Below are positions 1 through 64,000 of a stretch of 64,000 bases of DNA, piece after piece. This stretch comes from Halichoerus grypus (Eukaryota > Chordata > Mammalia > Carnivora > Phocidae), in assembly GCF_964656455.1 (NCBI RefSeq), contig NC_135717.1, forward strand, positions 150,277,793 through 150,341,792, written 5' to 3'. Below the pieces are notes generated by a model. That model was given only the letters and a program-made list of their open reading frames with translations. It was not told where the DNA came from and searched no databases. A program made the position numbers and the translations under genes. Position 1 is the first letter of the stretch. Each line of letters opens with the position of its first letter.

Positions 1-1090
1 CCACTCAGTTCCTGACTGAGAAGGTGCACGTGGAAGAGATTGCTGTTTTGGGGGGCTGAACCACTAAAGCCCAAGTTCAGGGAGCATAGAATAACCATCT
101 TTTATGAGAAATATGAACCAGAGAGACCAGAGAAGAACAGAGATGTGAGAACAAACATCCACATGGCACTGAAGTCCCTCATATCAGCATTTGCCTGCTT
201 CCTCCCTCGGGTTCCCACGGGACAGCCCTAATCTAAACCACCTCTGCCTTTTCTTCCCCTCAAGCTAGTTTATGTAGGTCACTGCTGGCTAAGTCCTAAA
301 GATTGACTCAAGTATTTCTTCTGATAGTCAGTGAACTGCTCACTTTTTTTTTTATATTTCCTAATGAATTACATTTACTTCTATTAATAAGGAGACTCTG
401 CAGAGGTGGATAATATCATCTAATTACATTCAAAATGAGAGATCTACTACTTGTTATTAACAAAAAGAGATGAAATGCAGAAAAAAAGTATTATTGTGAT
501 TGTTGCTATGGCTGTTTACCTCCCTTTTATTACTGATTGATTTCGAAGTCAAAGTTAATATAGACTACATTTAATTTTAATGCTTAGTATTAAATATTTA
601 AAATACAAAAAATGCAAAATTATGATCCTTTTAAGAAGGCAATTTTTAATCTTATAAAGGAAGAAAAAAGTGCATATAATTAAATTCAGAAATTATTTAT
701 TCAATGTGGCTAACAGTTTGATGTGTACAAGAAGCAGCTGAGAAGCTTGTTCAGAAAATGTGTGTGGGGGGGGTACACGATAACAATTCTGATATCGCTA
801 CATATGTTTATTTGAGTTGAACAATTAAATAAATGGATGGTGGATGGTAGGAGCCAGGTTTCTCATTATTGAGGTGGAAATTTTCAGGTAAGCAAGGTGA
901 AGAGACTAGAATGATTCATGTGGTTACAGAATAGAGTTAGAGACAACAGTAAGAACTCATAATTGGCTTAATATATTTAGCTTAATAGTTTTAAATACAT
1001 ATAGTTGCATGTTAAAATACTTATAGATATGTGTATACACACAGGTTAACGTAAACATATATTTTCTTGTTCTGTCAGCTGACTGTACCT
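1..1090. other. Intergenic, no gene seen
   Basis: AT-rich sequence with short A/T runs and no splice-framed coding pattern. The 63-codon open frame at 40-231 has no recognisable domain and is short enough to be chance. No clear repeat family was recognised here. Confidence 0.6.
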
Positions 1091-1099
1091 GAAAGAAAC

Positions 1100-2140
1100 G
1101 ACGCCCCAGAAGCAATGAGCACACCTAGCACAGAGATCTTGGTGTCTGATGCTATTCTCCAATAAAAGGAAACATGGCTGCTTCTTCACCTGGGGCAAAA
1201 AAGGTGAGCCCAGAGCATCTCATAGTGCCAGAAAGTAAGAAAGTGCTAAAAAAAAAGAACAAACAGTAAAACCCACTGTGATGAGAATATCAAAGGGACA
1301 TAGAAAACAAGTGAAAGAGCTCCCAATGACCACGCTAAGATACTTTGAACAAACATGATAAAGGACCATTAGATTGTAACCCAAAGTATAAAATAAATGT
1401 CCACAAGTTTATACTGATATAAATAAATGATTGAATAAAGTACTAAAACAGGAGAGAACAGACAAATCTTCCATGCATAAGAATTCCAAATAACTTATAT
1501 AGATATTCTGGCCTAATGGAGACATGTGTTTAAACTGGTGTGAGCATAGTAACTTCCTTCCAATGAATACAGTATGGGAAAGGGGGAAAAAGTAATTTTA
1601 TGGTGAAGAAACCTGATAAAACTACCTCAGCCAGGTGATCAAGGTCAACATCAACAGTCATGTCATGTTGACAGTATGGATCCTTGATATGTGATGTGAA
1701 TTGAAATAACTCTCTTTCATTGTCTTTTCCTAAACCCATAACCTCAGTCTACTTATGAGAACAGCATCAGATAAATTTCAAGTGTGTCATTGTCATTATA
1801 TATAGTGTTTTATATTGTGTATAGTTTATGGTACTTTACCAGTGTTCCTCAAAATTGTAAAAGTCATTGAAAGAGAAAATATGAGGAACATTCATAGCCA
1901 AGAGGAGGCTAAGGAGATGTAACAATTATGTTTAATACAGGATTCTGAAACAGATAAAAGACTTGAGGAAAAAATGAAAGGAATCTGATAAAGTATGGAC
2001 TTTAAAGTTAATATAATGTATCAGCATTGGTTCATCTGTTGTAACATCCTGTTTTAATGTAAGATGTTAACAGTAGGGGAAAATATATGAAGGGTATATG
2101 ATCTTCCCAATTTTTCTGTTAAAAAATAAGGTCTATTTTG
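1100..2140 (+). mobile_element. Old L1M 3' end (LINE-1)
   Basis: The stretch follows the order of an ancient mammalian L1 3' region: the block around 1545-1740 (start accgtatggg-like, 'aaaaagtaattttatggtg', 'cctcagccaggtgatcaagg') and the terminal 'caatttttctgttaaaaaat' near 2110-2130. It is decayed and has no open frame. The left boundary is uncertain. The 69-codon minus frame inside it is a shadow. Confidence 0.65.
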
Positions 2141-2850
2141 AGGGAGAAAAAGAAAAGTAGATTATCAGGTCAGCCCCAAAAGATTTTTATGTAAGAGGAC
2201 TGAAGTGCACTACTGATTCTAATTCTTCTGGTCCACAACCACATTTGGGGGAATATTGCCCTAGTGTGTGAATTTTTTGAGGGTAGTAATTGTTTTGTTC
2301 AATGTTCACTGAAATATATTTACTAATGACAGATTACTTATCTGGCTTACCCTCCTTTTTTAACTCTACTTTCCTGGATTATCTTCACCTCCTGGATTTT
2401 TAAAAGTTGGAGATCATCAGGGGTTGGTCTTAACACCTTTTTTCTTTCACTTGTGGTAGATGCTGTCACTTGCTTCCCAAATCCAGCAGGATAGCACCCA
2501 TTCTCCCAGCTGTGAGGGATGCATAGAGAGCCCTTATGTGTTGGAAAAGACTTCATTTAATGACTGGCCAACACAGGACTACAAAGGCCTGAAACCTTTC
2601 CTTACTTTTGTACAATTTTGAAATTATGTTCTGGTTTTAGCATCCCTGTGATGTGACCTGAGGGCTTTTATATTTCATCATAGTCCAACTTCTCACACTG
2701 TTCATTTAGACTCTTTTTCTTTCATACTTTTTGATCCTAAGAGTTCTCTCTAATAAACTGCCTATCAGCTAATTCTCACTATAAAGCCTGTTTCCTAGGA
2801 AACTCAAAGTGCAACCTCACTGCATACTTCCTCCGGGAGTGAGTTCCATC
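2141..2850. other. Intergenic, no gene seen
   Basis: No supportable gene. The segment around 2700-2820 ('ctctaataaactgcctatcag') resembles the end of an old LTR, but too little is preserved to name a family. Confidence 0.45.
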
Positions 2851-2859
2851 CACATCAGT

Positions 2860-3060
2860 GGTTTCCTTTTCCCTCTGTATTGTTATCTTTAATTTCTATC
2901 TCTATACCAAATCTCCACCAAATGCCAGACCATATATCTCACAGATGTCTCAAAATATTCACTTGGATACCTCACTGTCAGCTAAAAATAAATATGCCAA
3001 AAATGGAAATCATAATTTCTACTCTGAAACTTTGTCCTCCTTCAGCCCTGCTTAGTGTAG
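2860..3060 (+). mobile_element. Old L2 LINE fragment
   Basis: The order of words such as 'cagatgtctcaaaatattcac' and 'atgccaaaaatggaaatcat' follows the L2 consensus block that reads roughly 'cacctcaaactcaacatgtccaaaactgaactcat'. The two overlapping frames of 65 and 73 codons here are not genes. Confidence 0.45.
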
Positions 3061-3164
3061 CTGGATATAGTCTAAGAAAATACCTATGGTCTAGATCGTA
3101 GTATCATGTACAAGACTGTTAATATGGTCACCACGACACTGTATAGAAGGGTAAAGGCCAGTAG

Positions 3165-3345
3165 GTCCAATGTAAGGCATTTTCTTAAGCACTTTAAACA
3201 TATTAGTTCATTTATTTCTCTCAACAACTCCATGAAGTAAGTTTCATTATAGTATTTTTAAAATTTTTTATAGAAAACTGCCATACAAAGAAGTATATAA
3301 ATTGTCCAAGGTCCTAATGTCAAAACAAGGATTTGTACATCAATA
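3165..3345 (+). mobile_element. MIR SINE fragment
   Basis: The core 'taagcactttaaacatatta..ttcatttatttctctcaacaactcc' and the later 'attgtccaaggtc' match MIR order (threshold-size table of core words, then the 'cccaaggtcacac' block). Decayed ancient tRNA-derived SINE. Confidence 0.6.
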
Positions 3346-3699
3346 ATATGTGTCCTAAAATCCATATGCTAATTATTTTCTTATCCTGCCTCATTCACAC
3401 AAGTATTGGTTTGATTTTGAATGTATTTGGTTGAGACTGATGGGTAAAAGGAATAGCTGGTCATTTATGTTGTGGTTGGTAAGAACCACAACAGGCAGAA
3501 ACATATTATTTAACTATACTATAATTTTTATATCCTCTTGTACTTGATGAAAGGAATGTTGGCTCCTCATGACAAGAAGAGAAGATTCCTGATCCTAGGA
3601 TACAGAGTTCACCTAAGCAAACTTATACTATGTTCCCTTTGGCTAGCAAGTTTGGATTAATACTACCCAAATTCAAAACCTATCTACCTATGTATCATT

Positions 3700-4440
3700 G
3701 AGATATATATCCTCATGTGTATACCAGAGTCAAAGCCCTTATCCATCCATCCATCAGATGAGCAAGCTAGAAGCCAAAACTTGAGTGTTATCATTGAAAT
3801 CTCTATCTCTCACTCCACCAATCGATTTTCAAGTCAAATTATTTTATAAATGTGTCTAAAAGTCACTCACTTCTCAGCATCCAAAGCATGAATCTTATCA
3901 CTACCCCTATAATTTCACTCAGGACTCCCCACACCTCCACCCTTGATGCTAGCTCATGGACCCTGCAAAGACTCTCTACCTAGTCTCCCTCTATCTACTT
4001 TTGCCTTTCCAATCAATCTTCTTTCGGTATCATAGAGTAGCGTTTTTAAAATAAAAATATGATCACATCTATTTCCTGCTTAAAACCTTTCAGTGACTTC
4101 CCCTTGCTCTTAAGAGAAAGACCAAAATGTACATTGTGCCTTACAGGGCTGCATATGCTGATTCTCCTTGCCTATCTTTTCCTGGTCAACGCTGTTATTA
4201 TTCCTCTGTCCAACTTCTTTCAGATCTATTAGCATGTACCATGCCCCTTCCCACCTCAGGACTATGTCCATGCTGCTTTTTCTCTACAGAAACTCTCAAC
4301 CCCATATATGAGTTGACTCATATTTCAGATTTCCATTCAATCAACACTTTTTGAAAGAGCTTGCAAAACTCCCAGCGTTCCTTATTATAAACTCTCATAG
4401 CACTATGCCTTTTCCTTTACAGCTAAGTTGTCCAGTGGTT
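3700..4440 (+). mobile_element. L2 LINE 3' region
   Basis: A long, ordered L2 match: 'cctgcttaaaacctttcagtgac' and then 'ttacagggctgcatatgctgattctcc', 'cacctcaggactatgtccatgctg', and the block around 4290-4410. The 75-codon plus frame at 4127-4354 is a by-product of this ancient element, not a gene. Confidence 0.65.
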
Positions 4441-5050
4441 GACCATTAAATTCATTTTAAATTATGGCCAACTACATATAAGAACAACTCAAGAAAACAC
4501 TCTTAAATGTATTTTGGACATTTTGATGTATTATATTCACAAACAACCCTTTTAAAACTTTTATTGGATTTAATGACCTCCAGTGGTTAAAACATTTTAT
4601 TTCAAACACTGCATTTGGCTGGGGGCAAAGGCAAAAGCTGGGCATCTCAACCAGTTCATGGAGATACCTCTGGATCCAAACTCTCTTCCCATAAACCCAG
4701 CCTTATTAAAAGTAAATCGTAAAGCATGTGAGACAAATAGTTCAGGCTTTAAAAATCTAAGAAAAAAGAGAAAAAAGCCAACTCATTTGTTGCCAAGATT
4801 CCATTTTTCACAGAATTGTAGGACCTTTGGTTTGTGAAGCATTTCATTTGAAATCAATATACCTCCTCTAACCATGAGGATGGAGAGAGTCGTGGTAAAA
4901 CTGAGGGAAGGGGACAAGGAATTCAGTGGATCTGAGTATAGAAAAAGTCACCTGGTCTGATATCTTAGATGAGGAGCATGATTTAAAAGTCAAAGAATCA
5001 AAAAGTTAGTGGGACAGGAGTTAAAAAAAAATTGGTGATGCCTTTAAAAA
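4441..5050. other. Intergenic, no gene seen
   Basis: The 84-codon frame at 4583-4837 is Lys/Pro-rich with no recognised domain and no splice context, and is treated as chance. Nothing else was identified. Confidence 0.5.
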
Positions 5051-5060
5051 GCTTGAGTCA

Positions 5061-5180
5061 GGGGGCAACTGGCTGGCTCAGTTGGTAGAGCACGTGACTC
5101 TTGATCTCAGGGTCAGGAGTTCAAATCTCACACTGGGCATGGAGCCTACTTAAAAATAAATTAAAAAAAAAAAGTAAAAT
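5061..5180 (+). mobile_element. CanSINE (short, older type)
   Basis: The tRNA-derived head 'ggctggctcagttggtagag' is followed by 'ttgatctcagggtc' and 'ggagcctacttaaaaataaa', ending in an A-rich tail. It is flanked by exact 10-bp target-site duplications 'gcttgagtca' at 5051-5060 and 5181-5190. This short form lacks the pyrimidine-rich (TC)n segment of younger copies. Confidence 0.92.
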
Positions 5181-5479
5181 GCTTGAGTCAGGACTTTCAT
5201 TCTAAAATTGGCTATCCCATATCTCCTGCTGGGTGACACACAAGAACCAGGTCATGATGCTCATGCACGGGAGTAGGTTATATTTAAAGTCTCAGTCATC
5301 TCCTCTCCACCTGCCATTTTCCATGTTGCATTTGCGTGGCACATCTTGAGCAAAATGTGGAGTCTTTAAAGTGTGATTGCATAGTGTTCTTCTCTACTTT
5401 CTGAATCATTTGTCCCCATTTAAGGATAAAACATTTCTAAAATCCAGGAAAGAAAAAAGAAATATTTCTCATTGAACAC

Positions 5480-5640
5480 CTAGAGTATGCCAGGACAACA
5501 CTGTCACATTTAATCCTTGAGGCTTCCCCAATCCTGGTGGTGAAAATTTCCACTTCAGAAGATGGGAAGCAGAGAGTGCAGAAGAATCAACATCTTTTCT
5601 ACATCATAAAATTCCAGAGTGGAACCTGTGTCTCTTTCTA
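5480..5640 (+). mobile_element. MIR SINE fragment
   Basis: The words 'tatgccaggacaacactgtcac', 'atttaatccttgaggc' and 'gaagatgggaagcagagag' keep the MIR order. Decayed; boundaries approximate. Confidence 0.5.
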
Positions 5641-5649
5641 ACGCCCATT

Positions 5650-7370
5650 TTTTCCCCATTATACTAAGTTAGTCATCTGTTGTTCTCCAGGTCTCTGTAC
5701 AATCCCCTCTATCAAAATGTAAGCTTATTTTTCTTTATTTCACACAATACACAATCTAATTCATGCTTTGACAGCAGTTGGTTGCCCACAAAGAAGACAT
5801 TCATTTTAAGCAGTTCCCTATCTCTTTATGATCTGCAAGGGTTAAAAGATTTCATTTAGGGAAGGAATTTCAGACTTCCGATGAGCTGTGGGGGATTGGA
5901 GAGCCATATTAGGATCAGTTGGTTGGCTTTGCAGGTAAAGCTCACTTAACCTTTCTTTAGGGTGACTGCAGCCTGAAAGGAGATTCTGCTTCCCATTAGG
6001 CTGAGCCAGTCCTCAGTGGAGATGACCTGAGGGCAGGAGAGGCGGCCGCTGCTCTAACTGCCTATTTCAGGCCACTCCTGGCTGTTGCTTAGCCAAGGGT
6101 TCTTTCTTCACTAGCTTCTCCTAAAGGGCCTTTAGAGTAATGTTTCCACAGTGGCAGAGCAAATAGGAATCCCTCAGAAAAAGAATAATAATCCTCAGAA
6201 TTAGGGTCCAGCTATCTACTTTTTTTATCAAGCCCTAGTGGTCCAAAAAATCACACTTTGAGAAACGCTAACGTGGAGACAGTCCTTTCTGACTATGTGC
6301 CTGCTAAGTGTCCATCCTGCAGATTTTATTGCCTCTCTACCTCTTTTTGCTAAACTTCCTTCAACTTTCCTGTCCCCTATTCTGCCAACCCAATGACATT
6401 ATTTTAGTTAGTAATGTACTATATATTATTTATTTGTTATTTATTATTTGCTGATGTCTTTCCTCTCTAGAGATTATACACTTCTTTAAAATCTCTGATA
6501 CAGTTCTTGACAACAATACAGTAAATACAAGAGTAGATTTTCTTTAATAAAAGAAGCATTACTCTATTGGCAAAGCATATCCCCATGCTATTAATACTGA
6601 ACGATGTTCTAAAGTTTATATCAGCTGTCACATTAGTACGGCAAATCAATATTTTCGATCTGCAAGAAAGAGAAAGCAAGTATGTTGGTGAAAAGAATAG
6701 AAAAACTTTTTTTTTTGGCCAGGCTTGACCTTTATCAAGATGATGGATTGAAATGATCCAAAATGTTGACAGAATGCTTTTGCTGAGCTTTTGCTGAGAT
6801 GACCAGATACCATAGTCACTGGAGTCGTTATAGCCCAGAAACAAAGCCGATTGAAGTTAGGCCATTTGCCTAATAAAGATGGAAGAGGGAGGCAAGTTGT
6901 TATATTTGTCTTATCTTACATGGATGAGTTTTGGCAGAATGGTTGAATAAGACTTAAATTACAGTTTCTCTCTTTTGTTAGCCAGGTTCCCAAATAACAT
7001 TACCATATATGGCATTTTAAGGACTACCTCTGAACAGAGTCTCTCAAAGCCTCTGGCTATAAACTTTCTGAGGAACATTATCTAATCTCATCGTTTCATG
7101 AATCATAATTATAAAATGACTCTCAAATCTCTATCTCAAGTCATTCTTTTCTGGGTTATAGTCCTGAATCCCCAACACAAATTCAGTATGCCCCACAAAA
7201 ATGTCTTCTCCTTTCTCCTCACCATAGCTCCCTCTCTGGGCTTAATTTTACTTTTGAAAATGCTACGAGCATTCTCTGAGTAATTAACACTTAAATCTGA
7301 GAGGATCCCTTTTTTCCCATATTAACCACTCAAAACCAATTTTCCACCAAAGTCTTTAAATTTTTGCCTC
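5650..7370. other. Intergenic, mostly unassigned
   Basis: No supported gene. A MER5-like scrap is visible near 6215-6275 ('cactttgagaaacgctaac'). The 125-codon minus frame at 6467-6844 has no domain, runs through AT-rich sequence with no codon bias, and is judged a chance open frame. A NotI-type GC patch ('gcggccgc') lies at about 6042. Confidence 0.5.
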
Positions 7371-7384
7371 AAAATGTTTTTCTA

Positions 7385-7640
7385 ATTTCCAGCATCATGA
7401 CCCTGGACCAAGTCTTAACTCCACTGTGAGCTTCCTTACATGTGTCTCCATTTCTTCCTTATTCAGCAAATTCTGCACTCTTCCACCAGCTTAATCTTTC
7501 CAAATTGCAGCCCTCATATTGTCCCTCAAGTTTTCAATAGATTTCCAATGTCTGTAAAATTATTAACCTTGTGCCCAGTTATTGGAAGCCACTTCTTACT
7601 TTTCTAGCTCTATTCTAAAGCTCCCTGTATATACTTTTAA
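7385..7640 (+). mobile_element. Probable L2 LINE fragment
   Basis: Pyrimidine-rich words in L2 order ('cagcttaatctttccaaattgcagc', 'ttccaatgtctgtaaaattattaac', 'tggaagccacttctta'). Strongly decayed. Confidence 0.4.
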
Positions 7641-7649
7641 ATTTCTATA

Positions 7650-8105
7650 AATAGGTGTATTCGGCTGAATGGCAACCCCCTAAAAGATATGTCTACTTAG
7701 AATCTGTGAAAGTGATCATCTTTGGAAAAGGGGTCTTTGCTGATGTAATTAAGGACCTCAAGATGAGGTCATCCTGGATTAGAGTGGCCCTAAATCCAAC
7801 AACAAGTGTCCCTATAAGAGAAGAGACAGGGAGAAGACATGGGAGAAAGCCATGTGAAGATGGAGGCAGAAATTGGAACATTGGAAATTATCCAAGCCAG
7901 GAAACACCAGGAGGCACCAGAACCTGGAAGAAGGAAGGAAGGATTTTCCCTTAAAGCCTTTGGATGGAGTGTGACCCCTACTGACACCTTGATATCAGAC
8001 TTATGGCCTCTAGGACTGTGAAAAAGTAAGTGTCTCTTGTTATAAGCCACCCTGTTTGTCTAATTTGTCTAATGAGTTGCAGCAGCCCTAGGAAACTAAC
8101 ACAAT
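7650..8105 (+). mobile_element. MLT1-like LTR (ERVL-MaLR)
   Basis: The full order of a MaLR LTR is recognisable: 'gctgaatggcaaccccctaaa', 'ggggtctttgctgatgtaatta', 'gatgaggtcatcctggatta', 'gccatgtgaagatggaggcag', 'acaccttgatatcagacttatgg', 'ataagccaccctgtttgtc', ending 'gcagccctaggaaactaac'. About 450 bp, consistent with a solo LTR. The 99-, 86-, 62- and 60-codon frames here are shadows. Confidence 0.8.
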
Positions 8106-8184
8106 AGGTCAACTGAGTCTTCCTAGTGGTATCTACTCTTGTGATTCCTCTTGTTTAAGATGCTCACCATACCTCTCATACCTC

Positions 8185-8345
8185 TCCTCCTGTTAAAATG
8201 ATAGTCAACATTTTTAAGTACATACAACAAAAGGCACACTGTTCTAAGACTTTCCATATATGAAATTCTTCAAAGCTTTCAACTGCCCTATAAAATAGGT
8301 ATCATTATGTCTGCAAATAAGTAGCCATACTTTCCAGATGAGCTG
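8185..8345 (+). mobile_element. MIR SINE fragment
   Basis: The words 'actgttctaagactttcc' and 'caactgccctataaaataggtatcat' keep MIR order. Decayed. It is followed to about 8690 by an L2-like 3' end with 'tagattttaaaatgcc' and 'ggctggcatagagttcc'. Confidence 0.55.
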
Positions 8346-8399
8346 AATTGAACAGAAAAAGTCTTACTCTAGAATCCATACTCCCAGTGCTTTCAAAAA

Positions 8400-8690
8400 C
8401 ATCAAGGCCAAAGTTCAAAATATACCTCTTCTGTAAAATTTTTCCTGATCACCTAACTGGAAGAGATCTTTATGATTTCCTATAGTTATTTTGGTAAGTA
8501 CCACTCATAAAACATAGCATAGACTGTTTTACATATACTTTATTTATTCACTCAGCTAGATTTTAAAATGCCTAAAAGAAGTGACTATGTCATAGAAATA
8601 TATATCTCTAATTTTCTTCTACAGAGGCTGGCATAGAGTTCCTCTAGGTTCGAAATTAATGTCATTGAATGAGTACATGTGGTAGAAGAC
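8400..8690 (+). mobile_element. Probable L2 LINE 3' end
   Basis: Runs through 'tacctcttctgtaaaatttttcctgatcacc' and 'agtgactatgtcatag' to 'ggctggcatagagttcc..gaatgagtaca', the L2 3' order ('treating' block then 'cagtgcctggcacatag..aatgaat'). Confidence 0.55.
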
Positions 8691-8699
8691 AAATCAAAT

Positions 8700-9635
8700 G
8701 ATCATGTATAACACAAGTTTAAAAGGGTGAAACCATTTGTCTGAGGTTGTTTAAAAAAAAAACAAAAGCAAAAAGAAGCTGACCTTTGGATTTCTGACTC
8801 ACTAATTCATTATTCTCTCACCATTGGGTCTCCTCTTACTTTATCTAACAAACTTAGAATACAGGAGTATGTTTAAAATATTTGGTTTTAGTAACTTTCA
8901 CTAACAATAATTTCCAAATAGAAGACATATAAAATAATTAAATTTCATAAAACTGGGAAAATTTTCAAATCTTTAAAAAATAATTTAACAGATAAAGTGA
9001 ATGTTTGTTAATATAATTGGTTATTTGGCTTTATTTTCAAATGTAAATATAAAAAAAAAACGTAAGAAAGTCAATGCTTTGGGAACACCAAATCAAGATG
9101 CTAAATTCAGTGACTTATTTATTCTCTGCAGGGATAGAAAGAATGACTCACCTCCTTCTTCCCTTTCTAGACTCAGTCATCTTTCTTGAACAATTTGTGT
9201 GAAAGCAGAATTACCTCAAGAGACATGAGAAACCCCATCTAAAGCATACTTTATAACTCTAGAGAAGGGTTTTCCCAGCTCTGATTTTATAATCCATAAA
9301 ATTTTGAAAGATGATAATATGTATGTTTCAGTTCTAAGACTTAATCAATGCTACGTCTATGAAAAAAATATCTAAAATAAACATAATGCTTATTTTTTCT
9401 TTGTAGAAATAAATATGAAGGAAGTGTTTTAACAAGTAAAATTTTTAAAATCATTGATAATAAAACAGTATAAGCATCAAATCTGAGTATGCATAAAAAA
9501 CATAAAGTTAAATATTTTCTCCAAGACTTTAGTTCCCTGTCACTGAAGAAAAAATTATTTGATTGAAGTGAGGGCATAGCAAGGAAGAATGAATAGAAGG
9601 CATCAAGAATATGATCAAGGTCAGAGCACAGTACA
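8700..9635. other. Intergenic, no gene seen
   Basis: Very AT-rich. The frames at 9001-9189 and 9341-9577 are chance. No repeat family recognised. Confidence 0.5.
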
Positions 9636-9639
9636 TGCT

Positions 9640-9920
9640 TGTATCAGTTAGGAATGCTTCAGCTCAAAGTAAGAGGACATTCAAATAATAATAGTTTGAA
9701 TAAAGATTTATTTATTTACATATAATATGAAATCTGGACATTGACAACTAATGGTGATGGTTCCTCAGCTTAGGAGTATCCAGAATCTCCATGATTCACT
9801 TGGCTTTTTCTCATGGTCCTCATCTCAGAGATACTATAACTGTAAATGAGCAAAAGCCATTTACTCAGAAAAGCAAAAGGCTTCTGGGAAGCCCCATTCA
9901 GTTTGCTTTTTTTTTTTAAT
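9640..9920. mobile_element. Old interspersed repeat, family unresolved
   Basis: Begins 'tatcagttaggaatgcttcag' and passes 'taaagatttatttatttac' and 'tctcatggtcctcatctcagag'. The style matches a widespread mammalian repeat that contains a shortened poly-A-signal-like core. The same style recurs at 12905-13265, which supports a dispersed element, but I cannot name it. Confidence 0.35.
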
Positions 9921-10199
9921 ATTCTACTGGCCAGAACTGTGTCAAATGGTCACCTCTGTGGAGACCATAGAGGGTAGCAATTGGATCATCCAAACATCCA
10001 AAATAGTATCTGCTGCATAACCACAATGGAAAGTGACAGTGATAGGTTTCATGGGGAATTTTGTAATCATAACCTGAGGATACTATTTTCTTGAAAGACA
10101 GAGTTAAGGTTAAATATGACTCTGTATATTTACATAAAGAATTTGAAAGCAGTCGAAGCTTCCTCTGTGCAATGATACCTATAACTGCATTCTGTATCA

Positions 10200-10498
10200 T
10201 TTTCTTTTTCCATTTTGAAATCATTCTTTCTGGAATCATCCACATGACTGAATCCTTTTCAACCTGGTCTGAATTCAAATGTTACCTCCTTACAGTACTC
10301 TGACCATTTTAACTAAGTAACATCCTTCCCATTCATCACTCTTACATTATTTGTTTGTATATTTATTGTCTTTCTTTCTGAGTGGAATAGAAGCTCTGTG
10401 GGAACGGGCTTTGTCTTGTTCACAAACACATCCCCTGTACCTTAGAACATCTAGCCTATAGTTCAGTATTCAATAAATGTTGATAGAATGCACAAATA
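10200..10498 (+). mobile_element. L2 LINE 3' end
   Basis: The canonical L2 ending is clear: 'agaagctctgtgggaacggg', 'ctttgtcttgttcac', 'catcccctgtaccttagaac', and 'agtattcaataaatgttgatagaatg'. A short AT/GT microsatellite follows at 10497-10522. Confidence 0.8.
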
Positions 10499-10499
10499 T

Positions 10500-12180
10500 A
10501 TATATATGTGTGTATATATCTCTGCATACCATCTATGTCTATATCTAGATTTATCAGTCATCTATATTTAGAGAGTTTTGCTAAAAAGTTAAAACAAGCT
10601 ATAAAATTTATATCTCATTGTAATAAACTTTCCTGCAACCAGCATAATGTATCTGATGATAAAACCAGTATGCTTATCCAGACAGAGTGACTTTAACATG
10701 AAGGTTTATTGGCTATTCCTGTCCCTGGGCCCTGACAATCACAAGTGAAACATCTGCGCTTAACTTCATAGAAATAATAATTTTAAATGTGATTATGATT
10801 TAGTTCCTTATAATAACGCATACAGCTTCTTACAAATGTAATCATTCATACAACTTCTTTCAAACATATATTTTTCTGATTTCTTCTTGACAGCTTACTA
10901 ATTACAGTAATCAAACATATTTTCTATGAATTAGTTTTTAAAAAGTTTTAATTAGAATATATATAGAAATGGGTAATATACAAAAGAAACCATTTTAATG
11001 AGTATGATTTAACTAGAGTAGCTGCCATTTAAAGGTGTCTAGCTTCTCTGTTTAGCTTGGTGAGAGCAAAACACCTTGAAACAGATCTTTGGTTTTGAGA
11101 AGAATTCCTTGAATGATTTCTTAATTATGAGGATGTAAAGCAATCAGGCAGCCATTTTTCCTGAAAAAAAAGGGGGGGGAGGAGTGTAATGGGTACTTCA
11201 CAAGGGTATATACATATTCATAGAAAACCATGAAAGGGGATCCAAACACTTTGGGCCAAAATATCCTTAGACTATCCCTGATGGATTGAGATGGCCCTGA
11301 CCTACAGGAAATGATGTTTAAGTACAGATGCCCAGACTTACGATGCAGTCTTAATCACCTAGGCCTGGATTGTCCTGGGTGGAGTGGAATAGTCCTGGAG
11401 ACATATCTTGGCAGGTGGCTGTGTTCCACTCCTCACAATAGGCAATGGGAATGATAAAGGGCTCTCTGAGGCAATGATAAAAGATAATCTAGTTCTTGGC
11501 CAGGTGCCTAGAGTGATGCTATTGGAACAGAGTGGACAAGAGCAGTGACCATGATATGGTGACTCATGGAAGCTGACATGGGCTTACACCAAAGTGCACA
11601 CTTGATGACTAATGTTACCATGGACCTGGAGTGACCAGGATGAAATCTTTAATTATGAACAGCAGTGTGTCAGTCCAGAGCAAGAGCAAAAGTCGAAGCA
11701 TCAGCAAAGGGAGTATCTCTTTGGATCATTCATCTTGCAACGTGGCTTATGTTACCTCTAAGTATGATTTTGATATCTGCTAGCCTCGAGATGATGCATC
11801 TGACATCTGGGGCTAATGCTGAGGTGGGATAAATTAAGACTAAAGTATGCAAGTTTAAACACTGGACCTGTAATTATCTTAGGAAAATTCCCTGAATGGT
11901 AAAAAAAAAAATATCTGACCCATACTACATACTATTAAAATGTTAAATGAGGGCTGTTTTAATTCTTGATGCAAATGATCTTTAATTCAATCAACAAAAC
12001 AACTAGTTGATACAAAACAAAATGCGCTTTCTGCAATCACTTATTGAAAGTTCAGTAGTTGAGTGACTGTGATAGGTTCTCAGGACAGGGTGAGGTGCTG
12101 AAAATGTGTTCTTTATTTTACCAGTGTACTCATTTTGCTCTGGGCATGAAGGTTTCTTGCTATTCCTCAAACTCATGAGG
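10500..12180. other. Intergenic, no gene seen
   Basis: No gene supported. AT-rich to about 10990, then moderate GC around 11200-11850 without a recognisable family. A poly-G run lies at about 11172-11180. Confidence 0.5.
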
Positions 12181-12189
12181 GTAATTCTC

Positions 12190-12580
12190 TCCTATGTAGA
12201 TGGCTCACTGCTTCCACTCATTAAAGTCTTTGCTCCTGTGTCACCTTGCAAATGAGCTGAACCTCCTCCCTGAACCACTTCTATGAACTATCCCTTTTAA
12301 AAATTGCAACCCGCCCCCCAACATATACCTTGGTATTATATATCCACCCTGCTGTTGTGTCATTTTTCCTCAAACTATGTATTCCATGATGTACTAATTA
12401 ATTAATTAATTAATTTATTTATTTATTGAATGAATATTCTCATCCTCACCAACAAGAATGTAGGCTCTATTAGAGCAGAAATTTTTGTATGTTTATTTAC
12501 TGATATATGGCTGAAGTCTGGCCATAAATACTCGATAAAAATTGGTGAATGAATAAATGGCTAACTGAATGAATGTAGGT
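12190..12580 (+). mobile_element. L2 LINE 3' end with (TTAA) tract
   Basis: 'ttaaagtctttgctcctgtgtcacc', 'cctccctgaaccacttctatg', then 'aagaatgtaggctctattagagcag' and 'tgaatgaataaatgg' keep L2 order. A TAAT/TTTA simple repeat interrupts it at about 12394-12427. The 135-codon minus frame at 12493-12900 partly overlaps and is not a gene. Confidence 0.6.
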
Positions 12581-12589
12581 AAGAATGCA

Positions 12590-13295
12590 GAGAAATAACT
12601 GTAGCATGAAGCTTGAATTAATAGGAGCCAGGAAGAAAGTAAGCAAGGAGTTATAAGGTTATTGCAGAGTGATTGTAATGCAGCAGTGAGGGAAAGCATG
12701 AAAGGGAAGGAAACTTCTGAGTTGGACCACATAAGAGGAAGTGTTAAGGCTAGTAGAATTTTACATGTGTAGAAGCCAGGAATTGGAGAAATAGCTGAGC
12801 AAAAGCAAAGATGAGCAGTTAGCTGGACAGCTGGAGTCTTAAGTATCTGAAGAGTCAGGTGTGTGCAATTGTGTTGTAGGGCTAGAAAAGGTACCTGCAT
12901 CAGCCAGATTGCTCTTGGCTATGAGGAATGAAATCATGAATGAAATGATATCCTTAAGAACACTGGCATAAGCAGTTACACAATTACACACCCCTAGTAG
13001 GGCGGGATGGCTTCAATAGAGCTAAGTCAGCAGTTCACTGAGATCACTAAGGACCCAAGTTCTTTTTACTTTTTCACATCCTTCAGTCTTTGCATAGGTT
13101 TCTTCCTCGGGCTGATTCAAAGGTAGCTGAGGCAAGCCTAAGCCTCACGTTTTCAGTCGCATCCAGAGGAAGAAGAGAGAATCTTGTCTCTTCCTATGGG
13201 TCCATCTTAGGAATGATGAACCCTCCTCAGAAGACACGTAATATATTTCCCCTCACATGTCATTGACCAATTTGGGCCACTTGCTGAATAGCTTA
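12590..13295. other. Intergenic with unresolved old repeat
   Basis: The part at 12905-13265 ('gctcttggctatgaggaatg', 'cactaaggacccaagttc', 'ctcacatgtcattgaccaat') looks like the same unresolved dispersed repeat type as 9640-9920. No gene. Confidence 0.35.
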
Positions 13296-13299
13296 TTTC

Positions 13300-13351
13300 C
13301 TTAACAAATACTTAGGGAGCCCATCTAATGTTGCCAAGCACTGTTCTAGGT
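13300..13351 (-). mobile_element. L2 fragment, left part of split element
   Basis: Antisense L2 3' end ('cagcactgttctaggt'-like), cut at 13351 by the LTR insertion and continuing at about 14059. The words 'tgttctaggt' at 13342-13351 recur at 14058-14067 and probably mark the insertion duplication or breakpoint. Confidence 0.55.
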
Positions 13352-14057
13352 GGGTTTTTTTTGTTTTTTTGTTGTTGTTGTTGTTGCTGCAAAATGGTGA
13401 TTTTATTAAAGCACAGGGACAGGACCTGTGGGCAGAAAGAGCTGCTGCCCTGGGGTTGTGAGGGGTGGGTGATTATATACTATGCGGTTGGGGGAGGTAA
13501 GGAAAAAGGGAGGTTTCAAAAGAACTTTCATATGCTAAAGAGGACCTACAAGATACCATAGGCCTTGTCATTATCAAGTTAAGGTTGTTTTCCCCTCTAG
13601 CAAGGTATTAACATTAAGATAGCTGGGAGATCCCTGGAAGAATGTCACACCTGTCCCACCCAGGAGTGGGGGGTTGGGGGAAGTTGCAGGGTGTCAGCTT
13701 ATGCTTGGTCTTCAGCTTGCTTTCTGCTCCCTCATCAGGTTGATCAGAAGCACAGGTACCAGCAGGGGGGTGGTGGTGGTGGTGGTGGTGGTGGTGCTTG
13801 CGACTGGCCTCTGAAAGGGGGGGGTGGGCCCTCATCCTGTGGGATTTGCTACTATCTCTGGGTAGACAGTGTCAGAATTGAGTTGAAATCTTTTAACACC
13901 CTGCTGGGTCAGAGAATTGCTGGGTGTTGTGTGGGGGGAAGCTCCCCGACATTGAAATTGGGTTTGGGAACCCTAAAAGAGGTTGGATTGTTATTCTTCT
14001 TGTTATTTATTATAAAAGAAGCAAAATAATTTTGCTCCCTATTCCCATAAACAGGAA
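13352..14057 (-). mobile_element. Solo LTR, probably ERVL-type
   Basis: About 700 bp in antisense. Reading the minus strand, it contains 'gacactgtctacccagagat' and 'agtagcaaatcccacagg' (ERVL-type LTR words) and ends with a poly-A signal (aataaa, near 13403-13408) before a CAA-rich tail. It interrupts an L2 element whose halves lie on either side. A (GGT)9 tract sits inside. No internal retroviral genes accompany it. The family name is uncertain. Confidence 0.6.
13769..13795 (+). repeat. (GGT)9 trinucleotide repeat
   Basis: Nine uninterrupted GGT units within the solo LTR. On the minus strand it gives an artificial poly-His open frame at 13614-13835 that is not a gene. Confidence 0.9.
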
Positions 14058-14058
14058 T

Positions 14059-14745
14059 GTTCTAGGTATTTTTAAATACTACAGCATTAAACTAAATGAA
14101 GCCCTTCTTTTCGCAGGGTTTATATTCCAGTTGGGGAAACCAAAAGTACACAAATTATCAAAACATATAATGTCGGATTATGACAACTTCTATGAACAAA
14201 AATACAGTAGAGTCAGAGAGAAGGAAGAATAGGTATATTTTAAAGGAGGAATTTTGGGTTGGGTGGGGAAAGAAGGAATCTCTGAGGACGTGACTTTTAG
14301 GCAGACACCTGAGTGAACTGAAGGAGGGAACCATGTGAATATCTGAGGAAATCTGTTTCTATACAGAGAAAGAACAAATCCAAAGCTCTGAGCCAGGAAT
14401 GAGCTTGGCATGTTCAAGAAACTCTGTGGAAGGCAAAGTGGCTAGAACAGAATAAGAAAAATAGAGTATGTAAGGAACTGAATTAGAAAGTTAACAAGTA
14501 AGACAGATCATGAAGTGTCTTATATAGGCTTTGGTAAGGATGCTGGATTTTGTTCTAAGGGAGGCATTGAATGGTTTTGAAGAGAAGAGTGGTGTGATCT
14601 GATTTACATTTTGAAAAAAGATCACTCTTTTTGCAGAGAATCAATTACAGAGGCAAATGCAGAAATAGAGATAAGAGTCTAAGGCAGAAGTACAGATAAA
14701 AGAACTGTGGCAATAGTGGTGAAGATCAGAAGTTACTGGATTCAG
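14059..14745 (-). mobile_element. L2 LINE 3' region, right part of split element
   Basis: Antisense L2 in order: 'gggtttatattccagttggg', 'gcagacacctgagtgaactgaagg', 'tgtctttatataggctttgg'-like words, 'tggttttgaagagaagagtgg', 'gtgatctgatttacatttt'. The 102- and 75-codon frames here are shadows of this fossil. Confidence 0.75.
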
Positions 14746-14929
14746 AATACCTTGTGAAGGTAGTGAAAGGGCTGGCCCCTAGTCAGTCCAGGGGACTAGC
14801 CCTGATTGCTTAAACTGACCTGGGAGGAATGCATATTGAGGAATAGAGCATACTAGCATCACATTACAAAGGAACTTTAGTTATGTGCATGTCAACAATG
14901 TTGGTTGAGTAGATAGAATATATGTAGCA

Positions 14930-15690
14930 GGTTGGTTTGTCTGGGAGGTAGACACTGAGAGTTTGGGTGCAGGCTGATTATTAGGGCATCCCATGGGCTC
15001 TATACACAAGGAAGCTGGAGCTTTAGCAGTGCCTTCCACGGGATTTTCCAGTGCTCTAAGAGGCCCACTCCTACTTTTTTAACCTAAAGTACATCATCCT
15101 GTTCTGATTTAATGATATGTGGAAACTTGTGCTAGTTACTTACCAAACAATTTATGAGCTTTAGGCGGAGGCTCTGTAGCCACCATTTGCCCAGAGATAA
15201 TTATTTTTTATGTACAGTCTTGGAGAGGGGAAATTTCAGAGGGTTCTCATTGTCCTTTCCCGCTATGATAGCTCCTACCCCACAGGACCAGGACTTGATG
15301 TGAGAGTCATCCCAATTACCAAGTACATCTATCCCAATTATAGATTCAGAGAGTGAGAAAATAACCACCTATGTGTCTATGGACTCAGTGGACCCACTGT
15401 GGGCTGGATCTTGGCCAGAACTCCATTTATGTCCTGGCCCCATATGCCCACACTCAACTAGGACCATGATTGGTATGTTCAATAGTCCTCCAAGTGTATG
15501 AGCATTGCCCTTTGCCCATTGCACAGTCACTGGAGTAAATAGCCATAGTTACCTTTGGGAACAGATGGGAAAATCTTTACTGTGTTCATTTGCCAAGGTA
15601 CTGCAAGATGTTTCCTCCTGGGAATCACCTCTTCTTCAGTCAATAGGATTGGGTCTGAAAATTGGTTTGGATACAAAAATTGGGCAAGTG
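14930..15690. mobile_element. Possible ERV-derived internal remnant
   Basis: Higher-GC, non-simple sequence with words that read like endogenous retroviral internal sequence ('ggactcagtggacccactgtggg', 'cggactgacttg'-type phrases), adjoining an MLT1-like LTR. No intact frame. The assignment rests on style and neighbourhood only. Confidence 0.3.
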
Positions 15691-15694
15691 TGAA

Positions 15695-16325
15695 AAATAG
15701 CATGAACCCACCAGGTTCCACACCCTAACTCCTGGAACTTGTGAATATGTTATGTTCGATGGCAAAAGGGACATTACCAATGTAAATAAGTTATGGAGCT
15801 GGACTTTATAATCAGGAGGTTATCTTGGATTATCTGGGCTTGTAATCACACAAGCCCTTTCAAGCAGAGAACATTCTCAGACAGAGTCACAGAGATGTGC
15901 ATGAAGAAGGAAAGAAAGATGCAGAAAAAGGGGAGTATAAGACATTCCAAATGGAATAAGGATTCAGTGAACTGCTGCTATCTCTGAGGTGTAGGATCCC
16001 ACGTGAAGGAACAAGAGAGTGGCCTTTAGGAGCTAAGAGTGACCCCCAGCTGACAGCGAGCAAACAAATGACAACCTCAGTCCCATAACCATGAAGGACT
16101 GGATTTGGCCAACAATCTGAATGAGGTTGGAAACAGATTCATCCCTGGAGCCTCTAGAAAGAAATGCAGCCCTCTCAACCTCTTGATTTGGGTCTTGTGA
16201 GACTCTAGCTGAGCCTCGCTGTACCCAGAATTCAGACCTACAGAACTGTGAAATAATGAATTTGTGCTGTTTTAAACTCTTAAATTTGTGTTAATTCTTT
16301 ACATCAGCAATAGAAATGTATACAG
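15695..16325 (+). mobile_element. MLT1-like LTR (ERVL-MaLR)
   Basis: Reads 'cctaactcctggaacttgtg', 'atggcaaaagggacattacc', 'cctcagtcccataaccatgaagg', 'cttgatttgggtcttgtgagac', 'agaactgtgaaataatgaat', ending 'cagcaatagaaatgtatac'. It is the same LTR subtype, opposite orientation, as the copy at 57616-58262. Confidence 0.7.
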
Positions 16326-16329
16326 CAAG

Positions 16330-18250
16330 GGGTCATTACTTTTACTGGGACAACAACCCTTCATCTCCTGATTATGCATAAATTGAGTAGTACTATCATC
16401 TGTTTCTCCCTTTAGGACTCCATATTCTATTGACCATTTCCACAATTCTCTGTGGGTCAGGCCCTATGTCTGACCCTCTGATCTTGTCACTCATTATAAT
16501 AATTGCATCTCCAGTGGCTTCTGGTGCCACTAGAAGCCCTACGACCTGGTTTCTATGTTTGGGGTTTTTTATCATTCCCATTTCTGAAAGTGAGCCTGGC
16601 TGTGTATCAGGTTTTCCTATAGTCATGACAGAACTGCCACTAAACTTCTGTGTCATTCTGGTTCCTTCCTTACTAGATTACTCTGTCTGATCATGGTAAA
16701 ATGTCTATCCTCTGGGCATGGTAATCATCTGTAGGGTCTTGAAGCTGTGCATAGTATTTCCATTCTTCCATACCCACTTCCCTGAACATTTTAAACCCTT
16801 TTTATACCATCTGCTATGGCAATTCTAGCACTCAACTTCACTCAGTATAGCACTTTTGTCATGTGTCCAGGAGCCATCTCAATAGGGAGTTTGCACCATC
16901 TCTCTGGGGTTTTCTTCATAGTGTCAAATCCAATATCTTGTGCAAATGTTCCGAAATCATAAACTCTCTCTTATCAGTCTTCATCTTCTAGCTCCAGTGA
17001 TCAAACACCCCAAAAACCCACTTCCCATGCGTACTCTCTAGCTTCTAGGTCTTGAAGCTTCTTTAGGATATACTCTCCTCTTTTCTCGGGCTCAAAAGTT
17101 TCCTTTCTGGGCTATTCTGTTACTTAACACTAGTAACAGACTTAGGGGCAAAAGGGAAGGTGCAGGAACAGCTAGAAGAAGGGGCAAAGGTCTGTTGTAG
17201 AAGAGACTGCATTGTCTTCAAGAAAGTGGGGAGATCTAGCTTTTGATAGGGAGTGGTGGATCATTTATATTGGCTCCAAGATACTAGATGAATGTAGGGA
17301 TTCAGTATTTCGTCAGAGCATCAATGCAGATGTCCTTATCCCAATGTTATGATACCATTATTTCCCAATAAGGGCCCTGAACTTCATAGCAGACCTGCCC
17401 TGTTTGAGAGTTGAAACTTTCTTTTAGCTCAGTTATTCTAATGATTAAGTCTCTAGTCTGGCTTTCAGTATTCTCTGCATTCCTTCTATAGGAAATGAGA
17501 GCTTTTATGCATGCTACCAAAATGGCCCTCTGACTTTCATATTAGCTTTCAATTGGTGATTAATCACTCTCAGCTTGTTATCATTTTCTAGAGAGTCAAT
17601 TAAACTTAGAAAGAGCCACTCAGTTTCACTGACCTTGTAATTAACTGTTTTCTCCATATTTCTCAAACTATTGACAAAATGCACCAGCTAATGCATTTAT
17701 TTCCTTCTACTACTGTACTAGTATACCGTTCCAATTCACACTGGTGGAAGCTTTAAAAGATGTTAGACTATCACTTTGTGCCAGAAGCTATCTGTGCCCA
17801 ACAAATACCAGAGTTGGGGTTCTATTACTAGCCGGAAGGCAAATGATCCAGTTGTGAAACTCTTAGGTATCTCCTGCTTCCTTGGATCACTCCTGATACC
17901 AGTTACAGGTTGAGTTCCTCAGTAAGTAGAGTCTGAGATGAAATGTTTCGTGCAGATCATGAGGCAGTGCCTTGATATCAACACCTGGGAAAGGGAGGGC
18001 TAGGAAGAGGGATAAGGTTGAGAGAAAAGTCAAGGAGCATTGCATGTCCAACAACAAGATTGGGCGATTCTACAGGGAGCTCTAAAGCTAGACTGGCCTT
18101 TAGAGTTGTCCCAAATTGAAGCAAATAGCCAGACCTCTATGCCCTTTATTAAATATTCATTGAATGAGGAACCCTGAAAGGGGCATGACTTTGGCCAAGG
18201 TGGCTTTCTGCAGCTGAGTTAATCCCTGAAAGGGCTGACAGCTAAACACT
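16330..18250. other. Probable ERV internal remnant or unassigned
   Basis: Two mutually antisense 86-codon frames (16396-16656 minus, 16430-16690 plus) lie beside the MaLR LTR. Neither shows a named domain. Stretches at 17900-18180 ('gagttcctcagtaagtagag', 'gtctgagatgaaatg') resemble an old mammalian LTR. Treated as decayed retroelement sequence at low confidence. Confidence 0.3.
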
Positions 18251-19690
18251 CTCTTTTCTCTCTGTCTCCAGCACAAGTCCTTCAGTGAAGCATATAATAC
18301 GCTGGACACAAAGCTCTGCTGGGGACACAAAGATAAGAAATTTCAAAATTTCAATTTTGGGGAGGAAGATACACATAGTTTTGCCACATCAAAGTAATAA
18401 AACATAGCGTGGAGTCATCCTCCGCTAGGTATTGAGGAATGAAAAGAAATTATCCGAAGAGAAAAGGAAGACTATTCCGGACAAAGGATCATCATGAAAA
18501 ACAGAGACATGGCCAAACTTCTTTGTTAAGGGACCCTCAGGCAGTTTAGATTGTGAACAGTTATGCATATTGGCCTCAGCTTCACTACTCAGTAGGGTGC
18601 TGGCAGTCACTAAAGGGCTAACTTAGGGTGAGGTTTGCAATTTAAAAAGAACTAGTGGACACACTCTAGAGCATGGATCAATCTAGATGCTTAAAATGAC
18701 CTTGGATGTGTGTGATGGTCTTGCTTAACGATGGAAAACCCCTGCAAGTTTCTGAAAACGGAACTGACTTGATTGCCTCTGTATTTTGGTAAAAAACAAC
18801 ACATCATGGTATTAAGTGGACCATGGGACAAGAAAGTGAATGAGAGAAATCAATTAAAGGGCTATTAAAAGAGTACAGGTGGCATTCTTATAAAATAATC
18901 TGTTACTAAAAAGGAAATCCCATATAGCAAATTTGCAGATGGTCTAAAGATCATTTGCTTCTCTAAATTGAAATTAATTTATTTCAAATTACTGGCCCCT
19001 TCTCAATTGACCCCTGATTTGAAGCTTTGCTTATCATGTAAACTATTCTGTATCTCAATACGAGCTTCCTCATATTTTTACCATGGCACACTCTAGCAGT
19101 TAGAGCCCTATTTTTTATCTCATACCACTGATACTATAGGGTATCAAAATAAAAGGGGCCAAATACACAACATATGGCTCTATCCCAGTGTTCAATGAAA
19201 GGAATCTTAAAAGGCAGATATGATAGATACAATATAATCAGGGTCAAGAAGAATATAATTGTGTGGTGAATTGCAATGGTATTTTACTTTAAGATCTCTA
19301 TTAAGATGTCTATTCATTGAGGAAGATTGACTCTTGTGGGCCAAGCTCCTAGGATAAAGGATATGGAGAAGTTATGACATACATCTAGGTACAGACTGTC
19401 TATGATTTCTCCTTACTGGAGGTCAAAGTAGTTTGAAGGGCACAAGTGACAAATAAAAAGAATGTCTAGGGGACGATTCCATCCTGAGCTTTGCTAGTAT
19501 ATTCAAAGTTAAGGAAGTAGGTCTATAGCGTTAATCTTGAACCTGCAGGAACAAGTAAGTTAATCTCTCTTCCTCTGGAAATAAGTGGGGTGAAACAAGA
19601 GCCTATAATGCTTGGCCAGTTCAGGGAAGACCTGAGAAGACAGATAGCTGATGGACTTCTCAGAGAAAGCCAGCCTTAAAGAGAAGACCC
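18250..19690. other. Intergenic, no gene seen
   Basis: No recognised repeat or gene. The 61-codon minus frame at 18425-18610 has no domain. Confidence 0.5.
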
Positions 19691-19699
19691 CTACACTGC

Positions 19700-19815
19700 C
19701 ACTACGATGGCAGACATTATAATATATAAATGCATCAAATCAACATGTTGTAAACCTTACATTTACACAATGTTATATGTCAAATATATTTCAATTAAAA
19801 CAATTTCAAAAAAAG
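19700..19815 (+). mobile_element. L1 3' end fragment
   Basis: 'caacatgttgtaaaccttac', 'atttacacaatgttatatg' and 'tcaaatatatttcaattaaa' before an A-rich end match the terminal part of an older L1 3' UTR. Confidence 0.6.
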
Positions 19816-19819
19816 AAAA

Positions 19820-22070
19820 AAAGTTGAAGGCCATTCCAGGAGTCAGAAGCAAAGAGGAAAAGGAACTAAGAGATTACCAGTAGGGGAATCACCAGTTAAG
19901 GGGATCATCTTTGGATAAATCAACCAAATTCTCTACCTCCCTGGTAAAAAGAGTCTTTCAGACTTCTACAGAAAGACCATTTGGCAATGGCCATCCATCA
20001 TCAGAGTGCTGGGAAAGTGGTACTGTTGGCAGCAGTAAGAAAGGATACTGCAAAAAGTTTTAGCTCTAATTATTGAGCGAAGGGCTTTGGAAGGATAAGG
20101 TTGTGAATACTATGAGGAACAAGAGGAACCTGGTATAGAATGACCCAAAAAAGGCTCAAGTGACTATTTAAAATATATCAAAAAAGAAGCTGAGTTCTTA
20201 AAATCAAAACTGGTTGAGAGTACATGTCTTGTTATGTAAAGATACACATATATGGTAAGTGGAAACCTATGGGAAGCTCCAATCACCTATTTCTCCTGTT
20301 TTCTCCTCCTTCCCAGGCTGCACCTGCTTCTGGACACCGCATCAGCTGCCCCGCCATCTTCCGCTTCCATGGAACTTCAGTTTGCCCCTCATAGCTTCCC
20401 TGGGCCTTTTCTCTGTATCATAACTTTCACCTTAAACTCTGACGAGTAACTGGAAAACATTTCACGTGTTTCTTATTCCAAATTTAAGTTTACAGAAGCA
20501 GGAATAGGACAGGCCTGAATAATCTTTTCAAGTCAGACCATAGAGGTCACTGTTGCCTGGTCAGCCTGGAGTCAAGGGACCGTTTGTTATATCCGTGACA
20601 GTTCAGCTGAAGTTTTCATACAGTGCACTCAGAATCCTTTGATAGCACACTCAGGCCATCCATAGCTTCCTTTGTTCATACACTGGTTGCAGGTAGAAAA
20701 GCCCATTGGCTAGATTTCAGGAATAAAATATTTCTCCAAATGAAATGGAAGTTTATATTGCTTCTGATTCCTACTCCTGAACACCCTCTTCCTCACCCAT
20801 TTTAAAACCCAAGACATCTGATTAAAGTCACCTGAGAGCCCCAGGACTATCCACAGGATACCAAACAATGGTCTTTAGGAAGCTTGAGCTTTCACTGCCC
20901 TCTAGTGGAGAGGAGGAAGCAGTTTTGTTGTTACTAATAATGGGGGTTCACGTTTGAACAGATAAACAGGATCCACCTTATTGTCCAAAAAGAGACATAA
21001 GGAGAGAAGAGAGTTTTTGTATAAAGGGGTAAATAAGGAGTTTGTATAGGATGCCAAAACAGTCTGGGAAGAAAGGAAGAACATGGAGGAAAGCCTGAAT
21101 GCTGGGAGCCCTAAGCTCAGAGAAAACACATGAGTAAAGCTGAGGCCCAGAAGTTTCCAAGGAATGAAGCATTGTCTGAATGACAGGAGCTGTGTGGGAG
21201 CTAAGTCCTCATGAGAAGACTGCCTACATGGTGCTCACCTGATAGGAGCACCATCCACAGCACTCACCCACTGTCAGCACTGTCAGACTTCCAAGCACTT
21301 GCACCCAAGTGTGTGTGTGGTATACTGCCAAGCCCATCCCAACTCTAAGTTTTCCCATGGGATGCTTCCTCAGAGCATCTCTTCAGCTCCACAGTCAATG
21401 CCTGTAACATAATTCAGTGCTCAAAAGCTGGTTTCATGAACTGTATATCAACAGGGACTTCTATACCCCAAGTTCCCAGTTGAAAGGAACTCTTGCACAA
21501 GTTTTTGAATGATGCAATAAAAACACTGTGACATCCTAGCTAAGACATTGGAAAATGGATTCCTATGTTCTACTTCAATGTTTTTTTCTTGGAGAGACTC
21601 AACTGAGTATTATTTGTAGCCAAAATAAATGGATATAGATAGACCCTGTCATATAGACCTAATGTAAATATGCGGCTAATGCTTGTCTTTTACAGCAGAA
21701 AAGTATACATTGTTGAACTACTTATCTGCATTGTCAGGCTATTAAGCTACTTAGGTGAGTAAGTATGGACTCACTCTTAAAACTAGGGAGTAAATGCATA
21801 ATGATGCATAACTTCAACTGTTATAACAAAACTAACCCTACCTGAATCAACAAGACTTGCCTGTCTACCACGGGGCTTTGTGGTATATTGAGTCTAAGCT
21901 GAGTATACTGTATCAATGGACTGGTGTACACTGGTTTTTATGCGCGATGATCCAACTGGTTGGTACAAAAACATGGCATCTTACATCATCTACTAGGAGA
22001 TTCTAGCCTGCAAGTCAATCAAATATTTATGAATAATAAACTAGAGACATATTGTCAGAAAAAAATGATG
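19820..22070. other. Intergenic, no gene seen
   Basis: No recognised gene. Contains one strong CTCF-like motif (20893-20908, listed separately). The small frames at 20252, 20623 and 20902-21172 have no domain. Confidence 0.5.
20893..20908 (-). promoter_or_regulatory. CTCF-like motif
   Basis: On the minus strand 'ccactagagggcag' fits the CTCF core CCASYAGRKGGCRS at every position. Motif match only; occupancy is unknown. Confidence 0.5.
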
Positions 22071-22074
22071 AATA

Positions 22075-22410
22075 GTGCCTTCACAAGGCATTCCTGAAAA
22101 TTGCCCAGAGGAGTCACCAAAAATGGCCCTTAATAATTTATTTCACTGTTTTCATGTTTATATTTTACATGGGCAGTGCAAGGACAAACTGAGATCTCCA
22201 CCCAATAAGAAATCAAACTGTGAAAAGAATCCCATTGAATTTATGGATCAGCCACTGAAGCAGACCATAGCAGTCCCCAAAGGGATAAACACCTTATACC
22301 ACAAGCAAGATGCAGGGAAGAACATAATATTGATGTCAAATCAGAGTGTCGTTGGCAAGCACAAAATATCTAAGCCAAGAAATATTTCCCCAATTCTGTT
22401 CAAGAGCTGA
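22075..22410 (+). other. Unrecognised 111-codon open frame
   Basis: This uninterrupted ATG frame is in an AT-rich region. The predicted protein is basic and Asn/Lys-rich, with no signal peptide, membrane segment or motif I recognise. There is no promoter, CpG enrichment, splice-site framing or poly-A context that singles it out. It may be chance or part of an unrecognised old element; it is recorded only because its length stands out in this desert. Confidence 0.15.
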
Positions 22411-22520
22411 TGATACATTCTGTGTTTGAGAAGAGAATCATATGGAATCGATTGTTAACTCTCTGGTATAAATTTCTGTTTGGATACTAATTAGTAAAGA
22501 ATGCAGTCCATTATCACTGA

Positions 22521-22579
22521 GAGGTAAGGAGGCCCTGCAAAAGGGTAAGGTAAGGAGGTAAGGAGGCCCTGCAAAAGGG
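22521..22579. repeat. 25-bp tandem duplication, period 34
   Basis: The 25-bp segment at 22521-22545 is repeated exactly at 22555-22579, with a 9-bp GTAAGG-rich spacer. It lies immediately left of a MER5A copy. A small local duplication. Confidence 0.9.
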
Positions 22580-22599
22580 AGAGACAAAGTCCCTCTGAC

Positions 22600-22795
22600 A
22601 GTGGTTTTTAGGTCAGTATATATGGGCATCACCTGGAGGGCTTGTTAAAACATTGCTGGGGCCCCACCTACCCAGAGTTTCTGATTCAGTTAGTTGGTCT
22701 GGGGATCAGGCCCCAGAATTTGCAATTCTAAGTGCCCAGGTAAGGGTGATGATGCTAGTCTGGGAAACCATATTTTGTAAACCATTGACCTTGGC
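22600..22795 (-). mobile_element. MER5A-like hAT DNA transposon
   Basis: 'atcacctggagggcttgtta', 'ctggggccccacc', 'agagtttctgattcagt' and the closing 'gggaaaccat' block reproduce the MER5A order. Non-autonomous hAT-Charlie fossil, no transposase. Confidence 0.85.
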
Positions 22796-22799
22796 ATCA

Positions 22800-23890
22800 T
22801 GTTGGACTCCCTGTTTTTAAAAACATTGGGAACAAGTATGTGGAAGTGACATACATCAGATTAGACTTAGGAAAGGAATGCTGATGACTGATCCTTTTTC
22901 TACCCATTTCTAATCTTACATGAAGGAAAAAGACCTATAGTGATGTTTTTCTTATGCTCTAGGTTCTTTACATAATTATTTCATAAGCACAGCATTCTTG
23001 AGCAAACAGAATTTGGTAAACTGTATAATACATAAATAATAAAATGTGTAAAGCCCAAGCATCCTGTGATAAAAATCTGTCTTTTTTATCATTTTCCACT
23101 CAAGGAAACATCAGTCTGATGTCTAAGGAAATTGGGGAAAAAATACAACTCTTCACTAAGTTTTTACTTTGAAAATATCAGAAGGTGAGAAACACTCATA
23201 AGGCATACCAAAACTCTTTCCTTCCCCCCTCTCTCTCAATGTATTTAGAGGCATGTACACTATACTAAGCTTATTCTTTGAGGCCATGAAAGATTTGGGG
23301 CCACAAGAACTCCTGGGGCCAGATGAAAAGAGCTGTGTCAGCTCAATTAACTGAGAACTCAAGGAACCTGGTTGAGATTCTCTTTGGCTCTCAAAATTTG
23401 GGTTTGAATGACACTCCCCAGAAACAAACAAACAAAACAAAATAAAAATAGAGAACGGGGTAAGTTGACTTCTCACAGTTTTCAATTCTCATTTAGCCCA
23501 CTCTAAAATCCACTTCAAAGATTGTTATTTTTAAAATTAATACCTATCTTGAAGTGGTGTTAGTGGGATGGATCACTGCCCGGTAAAGGCTTGTCAAGTG
23601 ACTGAAACCTAGCCAATCACAGCACCACATTTTCTTGGCCACAGAGATCAGGCTAGCCTGACTACTTTCCCTCCTGGAACTTTTCACCTGGAAATAAGGG
23701 AAAGTTTGTATCTTCCCGTCAGGATCATAGGTGGCCATCTTGCTGAAATGACAGAGCCATCAAGTTCATCAAGCAAAGAGACAAGCAAAGCTGGGAGATG
23801 GACAGAAAAGAGGATCCTGACATGAGACAGAAGAAAGCACCCTTAGAAGAAAAACGTGGTCCACACTGCCTGTATTTGAATTCCAAATTT
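22800..23890. other. Intergenic, no gene seen
   Basis: No recognised gene. The 109-codon minus frame at 23156-23485 has a hydrophobic start but no upstream context or domain, and is treated as chance. Confidence 0.5.
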
Positions 23891-23894
23891 TCCA

Positions 23895-24110
23895 CATACC
23901 TCGGCAAGGTACTTGACTTCTTTGAACCTCTGGTTGTTCATCTTTAAAATAGGTATCTCCCAGGGTTGTTGTGAAGACTGAATAAGTTGATATATAAAAT
24001 ATATATATATATACACGCATACATATACATATATATATATATATTCACTTATTTATAAATAAGACACTATCTGAACATGTAGTAAGTGCTGTGTACATGT
24101 TGGATATTTT
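23895..24110 (-). mobile_element. MIR SINE split by AT microsatellite
   Basis: Antisense MIR words 'ggtacttgacttctttgaac', 'taaaataggtatctcccagg', 'gttgttgtgaagactgaat', then 'gtagtaagtgctgtgtacat'. A (TA)n-rich run at about 23993-24045 interrupts it. Confidence 0.75.
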
Positions 24111-24114
24111 TGAC

Positions 24115-27080
24115 ATTCTTTGGTTCCCTGTTCTACCCAGTTAAGGAGTAAATATGTCAAAATAGCTTATACCTGCTGCTATCATAATTGATGTACACAA
24201 TAGATGCCCACATTTCTCAAACTGCAGTTTTAGTGCAGCAATTACCGAGTGTATTAAATGCCAGATACCTTGAAAAAAAGTATAATATTGATAGAATGGT
24301 ATTACACTATATATATTTACAGAATTATGCTTCATTTTCTTAAAAATAATGGCTACTGATCCCTATTTAGTAGCTCATATACTATATATTGATGTTATGA
24401 ATTGGAAAAATATAAATTAATGAGAAAAATATATTGTTCAGTCACATACTATATCCTAAACAATAATCAATTTCTCCTTTATAAAATAAGGAGTTTAACC
24501 AAGTTATCTCTTATGTAGGTTTTTAGTTATAAAAATTCTCTAGAATTGCAAATCTTTAAAAACATACTTTTAGAATTAAAGAACTTTCTTACAAGAAGAC
24601 ATTTAAGGTTCATTACCCCATGTCTTTTATATCAAAGATAGAGGCTGAAATGACTTAGTATGATTTCTTCAAGACTGTCTGCCAATGGCAAATGCTTGAC
24701 CTAAAAGTTGCCGAGAAAGAGGAAGGAGAGAGTTAAAATGGAAGCACAGTCAAGTAAACAAACAAACAAACAAACAAAAAGAGACTTTTATTTAATTTTT
24801 TTTAAAAAGGCAGAGACTAGAGGAAATTGAAGGCAGGAAAAGTCAGGACCCTATAGAGACTGCTAGAAAGAGCACTGTAAGAACAGTGTTCCAGAAGAAA
24901 GTAAAAAGGTGTGGTTTTTAATCCAGATGGATGTTACCTTTATTTTTCTTAATAAAATACTGTGGGTCTTGCAAATTAAAGACTAGTTGACTGGCTTTTG
25001 CAGCCTTAGTTGCTAGAGACACAGGGACATCCTATAATTTTGATCCATTTTTTGCTATTCATGACCTTCCAACAAGCCTCTCTAGTTATGCAGAGGGATT
25101 TTGATACTCTAATCCAAGTGAATGGTAACAAGTATTAGAAGTCAAACAAAAAGAGGAACTCCTATGAAACCACAGCTATTCTCAGGGTAAAAGCTACTCA
25201 ATGAATCTAAATTGAGACCATCTTTCATCCTACATCAGTAAAATGACAATATCATAATAAGTTCCCGGTTGTCTTCCACTTAGTAATATGACCCTTAAAA
25301 TACCATATGCATGGATAACTGAAATCATAATGAGTCCATACTGGTGTAAGAGAGCTCTTAAACCGAGAAAATTAAAATATTTTAGGAAGTCCTCCATGAA
25401 CTCTTCAAGATCAAATGCCTTGTCTGAAAAACCAACCAAACAAACAAAACAATTTTATTTAGAGGAATTTTCTCTTGTGAATCTGAAGAACATTTTTTAA
25501 AAAGATACAAATATATGTTGATGCAAAGACATGGGGAGAAGAGGATAAAATAATCTGTGCCAAGATGCTATTTGACTCGATTCTCTTCACTTCTTCATTC
25601 TTATTATCATTCCCATTGGCTCCCACCACTGGATTATTTCCATCGTATTGTGGATCTAGTTCACCCTCTGCGTCCTGGAAGTGGTTTAGCTCTAGGCTCC
25701 TGACCTCAGAAGACATTATTTGGCATCAAGATCATTCTTGCTTCTGAGCCCTATGTCTCAGGCTGTGCTTAATAATGCATTCACTTTCTTTGGAGTTGAG
25801 TTCTGAAGCCTCATTTTTCTCATCCCTATTCTATATTCCCAAGATTATATTTCAGATCCCTTTTCTATGGCTTTCAGATTCTCACCAGGTCCCTCAAGGT
25901 GGATCTATTTGACCTTACTGAATCTCCTTCCTCATACTGATGGTCTAGAATACTTCTATTCCCTTACTCTCAGACTGGAAATTTCTCAAGCTCTTTGCCT
26001 TCATGGACTGCACTGGTTGTAACCTTTTTTGCCCCACTCTCACATGTGTTAGAATCTTCTGGTGTGGATTGTTTTTGGGACCCAGCCTCCTCTAGTTTCA
26101 TACAGTGTTAGCATCTCAGGGCTTAGTGTTGATTGCTTATGAAAATAGACTCATCTCTATAAAATAAATCTAAATGCCAACTATGAGGATTGAAGGAATC
26201 ATGAGATGGAGGACTTCCAGTAACCCTTCAGCAGACATAGACTAGGAAGTATGGAAAATTCACTGGGGAATTAATTATACATGAATAATCAGAGAACCAG
26301 ACAGTGGCAAAGTCCAGCTAAAAATGGAAAGCAAGACTCTGTAATTGTTTAGTTCCCCATGGTTCTGTATCCTTCCTCAGGATTACTCTGTGGGCTTGTT
26401 AGAGGAACTTAGGCAGTGGCTCGTAGGAAGGAATTCTGATTTGGAATTGACAAGTTTCAGGAAGATGAGGGCTTTGATTGTGCTAATACTGAAGTAATTG
26501 AGCCAAAAGCTTAGTAGGAGAGGAAAAAGTTTACTGCTATAGAGACCTCTGTTATTGTAGGATTCTATATGCTTTAATTATATTTTTGCTTATTAGGTTG
26601 CAGAGCAGCTGAGTGGGAATATTAAATTGAAAGTAACCTATGGTTGAAGAGAGAAGGTGCAGAGTTAGAGATCTCACAGGAGATACGACACCTTCTAATG
26701 GTTACTTCCAGCGTGATGAGCCATGAGACAGTAATTCTGCACGGGGTAAGTAGTCTTAAGGAACTTGGGTGCTTCAGCAGATAAAATTGATGCCATGAAC
26801 AAGCTGAAGGAGAAACATGCAAGTGAGGGGATAGTGCCAAGAGTGATTCTAAAAGAGTGATACAGAAAAATGAGATGGATTTGATCTGATAAGTATGTAT
26901 TGTTTGACATGATATTTTAAATGTCCTTAAAAGTAGCAGTATGAAGTAAAGAGAAAGTTGACCCTGCCATCCCTTCTAGTTTGGCATTAGAGAAAAAATA
27001 AAGGCATGGCAGAATAGAAGCATTTCTCTTCTGCAAGACAAATAAAGGTGATAAAGGGAAGGGTTTCCAAACAGTTTGGG
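24115..27080. other. Intergenic, no gene seen
   Basis: Long AT-rich stretch with an (AAAC)n tract at about 24756-24780. The 69- and 85-codon minus frames at 25230-25439 and 25459-25716 have no domain and no splice context. No repeat family named with confidence. Confidence 0.45.
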
Positions 27081-27392
27081 GAGAAGTGAGATTTATTTAT
27101 TTATTTTTATTTCTTTTACCCTTCATGCATTGGGGAGAAAAGGAATAAGGTGGGATGAGTCAGTGCAGAATGGGTTCTTTAAGTGGCAAAGGTACAATTG
27201 GAATTGCTTATCTACATAACAGAAGTGACAAAAGAATTGAGGTGGACAAACAGTATGAGACAAAAGCAATAGTTTCGATGGGGTTGACTGGAAACCCCTT
27301 TTTTTTTTTTTTGGTGATATTGGAAATTTATTTGATACTCAAAGGGTTAGTGCCTAATAGTATGCTACATTGCCAAGGTCTTTTTTGCTGTT

Positions 27393-27700
27393 GTTGTTTT
27401 AATTTTATTATGTTATGTTAATCACCATACATTACATCATTAGTTTTTGATGTAGTGTTCCATGATTCATTGTTTGCATATAACACCCAGTGCTCCATGC
27501 AGAATGTGCCCTCTTTAATACCCATCACCAGGCTAAGCCATCCCCCCACCCCTCTCCCCTCTAGAACCCTCAGTTTGTTTCTCAGAGTCCATCATCTCTC
27601 ATGGTTCGTTTCCCCCTCCGATTTCCCCCCCTTCATTTTTCCCTTCTTCTTCTTCTTCTTCTTCTTTTTTTTTTTTTAACATATAATGTATTATTTTCTA
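27393..27700 (-). mobile_element. Carnivore L1 3' end (5'-truncated)
   Basis: Antisense copy of the carnivore-type L1 3' UTR: 'ttatgttaatcaccatacat', 'acacccagtgctccatgcag', 'ctttaatacccatcaccagg', then a (TTC)n tract at 27645-27666. The same module occurs at 33813-34102, 38107-38322 and 45440-45749. The poly-A (here T) end faces left. Confidence 0.9.
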
Positions 27701-27704
27701 CAAA

Positions 27705-28110
27705 GCAGAGGGTGAGAGGGTCTGAAGGAAAGATGAAGTAGAATTTCCATTAAGGTCTGAAGTTGTGAATTTTTCTAATGTAGAAATAATGCATCTATCA
27801 AAATTTTTTCAGGACTCAGCATTATTTTAATTACCTTGCTTTTTGGAAAGTTTATTTCCTCAAACCATCAAGTTTATTTAATTTTGCCTAGTTCTGTAAC
27901 AACAAGAACAAAACTGTCTTGGAAAAATTCTTGGAAAGTACAAGGTACAAATTGTCCTCAGTAACTCAACTATTTTTAATACCTATTTGTATTATATTTG
28001 CCTAGAGCATAGAACTCTTGCTTGGCAGTAAAGCCTGGAAAGTTGTGTTGACTCTGCTATGGGATGGTAGATGCTGGATCTCATAGAAATTTTTAAAAGG
28101 ACAAAAGTGA
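27705..28110. other. Intergenic, no gene seen
   Basis: No repeat or gene recognised. Confidence 0.5.
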
Positions 28111-28300
28111 GGGGTGCCTGGTGGCTCAGTCGGTTAAGCACCTGCCATTTGGCTCAGGTCATGATCTCAGGACCCTGGGATCGAGTCCCGCATCGGGCTG
28201 CCTGCTGAGCAGGGAGCCTCCTTCCCCTTCTCCCTGTGCCCCTCTGCTCCTTGTGTTCTCTCTCTCTCTCAAATAAGTAAATAAAATCTTTAAAAAAATA
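28111..28300 (+). mobile_element. CanSINE
   Basis: Head 'ggggtgcctggtggctcagt', the 'gatcgagtcccgcatcgggc' block, the pyrimidine tract and 'aataaaatctttaaaaaaa' tail. Near-identical target-site duplications (aaaaggacaaaagtga at the left, aaaaggataaaagtga at the right) flank it. Confidence 0.95.
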
Positions 28301-28314
28301 AAAGGATAAAAGTG

Positions 28315-29080
28315 AAATGCAATTTTAATGGCTTGAAGCTCTCAAAGTTTTTCTTGCCTGTGTTGTGTCTTCAGTAAGTAAACCCTTTTATTGGTTTAGA
28401 GAACTCAATTGATAGACAGCCAACTGGCTTTAAGATCACACCCACTGAGTAATAATTAAACGTTCAATTTGTGCTTCCGAAACTGCATATTGAGTCATGC
28501 CCCAAAGGAATCAAACTAAACACTGTTTTTATTTTATAAATTCATATTCATATAGTTATTATTGAAATTCAAATATAACCTTATGGACAATGTTTATAAT
28601 CTGGTTGTGTATATGTAATAAAGAAGGGCTGATTGAAAGACCATACTTTATCATCTTTTCCACAACAGACATACATTAAAGCAGACCCTTGTTTGCAGCA
28701 GATATTTGTTGAAGCTGCTGTTCCTCATGATATACTTTATGTCTGCGTTGATCTAGGTGGTATGGATGCAAAAAAATGTTAGTTACGATTTGGTAGGTTT
28801 CATATACACCCAAGGCAAGTTTCAATTAAATTTACTCTGATAGTAACATCGATAGTGCTTCAAATTTACAAGTGTCCTAATATTTTTGCTAAAAGCAAAC
28901 CAACCAGCCAACCTAGAGTTATTCCATGTTTGGTTGCTTAATTTTATGTTAATACCTTTAAAGGAATCAGTCCTGGCAGGCTCTCAAGAGCACAAAGAGT
29001 TAGCTGAAATTATTAATCCAACATTAGTCTGGGCTGGCTACTTGGGCAACACGGGACTGAACATTTGGAAAGCAGAGAAG
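28315..29080. other. Intergenic, no gene seen
   Basis: No recognised repeat or gene. The 71-codon frame at 28886-29101 is unsupported. Confidence 0.45.
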
Positions 29081-29089
29081 CATCTGATC

Positions 29090-29400
29090 TGGAACTTGTA
29101 GGCTAAATAAAATTTTGCCAGGAGTCTTTGGGAGGCTTGTAGGCAGAAATAACAACACCAGAAAAGTTTCACGGATCTGAACGCACATTGCTGGGTCTGA
29201 ATAATGCCAACTGCCCCAGAGTGAGCTTGGAGCCAAGGGTGGTGGGAATGAGGCCTCAGGGGGCTTTAATGTTGTGATAAGAAAGGAGGGGCCACTGGAG
29301 GTTTTTAAGCAGAGGAACAAAACATTATAGATGACATTTTCATGATTGCTCTAGCAGATGAATGGAGCATGATGAACTGAAAGACAGGCCAGAAAACCAG
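29090..29400 (-). mobile_element. Probable L2 LINE fragment
   Basis: Contains 'ggtttttaagcagaggaaca' and 'gattgctctagcagatgaatgg', which follow the antisense L2 block ('gggttttgagcagaggagtga..gatcactctggctg'). Decayed. Confidence 0.45.
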
Positions 29401-29995
29401 TGAGAATCCTAGTCTAACAATGTAGATCAGAAATAAATAATAGGCACCTGAATTTAGGCAAAGCAAAGAAAGAGTCTTTGAAATTTAAGAGTCCTTTCCA
29501 CTACCCTCCAGCCTCATTTTCTTCCTTTATTCCTTTTTTTGGGGGGGGGGTATTTTTTCATAGTTTTTCCTTCCTGATTTCTAAATAAAAGAGTTCTCCC
29601 CCTCTTTTTTCACCCTATAACGACTGACCCATAGAATGACACCGAGAATTCAGTGAAACAGCACATGTAAACACATGTTTATATGCTACATATTTTATGT
29701 ACACATTTCTACATTTATAACCTGTATTTTGATTGTTTTCACTTTATAGTGAAAGGATTTTCACTTTATAGGACTTAAGATTGTTTTTTAAGCCGATGCC
29801 TTTCAAAAAATCCTATTCCAATTACTCTCATGACCCATAGCCAGTGTGCTCACTATTGCCTTGTGTATTTGCACTTTCGTATCTGTTGATACTTTTAAAC
29901 TTTACAAAATGGAATTCAGTTGGTTGCTTCTGAATTTCCTATGACCATGAATGACTCATGCGTTCTGCCAGTGCAACCCAGTCTGTAAGACTCTG
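29400..29995. other. Intergenic, no gene seen
   Basis: A poly-G run at 29538-29549 and a short near-repeat 'tttcactttatag' (29738 and 29759). No gene. Confidence 0.45.
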
Positions 29996-29999
29996 CTTC

Positions 30000-30458
30000 C
30001 TATGTATGCAAGCTCTGCAAAACTTGCCATGTCTGCCCCCTTTCCACTTCTCCTGCCGCCACCTTCCCGTGCGCCTCAAAATCTCTCTCAGGAACTGCAT
30101 CCAGAATGATTGAACTGTTCCTGTGTCCCCGCCAGCTCACTGCCAGAAGATAAAACTTCCTAAAATGGAGTGCTCCTCGTATAATTCCTCTGCTCAAAAA
30201 CCTCGATTGACTTGGAGTGCGACCTTGCTTTTCTAGTCACATCTCCTGTTTCCTACCTTTACGGAGTCTGTACTCCAAAGTAAGTTGGATGCTTTCTTCT
30301 TTGAATGCCTCATACTCTCCTGACTTTGGACATGTTCTTTCCAAGGTTAGCTCAAAGCTTTTTTTACATATTCCGTTCCCACTACCAGGTATGCTCTTGA
30401 TCACCATTAAAACTCCGTAATACTTTAATCCCTTCTCTTTATGTCTCTTTAATATAAA
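30000..30458 (+). mobile_element. Probable L2 LINE, left part
   Basis: Words such as 'ctccacttctcctgcc'-style pyrimidine blocks and 'cactaccaggtatgctcttg' fit L2. It is followed by a CanSINE and then by 'actagattgtaaacttcttg', the canonical L2 ending, so the SINE seems to have landed inside L2. Confidence 0.45.
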
Positions 30459-30641
30459 TTTTTAAAAAGATTTGATTTATTTATTTGTCAGAGAAAGAGC
30501 ACAAGCAGGGGAACCTGCAGGCAGAGGGAGAAGCAGGCCCCCCGCTGAGCAAGGAGCCGGATATGGGACTCCATCCCAGGACCCTGGGATCATGACCTGA
30601 GCTGAAGGCAGCCGCTTAACCGACTAGCCCCCCAGGCATCC
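30459..30641 (-). mobile_element. CanSINE
   Basis: Antisense: 'aaagatttgatttatttatt' tail end, 'gagaagcaggccccccgctg', 'ccctgggatcatgacctgag', ending 'cccccaggcatcc'. Flanking duplication 'ctttaatat' on both sides (30448 and 30642). Confidence 0.95.
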
Positions 30642-30790
30642 CTTTAATATGCATTATAGTAAACAATTGTCGTACCCTCAAAAATTCACTAGATTGTAAA
30701 CTTCTTGTGGACAGAGGCTGTGTTGTCCATAACTGATCCTAGTACAGAGCCATGGGTGAAGAAGCAGTTGGCTAAGCATCAGATTGATTT
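30642..30790 (+). mobile_element. L2 LINE 3' end, right part
   Basis: 'actagattgtaaacttcttgtgg', 'cagaggctgtgttg', 'cctagtacagagcca' keep the L2 3' order and continue the element split by the CanSINE. Confidence 0.55.
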
Positions 30791-31290
30791 CCTTGTTTCG
30801 AACATGACCTCAAAGCATATATTCCTCCTAGCCTGGGTGCAGCTGGTCCCTGGTATAGGTGAATGTGCAACATTTGCTCACGCTTTTCATCATCAACAGC
30901 ACCGCCATTATATGCAGCATCAATACAAGACTCATCGAATGTCTACAAATTGAGTCCATGCCCGCTTTGGAAGAATTATATGTGGTTGGCACATGCTCCC
31001 TGCAGATACTTTTCCCTCTGGGACTTCATTGGTGGCAAAGCTCAAAGTCAAGCCTGGCTTGACGGTACTGACAATGCCCTTAAACCATGAAATGAGAGGG
31101 CAGAAGCTACCCTTCCTATCGAGGAAATTTAGAAGTTCAGGCAAGGCCGTGATTTTGCTTGGAGATGGAGCTCACTTCTTGTTAGTTTAGCCTTATTAAT
31201 TGGGAAGCTTATCTAACATCCGTATCTTCTCCATAAAACACAGCACACCCTTCTTGCACTTAGGAACACTAGCGAACAATACAGACTACA
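30790..31290. other. Unassigned stretch with overlapping open frames
   Basis: Frames of 60-80 codons are open on both strands (30705-30953, 30859-31062, 30863-31090, 30993-31190 plus; 30932-31144 minus). The density of open frames and the balanced base composition suggest an old retrocopy or transposon coding remnant, but no family was recognised. No gene is called. Confidence 0.25.
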
Positions 31291-31305
31291 CTCTGGGCCC
31301 ATTTT

Positions 31306-31836
31306 GTTTACTTATTTAATTTTCTTTTCAAGTTTGTGTTTAAATTCCAGTTAGTTAACATATATGGTAAAATTGGTTTCAGGTGTAGAATTTAGTGATT
31401 CATCACTTACGTATAATACCCAGTGCTCATCACAAGTGCTCTCCTTAGTAATACCCATCACCCATCCAGCCCATCCCCCACCCACCTCCCTCCAGCAGCC
31501 CTCAGTTTGGTCTCTATAATTAAGAGTCTCTTATGGTTTGTTTCTGTCTCTCTCTCCTCTTTTTTTCCCCTTCCAATATGTTCGTCTGTTTTGTGTCTTA
31601 AATTCCACCTATGAGTAAAATCATACGGTATTTGTCCCTCTGACTGATTATTTCTCTTAGCATCATACACTTTAGCTCCATCCAGGTCCTTGCAAATGGC
31701 AAGATTTCATTCTTTTTGATGACTGAGTAATATTTCATTGTTTACATATACCACATCTTTATCCACTCATCAGTTGATGAACATTTGGGCTCTTTCCATA
31801 GTTTGGCTATTGTTGATAAAGCTGCTGTAAACATCA
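31306..31836 (-). mobile_element. L1 3' end, intermediate-age carnivore type
   Basis: Antisense L1: 'acccagtgctcatcacaag', 'ccctcagtttggtctctata' (3' UTR), then ORF2-end words 'ctccatccaggtccttgcaa' and 'cactcatcagttgatgaac'. Flanked by the duplication 'gggcccattttt' (31294 and 31838). 5'-truncated, with no intact frame. Confidence 0.9.
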
Positions 31837-31849
31837 GGGCCCATTTTTA

Positions 31850-33690
31850 AGCAGCAAAATCACCAAAACAGAAAATACAAAAGTGCATGGCACTAAGTAG
31901 GCCTCAAAAAGGATACTTGCTTAGAGCATGAGAGCTGAGATAAGAAAGCAAAGGAGTCATCTTGTTTGACCTCAGCTAGGAATGTGCAGGTTGGTTGACT
32001 TAACTTTTTCACCACTCTGCACACATTTGCGAATATTCACAAAAGCACCTGGATATTGAATTGGGGGTTACAGGTGAATTTTAGCATGTAGGGAAATTCA
32101 TAAACATGGCCTCTGTAAATAATGAGGATCTATGTTTAGCGTGATTAACCACTAGACAGACAAAGATCATATAATATTTATTCGTTCCTTAGTTTGAAAT
32201 GATGTTTATTAAATTTCTCACCATTCCTCAGCTTGTATTTTGTACTAGTGTTGAGAAGCTATTTATAATCCCCACATACATTTATTATTTTAAATCTCTA
32301 AACTTTTAATTGGATAGTAAGTATGCTTTGCCTTGAATGCTGGGCTCCTATCTTCTTCATTACTTAATTCCCATTTAATCATTACAGTTCAAGTTAGCGT
32401 TACCTCACCAGGAAGCCACCGAGTGACCTCCCTCTGAATGCATGCATTTCCCTATTTTGGCACCTGGAATTTTTGGTCATCTCTATATTGAGAACTTCTT
32501 AATAAGGCCCGTGTTTAACCATTTTATGGCCATAATATCTATCTAGCACAATTCCTGTCACATAATAGGTGCCAAATATTGGGTTGAATTGAACTAAACT
32601 AGGAAGAGTATAGGAAGAATTGCCAATTTTTGAAAAAAAATGAGAATTTAACTTGAATATGTAGAAAACACAACTTTAAGAAACTAGGATTGCATTTAAA
32701 AGGGTAAGTGAAAGTACAGTGAGGAACAAAAAACAAATTCGATTGATTTAAGAAAGACTTTGTGTGCTTAAGTACTGAGGGGAAAATGGCTTAAAATTCA
32801 TCATATAACACGAATTGGATGATTCAGCAGCCTAAAGCAATTATTTAAAAAGCTAACATTATGCTGGAGTATATTAATAGGAGTATGACAAGCTTATCAT
32901 GAGTAGTAATCTTTCTCCCATATTTGGCAATAATCAAGCCTTTCCTGAAGTATTTATGAGAGTTGTAGAGAAATTGGAGCTCATTCAAAGAAGATCTACA
33001 AAAATGAAAATAAGACAATTAGAGAAGATGAAAGGGACTCTGGGCCTCCAAAGAGGTCAGAGAACAGCAAGGAGGAACATGAATTAGAACTTGTCATGAA
33101 GCCCAGCCTAGTATTTGGCACAAGCCTCAGTGAATAACTCATTGATTAATTAAAGTACTGTATTTGAGGCTCAAAAGACCAGGATCAGTGGTCCAGCATT
33201 CGTACAGTAGCCAAAACCGGATGCAATAGATTAAAATTTTTAAAACAGATTAAAAGTTATTTGAAGGAGAATCTGATGGTACCAAGGGAACAAATTTTAG
33301 CGAGAGATCTTGAAATATTCCTTCATGCATATCTGTTAGAATCATTTAGATGACAGAAGGCTTTGTTTGACTGGCTTAACTAAATCCAGTCTAGAAACAG
33401 AGACCAGACTAATTGCCCTTTTAACCACTCTAACAGAATTATAATATGTACCGGTATATTCCATTATTTTTCTAATCAAGAAACTGTGACTATAGGTTTG
33501 TTTAATCTGTTTAACCTGTGTCCACCATGACTATTTTCATATTTCTCACCTTCACTCTCACATATATTTCCTTCAGGATGATGGAGAAAAGTGTCTCCAT
33601 TTATGTCTTTCTTATTCTCACCTGGTAATAGATTTGAATCAAGCTATAGAAAGAAATAATTCTCGACATAGGAAGTTGACTACATTTCTT
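31850..33690. other. Intergenic, no gene seen
   Basis: AT-rich with no recognised family. The 62-codon plus frame at 32899-33087 is basic, without domain. Confidence 0.45.
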
Positions 33691-33714
33691 GCAGAAATAG
33701 TTAACAGTAATAAT

Positions 33715-33812
33715 TATTTTTATAGCATCTGTTAAGAACCCAAATGTTCCATGTACTAGGATGGGAGCCTTATATACTTTTTCTCATCTAATCCTAACAA
33801 AAAAGTTTCTGA
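33715..33812 (+). mobile_element. MIR SINE, left part
   Basis: 'atatactttttctcatctaatcctaac' is the MIR core. The element is broken at 33812 by an L1 insertion and resumes at 34115. Confidence 0.65.
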
Positions 33813-34102
33813 GAAAATAATACATTGTATGTTAAAAAAAAAAAAAGAAGAAGAAAATAGAAGGAGGGGAAGAATGAAGGGGGGGGGAAATCGGAGCGGA
33901 AGATGAACCATGAGAGACAATGGACTCTGAAAAGCAAACCGAGGGTTCTAGAGGGGAGGGGGGTGGGGGGATGGCTTAGCCTGGTGATGGGTATTAAAGA
34001 GGGCACGTTCTGCATGGAGCACTGGGTGTTATGCACAATGAATCATGGAACACCACATCAAAAACTAATGATGTAATGTATGGTGATTAACATAACATAA
34101 TA
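33813..34102 (+). mobile_element. Carnivore L1 3' end inserted in MIR
   Basis: About 290 bp of the carnivore L1 3' UTR with AGAAGA tract, 'gggttctagaggggagg', 'gcatggagcactgggtgtta' and A-tail. Flanked by near-identical duplications 'aaaagtttctga' (33801-33812) and 'aaaaatttctga' (34103-34114). Confidence 0.92.
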
Positions 34103-34114
34103 AAAAAATTTCTG

Positions 34115-34262
34115 AAAGGTACTATTATAATCTCTTTCATGGATGAAGAAAATTAATTGTTAAGTAAGTAAGTAAGTCTAAGTCACAGGAATTAAGAGGC
34201 AGAGTGGGGATTTCAATGCAGATCTTTCTGACTCCAGAATACAGATTCTTAACCATTATCTT
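34115..34262 (+). mobile_element. MIR SINE, right part
   Basis: 'aaaggtactattataatctc', 'tctaagtcacaggaattaag', 'aggcagagtggggatttcaa' and 'gattcttaaccattatctt' complete the MIR cut by the L1. A (TAAG)n tract lies at 34163-34176. Confidence 0.75.
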
Positions 34263-34289
34263 AGTTCATTTATTCATTCACCTATTTTC

Positions 34290-35450
34290 CTGAAATGATA
34301 TTTATTGAAGCACCTATTATATGGCATGATTTTTGTTGGTGCTGGGGCATAGATTGTGTTCTCAAGGAAACAAAGTCTGAGATGGAGATTTGCTTGCGGG
34401 ATGTTTATTGGGGTGTGCTCTCAGGAACATTTTGAAAAAAGTGAAAGCAGCAGCATGGACAGAGGGACAGGATGAATTGTAAATACATGGTTCTGCAAAA
34501 GGCCTCAGCCTGTGTCCTGAGAGCTCTTGAGCTAGATGGCCCTTCTGTATTACCCCAGACTGTGGCAAGGGGTCTGGTCCTTCCTACTGTCATTCACTAG
34601 TCCCTGAGTGGAGGGAAGGTACTTAACCTTGGTGAGGCAGAAACAGCCAGCATTTTCCCCAGGGAAGGTACTTAACCTTGGTGAGGCAGAGCTCCTTCAT
34701 CCAAGAGCAATTACAAGAAAGGAACTCAACTTCAGAACACTGGGGGATGGAATACAATGGTGAAAACACAGAAGAGTACCTCCCTTCATGATGTTTATCT
34801 ATTAGTGGAGGAATGGGAGAAGCTGTCAAAATATTTTTGCCCCCTGTGGCAGATGGTGGTATGTTGCAAGGAGAAAATAAGGCAAGGGAGGGGGAGCTCC
34901 AGGGTGGGGGCTGGGAATGAGGCAATTGAGGTAAGGCTTCATTAAGAAGATGACATTTGAGCAAATATTTGGAAAAGATGAGGAGGAGACACAAGTGGGC
35001 AGCTCGGGACAGCGCATTTTTGTGGGAGAGAATAGTCCCATGCCAAAGTCCAAGAGGGAGCATTGACTACAGTGCTTGAGGAACAGAGTGAGGTGAGGGA
35101 AGTGTGGCTGGTTCACAGCGGGCCAGAACAGAGTCAGAGATCAAAGCCAAAGAAATAATAGGAGGTAGGATCCCAAATAATGCATAGGGGTTTATGACTC
35201 ATTAAGGACTTTGGCATCTATTCTGAATGAGTTAGGAAGTTATATGAGGGTTCTGAACAGAGGTGTGAACGATCTGACAAATTTTAAAAGGCTCCCTCTT
35301 ATGTGTTAAGAACAGATTGTAGGGAGACAAAGGCAAAAATAGAATAAGAAGGAAGCTTTTGCAGTGGTCTAGGCAAGCACGGGCAGGTGGTAGTTCATGC
35401 CAGGGTAGTAATAGTGGGGGTGGGGAGAAGTGGCTGCATTCTTGATCCTT
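34290..35450 (-). mobile_element. L2 LINE 3' region, interrupted
   Basis: Antisense L2: 'tatttattgaagcacctatt' and 'ggtgctggggcatag' at the left, then from about 34740 'ggggatggaatacaatgg', 'gaagatgacatttgagcaaa', 'cattaaggactttggcatct', 'gcagtggtctaggcaagc'. The middle, 34350-34735, is a different old element, possibly an LTR, lying inside L2. Frames at 34362-35116 are shadows. Confidence 0.65.
34612..34690. repeat. 30-bp direct duplication, period 49
   Basis: The 30-bp segment 34612-34641 recurs exactly at 34661-34690, separated by a 19-bp spacer. A recent local duplication within an old interspersed repeat. Confidence 0.95.
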
Positions 35451-35479
35451 GTGGAAGACGCAACCAAGTCAATGGGCTA

Positions 35480-35690
35480 ATCAAGGCTCCAAGACTTACT
35501 CTTTGGCCTTAAGCAAATTTCTTAATTTCTTAGAGCCTTACTATCCTGTCCTTAAAATATGGATTAATATATCTACTCTACAGAAGAGACTGTGAAGTTT
35601 AAATGAAAAAAATATATGTGAAGTGCTTGGCCTCATGCCTGACACAAAATGAATGACGAATAAACACTCTTTCTCCCCTCGCTTGCCCCC
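35480..35690 (-). mobile_element. MIR SINE fragment
   Basis: Antisense MIR: 'caagacttactctttggcc', 'tcttagagccttactatcc', 'ttaaaatatggattaatata', 'gtgaagtgcttggcctcatg', 'aatgaatgacgaataaac'. Confidence 0.75.
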
Positions 35691-35694
35691 CACC

Positions 35695-36915
35695 TTTATC
35701 AATATGCTTTTACTTTTGTTACTTCATTTGGTCTCAAAATATATACTCTAAGGTAACAAGGCAAGCGTTATCAACTTTGATTTATAAATTAAGACGTATA
35801 ATGTCATTAATTTAGATGATTTATATGAAACTGCACCAAAAATTAATGAAAACATCTCTGGGCTTAATTCTTATTACAGTGTTCCTTCAAGTGTAGAGGA
35901 AGGCTTCTGACATGTCGGTGTTGAAATTTCTTAAGATGTCTCATAAATCTCATAAGAAGCAAAACTCACCCTACTTTTTGGGTGGATTTAAAAAGTGTGT
36001 TCTTCAACTTTTAAATTTTAAAGGTTTCTTTTAAAGAAACATATGCTATCCCAGCTGTCTACATCTAATAAAGCAGCCACTGACAGAAGGGGAAAAAGTG
36101 GAATATAACATTTCAGAGGTTCTTCAGATACACTGAATACTATGAATGCAGTTAAATCAGGTTTACGTGCAAGTATAGGAATTATGGGAAGGGGAAACAT
36201 CCTATAATGTATGTAGAATCCCAGACTTTCAAAGGCAATACTGTTTACAATGTAGAGCTTATTAACAAGCCAGAAAAATCATAGGTTATTAAACAAACAA
36301 ACAAAGAAAAATGCTGGCTGTTTCTGGTAGTCATGTATTTAAAAATCACATGTTTAATTATAAGATGTTTTTATAACATTTCATGTTAATAAGATTTATA
36401 ATGTTTTTCCTCTGCCTCATGATCCCTATGTGAATAATTATACAAAGAAGTCAGTTCATGTCCCCTTGCGCTTTACTTTCTCATGGTCAGAAGTAGTAAT
36501 ATTGTAACAGTTTATAGATACTGTTTAAGAATTTTCTTAAAAGTCACAATGGTCAAAATCAGTAAAAAAAAAAAAAAAGGAATCAACACAAAGAGAAAAA
36601 CCATTAGACTTACTAACAACTAATGCTGTACATTCAAGTTGAATCAATAACTTAAATAAGACTATTTTTCATATAATTGACTGACAAAGCTGATATTTTT
36701 TATGACTCCTTGTATGATTTATGTTTAAAAGTCAATTTGGTTTCAGACACAGATCTTTCTAATCTCACTTTGCTTGCAAGAGAGCAACAATAATAGGGCT
36801 GTCAGGGCCCAAAAGGGAGAGGGAGGGCTTCCCAAGGTGCCTTCCCCTTCCAGATAGTCTCTCCTCTTCAGGGGAGGTTCCAATAAAAACCTGCTAAAAG
36901 GACAATTATGGGAGC
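35695..36915. other. Intergenic, no gene seen
   Basis: AT-rich, with a short AAAC tract near 36290 and a poly-A run near 36565. The 60-codon minus frame at 36018-36200 is unsupported. Confidence 0.5.
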
Positions 36916-36917
36916 CC

Positions 36918-37076
36918 CAACTGCACCTTACAGAATCATCTGGGAAGCTTGTTAAATATGTGCATTCTTATACCCCACTTGCAAACTCTCCCAAATAGGA
37001 ATCTCTAGGGTGGGACCCAGAAATCTTATTGAATAAGATCTCTGGATATTTTCACACACTAACGTTTGGGAACCAC
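36918..37076 (-). mobile_element. MER5A-like hAT DNA transposon
   Basis: 'agaatcatctgggaagcttgtta', 'aggaatctctagggtgggacc' and 'aacgtttgggaaccacac' reproduce the MER5A order. Non-autonomous. Confidence 0.75.
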
Positions 37077-37099
37077 ACATCTAACTTCAGAAATAACAT

Positions 37100-37198
37100 G
37101 AACAAGTTACTGAGCCTCACCGATTCTCAGTTTCCTTCTTTGTATATTGGAGATAATTATATTCACCTCATAAGATCATTATAAAGATTCAATTAGGT
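37100..37198 (-). mobile_element. MIR SINE fragment
   Basis: Antisense MIR: 'caagttactgagcctcaccg', 'tctcagtttccttctttgta', 'ttcacctcataagatcatta'. Confidence 0.75.
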
Positions 37199-37199
37199 A

Positions 37200-38105
37200 A
37201 AACCAAGATAAAACCTAGGAAGCTTGCAACTCTTATTACTATTTTTAAAGTCATTGCTAGTGACCCTGAGTTCCTGGTTTTCTGGGCTGATTCAGTGGAA
37301 AAACAAAGGATTTGAGGATATTTGTAAGAAAGAAGGTCAAGGAATAGATCATGAAATTTAGACATATTACTGATTAAAACGAAGCCAGAAAGGATTTGGC
37401 AGACTGAAAGAAAAATGAGTGTTGGAGGGTCGGAGAGTCTCAGTGAAATCAAAGAAAAATGTGTAGTGAGCTTCCATGGAGAGTTGGCAAGATGGAGAGT
37501 AGAGAAGAAAGTGTGTTTTCTTTCCTCACATTTCTAGAATGGAAATTGTGTGTGTATGTATCTGTGTGTCCGTGTGTATGTGTATAAAAGTTGGAAATGT
37601 GATAACACTATGAAAAGCGCATGACATCAGCTACAAAAGTTGTGAAACGGGAAACACAAGACAATTGGATATGGGACAATTTAAAACCCTCAAGCCAAAA
37701 ATCAAAACCTCATTTCTACTCCATCTAAAGAATCTCTTCCTCTTCCCTAAAAAGTTGTGCTTCTCTTTATGAGAGCAAGGGGTTAGAGAACAAAATAAGA
37801 GAAGAAATTTGCCAAAGAACAGGGAGTTAGAATTTAAGATTTCACAGGACTTGAGGCTCCCGATTATGGCAAGACTGAAGTATGACAGCAAAATTGACAA
37901 GGTGGACGTGAAGGCCATTGGGGTTGAGGCCGAGGGCCCGTGAAATGGCTATTATGGTATGGATTTCCAACAGAGCTAGGGGGATGGCTGGGTTTCTGGG
38001 GGAGAGGAAGACTGGGCTCTGGAGGCAATCAAGTGATCACTGAAAGCTGGATAGTGTTCAGGCGCCTGCTAGACGGAGAAGAGGAGAAGGGTAGAAGGGC
38101 TTGGG
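37200..38105. other. Intergenic, no gene seen
   Basis: A short TG-rich microsatellite at about 37548-37585. No gene; the 87- and 95-codon minus frames have no domain. Confidence 0.45.
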
Positions 38106-38106
38106 T

Positions 38107-38322
38107 CGTGTACATTACATCATTGGCTTTTGATGGAGTGTTCCATGATTCATTGTTTGCGTATAACACCCAGTGCTCCATTCAGTATGTGCCCTCTTTA
38201 ATACCCATCACCAGGCTAACCCATCCCCCCACCCCCCTCCCCTCTAGAACCCTCAGTTTGTTTCTCAGAGTCCATAGTTTCTCATGGTTCATCTCCCCTT
38301 CCAATCCCCCCCCTTCATTTTT
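38107..38322 (-). mobile_element. Carnivore L1 3' UTR fragment lacking its tail
   Basis: Antisense copy of the same L1 module as at 27393-27700, but it starts at 'gtacattacatcattgg' without the terminal 'ttatgttaatcacc' block and T-run, and stops in 'ccccccttcattttt'. No clear target-site duplication was seen. The 128-codon plus frame at 37940-38326 crosses into it and is a shadow. Confidence 0.85.
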
Positions 38323-38324
38323 TT

Positions 38325-38976
38325 AAAAGCCACTGTGACTGGTTTAAAAAGAGCCTGCAGAAAAAAGGAAAAAGCTTTTTCCCCTGCTTTCTCACATAAG
38401 GGGCCCTAAGTTTACATTTTGCCCTGGACCCTACAATTTATGTAGCTGGCCCTGACTGGAGGTTTCCAGAGGTAACAAAGGAAGACCACAGGAGGACAAT
38501 GAGGAGAGGACTAGAGAGAGGGGACATCAGTGGGACTCTAGGGGAGGACGGATGGATAGACAGCAGGGGATGATGGGCGTTGCATTTTGAGCAGTGGCCA
38601 AGGAGAAGATTGTGAGAGAGATGGAAATTACCCTGTCGAAGATCCAAATGGAACTCTGGCAGAAGTTTTAGTAAGAGTGCACTGAACTCTAGTGCTTACC
38701 TTTATTGCTCGTGGCCTCTGCTCAGGGCACTAATTAGAAAGTTGGGAGGTTCTCATAAGTTGGTTCAATAAATCCTTTCCCAGTGGCTACTGACACAAAC
38801 CACTTCAAATCTGAAACGGCTCCTCTTGCTGAATACAGCAGTACCCTGTGGGGGCAAGTGGAGGCCAAGGGAAGGCAGTAGGGGCAGGATTTGAGTCTCA
38901 TTGGAAAGAGCTGGATGTAGCCAAAACCTATTGAGCTTGTAAAGGAAAAACGAAAAGCTTGGAATCCTGGCTTTTT
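38325..38976. other. Intergenic, no gene seen
   Basis: No recognised gene or repeat family. Confidence 0.45.
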
Positions 38977-38990
38977 CAGTTGCCAATTTT

Positions 38991-39189
38991 TTATTTATTT
39001 ACTTATTTTTAAAGATTTTATTTATTTTTTGACAGAGAGACAGCGAGAGAGGGAACACAAGCAGGGGGAGTGGGAGAAGCAGGCCCCCCGCTGAGCAGGG
39101 AGCCCGATATGGGGCTCAATCCCAAGACCCCAGGATCATGACCTGAGCCGAAGGCAGATGCTCAATGACTGAGCCACCCAGGCGCCCCA
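38991..39189 (-). mobile_element. CanSINE
   Basis: Antisense full-length copy with T-rich end, 'gagagagggaacacaagcag', 'gcaggccccccgctgagcag', 'aggatcatgacctgagccg', ending 'gagccacccaggcgcccc'. Duplications 'cagttgccaa' at 38977 and 39190. Confidence 0.97.
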
Positions 39190-39204
39190 CAGTTGCCAAC
39201 TTTT

Positions 39205-39310
39205 AACCCTGATCACAGACCTTAACTTCTCTGAGGTTTATCTATAAAATGGGGATGGTGATCATTCTTGCTTTCTGACTACCTGAGTTTGTTAAAAGTG
39301 TCAAAGTGTA
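39205..39310 (-). mobile_element. MIR SINE, split by a CanSINE
   Basis: Antisense MIR words 'cttaacttctctgaggttta' and 'tctataaaatggggatgg' end at the CanSINE insertion point and resume after 39525 with 'ttgcaaatggctacataaat'. Confidence 0.65.
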
Positions 39311-39510
39311 GGGGGCGCCTGGGTGGCTCAGTCGTTAAGCGTCTGCGTTCAGCTCAGGTCATGATCCCAGTGTCCTGGGATCGAGCCCCGCATCGGGCTC
39401 CCTGCTTGGCGGGAGGCCTGCTTCTCCCTCTCCCACTCCCCCTGCTTGTGTTCCCTCTCTCGCTGTGTCTCTCTCTGTCAAATAAATAAATAAAATCTTT
39501 TAAAAAAAAA
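39311..39510 (+). mobile_element. CanSINE inserted in MIR
   Basis: Full-length copy starting 'gggggcgcctgggtggctca' and ending 'aataaataaaatcttttaaa', bounded by exact duplications 'agtgtcaaagtgta' at 39297-39310 and 39511-39524, the signature of a recent target-primed insertion. Confidence 0.97.
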
Positions 39511-39589
39511 AGTGTCAAAGTGTATAAAAAATGTGAAATTGCCTTGCAAATGGCTACATAAATATTAATTGATACTTTAAGTCTATATT

Positions 39590-40340
39590 CTTTTTTTTTT
39601 GTTTAGATGGATTATTGGTTCCTCCAAATTACTCTGTGACAGCATTTAGGGGAGAGACACTGGAGTTCTGCTTCATTGTTGCCTGCCCCACATCTCTGGA
39701 AGGTTGAAGTCTTAGGGTGGAGCTCTGAAAATTTTAAACGCAAACAAAGCTAAAGCAGAAAGTGAGGTTCCAAAGCAGAGGAAAGCAAAGTCCATATATA
39801 CAAATGTCAAGTGTGAATGGATGAATGTCCTAGAGGATATATATTAGATTAAGAAGATGGGAAGAAAAAGCAAAGGTCTTATCTTTCTGAATTTTAGAAT
39901 CCTTTTTATTCTATACCATTTTATCTACGTCGAGGGAGTCTCTTTTTCTGTGTTATTGTCTCTTTTTCTTTTCTATATATTATGGAAGGGTCTAAAATGT
40001 AAGTGGGCTTAGCCCTGCTTATCCACTTTTCCTTATTTATCAGTGGAGTATCTACAGAGGAGCAATTGTGGGCAGTGAGGAAAAAACAAATAACCAACCT
40101 AAAGAGACCAATGAAGCATCGCATTCAATAATAATGTCAGGGTTTTAGAAAAGGAGTTAAAGACGGTCCAGAAATTAAAATTTCTGTAAAATGTTTCAGG
40201 TACCTCTTAATAAATCAAAACCTTAGCGCGATTCAAACAAATGTTTTGGAAATATCTTTTCTCAAACATGTATTTAAAATTTTAAAGTAGATAATGTCCA
40301 TCTCTTAAATTTTGTTAGATTTTGGAGACAGAATTTAAAA
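39590..40340. other. Intergenic, no gene seen
   Basis: No recognised gene or repeat. The 67-codon minus frame at 39921-40124 is unsupported. Confidence 0.45.
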
Positions 40341-40350
40341 TCATAAGGTG

Positions 40351-40553
40351 GGGCTCCTGGGTGGCTCAGTCGTTAAGCGTCTGCCTTCGGCTCAGGTCAT
40401 GAACCCAGGGTCCTGGGATTGAGCCCCGCATTGGGCTCCCTGCTCCACAGGAAGCCTGCTTCCCCTCCCTGCTCCCCCTGCTTGTGTTCCCCCTCTCACT
40501 GTGTCTCTCTCTGTCAAATAAGTAAATAAAACCTTTAAAAAAATAAAATAAAC
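40351..40553 (+). mobile_element. CanSINE
   Basis: Copy starting 'gggctcctgggtggctcagt', with 'ccttcggctcaggtcatgaa' and an A-rich tail, bounded by exact 10-bp duplications 'tcataaggtg' at 40341-40350 and 40554-40563. Confidence 0.97.
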
Positions 40554-40564
40554 TCATAAGGTGT

Positions 40565-42240
40565 CCCAAATTGTTTTTTTTTTTTTTTTTCCTCCTGTGG
40601 AGATTAACAAACATAGTAAATAGAGTAAGGTGTTCCATTCTCTCCAGTGGTGGTGTTGCCATCGCTTCTTTGAAAAGATCGCCACCTAGGGGAAATTATG
40701 AGTCAAAGCAACATCTGCAATGCACCACGCATGCTGCATAATACCTAATGACATATAGAAGAAGAAAACCATCTATTTCAGTGAATGAGGTGGGCCACCT
40801 AGGAAACACATATTAAGCCATGTGCCTAGTATGTGTGTTTTGCATAATTTATTTAATTTTACTTTTAAGTACCATTAACACTGCATGTAGCTTTTGTTTA
40901 TGCATTAGGGCTTGACTTCTAATTTCTTTCCTCCATATCTGGGGATATTTTTAGAAAATAGATATGCTGATATTTGGCTGCAGGGGTAAATTTGCATTTG
41001 GGGAAAATTCTTAAATTTAAAAATAATCAGTAATTTAATTAGTACCCTGGAAATGTTTAAGAGCCCAACATACTAAGGAATTCTATCTTAATTAAGTCTT
41101 AGAAATCAACAAAAAACTAATTTTCCTTGAACTCCTTTGTTTCTGAGCATGTCTGACTAGGTTTCAAATCATAGCAAGTAGAGCAGGAGAGAGTGTAGTT
41201 GGTTGATTCGGATAGAAATGGGCTAATTTTCTTTGCTTCAATTTCTGATGGTTTTCAATCATAGCAATTTCTAAAAGCATATTTAACATGAAATATGATC
41301 CAAGCAGTAATCTTGCTGTGCTATGTAACAAATAGGAGAACTTGAAAGAAAGCAACAGATCTTTAAGGTAGGTTTAAATGGATGATTTAGCAGCTATGAG
41401 AAATGTATATGCTGTTTTTTTTTTTTAAAGGAAAAGCTGCCAACCTCAAAAGTTAACTCTTAAAAAGTCCCTTAAAATGATTTTACATTAAATCATGTTC
41501 TGAAGATAACAATTTTTGGTTGATTGGATTCCCCTGGGTTACTAATTTTCAATGTGTCTAGACCTACGGAGTAGGTAAGAGTATAAATAGGGAAAAGACA
41601 ACTTGTGGATTATTTGAAGAAGTTTTATTGTCCTGTGTTTACCCTCATTAGATCTAAGTCATCAATCTTCCTCAAGAAATGGTAAGCCTCTTGGAGGCAG
41701 AGACTATTTTTTTATATGCAGTCATTTCTAGAGTGTCATTTGGTCAGTGTCTGTTCTGATTGATTGATATCCATAGTACCTACCAGTGATTAAATATTTT
41801 GAATATAATCCTTAGATATATCTATAGCACTTAGTCCGTGACATTTTAAGAAGTACACAAAACACAATGGGTGAGTGAATGAATGAATGGCCTCCCAAAC
41901 TGGACCTACCCTCTGTTTTAAATGTATGTTAATTGAATGTATCACTCTCCCCCACATGTGAATATCCCTTAATTAAGTTAATCTACTGTAGAAGGTCTGA
42001 TTAACATTTGTAAGGCAAAGGCAAACATAAATTATTCTTATCCTTTTTTAGAGGATCACTAGCCTAAGCATCTTTATAGGTAATCAATCAGTAATGGCAC
42101 ACCAAAGGGAACTATTTTGTCATATGAAATTATAAATGTGTATATATGTATTTATTTATATAAATATATATTTTTATACATGTGCATAGAAATATAATCT
42201 TAGGAATAAGTAGCATAGTTGGTAATGGAATAGAAAAAAA
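40565..42240. other. Intergenic, no gene seen
   Basis: A poly-T run at 40573-40590 and an imperfect CTCF-like core on the minus strand near 40678-40694 ('tcccctaggtggcga', two deviations). No gene or named repeat. Confidence 0.45.
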
Positions 42241-42247
42241 TTCTTGT

Positions 42248-42374
42248 GGCGCCTGGGTGGCTCAGTCAGTTAAGCATCTGACTCGATCTCAGCTCAGGTC
42301 TCGATCTCACAGTTATGTGTTCAAGTCCCTCATTGGACTCCACACTGGGTGTGGAGCCTACTTAAAAAAAAAAA
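42248..42374 (+). mobile_element. CanSINE (short, older type)
   Basis: 'ggcgcctgggtggctcagtc', 'ctcaggtctcgatctcacag', 'gtgtggagcctacttaaaaa'. Same short subtype as 5061-5180; duplications are imperfect. Confidence 0.9.
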
Positions 42375-42375
42375 T

Positions 42376-43915
42376 CTTAGGTGCGTTAACATGAATTATA
42401 AATCAATCTACCTGGATAAGTAAACTCGACATTTGATCATTACCTAGTGAAATGATTTAAATGACCTGACAGCCCATATGTAACATATCTAATATATGTT
42501 CAATTTAGTGAGTACTGATTATCTTCTGTTTGCAAAGTAGCTGTGTTATGAGTCTAAACTTTAGTGTCCTACAGTTTTTGTATAAAAATGGCCAATAACA
42601 ATGAACAACCTAAATGCTGAAAAATTCTGTGTTCTAAAACACACTTGACCTCGAGGACTTTAGTAAAATCCTTGTGAATCTGTCTGGTGTATGTAATCTA
42701 GAGCAATCAGCATTCTCTCTCTAGCCTCTACCACCACGTATAGTCCCCCTCAAGTCTTATCCTGCTCTGTTTCCACAGGCCCTCTTTTTCTCTAAGTCAA
42801 CGGCTTTGCTACACTGGAAAAACTAATCCATGCTAATGTATTCATTGGGTATTACTCATTGTCAACTCTCTCCTGGTAAGTGCAGAATGTAATAGTTGAT
42901 TTATAAAGAAAAAAGTTGTCTTAAACTTAAGGAGTAGTGAGGTTTAAGCTAGACAAAACATAAATATGACATCGGCCAATGGAAACTATTTTGAAAAAAG
43001 AATTTTAAAGTACACCAAAATTTAAATTCCCTGTCTTTTGCCCTACTTACGGCTGGGTCTGATGGTAATGAGTGGCAGAGGAGTTGTGACACTTTACATA
43101 GTTTTATTCCTAGCTAAATCCTTATTTTCTATGAAATTTCATCCACATTTCCTATTTCAATTCTTGCCTCCTCTAGTTCCTGATGCTTTCCTTATGGTGA
43201 AACTTTCTCAGCTTTTACACTTGGACTCTTGACTATACCCAAAGCGTTCAACTGACCTCCTGATATTGGCTACGGTTTTTATTTTTTACACCGTATTTTA
43301 TATTTTCCCCTACCAGTGACAGCCCTCGGGTTCTTACCCCGTCAGTCGCTGACAATTTTCCATTCCCACCCACTTCCATTAGTGACAGCCGATTCCTCAT
43401 TTAGAGAATTAAGAATTCTGCAATCAGAATGTGCTTTCTACTTTCACCTTAGAAGAAAAGGGAAAGGGGCCAGGAAACTGCTCTAATGATGTGAATATTC
43501 TAACACAGTTTGGCACTCTGCTGCTTGGCTCTCTTTAAAAATGTCTCATCCCATAAATAATTTATCACAGAACCTTTGGACATCAATTACTGAGACTCAG
43601 CATTTTTTCAGGACAGGATTACAATATGCAGTGTGACTGCCGAAGTTTGACTTTGGATGTTCACTCTGAGGGATGTCCTTGAATAATCTGAACTGAATTT
43701 GAAATTTCATCATACTCCCCCCCCCATTTCACGGAGTAGAGCAATGATACAAGGAGTGCGGGGCTTCCAACTTCAGTCATCTGTTAGCTTTGCACCCTTG
43801 ACTACAGGAGCCATTCAGCAGCCGTCAGCTTCAGCTTCCTCACTGCTAAACTAACTGAGCAGTCCTGGCACAGGAGAAGGACCTGGCCAATGCTACTTTA
43901 AACATGGCAAAAATA
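42376..43915. other. Intergenic, no gene seen
   Basis: The 64-codon frame at 43038-43232 has no domain. No named repeat. Confidence 0.45.
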
Positions 43916-43921
43916 AGTGTT

Positions 43922-44201
43922 TTTAAAAAATATTTTATTTATTTATTTGAGAGAGAGAGAGACCGAGATAGCGAGAAAGGGCACGAGCAGGGAGGAGAGG
44001 GAGAAGCAGGCGCCCCGCGGAGCAGGGAGCCTGATGCAGGGCTCTGTCCCAGGACCTCGGGATCATGACCTGAGCCGAAGGCAGATGCTTAACCGACTGA
44101 GCCACCCAGGGAGCCCGATGTGGGGCTCGATCCCAGGACCCTGGGATCATGACCTGAGCTGAAGGCAGACGCTTAATGGACTGAGCCACCCAAGCGTCCC
44201 T
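43922..44201 (-). mobile_element. CanSINE with internal 84-bp duplication
   Basis: Antisense copy with a normal T/GA-rich end at 43922-43975. The head portion is duplicated in tandem: 44024-44107 and 44108-44191 have an 84-bp period with several differences. Host duplications 'aaaataagtgttt' at 43909-43921 and 44202-44214 bound the whole composite, so it behaves as one insertion. Confidence 0.92.
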
Positions 44202-44214
44202 AAAATAAGTGTTT

Positions 44215-44590
44215 AAATTTCCAAACCAGGTACTTTAAACTGCAGAATTATGATAAACTTCAGATGTATTTTCAGGTGCCCTTTAAGAGGAGAATTGTTG
44301 CTGTGAGCATTACCAAGGTCGTTCCTATTCATGATTCTGTGGCCTAACAAGCTAGAGCCACGAGCTTCCTTGTTACATTAAAGGACTTTGTGTTTAGTTC
44401 CCATAAGGATCTGTCTGTCCACAAGGACCTGCCCATTGTATGATATAGAGTTTAGAGTGCAAGAGATGTTCTGCAGGCTTCTTGCTGAAAATGATTTTAG
44501 TACACACATCATGAATAAGTCATACTTCCCTATGAAAACTACCTAATCATCAGAGATCATTTCATAGATTTCGTTTTATTTTTTCATAAT
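44215..44590. other. Intergenic, no gene seen
   Basis: No recognised gene or repeat. Confidence 0.45.
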
Positions 44591-44599
44591 ATTAAAAAT

Positions 44600-44727
44600 A
44601 TGTATTGAGGGCTTCTTATATGCAAGAGCCTGCACTGAAAATACAAAATTGGTTCTTTGCTCTGGGGGGATTTTCTAGGCAGAAGAGAACTACAGAAAAC
44701 TAACTATAATTTTAAAAGGATAATGGA
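44600..44727 (-). mobile_element. Probable L2 3' end, cut by L1
   Basis: 'tattgagggcttcttatatg', 'aagagcctgcactgaaaata', 'tttgctctggggggattttc' follow the antisense L2 end. It is interrupted at 44727 by a young L1 and seems to continue after 45763. Confidence 0.45.
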
Positions 44728-45749
44728 GACACATGAAAAAGTGCTCAACATTGCTCGACATCAGGGAAATCCAAATCAAAACCTCAATGAGATACCACCT
44801 CACACCAGTCAGAATGGCTACAATTAACAAGTCAGGAAATGACAGATGTTGGCGGGGATACGGAGAAAGGGGAACCCTCCTACACTGTTGGTGGGAATGC
44901 AAGCTGGTGCAACCACTCTGGAAAACAGTATGGAGGTTCCTCAAAAAGTTGAAAATAGAGCTACCATATGATCCAGCAATTGCACTACTGGGTATTTACC
45001 CCAAAGATACAAATGTAGGGATCCGAAGGGGTACGTGCACCCCGATGTTTATAACAGCAATGTCCACAATAGCCAAACGGTGGAAAGAGCCAAGATGTCC
45101 ATCGACAGATGAATGGATAAAGAAGATGTGGTATATATATACAATGGAATATTATGCAGCCATCAAAAGGAATGAGATCTTGCCATTTGCAATGACGTGG
45201 TTGGAACTGGAAGGTGTTATGCTGAGCAAAATAAGTCAATCAGAGAAAGACATGTATCACATGACCTAACTGATATGAGGAATTCTTAATCTCAGGAAAC
45301 AAACTGAGGGTTGCTGGAGTGGTGGGGGGTGGGAGGGATGCGGTGGCTGGGTGATAGACATTGGGGAGGGTATGTGCTATGGTGAGTGCTGTGAAGTGTG
45401 CAAGACTGTTGAATCACAGATCTGTACCTCTGAAACAAATAATGCAATATATGTTAAGAAGAAAAAAAAAGAAGAAGATAGCAGGAGGGGAAGAATGAAG
45501 GGGGGGAAATCGGAGGGGGAGACGAACCATGAGAGACTATGGACTCTGAAAAACAAACTGAGGGTTCTAGAGGGGAGGGGGATGGGAGGATGGGTTAGCC
45601 TGGTGATGGGTATTAAAGAGGGCACATTCTGCATGGAGCACTGGGTGTTATATGCAAACAATGAATCATGGAACACTCCATCAAAAACTAATGATGTAAT
45701 GTATGGTGATTAACATAACAATAAAAAATTTAAAAAAAAGAAAAAAAAA
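44728..45749 (+). mobile_element. Young carnivore L1, 5'-truncated
   Basis: About 1 kb: ORF2 3' end, a G-rich segment (45300-45375), the AGAAGA-rich 3' UTR module and an A-tail. Exact duplications 'aaaaggataatgga' (44714-44727 and 45750-45763) bound it. LINE-1 moves by target-primed reverse transcription; this copy lost its 5' part on insertion and cannot move itself. Confidence 0.97.
44733..45272 (+). pseudogene. L1 ORF2p C-terminal fragment, frame still open
   Basis: Encodes about 178 residues of the carboxyl end of the L1 ORF2 protein, recognised by the conserved '[18 protein letters not shown]' block, 'LLGIYPKD', and '[17 protein letters not shown]'. The region includes the C-terminal cysteine-rich segment of ORF2p but none of the endonuclease or reverse transcriptase domains. 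The frame has no stop or frameshift, as expected of a recent insertion. The apparent start Met is simply an internal codon after truncation. It has no host function. Confidence 0.92.
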
Positions 45750-45764
45750 AAAGGATAATGGAAT

Positions 45765-46120
45765 TATCAATGAAGGGAGTGTGAAGGAAGTACAAAGCAG
45801 GAGTACCTGCTCTTTCTGGAGGTGCTCGGAGCAATTGATGAACGCATTACTAAGAAAGTTGTAAATGTGGAAATGGCTTCTCAGGCTAAGGCAGAGCCAA
45901 TCCTTAGCACTGATTTATGCTCCCAGTAGAAGTGGTTAAGCAGCTGGAAAGAGCTGGAAATGGGACAGTAATAAAAATATTAATTATCCTCTGGATGCCA
46001 GACAAACAAATAAGCAGGTTTGTCTCTTTCCCTAATAAGTTGTACTCTAATTAGTGTCTTTGATCATTAATAAATTAAATGATGCTCAAGTCCCAGGAGG
46101 TAATTGACTATCACAAGTCT
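45765..46120. other. Intergenic, old L2 remnant likely
   Basis: The first part probably continues the L2 cut by the young L1 ('attatcaatgaagggagtgt'); the remainder is unassigned. No gene. Confidence 0.35.
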
Positions 46121-46124
46121 TTCA

Positions 46125-46220
46125 TTTAAAACTAGGCAAAATAATATAACACTGTATGTCAACTAACTGAAATTAAAATAAAAACTTAAAATTAAAAAAA
46201 TATATAAAATAAAATAAATA
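46125..46220 (+). mobile_element. L1 3' end fragment
   Basis: 'aatataacactgtatgtcaac' and 'taactgaaattaaaataaaa' before a long A-rich end match the end of an older L1 3' UTR. Confidence 0.55.
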
Positions 46221-46224
46221 AAAT

Positions 46225-47015
46225 TAGGCCAATGGACACATACTCTTATTTTTATTTCTCAGGATTAAGGTAGTATTAAGCATTGTTTACTTCAGCAATT
46301 TGGATTTAAAATTTAAGCATAAAGATCAATTCCAAATTTGTTGTCTTTTCTGCTGTTGATATTAAAATCAAAACAAATACTGTCAGTACAAATTGCTGAT
46401 ATTAATTAGTGGTATAAATGCCAAAAGGAATTCAACATAGATTTATCGCAGTAATAATTTAGATGAAATTTTCTTATCAGTATAAAATTATAAGTATAAA
46501 AATAATAATCTATGGAAATCCAAGAGTCTTGTGGGTCTGTTTTCCTTCTTTCTTTTACAGACTTTGGTAGTTTATATTTACGGCTTAGTTTCATGGGTCA
46601 AAAAGACCTATTTTACTATTATTAAACACCGAGATATTTGGTAACACATTCAATAAATGATACAAATATCTTAACATGGTGCTTTGTGCCAACCTCTTTA
46701 AAATATTCCTTTTCTATGTATTAATATACGTGTCCCCCCAAAATGCATCTGTAAACACAACAGAAACACTGTGATCCTTAGTTCACATCTAAAAGTTTTT
46801 CCTTTGCCACTAGGTGGCACCTATATATTAATAGTTGAAGAGCACATGTTCTGAAAGAAGGCAAAACTAAGAGTAAATGAAAGAAAGGAAAGTTAGTTTA
46901 ATTTTGTTTTGTATTTAAATATTTGTCCTGCGATATACTTCAAGGCGATGGGTTTATTGCAGGAAATAGTGTGGGATTCACCAATTATTTTTAAGAAAAG
47001 GAAAACATGCTTTAT
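46225..47015. other. Intergenic, contains a CTCF-like motif
   Basis: AT-rich with no gene. The motif at 46807-46820 is listed separately. Confidence 0.5.
46807..46820 (+). promoter_or_regulatory. CTCF-like motif, plus orientation
   Basis: 'ccactaggtggcac' fits the CTCF core CCASYAGRKGGCRS at all 14 positions. It points right, towards CCER1, and is convergent with the minus-strand motifs at 58941 and 60460. Occupancy unknown. Confidence 0.5.
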
Positions 47016-47017
47016 TT

Positions 47018-47216
47018 TTATTTTTTTAAAGATTTATTTTTACTTATTTTAGAGAGAGAGCATGAGCAGGGGGAGGGGCAGAGGGAGAGAGAATCTCAAG
47101 CAGACTCCCCAGTGAGAGTGGAGCCCGATGCGGGGCTTGATCTCATGACCCTGAGATCATGACCTGAGCCAAAATCAAGAGTTGGTCGCCCAACCAACTG
47201 AGCCACCCAGGTGCCC
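47018..47216 (-). mobile_element. CanSINE
   Basis: Antisense: 'aaagatttatttttacttat', 'gagcatgagcagggggaggg', 'gagcccgatgcggggcttga', 'gatcatgacctgagccaaaa', ending 'gagccacccaggtgcccc'. More diverged than neighbours, so older. Confidence 0.95.
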
Positions 47217-47219
47217 CTG

Positions 47220-48820
47220 ATATTTTTTATTTTTAAAGAATAAATAAAAGATGAACATCAACTTTGGGAAATCCACTGGGGGTGGGAGAATGTAGCTCCA
47301 CTTAGTCCTGACTTCAGTTTGTCATTTTATATTATCTCTCAGGGAATGTTACAATCGAAAGAAAGTTACAACAAAAAAAATACGATTATATATAGCAGCA
47401 TTATAATTTCGCTTTTGGTAGTGCTATTAATGGTAAATATCATATGAAGTCTAATAGTGATTTTTGTGAGAACTGGTAAATTAAATTAACACCAGTAAAA
47501 AGCCTTGAATTACTAGAACTAAAAGTGGCATGCTAAAAAATCTAAATCCATTCATAGGAGAGAATACCCACATATTTCATGATAACGGAAGTATCAACCA
47601 TTATAAAAAGTTCAAAGCCACATGAAAACAACAGAAGGTGCTAATATTAATAGTATAAGACAGAACCTTCAATAATGTTATAGTATTATGAATGATACCC
47701 AGGGATTTTACACCCCTACAAAATTACCTACCATTCTTGTGAATATTTTTCTAACATAAAATTTTGATTATAGTTTAATTATAGATGAGAAGCAACACAA
47801 CATCTAAAACTATAAATTATCCCAATCAGGTGTTTTGTTTCCCACCAAATAGGTGTATGTTGACACACATATATATATAAAATTACTAATTAACAGTTCC
47901 TAAGATTGTCATCATATGACTTACATAAACTATTAAACTACTACTAAGAATGATAATTGAGACAGGAATATTAGTATCTCTTCCTTAGGTGCCATTATTA
48001 CCAACCCCTCATTGAAGAGACTATAATCTTTTCTCCTCTCCTTGGAACTTAGGTCAAGCTTATTAAAGGAAATTTTGTTCCTACACAGGCCGTCTTAAAT
48101 AAGACAACAGGGAGAGATGTTCCAATAATACAGTGGGCCCATAACTTTAAACTCAGAACAGAGGACTTGGGTCCTGAAACAATTACTTCTTTGAATTTCA
48201 GGTCCTACATCTGTATTAGGAAAATAAAACATTAGTTCCCAGTGTGGCTATATGTCTAAATGTGATAATGCATGTTAAGAATCTTGCATATGCTTACACG
48301 GTTTTTGAAATATTAAGATCTCTGTTCTGAATAGCTGATGTGTTCCACGTAGGTTGCTTATAGCAGGTATTTAATATTTATTGGAATTTTCACTGTCTTT
48401 AGGCTTAGCACAAGATAGAAACTTCTTTAAGCATTACATCAAAACACATGTTGAAAAGATCCATTGCCTGTATGAAAAAGAATGAGCCTGACTTGAGTGG
48501 ATAATTCTTAGCACTAGCTATTAAGGAATTAATATCAGCCATAAGAAGGAAAGAAACATCACTGACCTGGCATTAGGGGGAGATGATAAAGAACAGAAAG
48601 TTCTAGCTGTAGAGATTTAACTGATTTTCATAGCCCTGCACAATGGTAAGTGCAGCTCAAAGTAATGTATCTGATCAGTTATCCATGGGGAAATGAGACA
48701 GATCAATGAATCATTTTATTAATTATCTTGTGAGGTTTTACATTTATAGTTGCTCCGATTACTTAACAAGTGACTTTTAGACACCACATAATATGTCAAT
48801 GGTCTCATCTGTGCATTTAC
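47220..48820. other. Intergenic, no gene seen
   Basis: AT-rich, with no named repeat or gene. Confidence 0.5.
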
Positions 48821-48834
48821 TGAATGCTTATTCT

Positions 48835-49020
48835 GATAACTAGTAGGTATTAAATATCACTATTCTGAGTGTTTGGTAAGTATTGACCCATTTAGTCTTC
48901 AAAATCTCATTTAATCTCATGAGGTAGATACTACAGAGGAAGAAAATGAGAAGCCAGAATTTCAGTAACATGCCTAAGGTCACACAAGTAGTAAATAATA
49001 GAAGTTTTGGAGCCACGGAC
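48835..49020 (+). mobile_element. MIR SINE
   Basis: 'gacccatttagtcttcaaaa', 'tcatgaggtagatactacag', 'aagaaaatgagaagccagaa' and 'cctaaggtcacacaagtag' give the MIR order clearly. Confidence 0.85.
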
Positions 49021-49084
49021 TGTGATCTTGATCATTAACTTCCCACGAGGGCCCTGTGAGGGCCCAAACCCCTCAACCACAGAA

Positions 49085-49255
49085 TTTCTAGGTCTCTCGT
49101 GTGCATGCATATCACTTAAAGGTCTTGCTACGAAGCAGATTCCAACTCACTAGGTGTGGGTTAGAGGCTGGGCATCGATAGTTCTAACAAGATCTCAGGT
49201 GGTGCCAATACTGTGGGGCCCATGGACTGCACTTTCAATATCAAGGCACCAGACC
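49085..49255 (-). mobile_element. MER5-like hAT DNA transposon
   Basis: 'gcatatcacttaaaggtctt', 'agattccaactcactaggtg' and 'acaagatctcaggtggtgcc' follow MER5 order. Decayed, non-autonomous. Confidence 0.65.
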
Positions 49256-49500
49256 ACTACATTTGCACACTATTTTACCAGGAGCCAAAACTGAATGTCT
49301 AAGGCAAGGTGGTTCATGTTAGTGCTAACAACTAAAATACCTAGATATCTTAGTCCAACAGAATTGCCATGAGATGACACTTCCTGAGCCTCGTTAATGA
49401 ATCTAAAGTAACCTAATGTTCAGAAACAGATATGATTTTGATTATAAGGTGTAGTTTAGCATATAATGATTAACAATGATGTACAGTCTATACTGCACTT

Positions 49501-49698
49501 ATTTTTCTAAAGATTCTATTTATTTATTTGTGTGAGAGAGAGAGAGAGCACAAGCAGGGAGAGTGGCAGGCAGAGGGAGAGGGAGAAGCAGGCTCCCTGC
49601 TGAGCAAGGAGCCTGATGCGGGACTCGATCCCAGGACCCTGGGATCATGACCTGAGCCGAAGGCAGACGCTTAACCAACTGAGTCAGCCAGGCGTCCT
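49501..49698 (-). mobile_element. CanSINE
   Basis: Antisense full-length copy bounded by exact duplications 'tatactgcactt' (49489-49500 and 49699-49710). Body includes 'gagcacaagcagggagagtg' and 'gacctgagccgaaggcagac'. Confidence 0.97.
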
Positions 49699-49710
49699 TA
49701 TACTGCACTT

Positions 49711-51160
49711 TTTAAATATTGGGTTATTTGATCTTCACGGTAGGTCTGAGCGGTAATGGCGTATGACAAGTATATTTGAGGAAACAGACCCAAGGCGAGT
49801 GACGACTGCCATGAGTCTCTTTTGCAGCTGTGACCACACGCAGATGCCCAAATTCTTCTTTTCCGTCAGCTGACCTTGATGTCTGGCTATGTTCCATTAA
49901 CTGATTAAAAGTAAATAGATGCAAAACGATAGTACTGAAACAGGCAATATGCAGCCACATTCTGATTTTGCTTTAAAAACGCAGATAACCAAGGCCGAAG
50001 GAATTTGGAAGCATTAAGAGTAATTTTCTATGGTTATTACACTAATATAAACCTATCTAAATACAAACAATAAAGCTGCATATATAATTTTATTATGCTG
50101 CTAAAATCAAAATTAAAGAAGATGTTTTCTTAGTCCTATTAACTTCCAGGCCCCGAGACCATGTATGAGAAGATATTGGTACTATTTTCTTCCCAGACTC
50201 TCTAGGTTTTGTGTGGCCGGCAAGAAACTGGTTATGTCACCTCTTGTGTTTATTTTAATGGAACTAAATATGTTGGAATTACTTTTTTCATATGCAGATG
50301 CTAAAAGTTTTATGAAACCATACTCAGAATTCAGAGTTGATCTCTAATTGTCAAATGGATTTACTATCCTTAGAAGACTAATATTTTCACAGAAAAAAAA
50401 AAAAAGTCCCTTTGAGTTACTGTGGAGACAAAGTAATGATGATAAATCAAGAAATGCTGTCAGTCACTAGGAAAGGAAAATTACCAAAGTCTCTATATTT
50501 AAAAACACTCGAGAATAGACAGCAAAGATTCTTATCAAGCCTGGGCCTTTTAAACATATTTGTGATTTATAATGTTGTTTTTCCCCTCATTGACAAAGGA
50601 AAGAATACCTCCATTCTTGACAGAAATGGCCACGTGGCACCTCTTTATCACCGTGTTCACTCGTCAAGCTTGAATTGACTTTAAGAATAATGAGCATACT
50701 TCAGAAAATTGTGTTTTCTTCAAGTGTACACTTAACTCTAAAACTAAAGACTGGGTTTATTCTGAGTTCATACTGATACTACTGAATCATCAAGTTGTCC
50801 TGAACACGCTGTGCAGAGGTTCTCCATGGGAGGGCTCCAAGCATGCTAAGCAACAATCCCTACGACCCTGTCATTAGACGATAGTGGCTGGGGAGGCGTC
50901 TGGAAAGTGTTAATGATGGGTCTACTGGGATGACCATCCTCCCCCACCCCCAGCATAATTTATTTCATATTAAAGGGGCCATCACAATATCTGGCTAATA
51001 AAACAAAGAGTTCAGATAGAGAATCATCTATGACTAATCATTTTCTTCCTTCATTAATTTTTGCTGGTGTCTTTCAGAAGATGTGAGTTGCACAGAAATG
51101 AACAGATAAGAGAGCTTTTGCCTACCTCTGTCACTTTCATTGGCTGCTCTTTTGGGACAC
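49711..51160. other. Intergenic, no gene seen
   Basis: Frames at 49724-49960, 50165-50347 and 50412-50678 (78, 60 and 88 codons) have no domain or splice context. A poly-A run lies at 50394-50406. Confidence 0.45.
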
Positions 51161-51174
51161 TTGTATTTCTGTCC

Positions 51175-51490
51175 TCAGTTCCTTAAAGGCACCAAGCTCC
51201 TCCCAGCTCCCAGCCTTTAGACTCACGCATGGTTCCCTATGCCCACAGTTAATATCCCCAGTTTTTCTCTTGGGTTTCCTTGTGATTTATACTTATGATC
51301 ATAGCAATGCTTTTCCTTAGCATTGCTTGCAGTGACTGATTTGTCTACCTCCTCATTTAACGTGTCTTTTCTACTAAACTAGAAGCAACCTGAGAGTAGA
51401 GATTTTGTTTTTGCACCATTGTATCCTTATCACGATTCACATTGTTTGGCCCCTAGTCGTGCAGTAACTATTCGTTGGGAAGTAGAGGGA
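51175..51490 (+). mobile_element. L2 LINE 3' end
   Basis: 'cctcatttaacgtgtctttt', 'ctagaagcaacctgagagta', 'gagattttgtttttgcacc', 'tggcccctagtcgtgcagta' keep L2 3' order. Confidence 0.55.
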
Positions 51491-51499
51491 ACTCCTGAG

Positions 51500-53310
51500 G
51501 AACTGCTCATGCTCATGTCCTTTACAAGGGCTAGTGAAGAAAGCCTTATGCCTGTGGAGGCAATTAATGTGTTAAATATTTTTTAAGGCAAAAGTAGAAT
51601 CTTTTGTAATAATAAACTGAGAATTGTCCAGGTGTGATTATGAAGAAATGAAATCCTAAATGAAATCCTAAATCCTTAATGAGAACATACTTATGACTTA
51701 GTGAATATTTGTCTTGGATAAAGTATTTATGAGCTATGATTTGCAAGGATTCGTGCACCAGTCTCAGGAGCAGGACTCTTGGCTTCCCCCTACATATATA
51801 CTTTAGAATAGTAATAGTACTATGGGTAGCTAGTTTTAAACCACTTTTATAGGTCACTCAGAAATTGCATCTTGTAGAAAGTCATGATCTTTCAGAGTAC
51901 TCTTAAATGTTTGGTTATCCACTGCTGTAGTTTGGAGTGTTCAGCATCATTTTAACATTCCTACAGTGTGTTAGCTGTTACCTCTGTTCATCCTGTTGAC
52001 CACGGAAGTATTGCTGAATAGATTTCTGATATTTCAATAATAATAAGTGAAAAACAGAGTACTTTCATTTAACACTTTAATTTTTATTTATTTTTTACTT
52101 TCCAAGAGCTTAAGCTTATCACCCCAAAAGCTGCAGTACACTGGGATATAGGAGTAAAAAGCAACATCCAGGTAAGGTGTCACCATACAGTCTTCTCTTC
52201 ACCAAGTAAATACTAAATTGCGGCTCAAACTATACTTAGAAGTACAGTTGGTCAAAAAATGTAATTTTTGAGAAAGTAGGTTCAAATTCTTCATCTAGGG
52301 ATAGCCTGGAAATATGCTATGGATGGAACCTTTTATCAAGTTATGAGAATTAAGTGCCCAGGAGGAAATGTATTATTACTTCCTAAAAATGTCTGAATGA
52401 AAGCTATTGCTTTGAGTAATGCATTCTCCGCAGCTAATTGTTTAGATATTAGAAACTAGCTCTAGTAACAGACTTGTACTTACACATCTTTGTTTTACTC
52501 TCCTTTCTAAGGAAGACAAACTGGGAAAGAAATAAGATATTCCACCCCCCGAAGGCCAATAATCCTTAAAAAAAAATCCATTCTGCAAAAACTATTGTTA
52601 TGGTTCCTGTGAACTTATGACAAGGAATATATCCAGGGACATGGCTTCAAAACATGGCTTCAAAATCTAAGCTATGTTCCACTGTTTGCAGTTACCTTGG
52701 ATTTTAACTAGATGTACAAGTTGACTTCTGACCATGGGGAATCCTCTCATGCATGGATTTATGGGTTGTTGAGGCCATGGCAGATAACCAGTTCCACAGA
52801 AGCAACTTCATGTTCTTCTGAGGAAGATCCATAGCACTGTGGAACAAGGAATATAAATGAGCGATGCCACAAGAGACTGCGAATGGGGTTATCAAAATAC
52901 AACCCTCAAAAATGAACTGTGAAGGTGGAGAATCTACAAGGAAAAATATTTTTCAATGGTTTCACTATTACGTTAAGAGCACTGATACACATTCACTAGC
53001 CATGGCCTGTGCTTCTTAAGCATGTAACAGTCAAAATATCTGTGGATTCCAAGCTCATTAAGTAGACAGATGAATAAATTTGTTACCAAAAAAATAAATA
53101 AATAAATAAATTCAGCATTGCCAGAATTAAAAAAAGAAAAAAAAAACCTCAAGTGTCTAGAGGGGAAAACACCAAATGAAACTCTTCAAACTGCAGTAAT
53201 AAAATATTTGGCCTTTAATCATTTCCAATTAAATTATATTTGAAAGCTCCCCCTCCCCCACCCGTAGTCATGAAGAAACACACCAATTTTTAAACATTTT
53301 ATAATGGCCA
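51500..53310. other. Intergenic, no gene seen
   Basis: Left flank of CCER1. AT-rich, with an (AAAT)n tract at 53090-53111 and an A-rich run at 53130-53146. The 97-codon minus frame at 51564-51857 is unsupported. Confidence 0.45.
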
Positions 53311-53333
53311 AAGAAGGGGTTTACATAGGTATG

Positions 53334-53339
53334 TTTATT
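53334..53339 (-). terminator. CCER1: CCER1 poly-A signal
   Basis: On the minus strand this is a canonical AATAAA, about 100 nt beyond the CCER1 stop codon, which would give a short 3' UTR. Cleavage is expected 10-30 nt further left. Confidence 0.6.
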
Positions 53340-53439
53340 AATGGAACTCACTTTTTAATTGGTTTTTTTTTTTAGTAAGTTGCTAATCTATTTTAGCCTC
53401 AAATCAGTTCCATCCCATTCTCAATCCCTTTCCTGAGGT

Positions 53440-54663
53440 CTAACAGTTAATGTCCTCTACCATGAGGAGAGCTTCCTGTGGCACTTTGGGAATTATCTGT
53501 TTGGGGCTTAAATAAGTACAGTTGATAAAGTTCTCTCTCTCCTCCTCAGCCCCCACTAAGAATGATAAAGGCATTTCCAGAGGTAAATGATTCTCTTCCT
53601 CTCTCTGCTCCTCTTCCTCCGCCCCCTCCTCTTCCTCTTCTGTATCCTCCTCTTCCCCTCCGTCCTCCTCCCCCTCCTCCACACAGTCAGCCTCTTCAAC
53701 CTCCTCTTCATCTTCGGCCTCTGCCTCCTCATCCTCCTCCTCGCTCTCCTCCTCCTCCTTCCCGTCACACTCCTCGTCACACTCCTCCTCGTCACACTCC
53801 TCCTCCTCCTTCTTCTCGTCGTCGTCGTCCTCCTCCTCCCCGAGCTGTGCGGCTGGAGACTGGTCTTCCTCGTCGGGGTCGGGACCGAAGACCCAAGAGG
53901 GATTCTGCACGAAGCTGTACAGAGTTTCCGGCGGCTCCGCGTCTTCCGCGCCGCCGCTGGGGGGCGCGTCGTCCCCGGGGCAGCCCTCGGGGGAGGCCGC
54001 GCCGCGCGCCTGGGCCTGCTGCGCCCGCAGCGCCTCCTGCTGGCGCTCCAGCTTCTCTTGCTGCCGCATGTCCTCGTAGATCTGGTTCATGATGAACTGG
54101 GTGGTGTTCCGCGGCGCCCGCATGCCGGGGGCCCGCCACCCGTACAGGTTGACTGGCCGTAGCAGCGTGCTCAGATCCACGGGCGGGCTCCTCGGGAAGG
54201 AGCGGCGAGGGTGGCGGCGCAGGCCGCGGCCCCTGCGGCCCCAGCGCTTCTTCCTGCAGGGGGGCCTCGCCCAGCCGGGGTTCCAGGGCCCGCGCCAGCA
54301 GGAGCAGCAGCAGAGGCAGAGCGGGTGCAGACCAAACACCCGGATCACTTGCACTCGGCCAGGAGGCTTCCAGAATCCCGCTGGAGGTGGGCGCCAGGGC
54401 CCTCCCCAGCGCCCCCAGTTAGAGCACACGGCCCAATAGGGCCGTCGGGGTGGTTGGAACCAAGGGCCCGGACCGTGCTGTTGCTTCGGCTGTTTCCTGG
54501 GGGGCTCGTACTCAGACTTGGGACCATAGCGGTGGCGCCGCTTGTATATCGGAGCGCCCCTGCGCCTTCGGTGGCAGGTAGACCAGGTACGTAACGGGGC
54601 GGAGGACGCCCAGCCGCCGCCCAGGTTGAGAGGGTCCTCCCTTTTGTCGAGGGTCTGGGTCAT
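53440..54663 (-). CDS. CCER1: Coiled-coil glutamate-rich protein 1
   Basis: This intact single-exon frame encodes 407 residues, about the length of human CCER1 (formerly C12orf12). Residues 1-180 are Arg/Pro/Trp-rich with a compact cysteine group at 116-122 (CxCCCxC). Residues 187-220 (FIMNQIYEDMRQQEKLERQQ onward) form a predicted coiled coil. Residues about 275-357 are almost pure Glu/Asp, and the last 50 (HLPLEMPL..IIPKVPQEALL) are the conserved tail. The family is testis-specific; published work describes CCER1 as a nuclear condensate-forming factor in spermatids acting in the histone-to-protamine exchange. The mix of a basic N-half and acidic C-half fits that chromatin role. The start MTQTLDKREDPLNLGG matches the known mammalian start. 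The acidic tract is coded by repetitive GAG/GAA/GAT and is likely length-variable. No breaks are seen. Confidence 0.97.
   Translation of the reverse strand: MTQTLDKREDPLNLGGGWASSAPLRTWSTCHRRRRGAPIYKRRHRYGPKSEYEPPRKQPKQQHGPGPWFQPPRRPYWAVCSNWGRWGGPWRPPPAGFWKPPGRVQVIRVFGLHPLCLCCCSCWRGPWNPGWARPPCRKKRWGRRGRGLRRHPRRSFPRSPPVDLSTLLRPVNLYGWRAPGMRAPRNTTQFIMNQIYEDMRQQEKLERQQEALRAQQAQARGAASPEGCPGDDAPPSGGAEDAEPPETLYSFVQNPSWVFGPDPDEEDQSPAAQLGEEEDDDDEKKEEEECDEEECDEECDGKEEEESEEEDEEAEAEDEEEVEEADCVEEGEEDGGEEEDTEEEEEGAEEEEQREEENHLPLEMPLSFLVGAEEERENFINCTYLSPKQIIPKVPQEALLMVEDINC
53590..53840 (-). repeat. CCER1: Purine-rich GAG/GAA repeat coding the acidic tract
   Basis: About 250 bp of strand-asymmetric (purine on the minus strand) cryptic repeat coding residues about 275-357. 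It includes a small minisatellite at about 53763-53812 in which a unit containing 'tcacactcctc' occurs three times, giving the three CDEE/CDG-type motifs. Prone to replication slippage. Confidence 0.85.
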
Positions 54664-54806
54664 CGTTCAGGGAGCTCCCAGAGGTCTAAATGGAAGCGTC
54701 CTAGAAGCTGTCGTCGGTTGGCCAGATCCGAAGCTCTGCAGAGCCTCGTCAGTCTGCGCAGCCCCACGTGCCTGCTGCCGGGATGGCGCCTTTCTCTCCA
54801 GGAGGA

Positions 54807-54837
54807 GCCCTCTTCTCCCTCTTCTCCCTCTTCTCCG
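54807..54837. repeat. (CTTCTCCCT)3 homopyrimidine repeat
   Basis: Three 9-bp units in the CCER1 upstream region, purine on the sense (minus) strand. Confidence 0.85.
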
Positions 54838-55044
54838 CTTGCTCGATCGCTCTTCCTTCGTAATCTCTTGTCCTTCGCACCCAAGTTGTCTCGCCCAGGT
54901 GGGCTGGGCGGGACTGGGGCTGGGTAAGGATGGTGGGGGAGGAAGGTGTTGGTGGGCGACGCACGGTGCGACCCGCTCCCGGGTCCCACACACACCCGCC
55001 TCGGCGGAGGCGCGGGCTGGGAACCGGGGAGGCAGGGGTTGCGC

Positions 55045-55050
55045 GTTACC
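55045..55050 (-). other. CCER1: Candidate splice donor of a CCER1 5' noncoding exon
   Basis: On the minus strand 'agcaag|gtaacg' is a good donor, about 50 nt downstream of the expected start site. Possible acceptors lie just before the ATG ('cttccatttag', near 54690). Whether the intron is used cannot be told from sequence. Confidence 0.35.
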
Positions 55051-55124
55051 TTGCTGCTCCCTCCCAACCCAGGTGCTTCACCGTCGCCGTCCTGGCGGGA
55101 CTGAGGTGGCGCGGGCAGCGGCAG

Positions 55125-55194
55125 CCTTTAAATACCGGCCGGAGCCCCCGCGTGCCCACCGCGTCCTTGGTTGCCCAGGGCGATAGCCAATTGG
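55125..55194 (-). promoter_or_regulatory. CCER1: CCER1 core promoter elements
   Basis: On the minus strand a CCAATTGG box (55187-55194) precedes a TATA-like 'ggtatttaaagg' (55125-55136). A start site would be expected near 55095-55105. The spacing and the CpG-rich context fit a minus-strand promoter for CCER1. Confidence 0.5.
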
Positions 55195-55575
55195 GGCCGA
55201 GGTCGTTCTCCCTGTGCGAGGAGGGGGTTCCGGGTGGAACGAGGTGCCCCGTGAATGTTCGCAGGGGGCTTGTGACGCAGTTTTTGAAAGAGGGAAAGCG
55301 GACCCTAGGCTGGGGTTGTGCTTCCCAACTCAGACAACGTTTGGGGCAGTTAATTTGAAACCTTTGTACCACCTGGAGGTGCGGGGATAAAGATGATGGA
55401 CCTTTAGCTGAACCCCTTGGAAGGGGGGGAGAACTTGTATATTGGAAAACGTATATCCTACACCTTTGGAGGTCGAGGGGATAGAGGAAGAGGCCCTAGA
55501 GTCAGAAAACTGGGTTCCACTCCTTACCTTATGGCCTGTGCACACTCTTCAAACTCCTGGGGGTTGTAGTACATC
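55195..55575. other. CCER1 upstream flank
   Basis: GC content falls to background. The 21 bases at 55453-55473 are found again at 60484-60504 (see findings). No gene. Confidence 0.5.
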
Positions 55576-55577
55576 AT

Positions 55578-55830
55578 ACGTGAAACACGACCACGAACAT
55601 TTATTGCGTGTCCTTGCAGCAAGCATGGGCTCATGGCACGTAATCCTAACACCTATAGGCTCTGTGAGGTAGGCATTGTTACCACGCCTCACAGATGAGG
55701 AAATTGAGAGGTTAATATACCCAAGGTCGTGGGGACAAGGAACTTTGGGACTAGTATTTAAACCTAAGCCTCTTTGGCCCCCGAACCAAATTCTTCACCA
55801 CGTGGCTGCACTATACTGCCCATCTACCTT
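55578..55830 (+). mobile_element. MIR SINE
   Basis: 'aacatttattgcgtgtcctt', 'taatcctaacacctataggc', 'ctgtgaggtaggcattgtta', 'cagatgaggaaattgagagg' and 'acccaaggtcgtggggac' give a clear, near-full MIR. Confidence 0.9.
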
Positions 55831-55834
55831 AAGT

Positions 55835-56140
55835 AGGACTCTTGTGATGAGTACACGAAATCCTTTGGGAAAACACTTTGCTAACTGTAACATAGCGTGC
55901 AAATGTCCACTGATTAAATAAGTAGTACCAGGATGTATACAGTGGGCTTATTCTTGAGAATACAAATATGCCAATTATGTCTTTTGGTGGGTCGCTTTGT
56001 CTATCAGACAACACATACACTGGGAGTCTTTATAACATTACAGTTAAGAATATGGGCTTTGATTTAAATTAGCATGAACCTCCTCTGAGTGATACTGTAA
56101 TGCTGGATATATGTCATTAGGCATTCATCCAAATCCGTAA
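55835..56140. other. Intergenic, no gene seen
   Basis: No named repeat or gene. Confidence 0.45.
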
Positions 56141-56149
56141 AATGTACAA

Positions 56150-56375
56150 CATCAAGCCTGAATCCCAATGTGAGCTGTAGACTTTGGGTGATGATGATAT
56201 GTCAATGTAGGTTCATCTGTTGAAAGGAAAGTACCATTCTGGGGGGGCGGATGTTGGTAATGGGGGAAGCTCTGCGTGAGTGGGGAGAAGGACTACATGG
56301 AAAATCTCTCTATATGGGAAACCTACTCCATTTTAGTGTAAATCTAAAACTGCTCAAAAAAAATTGAAATCTGTT
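56150..56375 (+). mobile_element. Old L1M 3' end
   Basis: 'tgtcaatgtaggttcatctg', 'agtaccattctggggggg', 'tctctatatgggaaacctac', 'aaatctaaaactgctcaaaa' match an ancient L1 3' terminus. Confidence 0.75.
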
Positions 56376-56379
56376 AATG

Positions 56380-57610
56380 AAAATGTGCTTCAACTTCAAT
56401 TCAGCAATGATGAACCTCTGTAAATCTCAGGTTCCTAACCCACATCAAGAGTACAGTTACAATGCCTATTCCATAGAGTTACGTTAAAGGTTAAGTAAGG
56501 TACTTCATTAAAGCAGCCAGTGCGGGTACCCCACGAGCGCACAGTAGGTGTTAGCTATCATCATTGTCATACTTAAATACTTCAGGACTTTAAAAGAAGT
56601 TGGTACAGTGTATGTAAAGGTAACCAACCCTGTGCGTGATGCCAAAATCAGCATCCCTGCCCTTGTCCCCTTTTCTTGTCCCACTTATTAGAAACATCAA
56701 GGACGAGCTACCAGGCTCGATCCTAGAGAAAACCATCCCAGAGTATATCCTTTTATTGCTTTCCTGTGGTGAGTGGAATTGTGGAAAATGGAACATTGCC
56801 CACTGGGAAGCCGAGTCTATGCAGGCCTCCTGTACATGACAGAGAAGTAAATGTGGGAAAGCCCCGAAGCCTGCAAAGGTCATTTATGCCTTCCTGGTTG
56901 AAAATTGAGAACAGGGTGGGGGATCTTGGATCAGGACTCCAACCGTTGCCATGGGACCTGTAGACTCCACAGGCTTCATTCAATTTTGTTTGCTCTGTGG
57001 TTTGCTGGAGACAAGCCTGCTTAACTCAAAGTGCAGAACACTGACACTTTTAGCCCCCAGTGTCCCTTTCTGGATGTAGAATCACACATTTGGCGGTTAC
57101 TCTCCCCTTACTCTGCTTAATTCAAATTGGAATGCTGATACTGCAGATTTATTTTTCTGAGGACATATGTGTTATACATACTGGGTTTTAATTGGGAACG
57201 TTAGAAATTGACCATGTTGCTGTAGTGGAATTCTCATCAATTTCTTCTTTGTTTTAAAGGGATTAACTCACAGATAATTAAAGACATTGTTTTGTACAAT
57301 TTTTTTCCATGGTGACATACATTTCATATTAATTCTCCTTATTAAAGAACGTTAACAAGGTATTGTTCTTGCTCCATCCTTACTCTTCTTAAGAGAAGCA
57401 GAAAATTATGATTTATGATTTTTAGTTTTTTTTTTTTTCCGGTAGATTGACATTGTAATTCAAATTGGTCATGTACTGGCAAATCACCCAAGAAAATTAC
57501 CACCATAGCATGTTAAACATAACTTTCAGAAATGCAATTAAGGAATTTTTAAAGACCTCTTTTAATTGGCCCATATTCTTTAAACACTGCAAAATGAAGT
57601 GTTTTAGTAT
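56380..57610. other. Intergenic, no gene seen
   Basis: Overlapping frames of 65-97 codons at 56590-56983 on both strands have no domain. No named repeat. Confidence 0.45.
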
Positions 57611-57615
57611 GTAGT

Positions 57616-58036
57616 ATTAGTTTTCTACTGCTGTGTAACAAATTCTCGCAAACTTACTTAAAATAACATGCATTTATTAGAGTTTTCAGGTGTTAGGGGG
57701 TCCAGGAATAGCTTAGTCAGGTCTTCTGCTCAGGGTCTCACCAGGCTAAGGTCAAGGCACCTGGCTGGCTTGGGTTCTCATCTGGGGTGCTCCATTTGGG
57801 AAAATGTTATGGGCTGAATTTATTTCCTTGTGGCTATATAAGTGAGGGCCCTGCCTTTTAGCTGTCTGTTGGCTGGGGGAATGCCTTTAGATTTGGAGGC
57901 CACCCACAGGTCCTGGGGGTCAACAGCCATTCTTAGAGACTGTTCTCACTTCCTTGCCATGGGCTTTCTCAGTAGGGCTGCTCATTCCATCAAGTCAGCA
58001 AAGCAGATCTCCTTAGTGCTTCGTAGCACAATGAAA

Positions 58037-58078
<42 letters not shown>

Positions 58079-58262
58079 GCGTATGTATCATAGTATGGGC
58101 TTGACATGGACATTTGTGACATCCACCATCTTTGTCCTATTCTACTGGTTAGAAGCAAGACCCAGGTCTTAGCAGCATTCAAGGGGAGAAGGTTACACAA
58201 AGACATGAATACCAAGAAGTAGGAAGTTCACTGGGGGATTACCTTAGAGTCTGTTCACCACA
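57616..58262 (-). mobile_element. MLT1-like LTR (ERVL-MaLR)
   Basis: Antisense: 'attagttttctactgctgtg', 'taacaaattctcgcaaactt', 'tcttctgctcagggtctcac', 'gctgaatttatttccttgtg', then after a (CA)n tract 'tattctactggttagaagca' and 'aaggggagaaggttacac'. Same subtype as 15695-16325. Confidence 0.8.
58039..58074. repeat. (AC)18 microsatellite
   Basis: Eighteen uninterrupted AC units inside the MLT1-like LTR; likely polymorphic. Confidence 0.98.
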
Positions 58263-58269
58263 CAGACCA

Positions 58270-60445
58270 ACTTGAGTTCAATATGTCCTTCATAGTAACT
58301 AGTTATGACTTTATTTGGGAGATTTTAATGGCATGCAGCATTTTGAAATTCCATTAAATGCTGTATGACAGCATAGGTTATGCTATGCTTTATGTTACAT
58401 AGGACATTAAACTGTTAAGTTGAAAACACACTACTATCTTGGTGTTATTTTTTTGTGCATTTGTGTGAATTGAAAAGGATGAATTCTAACACTTGATGGC
58501 AGTAGTAACTCATTCAAGATTCAGTCAGCAAGAGCACCCTATACAAAACAAACTATGAGAAGATAGGTACTTCATTTTTATATTTATCAAGAATGGCATA
58601 TTTAAACTATTCCAGATTGCCAATGTTAATTACCCTTTATTCTGGTGCAGTGTAATTGGGTATATGTATTAGATTTAGCGTTTTTCAATTGGCTTTTGGA
58701 AAGCAAGGCTCAGCTAATTAAACTTATAAATAAAATTTTTTAGAGAGAAGTTGGATATACCTGAGAAATTGGTCAGATAAATAAAATTCAACAAATATTT
58801 TTTTAGATCCATCTTTGTAACCAGCTAAGTTCTATGGGATATGAAAAAATAAATAAACGGAATGCATTTTATACACTCTCAAAAACTTGCCTTTTGCAAC
58901 TCTGAAGATAACCATGTACAGTCACTTGAAACCAAAAAGGTAGGCGCCATCTGTTGGTCATAGAAGCTAAATACAAGGTATTAAACCTTCCCAGCTTTTC
59001 AAAAAGTGAGATGAAATTAACTCATTTCTTTCTCTTGATAATCTGGGAAGTTGTGGGGTTAGTTGGAAAATTGGTGAGGCGTGTTGTGCATCAGGGAGTA
59101 ACATTGTGACACTTCTCCATTAATGAATTCTCATGTCACTTAAGTAAATTATGAAGAGAAATCTAACCCTGTAAAGAGGTAACCACAAAGACAGTTTCTG
59201 CAGATTTAAGGAGGATGGGAATGTTGCACCCATAATAGTACTATGTGTAGGTATTATTCACTATCACCCTTTGAAAATATTATTAACCTTTTAATTACTC
59301 AGGATTTTCAGAGAATTAATCTAACATATTGTAGTCATGACGTTTGAAAAACGTGTCGTTAGTAATGATTAATTAGGAATTGTTAGCATGGAAATGTAAT
59401 AAACATAAGTAATTTTAAAGTACACTATATTATGGGCAACAGAATGAAGTGCTTCCCCCCCCCCCGTGAAAAATGACCTGTAATATTTGAGAAAAATAAA
59501 CATGTGTAACAATTGAATAAAGAAAAAAAAGTTACTAAAAAGTACAGCATTTAATCAGGGATCAGTTTTAGAATTAGAGCTTTCAATTAAGAATGTGAGG
59601 TGTTGGAAATGGCCCCGGAAATAGGATGCATTTAGAAGGAATACTAAAATGTTGTCATCACATTTTCAGGGCTATGGTAGCACTTTGTCCTTCTAGAAAT
59701 CATGGTGAATTAAATCTGCAGAGAAGCCTTGTGAGTAGGAAGCCATAACGCCTGGGAACATGTCAGTTGGCCCTATATGTTCGCATAATAATGCCCTTTT
59801 TCCTCCCGTTATTTTAATTCACTTCACTTTTTGCTACAACCCCTCAATTTTGTAATAACAGTGTTCAGGGAAGGCTGTGAGGGCAGAGTGGTTTCCAGGC
59901 TATTGGCGGGGAGATCTAAGATCATCAGTGAGGTTCCTGTGGGTAAGGCCTCATTATGACTTTTTCATGAGCCCCTTCCTCCATAAAAAAATAAAAATAA
60001 AAATTCTATTTTATGACTTGTTGCAATAAGGGTAAATATAAACCAGGCTAGGTTCATTACTCCATATTTATTTTCATTATCATCATTATTATCATTATCT
60101 TGCTTTCTTTTATGTTAAAAGAAATGAAAACATTTTCATAGGTCTCTAAAATCATTATCGGCCCTTGGCACCTGTGGAATGCTAAGCTGAAAACCCAGTT
60201 GAATCACATGGGACTTTTGACCTTCGTAAACTGAGAGATAATAAGCTGCTGATTTTGTGCCAATTTTTTAAAGGCAACAATAGAAAACTCAGCAGTTGCA
60301 ATGTTAGAATTCTACTTTTAGTCTGATTCAGGATACTGTATTTATGAGGGAGTATATCTAACAAGTCAAAATGAAAATTCCATATTTATCACTGGTTTAT
60401 AATGATGGGTTGATGGTTATTCTTTTTTAAGTTTTATTAACTTTG
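58270..60445. other. CCER1-EPYC intergenic, no gene
   Basis: AT-rich, with no named repeat. Contains the CTCF-like motif at 58941 and a poly-C run at 59454-59465. Confidence 0.5.
58941..58960 (-). promoter_or_regulatory. CTCF-like motif, minus orientation (original copy)
   Basis: The minus strand reads 'tgaccaacagatggcgccta', one deviation from the CTCF core CCASYAGRKGGCRSY and matching outside bases too. It lies within the 38-bp segment that recurs at 60447-60484. Occupancy unknown. Confidence 0.5.
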
Positions 60446-60446
60446 A

Positions 60447-60545
60447 GAAACCAAAAAGGTAGGCGCCATCTGTTGGTCATAGAATATCCTACACCTTTGG
60501 AGGTATAGGATATTATGATTAATTATGATTAAATGATTAAATGAG
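60447..60545. repeat. Composite templated insertion
   Basis: 60447-60484 is identical to 58928-58965 (38 bp). 60484-60504 is identical to 55453-55473 (21 bp), joined with a 1-base overlap. Then 'taggatat' (60506-60513) is the reverse complement of 'atatccta' (60484-60491), making an imperfect hairpin. The tract ends in two 10-bp units 'ttatgattaa' (60513-60532) and 'atgattaa'. Both source segments are in the same orientation as the copy. Confidence 0.9.
60460..60479 (-). promoter_or_regulatory. CTCF-like motif, minus orientation (duplicated copy)
   Basis: Exact copy of the motif at 58941-58960, carried in by the composite insertion. Confidence 0.45.
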
Positions 60546-60960
60546 TGCATGGTTAGTTTTCCCCATAGGTCTCAAGAAAATTAATAGATATTTTTCATTA
60601 TGACAAACATATCAGTATTTGTATTTTAAACTGAAACAAGGAAATGAGTATGCATCTACTGTGGAGAAACATGAGAACAATTCTCTTCAATCACTGCACT
60701 ACAGAAATTCGGGATTTAGCTCTAGTATCTACAAATAATGGCATCTGACAGATGATATGGAGTAATGAGAAAAACTCAGATAATATAGATGAAGAAATAT
60801 ATTTGCCTGAAAGAGATAGTTGAAAATAAAAATATATATTGTATGTTTTTAAAAATTAGAGGTGTGCAATTACCAATTGTCCCTTTTTTTACTTTAATAG
60901 ATTAATTCAGAAATAGATTATGCAATGATGAAAAAGTTTGATACTAAACCATTTTAGTGA
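60546..60960. other. Intergenic, no gene seen
   Basis: AT-rich, with no recognised feature. Confidence 0.45.
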
Positions 60961-60964
60961 TGTT

Positions 60965-61399
60965 GTAGAGAATCATGCACTCTCCCACCCTGTTGGTGAA
61001 AGTGTGAATGGGTATAACATCTTTGAAGGCCAATCTAGTAATATTTATTAAAATTTAAAATAATATGCTCTTTGACCCAGAATTCCACTTCTATGAATTT
61101 ATCCATAGATGTACTCTCTCATGTACGCAAAGCTATTTATGTTTACACAAGGATAATCTTTGCAGTTTTAGTGTAAATAAAAAAAAATAAAATGCTCATT
61201 CGTGTAATGGGCTGATATGTGCTTTTCAGAATCAGTAGCACTGTATGTGCTGATATGGAAAAATCATCAAGAAATATTTTTAAGTGAAAGAAGCAAGATT
61301 TAGAAGAGTGATTATCTCTTGTATTTAAAAATCCATGTTGGTGATGTGTATGTGTGTAATACTTGCACATGTATATTTGTATAAAAAAGGGAAATTGTT
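60965..61399 (+). mobile_element. Old L1M, left part
   Basis: 'accctgttggtgaaagtgtg', 'tttgacccagaattccactt', 'gctgatatggaaaaatcatc', 'ttttaagtgaaagaagcaag' follow the ORF2 end and 3' UTR of an ancient L1. Interrupted at 61399 by a CanSINE. Confidence 0.8.
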
Positions 61400-61686
61400 T
61401 GGGGCACCCGGGTGGCTCAGTCAGTTAAGCGTCCGACTCTGGGTTTCTGGCTCAGGTCATGATCTCAGGGTCATGATCTCAGGGTCGTGGGATGGAGCCC
61501 TACACTGAGCCCCACGTTGAGCCCCGCTGAGCCCCGTAGGTTGGGTTGCATGCTCAGCACAGAGTCTGCTCCAGATTCTTTCCCCTCCTTCTCCCTCCTC
61601 CCCCTGCTTCTCTGCCTGCTCACACTCTTCCTTTCAACAGAAAACTTCCCATTTTCTTGCTCTCTCTCTAAAATAAATAAATCTTT
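61400..61686 (+). mobile_element. CanSINE with internal micro-duplications
   Basis: 'ggggcacccgggtggctcag' start and 'taaataaatctttaaaaaaa' end, flanked by near-identical 'aaaaaagggaaat' duplications. It is longer than usual: a 14-bp unit is duplicated exactly at 61457-61470 and 61471-61484, and a 'tgagccccg' unit is repeated three times at about 61506-61538. Confidence 0.93.
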
Positions 61687-61689
61687 AAA

Positions 61690-61870
61690 AAAAGGGAAAT
61701 GGCTTATGTACAAGTTTTTGTTTCTCATGGAAACTTTCACAAAAGCATGCAAGAAACCATTGCCTAGTTATTTCTCGGGAGTAGAACTTGAGGTTTGCAG
61801 CTGGAAGGAATATCACCTTTCATTGTATGTTCCTTTGTCTTTTTTCAGTTTGTAACCATGTCCCTGTATG
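61690..61870 (+). mobile_element. Old L1M, right part
   Basis: 'aaagcatgcaagaaaccatt', 'tcgggagtagaacttgaggt', 'ctttcattgtatgttccttt' and 'cagtttgtaaccatg' continue the L1M 3' UTR after the SINE. Confidence 0.7.
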
Positions 61871-61874
61871 ATGA

Positions 61875-62360
61875 CCATACATTTTAGAAAGATCAACTTT
61901 CCTTAGCAGGCATTCCTTAGCTTCTTCCCTAGTGTGGTGATAATATCATCGTCTCTTTTCCATTTTCTAAATTTTGTTCTGTTCACAGGCACAGAAATAT
62001 ACCAATAGAATGATTTCATAGTTATCTAGTTGTGTTCGAGGGATGAGACAAGTGTAGGGTCCTCCTACAGCACCTCCATCTTATGAGATATACCAATAAA
62101 TTGCCATTTAGGCAAGGGTCTAAAATGAGTTGTCAGATCTTTAAGGTGATAAAATATTATTCAAAAACTGAAGCTATGTGTTATATTGTTGGATATGATT
62201 ATTTGCATGTTGTGATTATAATGAATATTTTCCCACAAGGCCATTGTAAATTTCAAATTCTTTTATTCTCTCCTTCATTCTCATTAATAAATTTGGAAAC
62301 AGAAACATGCCTTAGTAAAAAAAAAAAAAAAGGAATAGAAAAGTTTAATTAAAAACACCT
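61875..62360. other. EPYC downstream flank
   Basis: No gene or named repeat. Poly-A run at 62317-62331. Confidence 0.45.
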
Positions 62361-62512
62361 AACGTGTTCATTCTGTATTTTTCTTTATTAGACTTAACTT
62401 GAAATTATATGGGATATAAATCCTTAAAACTTGCAAGTTACATGTGATTTACAAGAGTACCTATGAAATACTTGTTATCATTTAGTTTTGCTCTTACTGT
62501 ACACCATTTGGT

Positions 62513-62518
62513 TTTATT
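62513..62518 (-). terminator. EPYC: Candidate EPYC poly-A signal
   Basis: Minus-strand AATAAA about 180 nt past the EPYC stop. Two further AATAAA hexamers follow at 62384-62389 and 62262-62267. Which one is used cannot be decided by eye. Confidence 0.4.
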
Positions 62519-62696
62519 CCTGACTCACTTGGTGTTTGCTTAACTTGCTAAATTGTCATCATATCTTAAAACTTATAGTTGTATATCATTTTTTAGAACA
62601 CAATTTGAAAGTATCATGCTGAGTTTCTGTTTTTGAAGAGAGGAGTAAGAATTGTTCCGTTATAGTGGGCGTCATAATGCTAACCATTATCTCAAA

Positions 62697-62867
62697 TTAG
62701 ACAAGACTTCCAATAGGCAAACGAGGTAGGCACATGTACGCTTGAGGAGTTTTGCTGAGATTGATAGGGTTTCCATCCAATCGAATGTCCTCTAGCGCCT
62801 TACGAATATAAGTCAAATTTTTAACATTGCAGAAAGTATCTTCATGCATCTCCAAAATGTTGTTATT
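62697..62867 (-). CDS. EPYC: Epiphycan, terminal coding exon (partial gene)
   Basis: A splice acceptor (minus strand 'catgtcttttag|aat', AG at 62868-62869) opens an exon of 56 codons plus TAA. The peptide begins NNNILEMHEDTFCNVK, continues with NLTYIRKALEDIRLDGNPIN and ends LSKTPQAYMCLPRLPIGSLV, which is the carboxyl end of epiphycan (class III small leucine-rich proteoglycan). The two cysteines (TFC and YMC) are the C-terminal pair that closes the leucine-rich domain by a disulfide, and NLT is an N-glycosylation sequon. Epiphycan is secreted into cartilage matrix. The upstream exons lie beyond 64000. Adjacency to CCER1 in the same orientation is the human order, supporting orthology. Confidence 0.96.
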   Translation of the reverse strand, partial: NNNILEMHEDTFCNVKNLTYIRKALEDIRLDGNPINLSKTPQAYMCLPRLPIGSLV

Positions 62868-63004
62868 CTAAAAGACATGAACAATAAATGATAAGGCAAA
62901 ATATAACATATGCTTATTATTGATTAATAACACAGTCCATTTTGCTTCACCCCCATTTTAATTCTTTTGTTCCTTCTCTTATCCAAAGATGCATGTTACG
63001 GGAT

Positions 63005-63419
63005 CATTATGCCTTGGGCACTTTCTAGGCTGTGGGGATTAAATCACTGAAGCACAAAGTAGATACAGGCTTGCCCTAAAGCAGCTCGCACTTCAGTAGT
63101 AGAAATGTAAGATATGGAGGTGAGAAAACAAATGTAAAGAAAAAGCTATTTCTAAAACTGATGGGTACTGCAAAGGAAGAGCGGTAACTGTGGAAAGTTA
63201 TCTTAAAGAGAGAGCAGTGGAGCTGAGAATGGAATAACAACACACAGGCATGGAAAGAGCCAAGGTAAGAACATTGCAGGGAGAGAGAAGACCACGTTCA
63301 GTCTGAGTAATTACCTTGGAATGTTCAAAAATGGGAAAAGAGTCAACATGGCTGAAGTAGAGTGAGGGAGAAAGTGAGCAACTATCAGGAAGATAAGCAG
63401 GGCCCAGAAATACATATTT
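63005..63419 (-). mobile_element. L2 LINE 3' region
   Basis: Antisense L2 order: 'gggcactttctaggctgtgg', 'cagctcgcacttcagtagta', 'actgatgggtactgcaaagg', 'gtagagtgagggagaaagtg'. Decayed. Confidence 0.55.
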
Positions 63420-64000
63420 AAAAACAACTTTATTGAGTATATTTCACATACCATAAAATTCCTTCGTTTTAAGTATATGGTTCAGTGGTTTTTAAGATAG
63501 TCACAGAGTTGTACAACCATCACCATAGTTTAATTATTTTTTAATTTTTTTAATTAATATTTTTCACCATAATTTAATTTTAGAACATGTTAAACCCTGT
63601 AGATATTAGCAATTACTCCCACCTACCTCCATTTTCCCCTATCTTTAGCCCATGGTGACTTCTAATTTACTTCTGTTTTTATGGATTTTCCTATATTAGA
63701 TATTTTATGTAAATGGAATCATAGATCATCTTCTGTGGCTGGGTTCTTTTACTTAGAATTGCATTTTCAAGGTTTATATATTTTGTACCATGTATCAGTA
63801 CTTCTTTTTGTTTTATTGTCTGATAATATTCCATTGTGTGGATATATACCACATTTTTATCCTTTCATCAGTTAATAGAAATTTGGATTTTTTTTCTACT
63901 TTTGACTCTTATGAATAATGCTTCTATGAACATTTGCAAACAAGTTTTGTGTTGACATATGTTTTCAAATCTCCTGGGTATATACCTGCGAGTTGAATTG
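63420..64000 (-). mobile_element. Old L1 3' region, runs off window
   Basis: Antisense L1M: 'caactttattgagtatattt', 'cacataccataaaattcctt', 'gttgtacaaccatcaccata', 'gataatattccattgtgtgg', 'atgaataatgcttctatgaa', then 'ctgggtatatacctgcgagt' at the right edge. Lies in the EPYC intron. The 64-codon frame at 63681-63875 is a shadow. Confidence 0.88.

Follow-up and report, generated by a model that had tools for sequence, protein, structure and literature searches.

How did a short segment of the Halichoerus grypus genome come to join, at a single base, exact copies of two sequences that lie at separate sites nearby? The segment lies upstream of CCER1, ~5.8 kb from its start codon, within the 64-kb stretch of DNA that was analyzed as a whole, here called the window. 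Judged by its sequence, we consider it probable that this composite is a templated insertion that drew on two donors and on fold-back synthesis, generated by microhomology-driven template switching. The coordinates of all features are given in Table 1.

Table 1 Features of the composite, its donors and the neighboring gene.
Feature	Position	Strand	Details
Tract 1, copy of donor 1	60447-60484	+	38/38 identical to 58928-58965
Tract 2, copy of donor 2	60484-60504	+	21/21 identical to 55453-55473
Donor 1	58928-58965	+	Exact 38-bp match to 60447-60484
Donor 2	55453-55473	+	Exact 21-bp match; ~0.8 kb upstream of CCER1 start codon
CTCF-type motif in copy	60461-60479	minus	TGACCAACAGATGGCGCCT, 18.99 bits, matrix taken as MA0139.1
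CTCF-type motif in donor 1	58942-58960	minus	18.99 bits, matrix taken as MA0139.1
Imperfect palindrome, 32 nt	60483-60514		14-bp arms, one mismatch, TTGG loop 60497-60500
Putative fold-back copy	60505-60514	+	9/10 bases as predicted
Tail repeats	60513-60544	+	TTATGATTAA 60513-60522 and 60523-60532, ATGATTAA 60533-60540, ATGA; read from sequence, slippage-like
CCER1 open reading frame, 407 aa	53440-54663	minus	PF15482, E 1.1e-129; nearest gene identified

The 38-bp match to a donor ~1.5 kb away and the 21-bp match to a donor ~5 kb away, reported in the initial annotation as meeting with a 1-base overlap, were both reproduced as exact, maximal matches, and base A60484 is common to the two tracts. 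Calculated from base composition only, chance would yield ~8e-8 matches for a 21-mer whose start is fixed and ~3e-13 for 38-mer pairs anywhere in the window, so that the tract matches are not due to chance. Each tract exists as only two copies in the 64 kb. A comparison of 60400-60620 with both strands of the window returned no further exact match of at least 14 bp beyond the two donors; searches with a 29-base pattern in viral and prokaryotic contigs and with the 241-base region in plasmids gave no match, which is uninformative for a mammal. The composite has identifiable templates, and more than one of them, namely the donors of 38 and 21 bp plus a fold-back.

Tract 2 overlaps an inverted repeat, previously described as an 8-bp repeat within a 30-nt palindrome. 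The repeat exists, but its exact arms measure 9 bp (60483-60491 with 60506-60514) and the palindrome extends over 32 nt. A scan that required stems no shorter than 13, no more than one mismatch and loops of 3-8 returned three rows for the window, this hairpin accounting for two of them, and 0, 0, 0, 0 and 2 rows for five Markov nulls; the hairpin is the best of its type in the window. The sole other window hairpin within these thresholds lies at 37017-37045. Folded as DNA, the hairpin of the composite reached a z score of -3.5, with 0/200 shuffles equally stable, and 0/300 shuffles were equally stable when a tighter stretch was folded.

The match to donor 2 stops exactly at AGGT, where the putative fold-back copy starts. 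An ACCT whose start precedes that of AGGT by eight bases is available for pairing, which gives a 4-bp AGGT/ACCT stem at the fold-back junction. Fold-back copying predicts GTAGGATATT and the observed sequence is ATAGGATATT, with nine of the ten bases in agreement. The arm carries one mismatch followed by a 2-nt skip; its pairing reaches A60483, then a 2-nt bulge and then TCAT, and both A60483 and TCAT lie within donor-1 sequence. Because the arm pairs into donor-1 sequence, the fold-back would most simply have taken place after the donor switch, with synthesis proceeding from left to right.

Two other sources of the palindrome were tried and rejected. Donor 2 has TATCC/GGATA arms, but as a strong pre-existing quasi-palindrome it fails, its fold being not above shuffles (41/300). 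An ungapped collinear continuation of donor 2 past 55473 agrees at 5/12 positions and is weaker than the fold-back. By eye, 60505-60512 can alternatively be read as donor 2 running on collinearly through GGATA, if two mismatches and a 2-nt gap are allowed, and the hairpin would then be partly coincidental.

Exact microhomology at the donor switch amounts to 1 bp, and 6 of the 11 upstream bases match donor 2, a level that 4.2% of 6300 placements reach. At the left junction, homology without gaps is 1/12; a gapped reading by eye, ACTTTGAGAAACC versus ACTTGAAACC, is better. The 10-bp tandem units noted after the hairpin were seen as two full TTATGATTAA units and then a partial ATGATTAA. A third donor for this tail was sought and rejected: the best match, an 11-mer (60515 to 59365), is not above the null, in which 22 of 62 stretches gave at least 11 (300 starts were drawn and 238 dropped as near the site or <72% AT). 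On reading 60200-60800, for an insertion whose limits are not fixed, we saw neither a target-site duplication of at least 5 bp nor the poly(A) of LINE-1-mediated class 1 TSIPs.

From the tract matches, the hairpin and the repeats, all of which are directly observed, we infer the order and direction of the steps, their belonging to a single event and the type of enzyme. The process would have begun in the germline with a break or a stalled fork near 60447, and the growing plus strand would have copied 38 nt from ~1.5 kb away. It would then have switched, on 1 nt of exact microhomology or possibly on longer imperfect homology, to copy 21 nt from ~5 kb away. Snapping back on its own AGGT/ACCT stem, the strand would have copied ~10 nt in reverse across the junction, and slippage on short ATGATTAA-like units would have preceded joining to the right flank.

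Two pathways are candidates, polymerase-theta end joining and MMBIR/FoSTeS. The initial annotation had proposed this pattern, and the anatomy, with two donors at one base, a fold-back arm and short repeats, does fit it better than the testable rivals, but sequence alone fits both pathways and does not separate them. A templated insertion together with a snap-back tract, as expected of polymerase theta, is present, and other pathways predict the same. Its anatomy suggests that the composite is an insertion, that its segments are unique and that it arose at once. A fold-back arm that appears to run through the junction of donor 1 with donor 2 lends mild support to a single event, which keeps the standing of an interpretation. 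Against the template-switch reading stand the poor left-junction homology (1/12), the 1-bp microhomology at the switch, the mismatch and 2-nt skip of the fold-back arm, its possible gapped reading as donor 2 and the tail without a third donor, as well as the 5-kb distance of donor 2, compared with a resection extent of ~2 kb given in PMC7615360.

A stepwise origin would distribute the same anatomy over two or three events, with tract 1 followed later by tract 2 and later still by palindrome perfection and slippage. Donor 2 already possesses short inverted arms (TATCC/GGATA and ACCT/AGGT) that make a later quasi-palindrome change possible, and the mismatch in the fold-back arm also speaks for this course; two later insertions at one base would however be a coincidence, and the arm appears to span the junction, which renders such a history unlikely. 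It is very unlikely that 60447-60504 came first and that 58928 and 55453 each later received a piece of it. Exact identity by itself has no direction, yet one independent copy would have had to stop, and another to start, at precisely base 60484, and the hairpin and repeats are found at the composite and not at 58928 or 55453 (donor-2 fold, again 41/300 shuffles).

The strong CTCF-type motif in tract 1, whose identity selection could preserve, would suit segments that are dispersed repeats or an old conserved regulatory duplication of CTCF type and not a repair scar. Identity nonetheless covers the 19 bp of tract 1 outside the motif and all 21 bp of tract 2, and with each tract limited to its two copies in 64 kb we regard this explanation as highly improbable. 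Fold-back chimeras are a known library artefact, and a chimeric or fold-back read could in principle have produced the composite during assembly or library preparation. The sequence bears no sign of this and a short patch would hardly survive into the consensus, so that an artefact is scarcely credible.

Exact identity had also been taken to indicate a recent origin. This is weakly supported: zero differences at 58 sites only bound divergence to below about 5% (95% upper limit, 5.0%) in tracts that were selected for identity, 19 sites of which fall into a CTCF-like motif possibly under selection. Under assumed rates, the age bound is ~11 Myr for 2.2e-9 substitutions per site and year, spans 6-25 Myr over 4e-9 to 1e-9, and becomes 9-37 Myr without the 19-bp motif; these bounds are optimistic because the tracts were chosen for exact identity.

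The window contains 97 exact matches of at least 18 bp; a filter against low complexity and multiple copies removed 86 and left 11. Pairs at most 10 bp apart among the kept matches were found at the composite (60447-60504), at 34.6 kb, at 39.05-39.10 kb and at 40472-40491; abutting tracts are therefore not unique to 60447-60504. At 39.05-39.10 kb, 39051-39070 and 39072-39097 are separated by a 1-bp gap and look SINE-like by eye, and at 40472-40491 the whole tract is common to two matches. The region 34612-34690 comprises a 30-bp exact direct duplication (34612-34641 and 34661-34690) with a 19-bp filler, 34638-34656, which overlaps the first copy by 4 bp, lies 4 bp from the second and matches 36308-36326 in inverted orientation over 19 bp, with a 4-bp CAGA overlap. 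It looks like a second candidate patchwork scar, as if templated from 1.7 kb away. This second candidate weakens any claim to rarity and fits an ordinary mutational process; patchwork scars may be ordinary.

Further repeats were seen in the window. A 25-bp exact direct repeat (22521-22545 and 22555-22579) encloses a 9-bp GGTAAG-like filler. At 44023-44192, an 84-bp tandem repeat is present in two head-to-tail copies with 87% matches, which we take to resemble CAN-SINE sequence; CAN-SINE-like sequence in the window presumably fits a carnivoran. A possible exon at ~55510-55600 was rejected, as it had no Pfam match, and it adjoins what we take to be an old MIR repeat. No Rfam family of structured RNA was detected at gathering scores within the 64-kb window.

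Germline insertions assembled from several templates have already been reported in humans, and the composite fits that known kind. Complex multi-switch events account for 33/103 (D1) and 26/99 (D2) of the filtered human germline calls in PMC8421209, with at least 1 bp of microhomology at 138/155 and 135/148 resolvable junctions. These complex MMB-TI events, linked to MMBIR, share with the composite one insertion from several templates, and carry microhomology or microhomeology at their junctions; they differ in that the tool sought templates within 100 bp, whereas the composite has donors 1.5 and 5.0 kb off. With polymerase theta, untemplated addition occurs alongside snap-back and copying in trans (PMC4912351), and its scars likewise combine trans copying with cis snap-back. 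The median insertion in one assay of that study was, however, 7 bp, and the composite tracts of 38 and 21 bp are longer, which makes a more processive copier possible.

Short-range template switches in apes often leave perfect inverted repeats through reverse copying, but the model invokes one local switch (PMC7954356), whereas in the composite two direct-orientation donors come first. Yeast fold-backs include inverted duplications of 5-34 bp formed via microhomology beside a break, and distant insertions too (PMC11724301); that system is yeast, requiring polymerase delta and NHEJ or Alt-EJ. The composite may resemble class 2 TSIPs as a patch without target-site duplication or poly(A), but in the experiments behind those the inserts derived from distant regions (PMC5110952), whereas both composite donors are local. 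Insertions at meiotic hotspots bear template-switching and end-joining signatures (PMC7615360). None of the literature matches listed concerned two-donor snap-back insertions in carnivores or in mammalian evolution, a statement about those matches and not about the literature at large. The composite would be a compact multi-template scar with donors beyond the 100-bp template range of the PMC8421209 survey, and what it adds to the known kind is the pair of donors at 1.5 and 5 kb and a CTCF-type cargo.

This cargo is a strong sequence match to the CTCF core motif, scored with a matrix taken to be MA0139.1. Under this matrix, its two copies come fourth and fifth among the window positions, and 2 of 5,118,560 Markov-null positions score as high. 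The chance of such a motif in a 38-mer with ~40 placements ranges from ~1.6e-5 (null rate) to 1e-3 (window rate), figures to which a correction for many possible motifs applies, as the CTCF motif was recognized before testing. Three stronger CTCF-type matches, of 21.6-22.1 bits with this matrix, are located at 46804, 54028 and 20893, and the one at 54028 sits within the CCER1 reading frame.

As read from the sequence, template switching may have given rise to a second copy of a candidate CTCF site, ~5.8 kb upstream of CCER1, a gene found to be germline-specific in a mouse study (PMC10713660). A link between the CTCF-type motif and the break or switch event is plausible. In tumours, loop anchors show an excess of structural-variant breakpoints, and in cell lines they are break-prone; one class of anchors bound by CTCF coincides in part with meiotic hotspots (PMC6066925). 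A more specific scenario, which we regard as distinctly unlikely, is that a working CTCF site (58942-58960) was copied through template switching at a CTCF/cohesin anchor to a place 1.5 kb farther from CCER1 on its upstream side, with its orientation kept, and that the same event captured a piece from upstream of CCER1 brought near by looping. The birth of CTCF sites has been addressed in Drosophila (PMC3491045); among the matches listed, no title or abstract opening reported CTCF-site duplication by templated insertion, which concerns these matches and not the literature as such.

The second candidate within the same 64 kb hints that scars of this kind are common and under-counted. If the motif binds CTCF, one round of repair is enough to duplicate an architectural site close to a germline gene, and the choice of donors may track chromatin looping. 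Should the anchor scenario hold true, repair scars would constitute a transposon-independent route by which CTCF sites spread in mammals.
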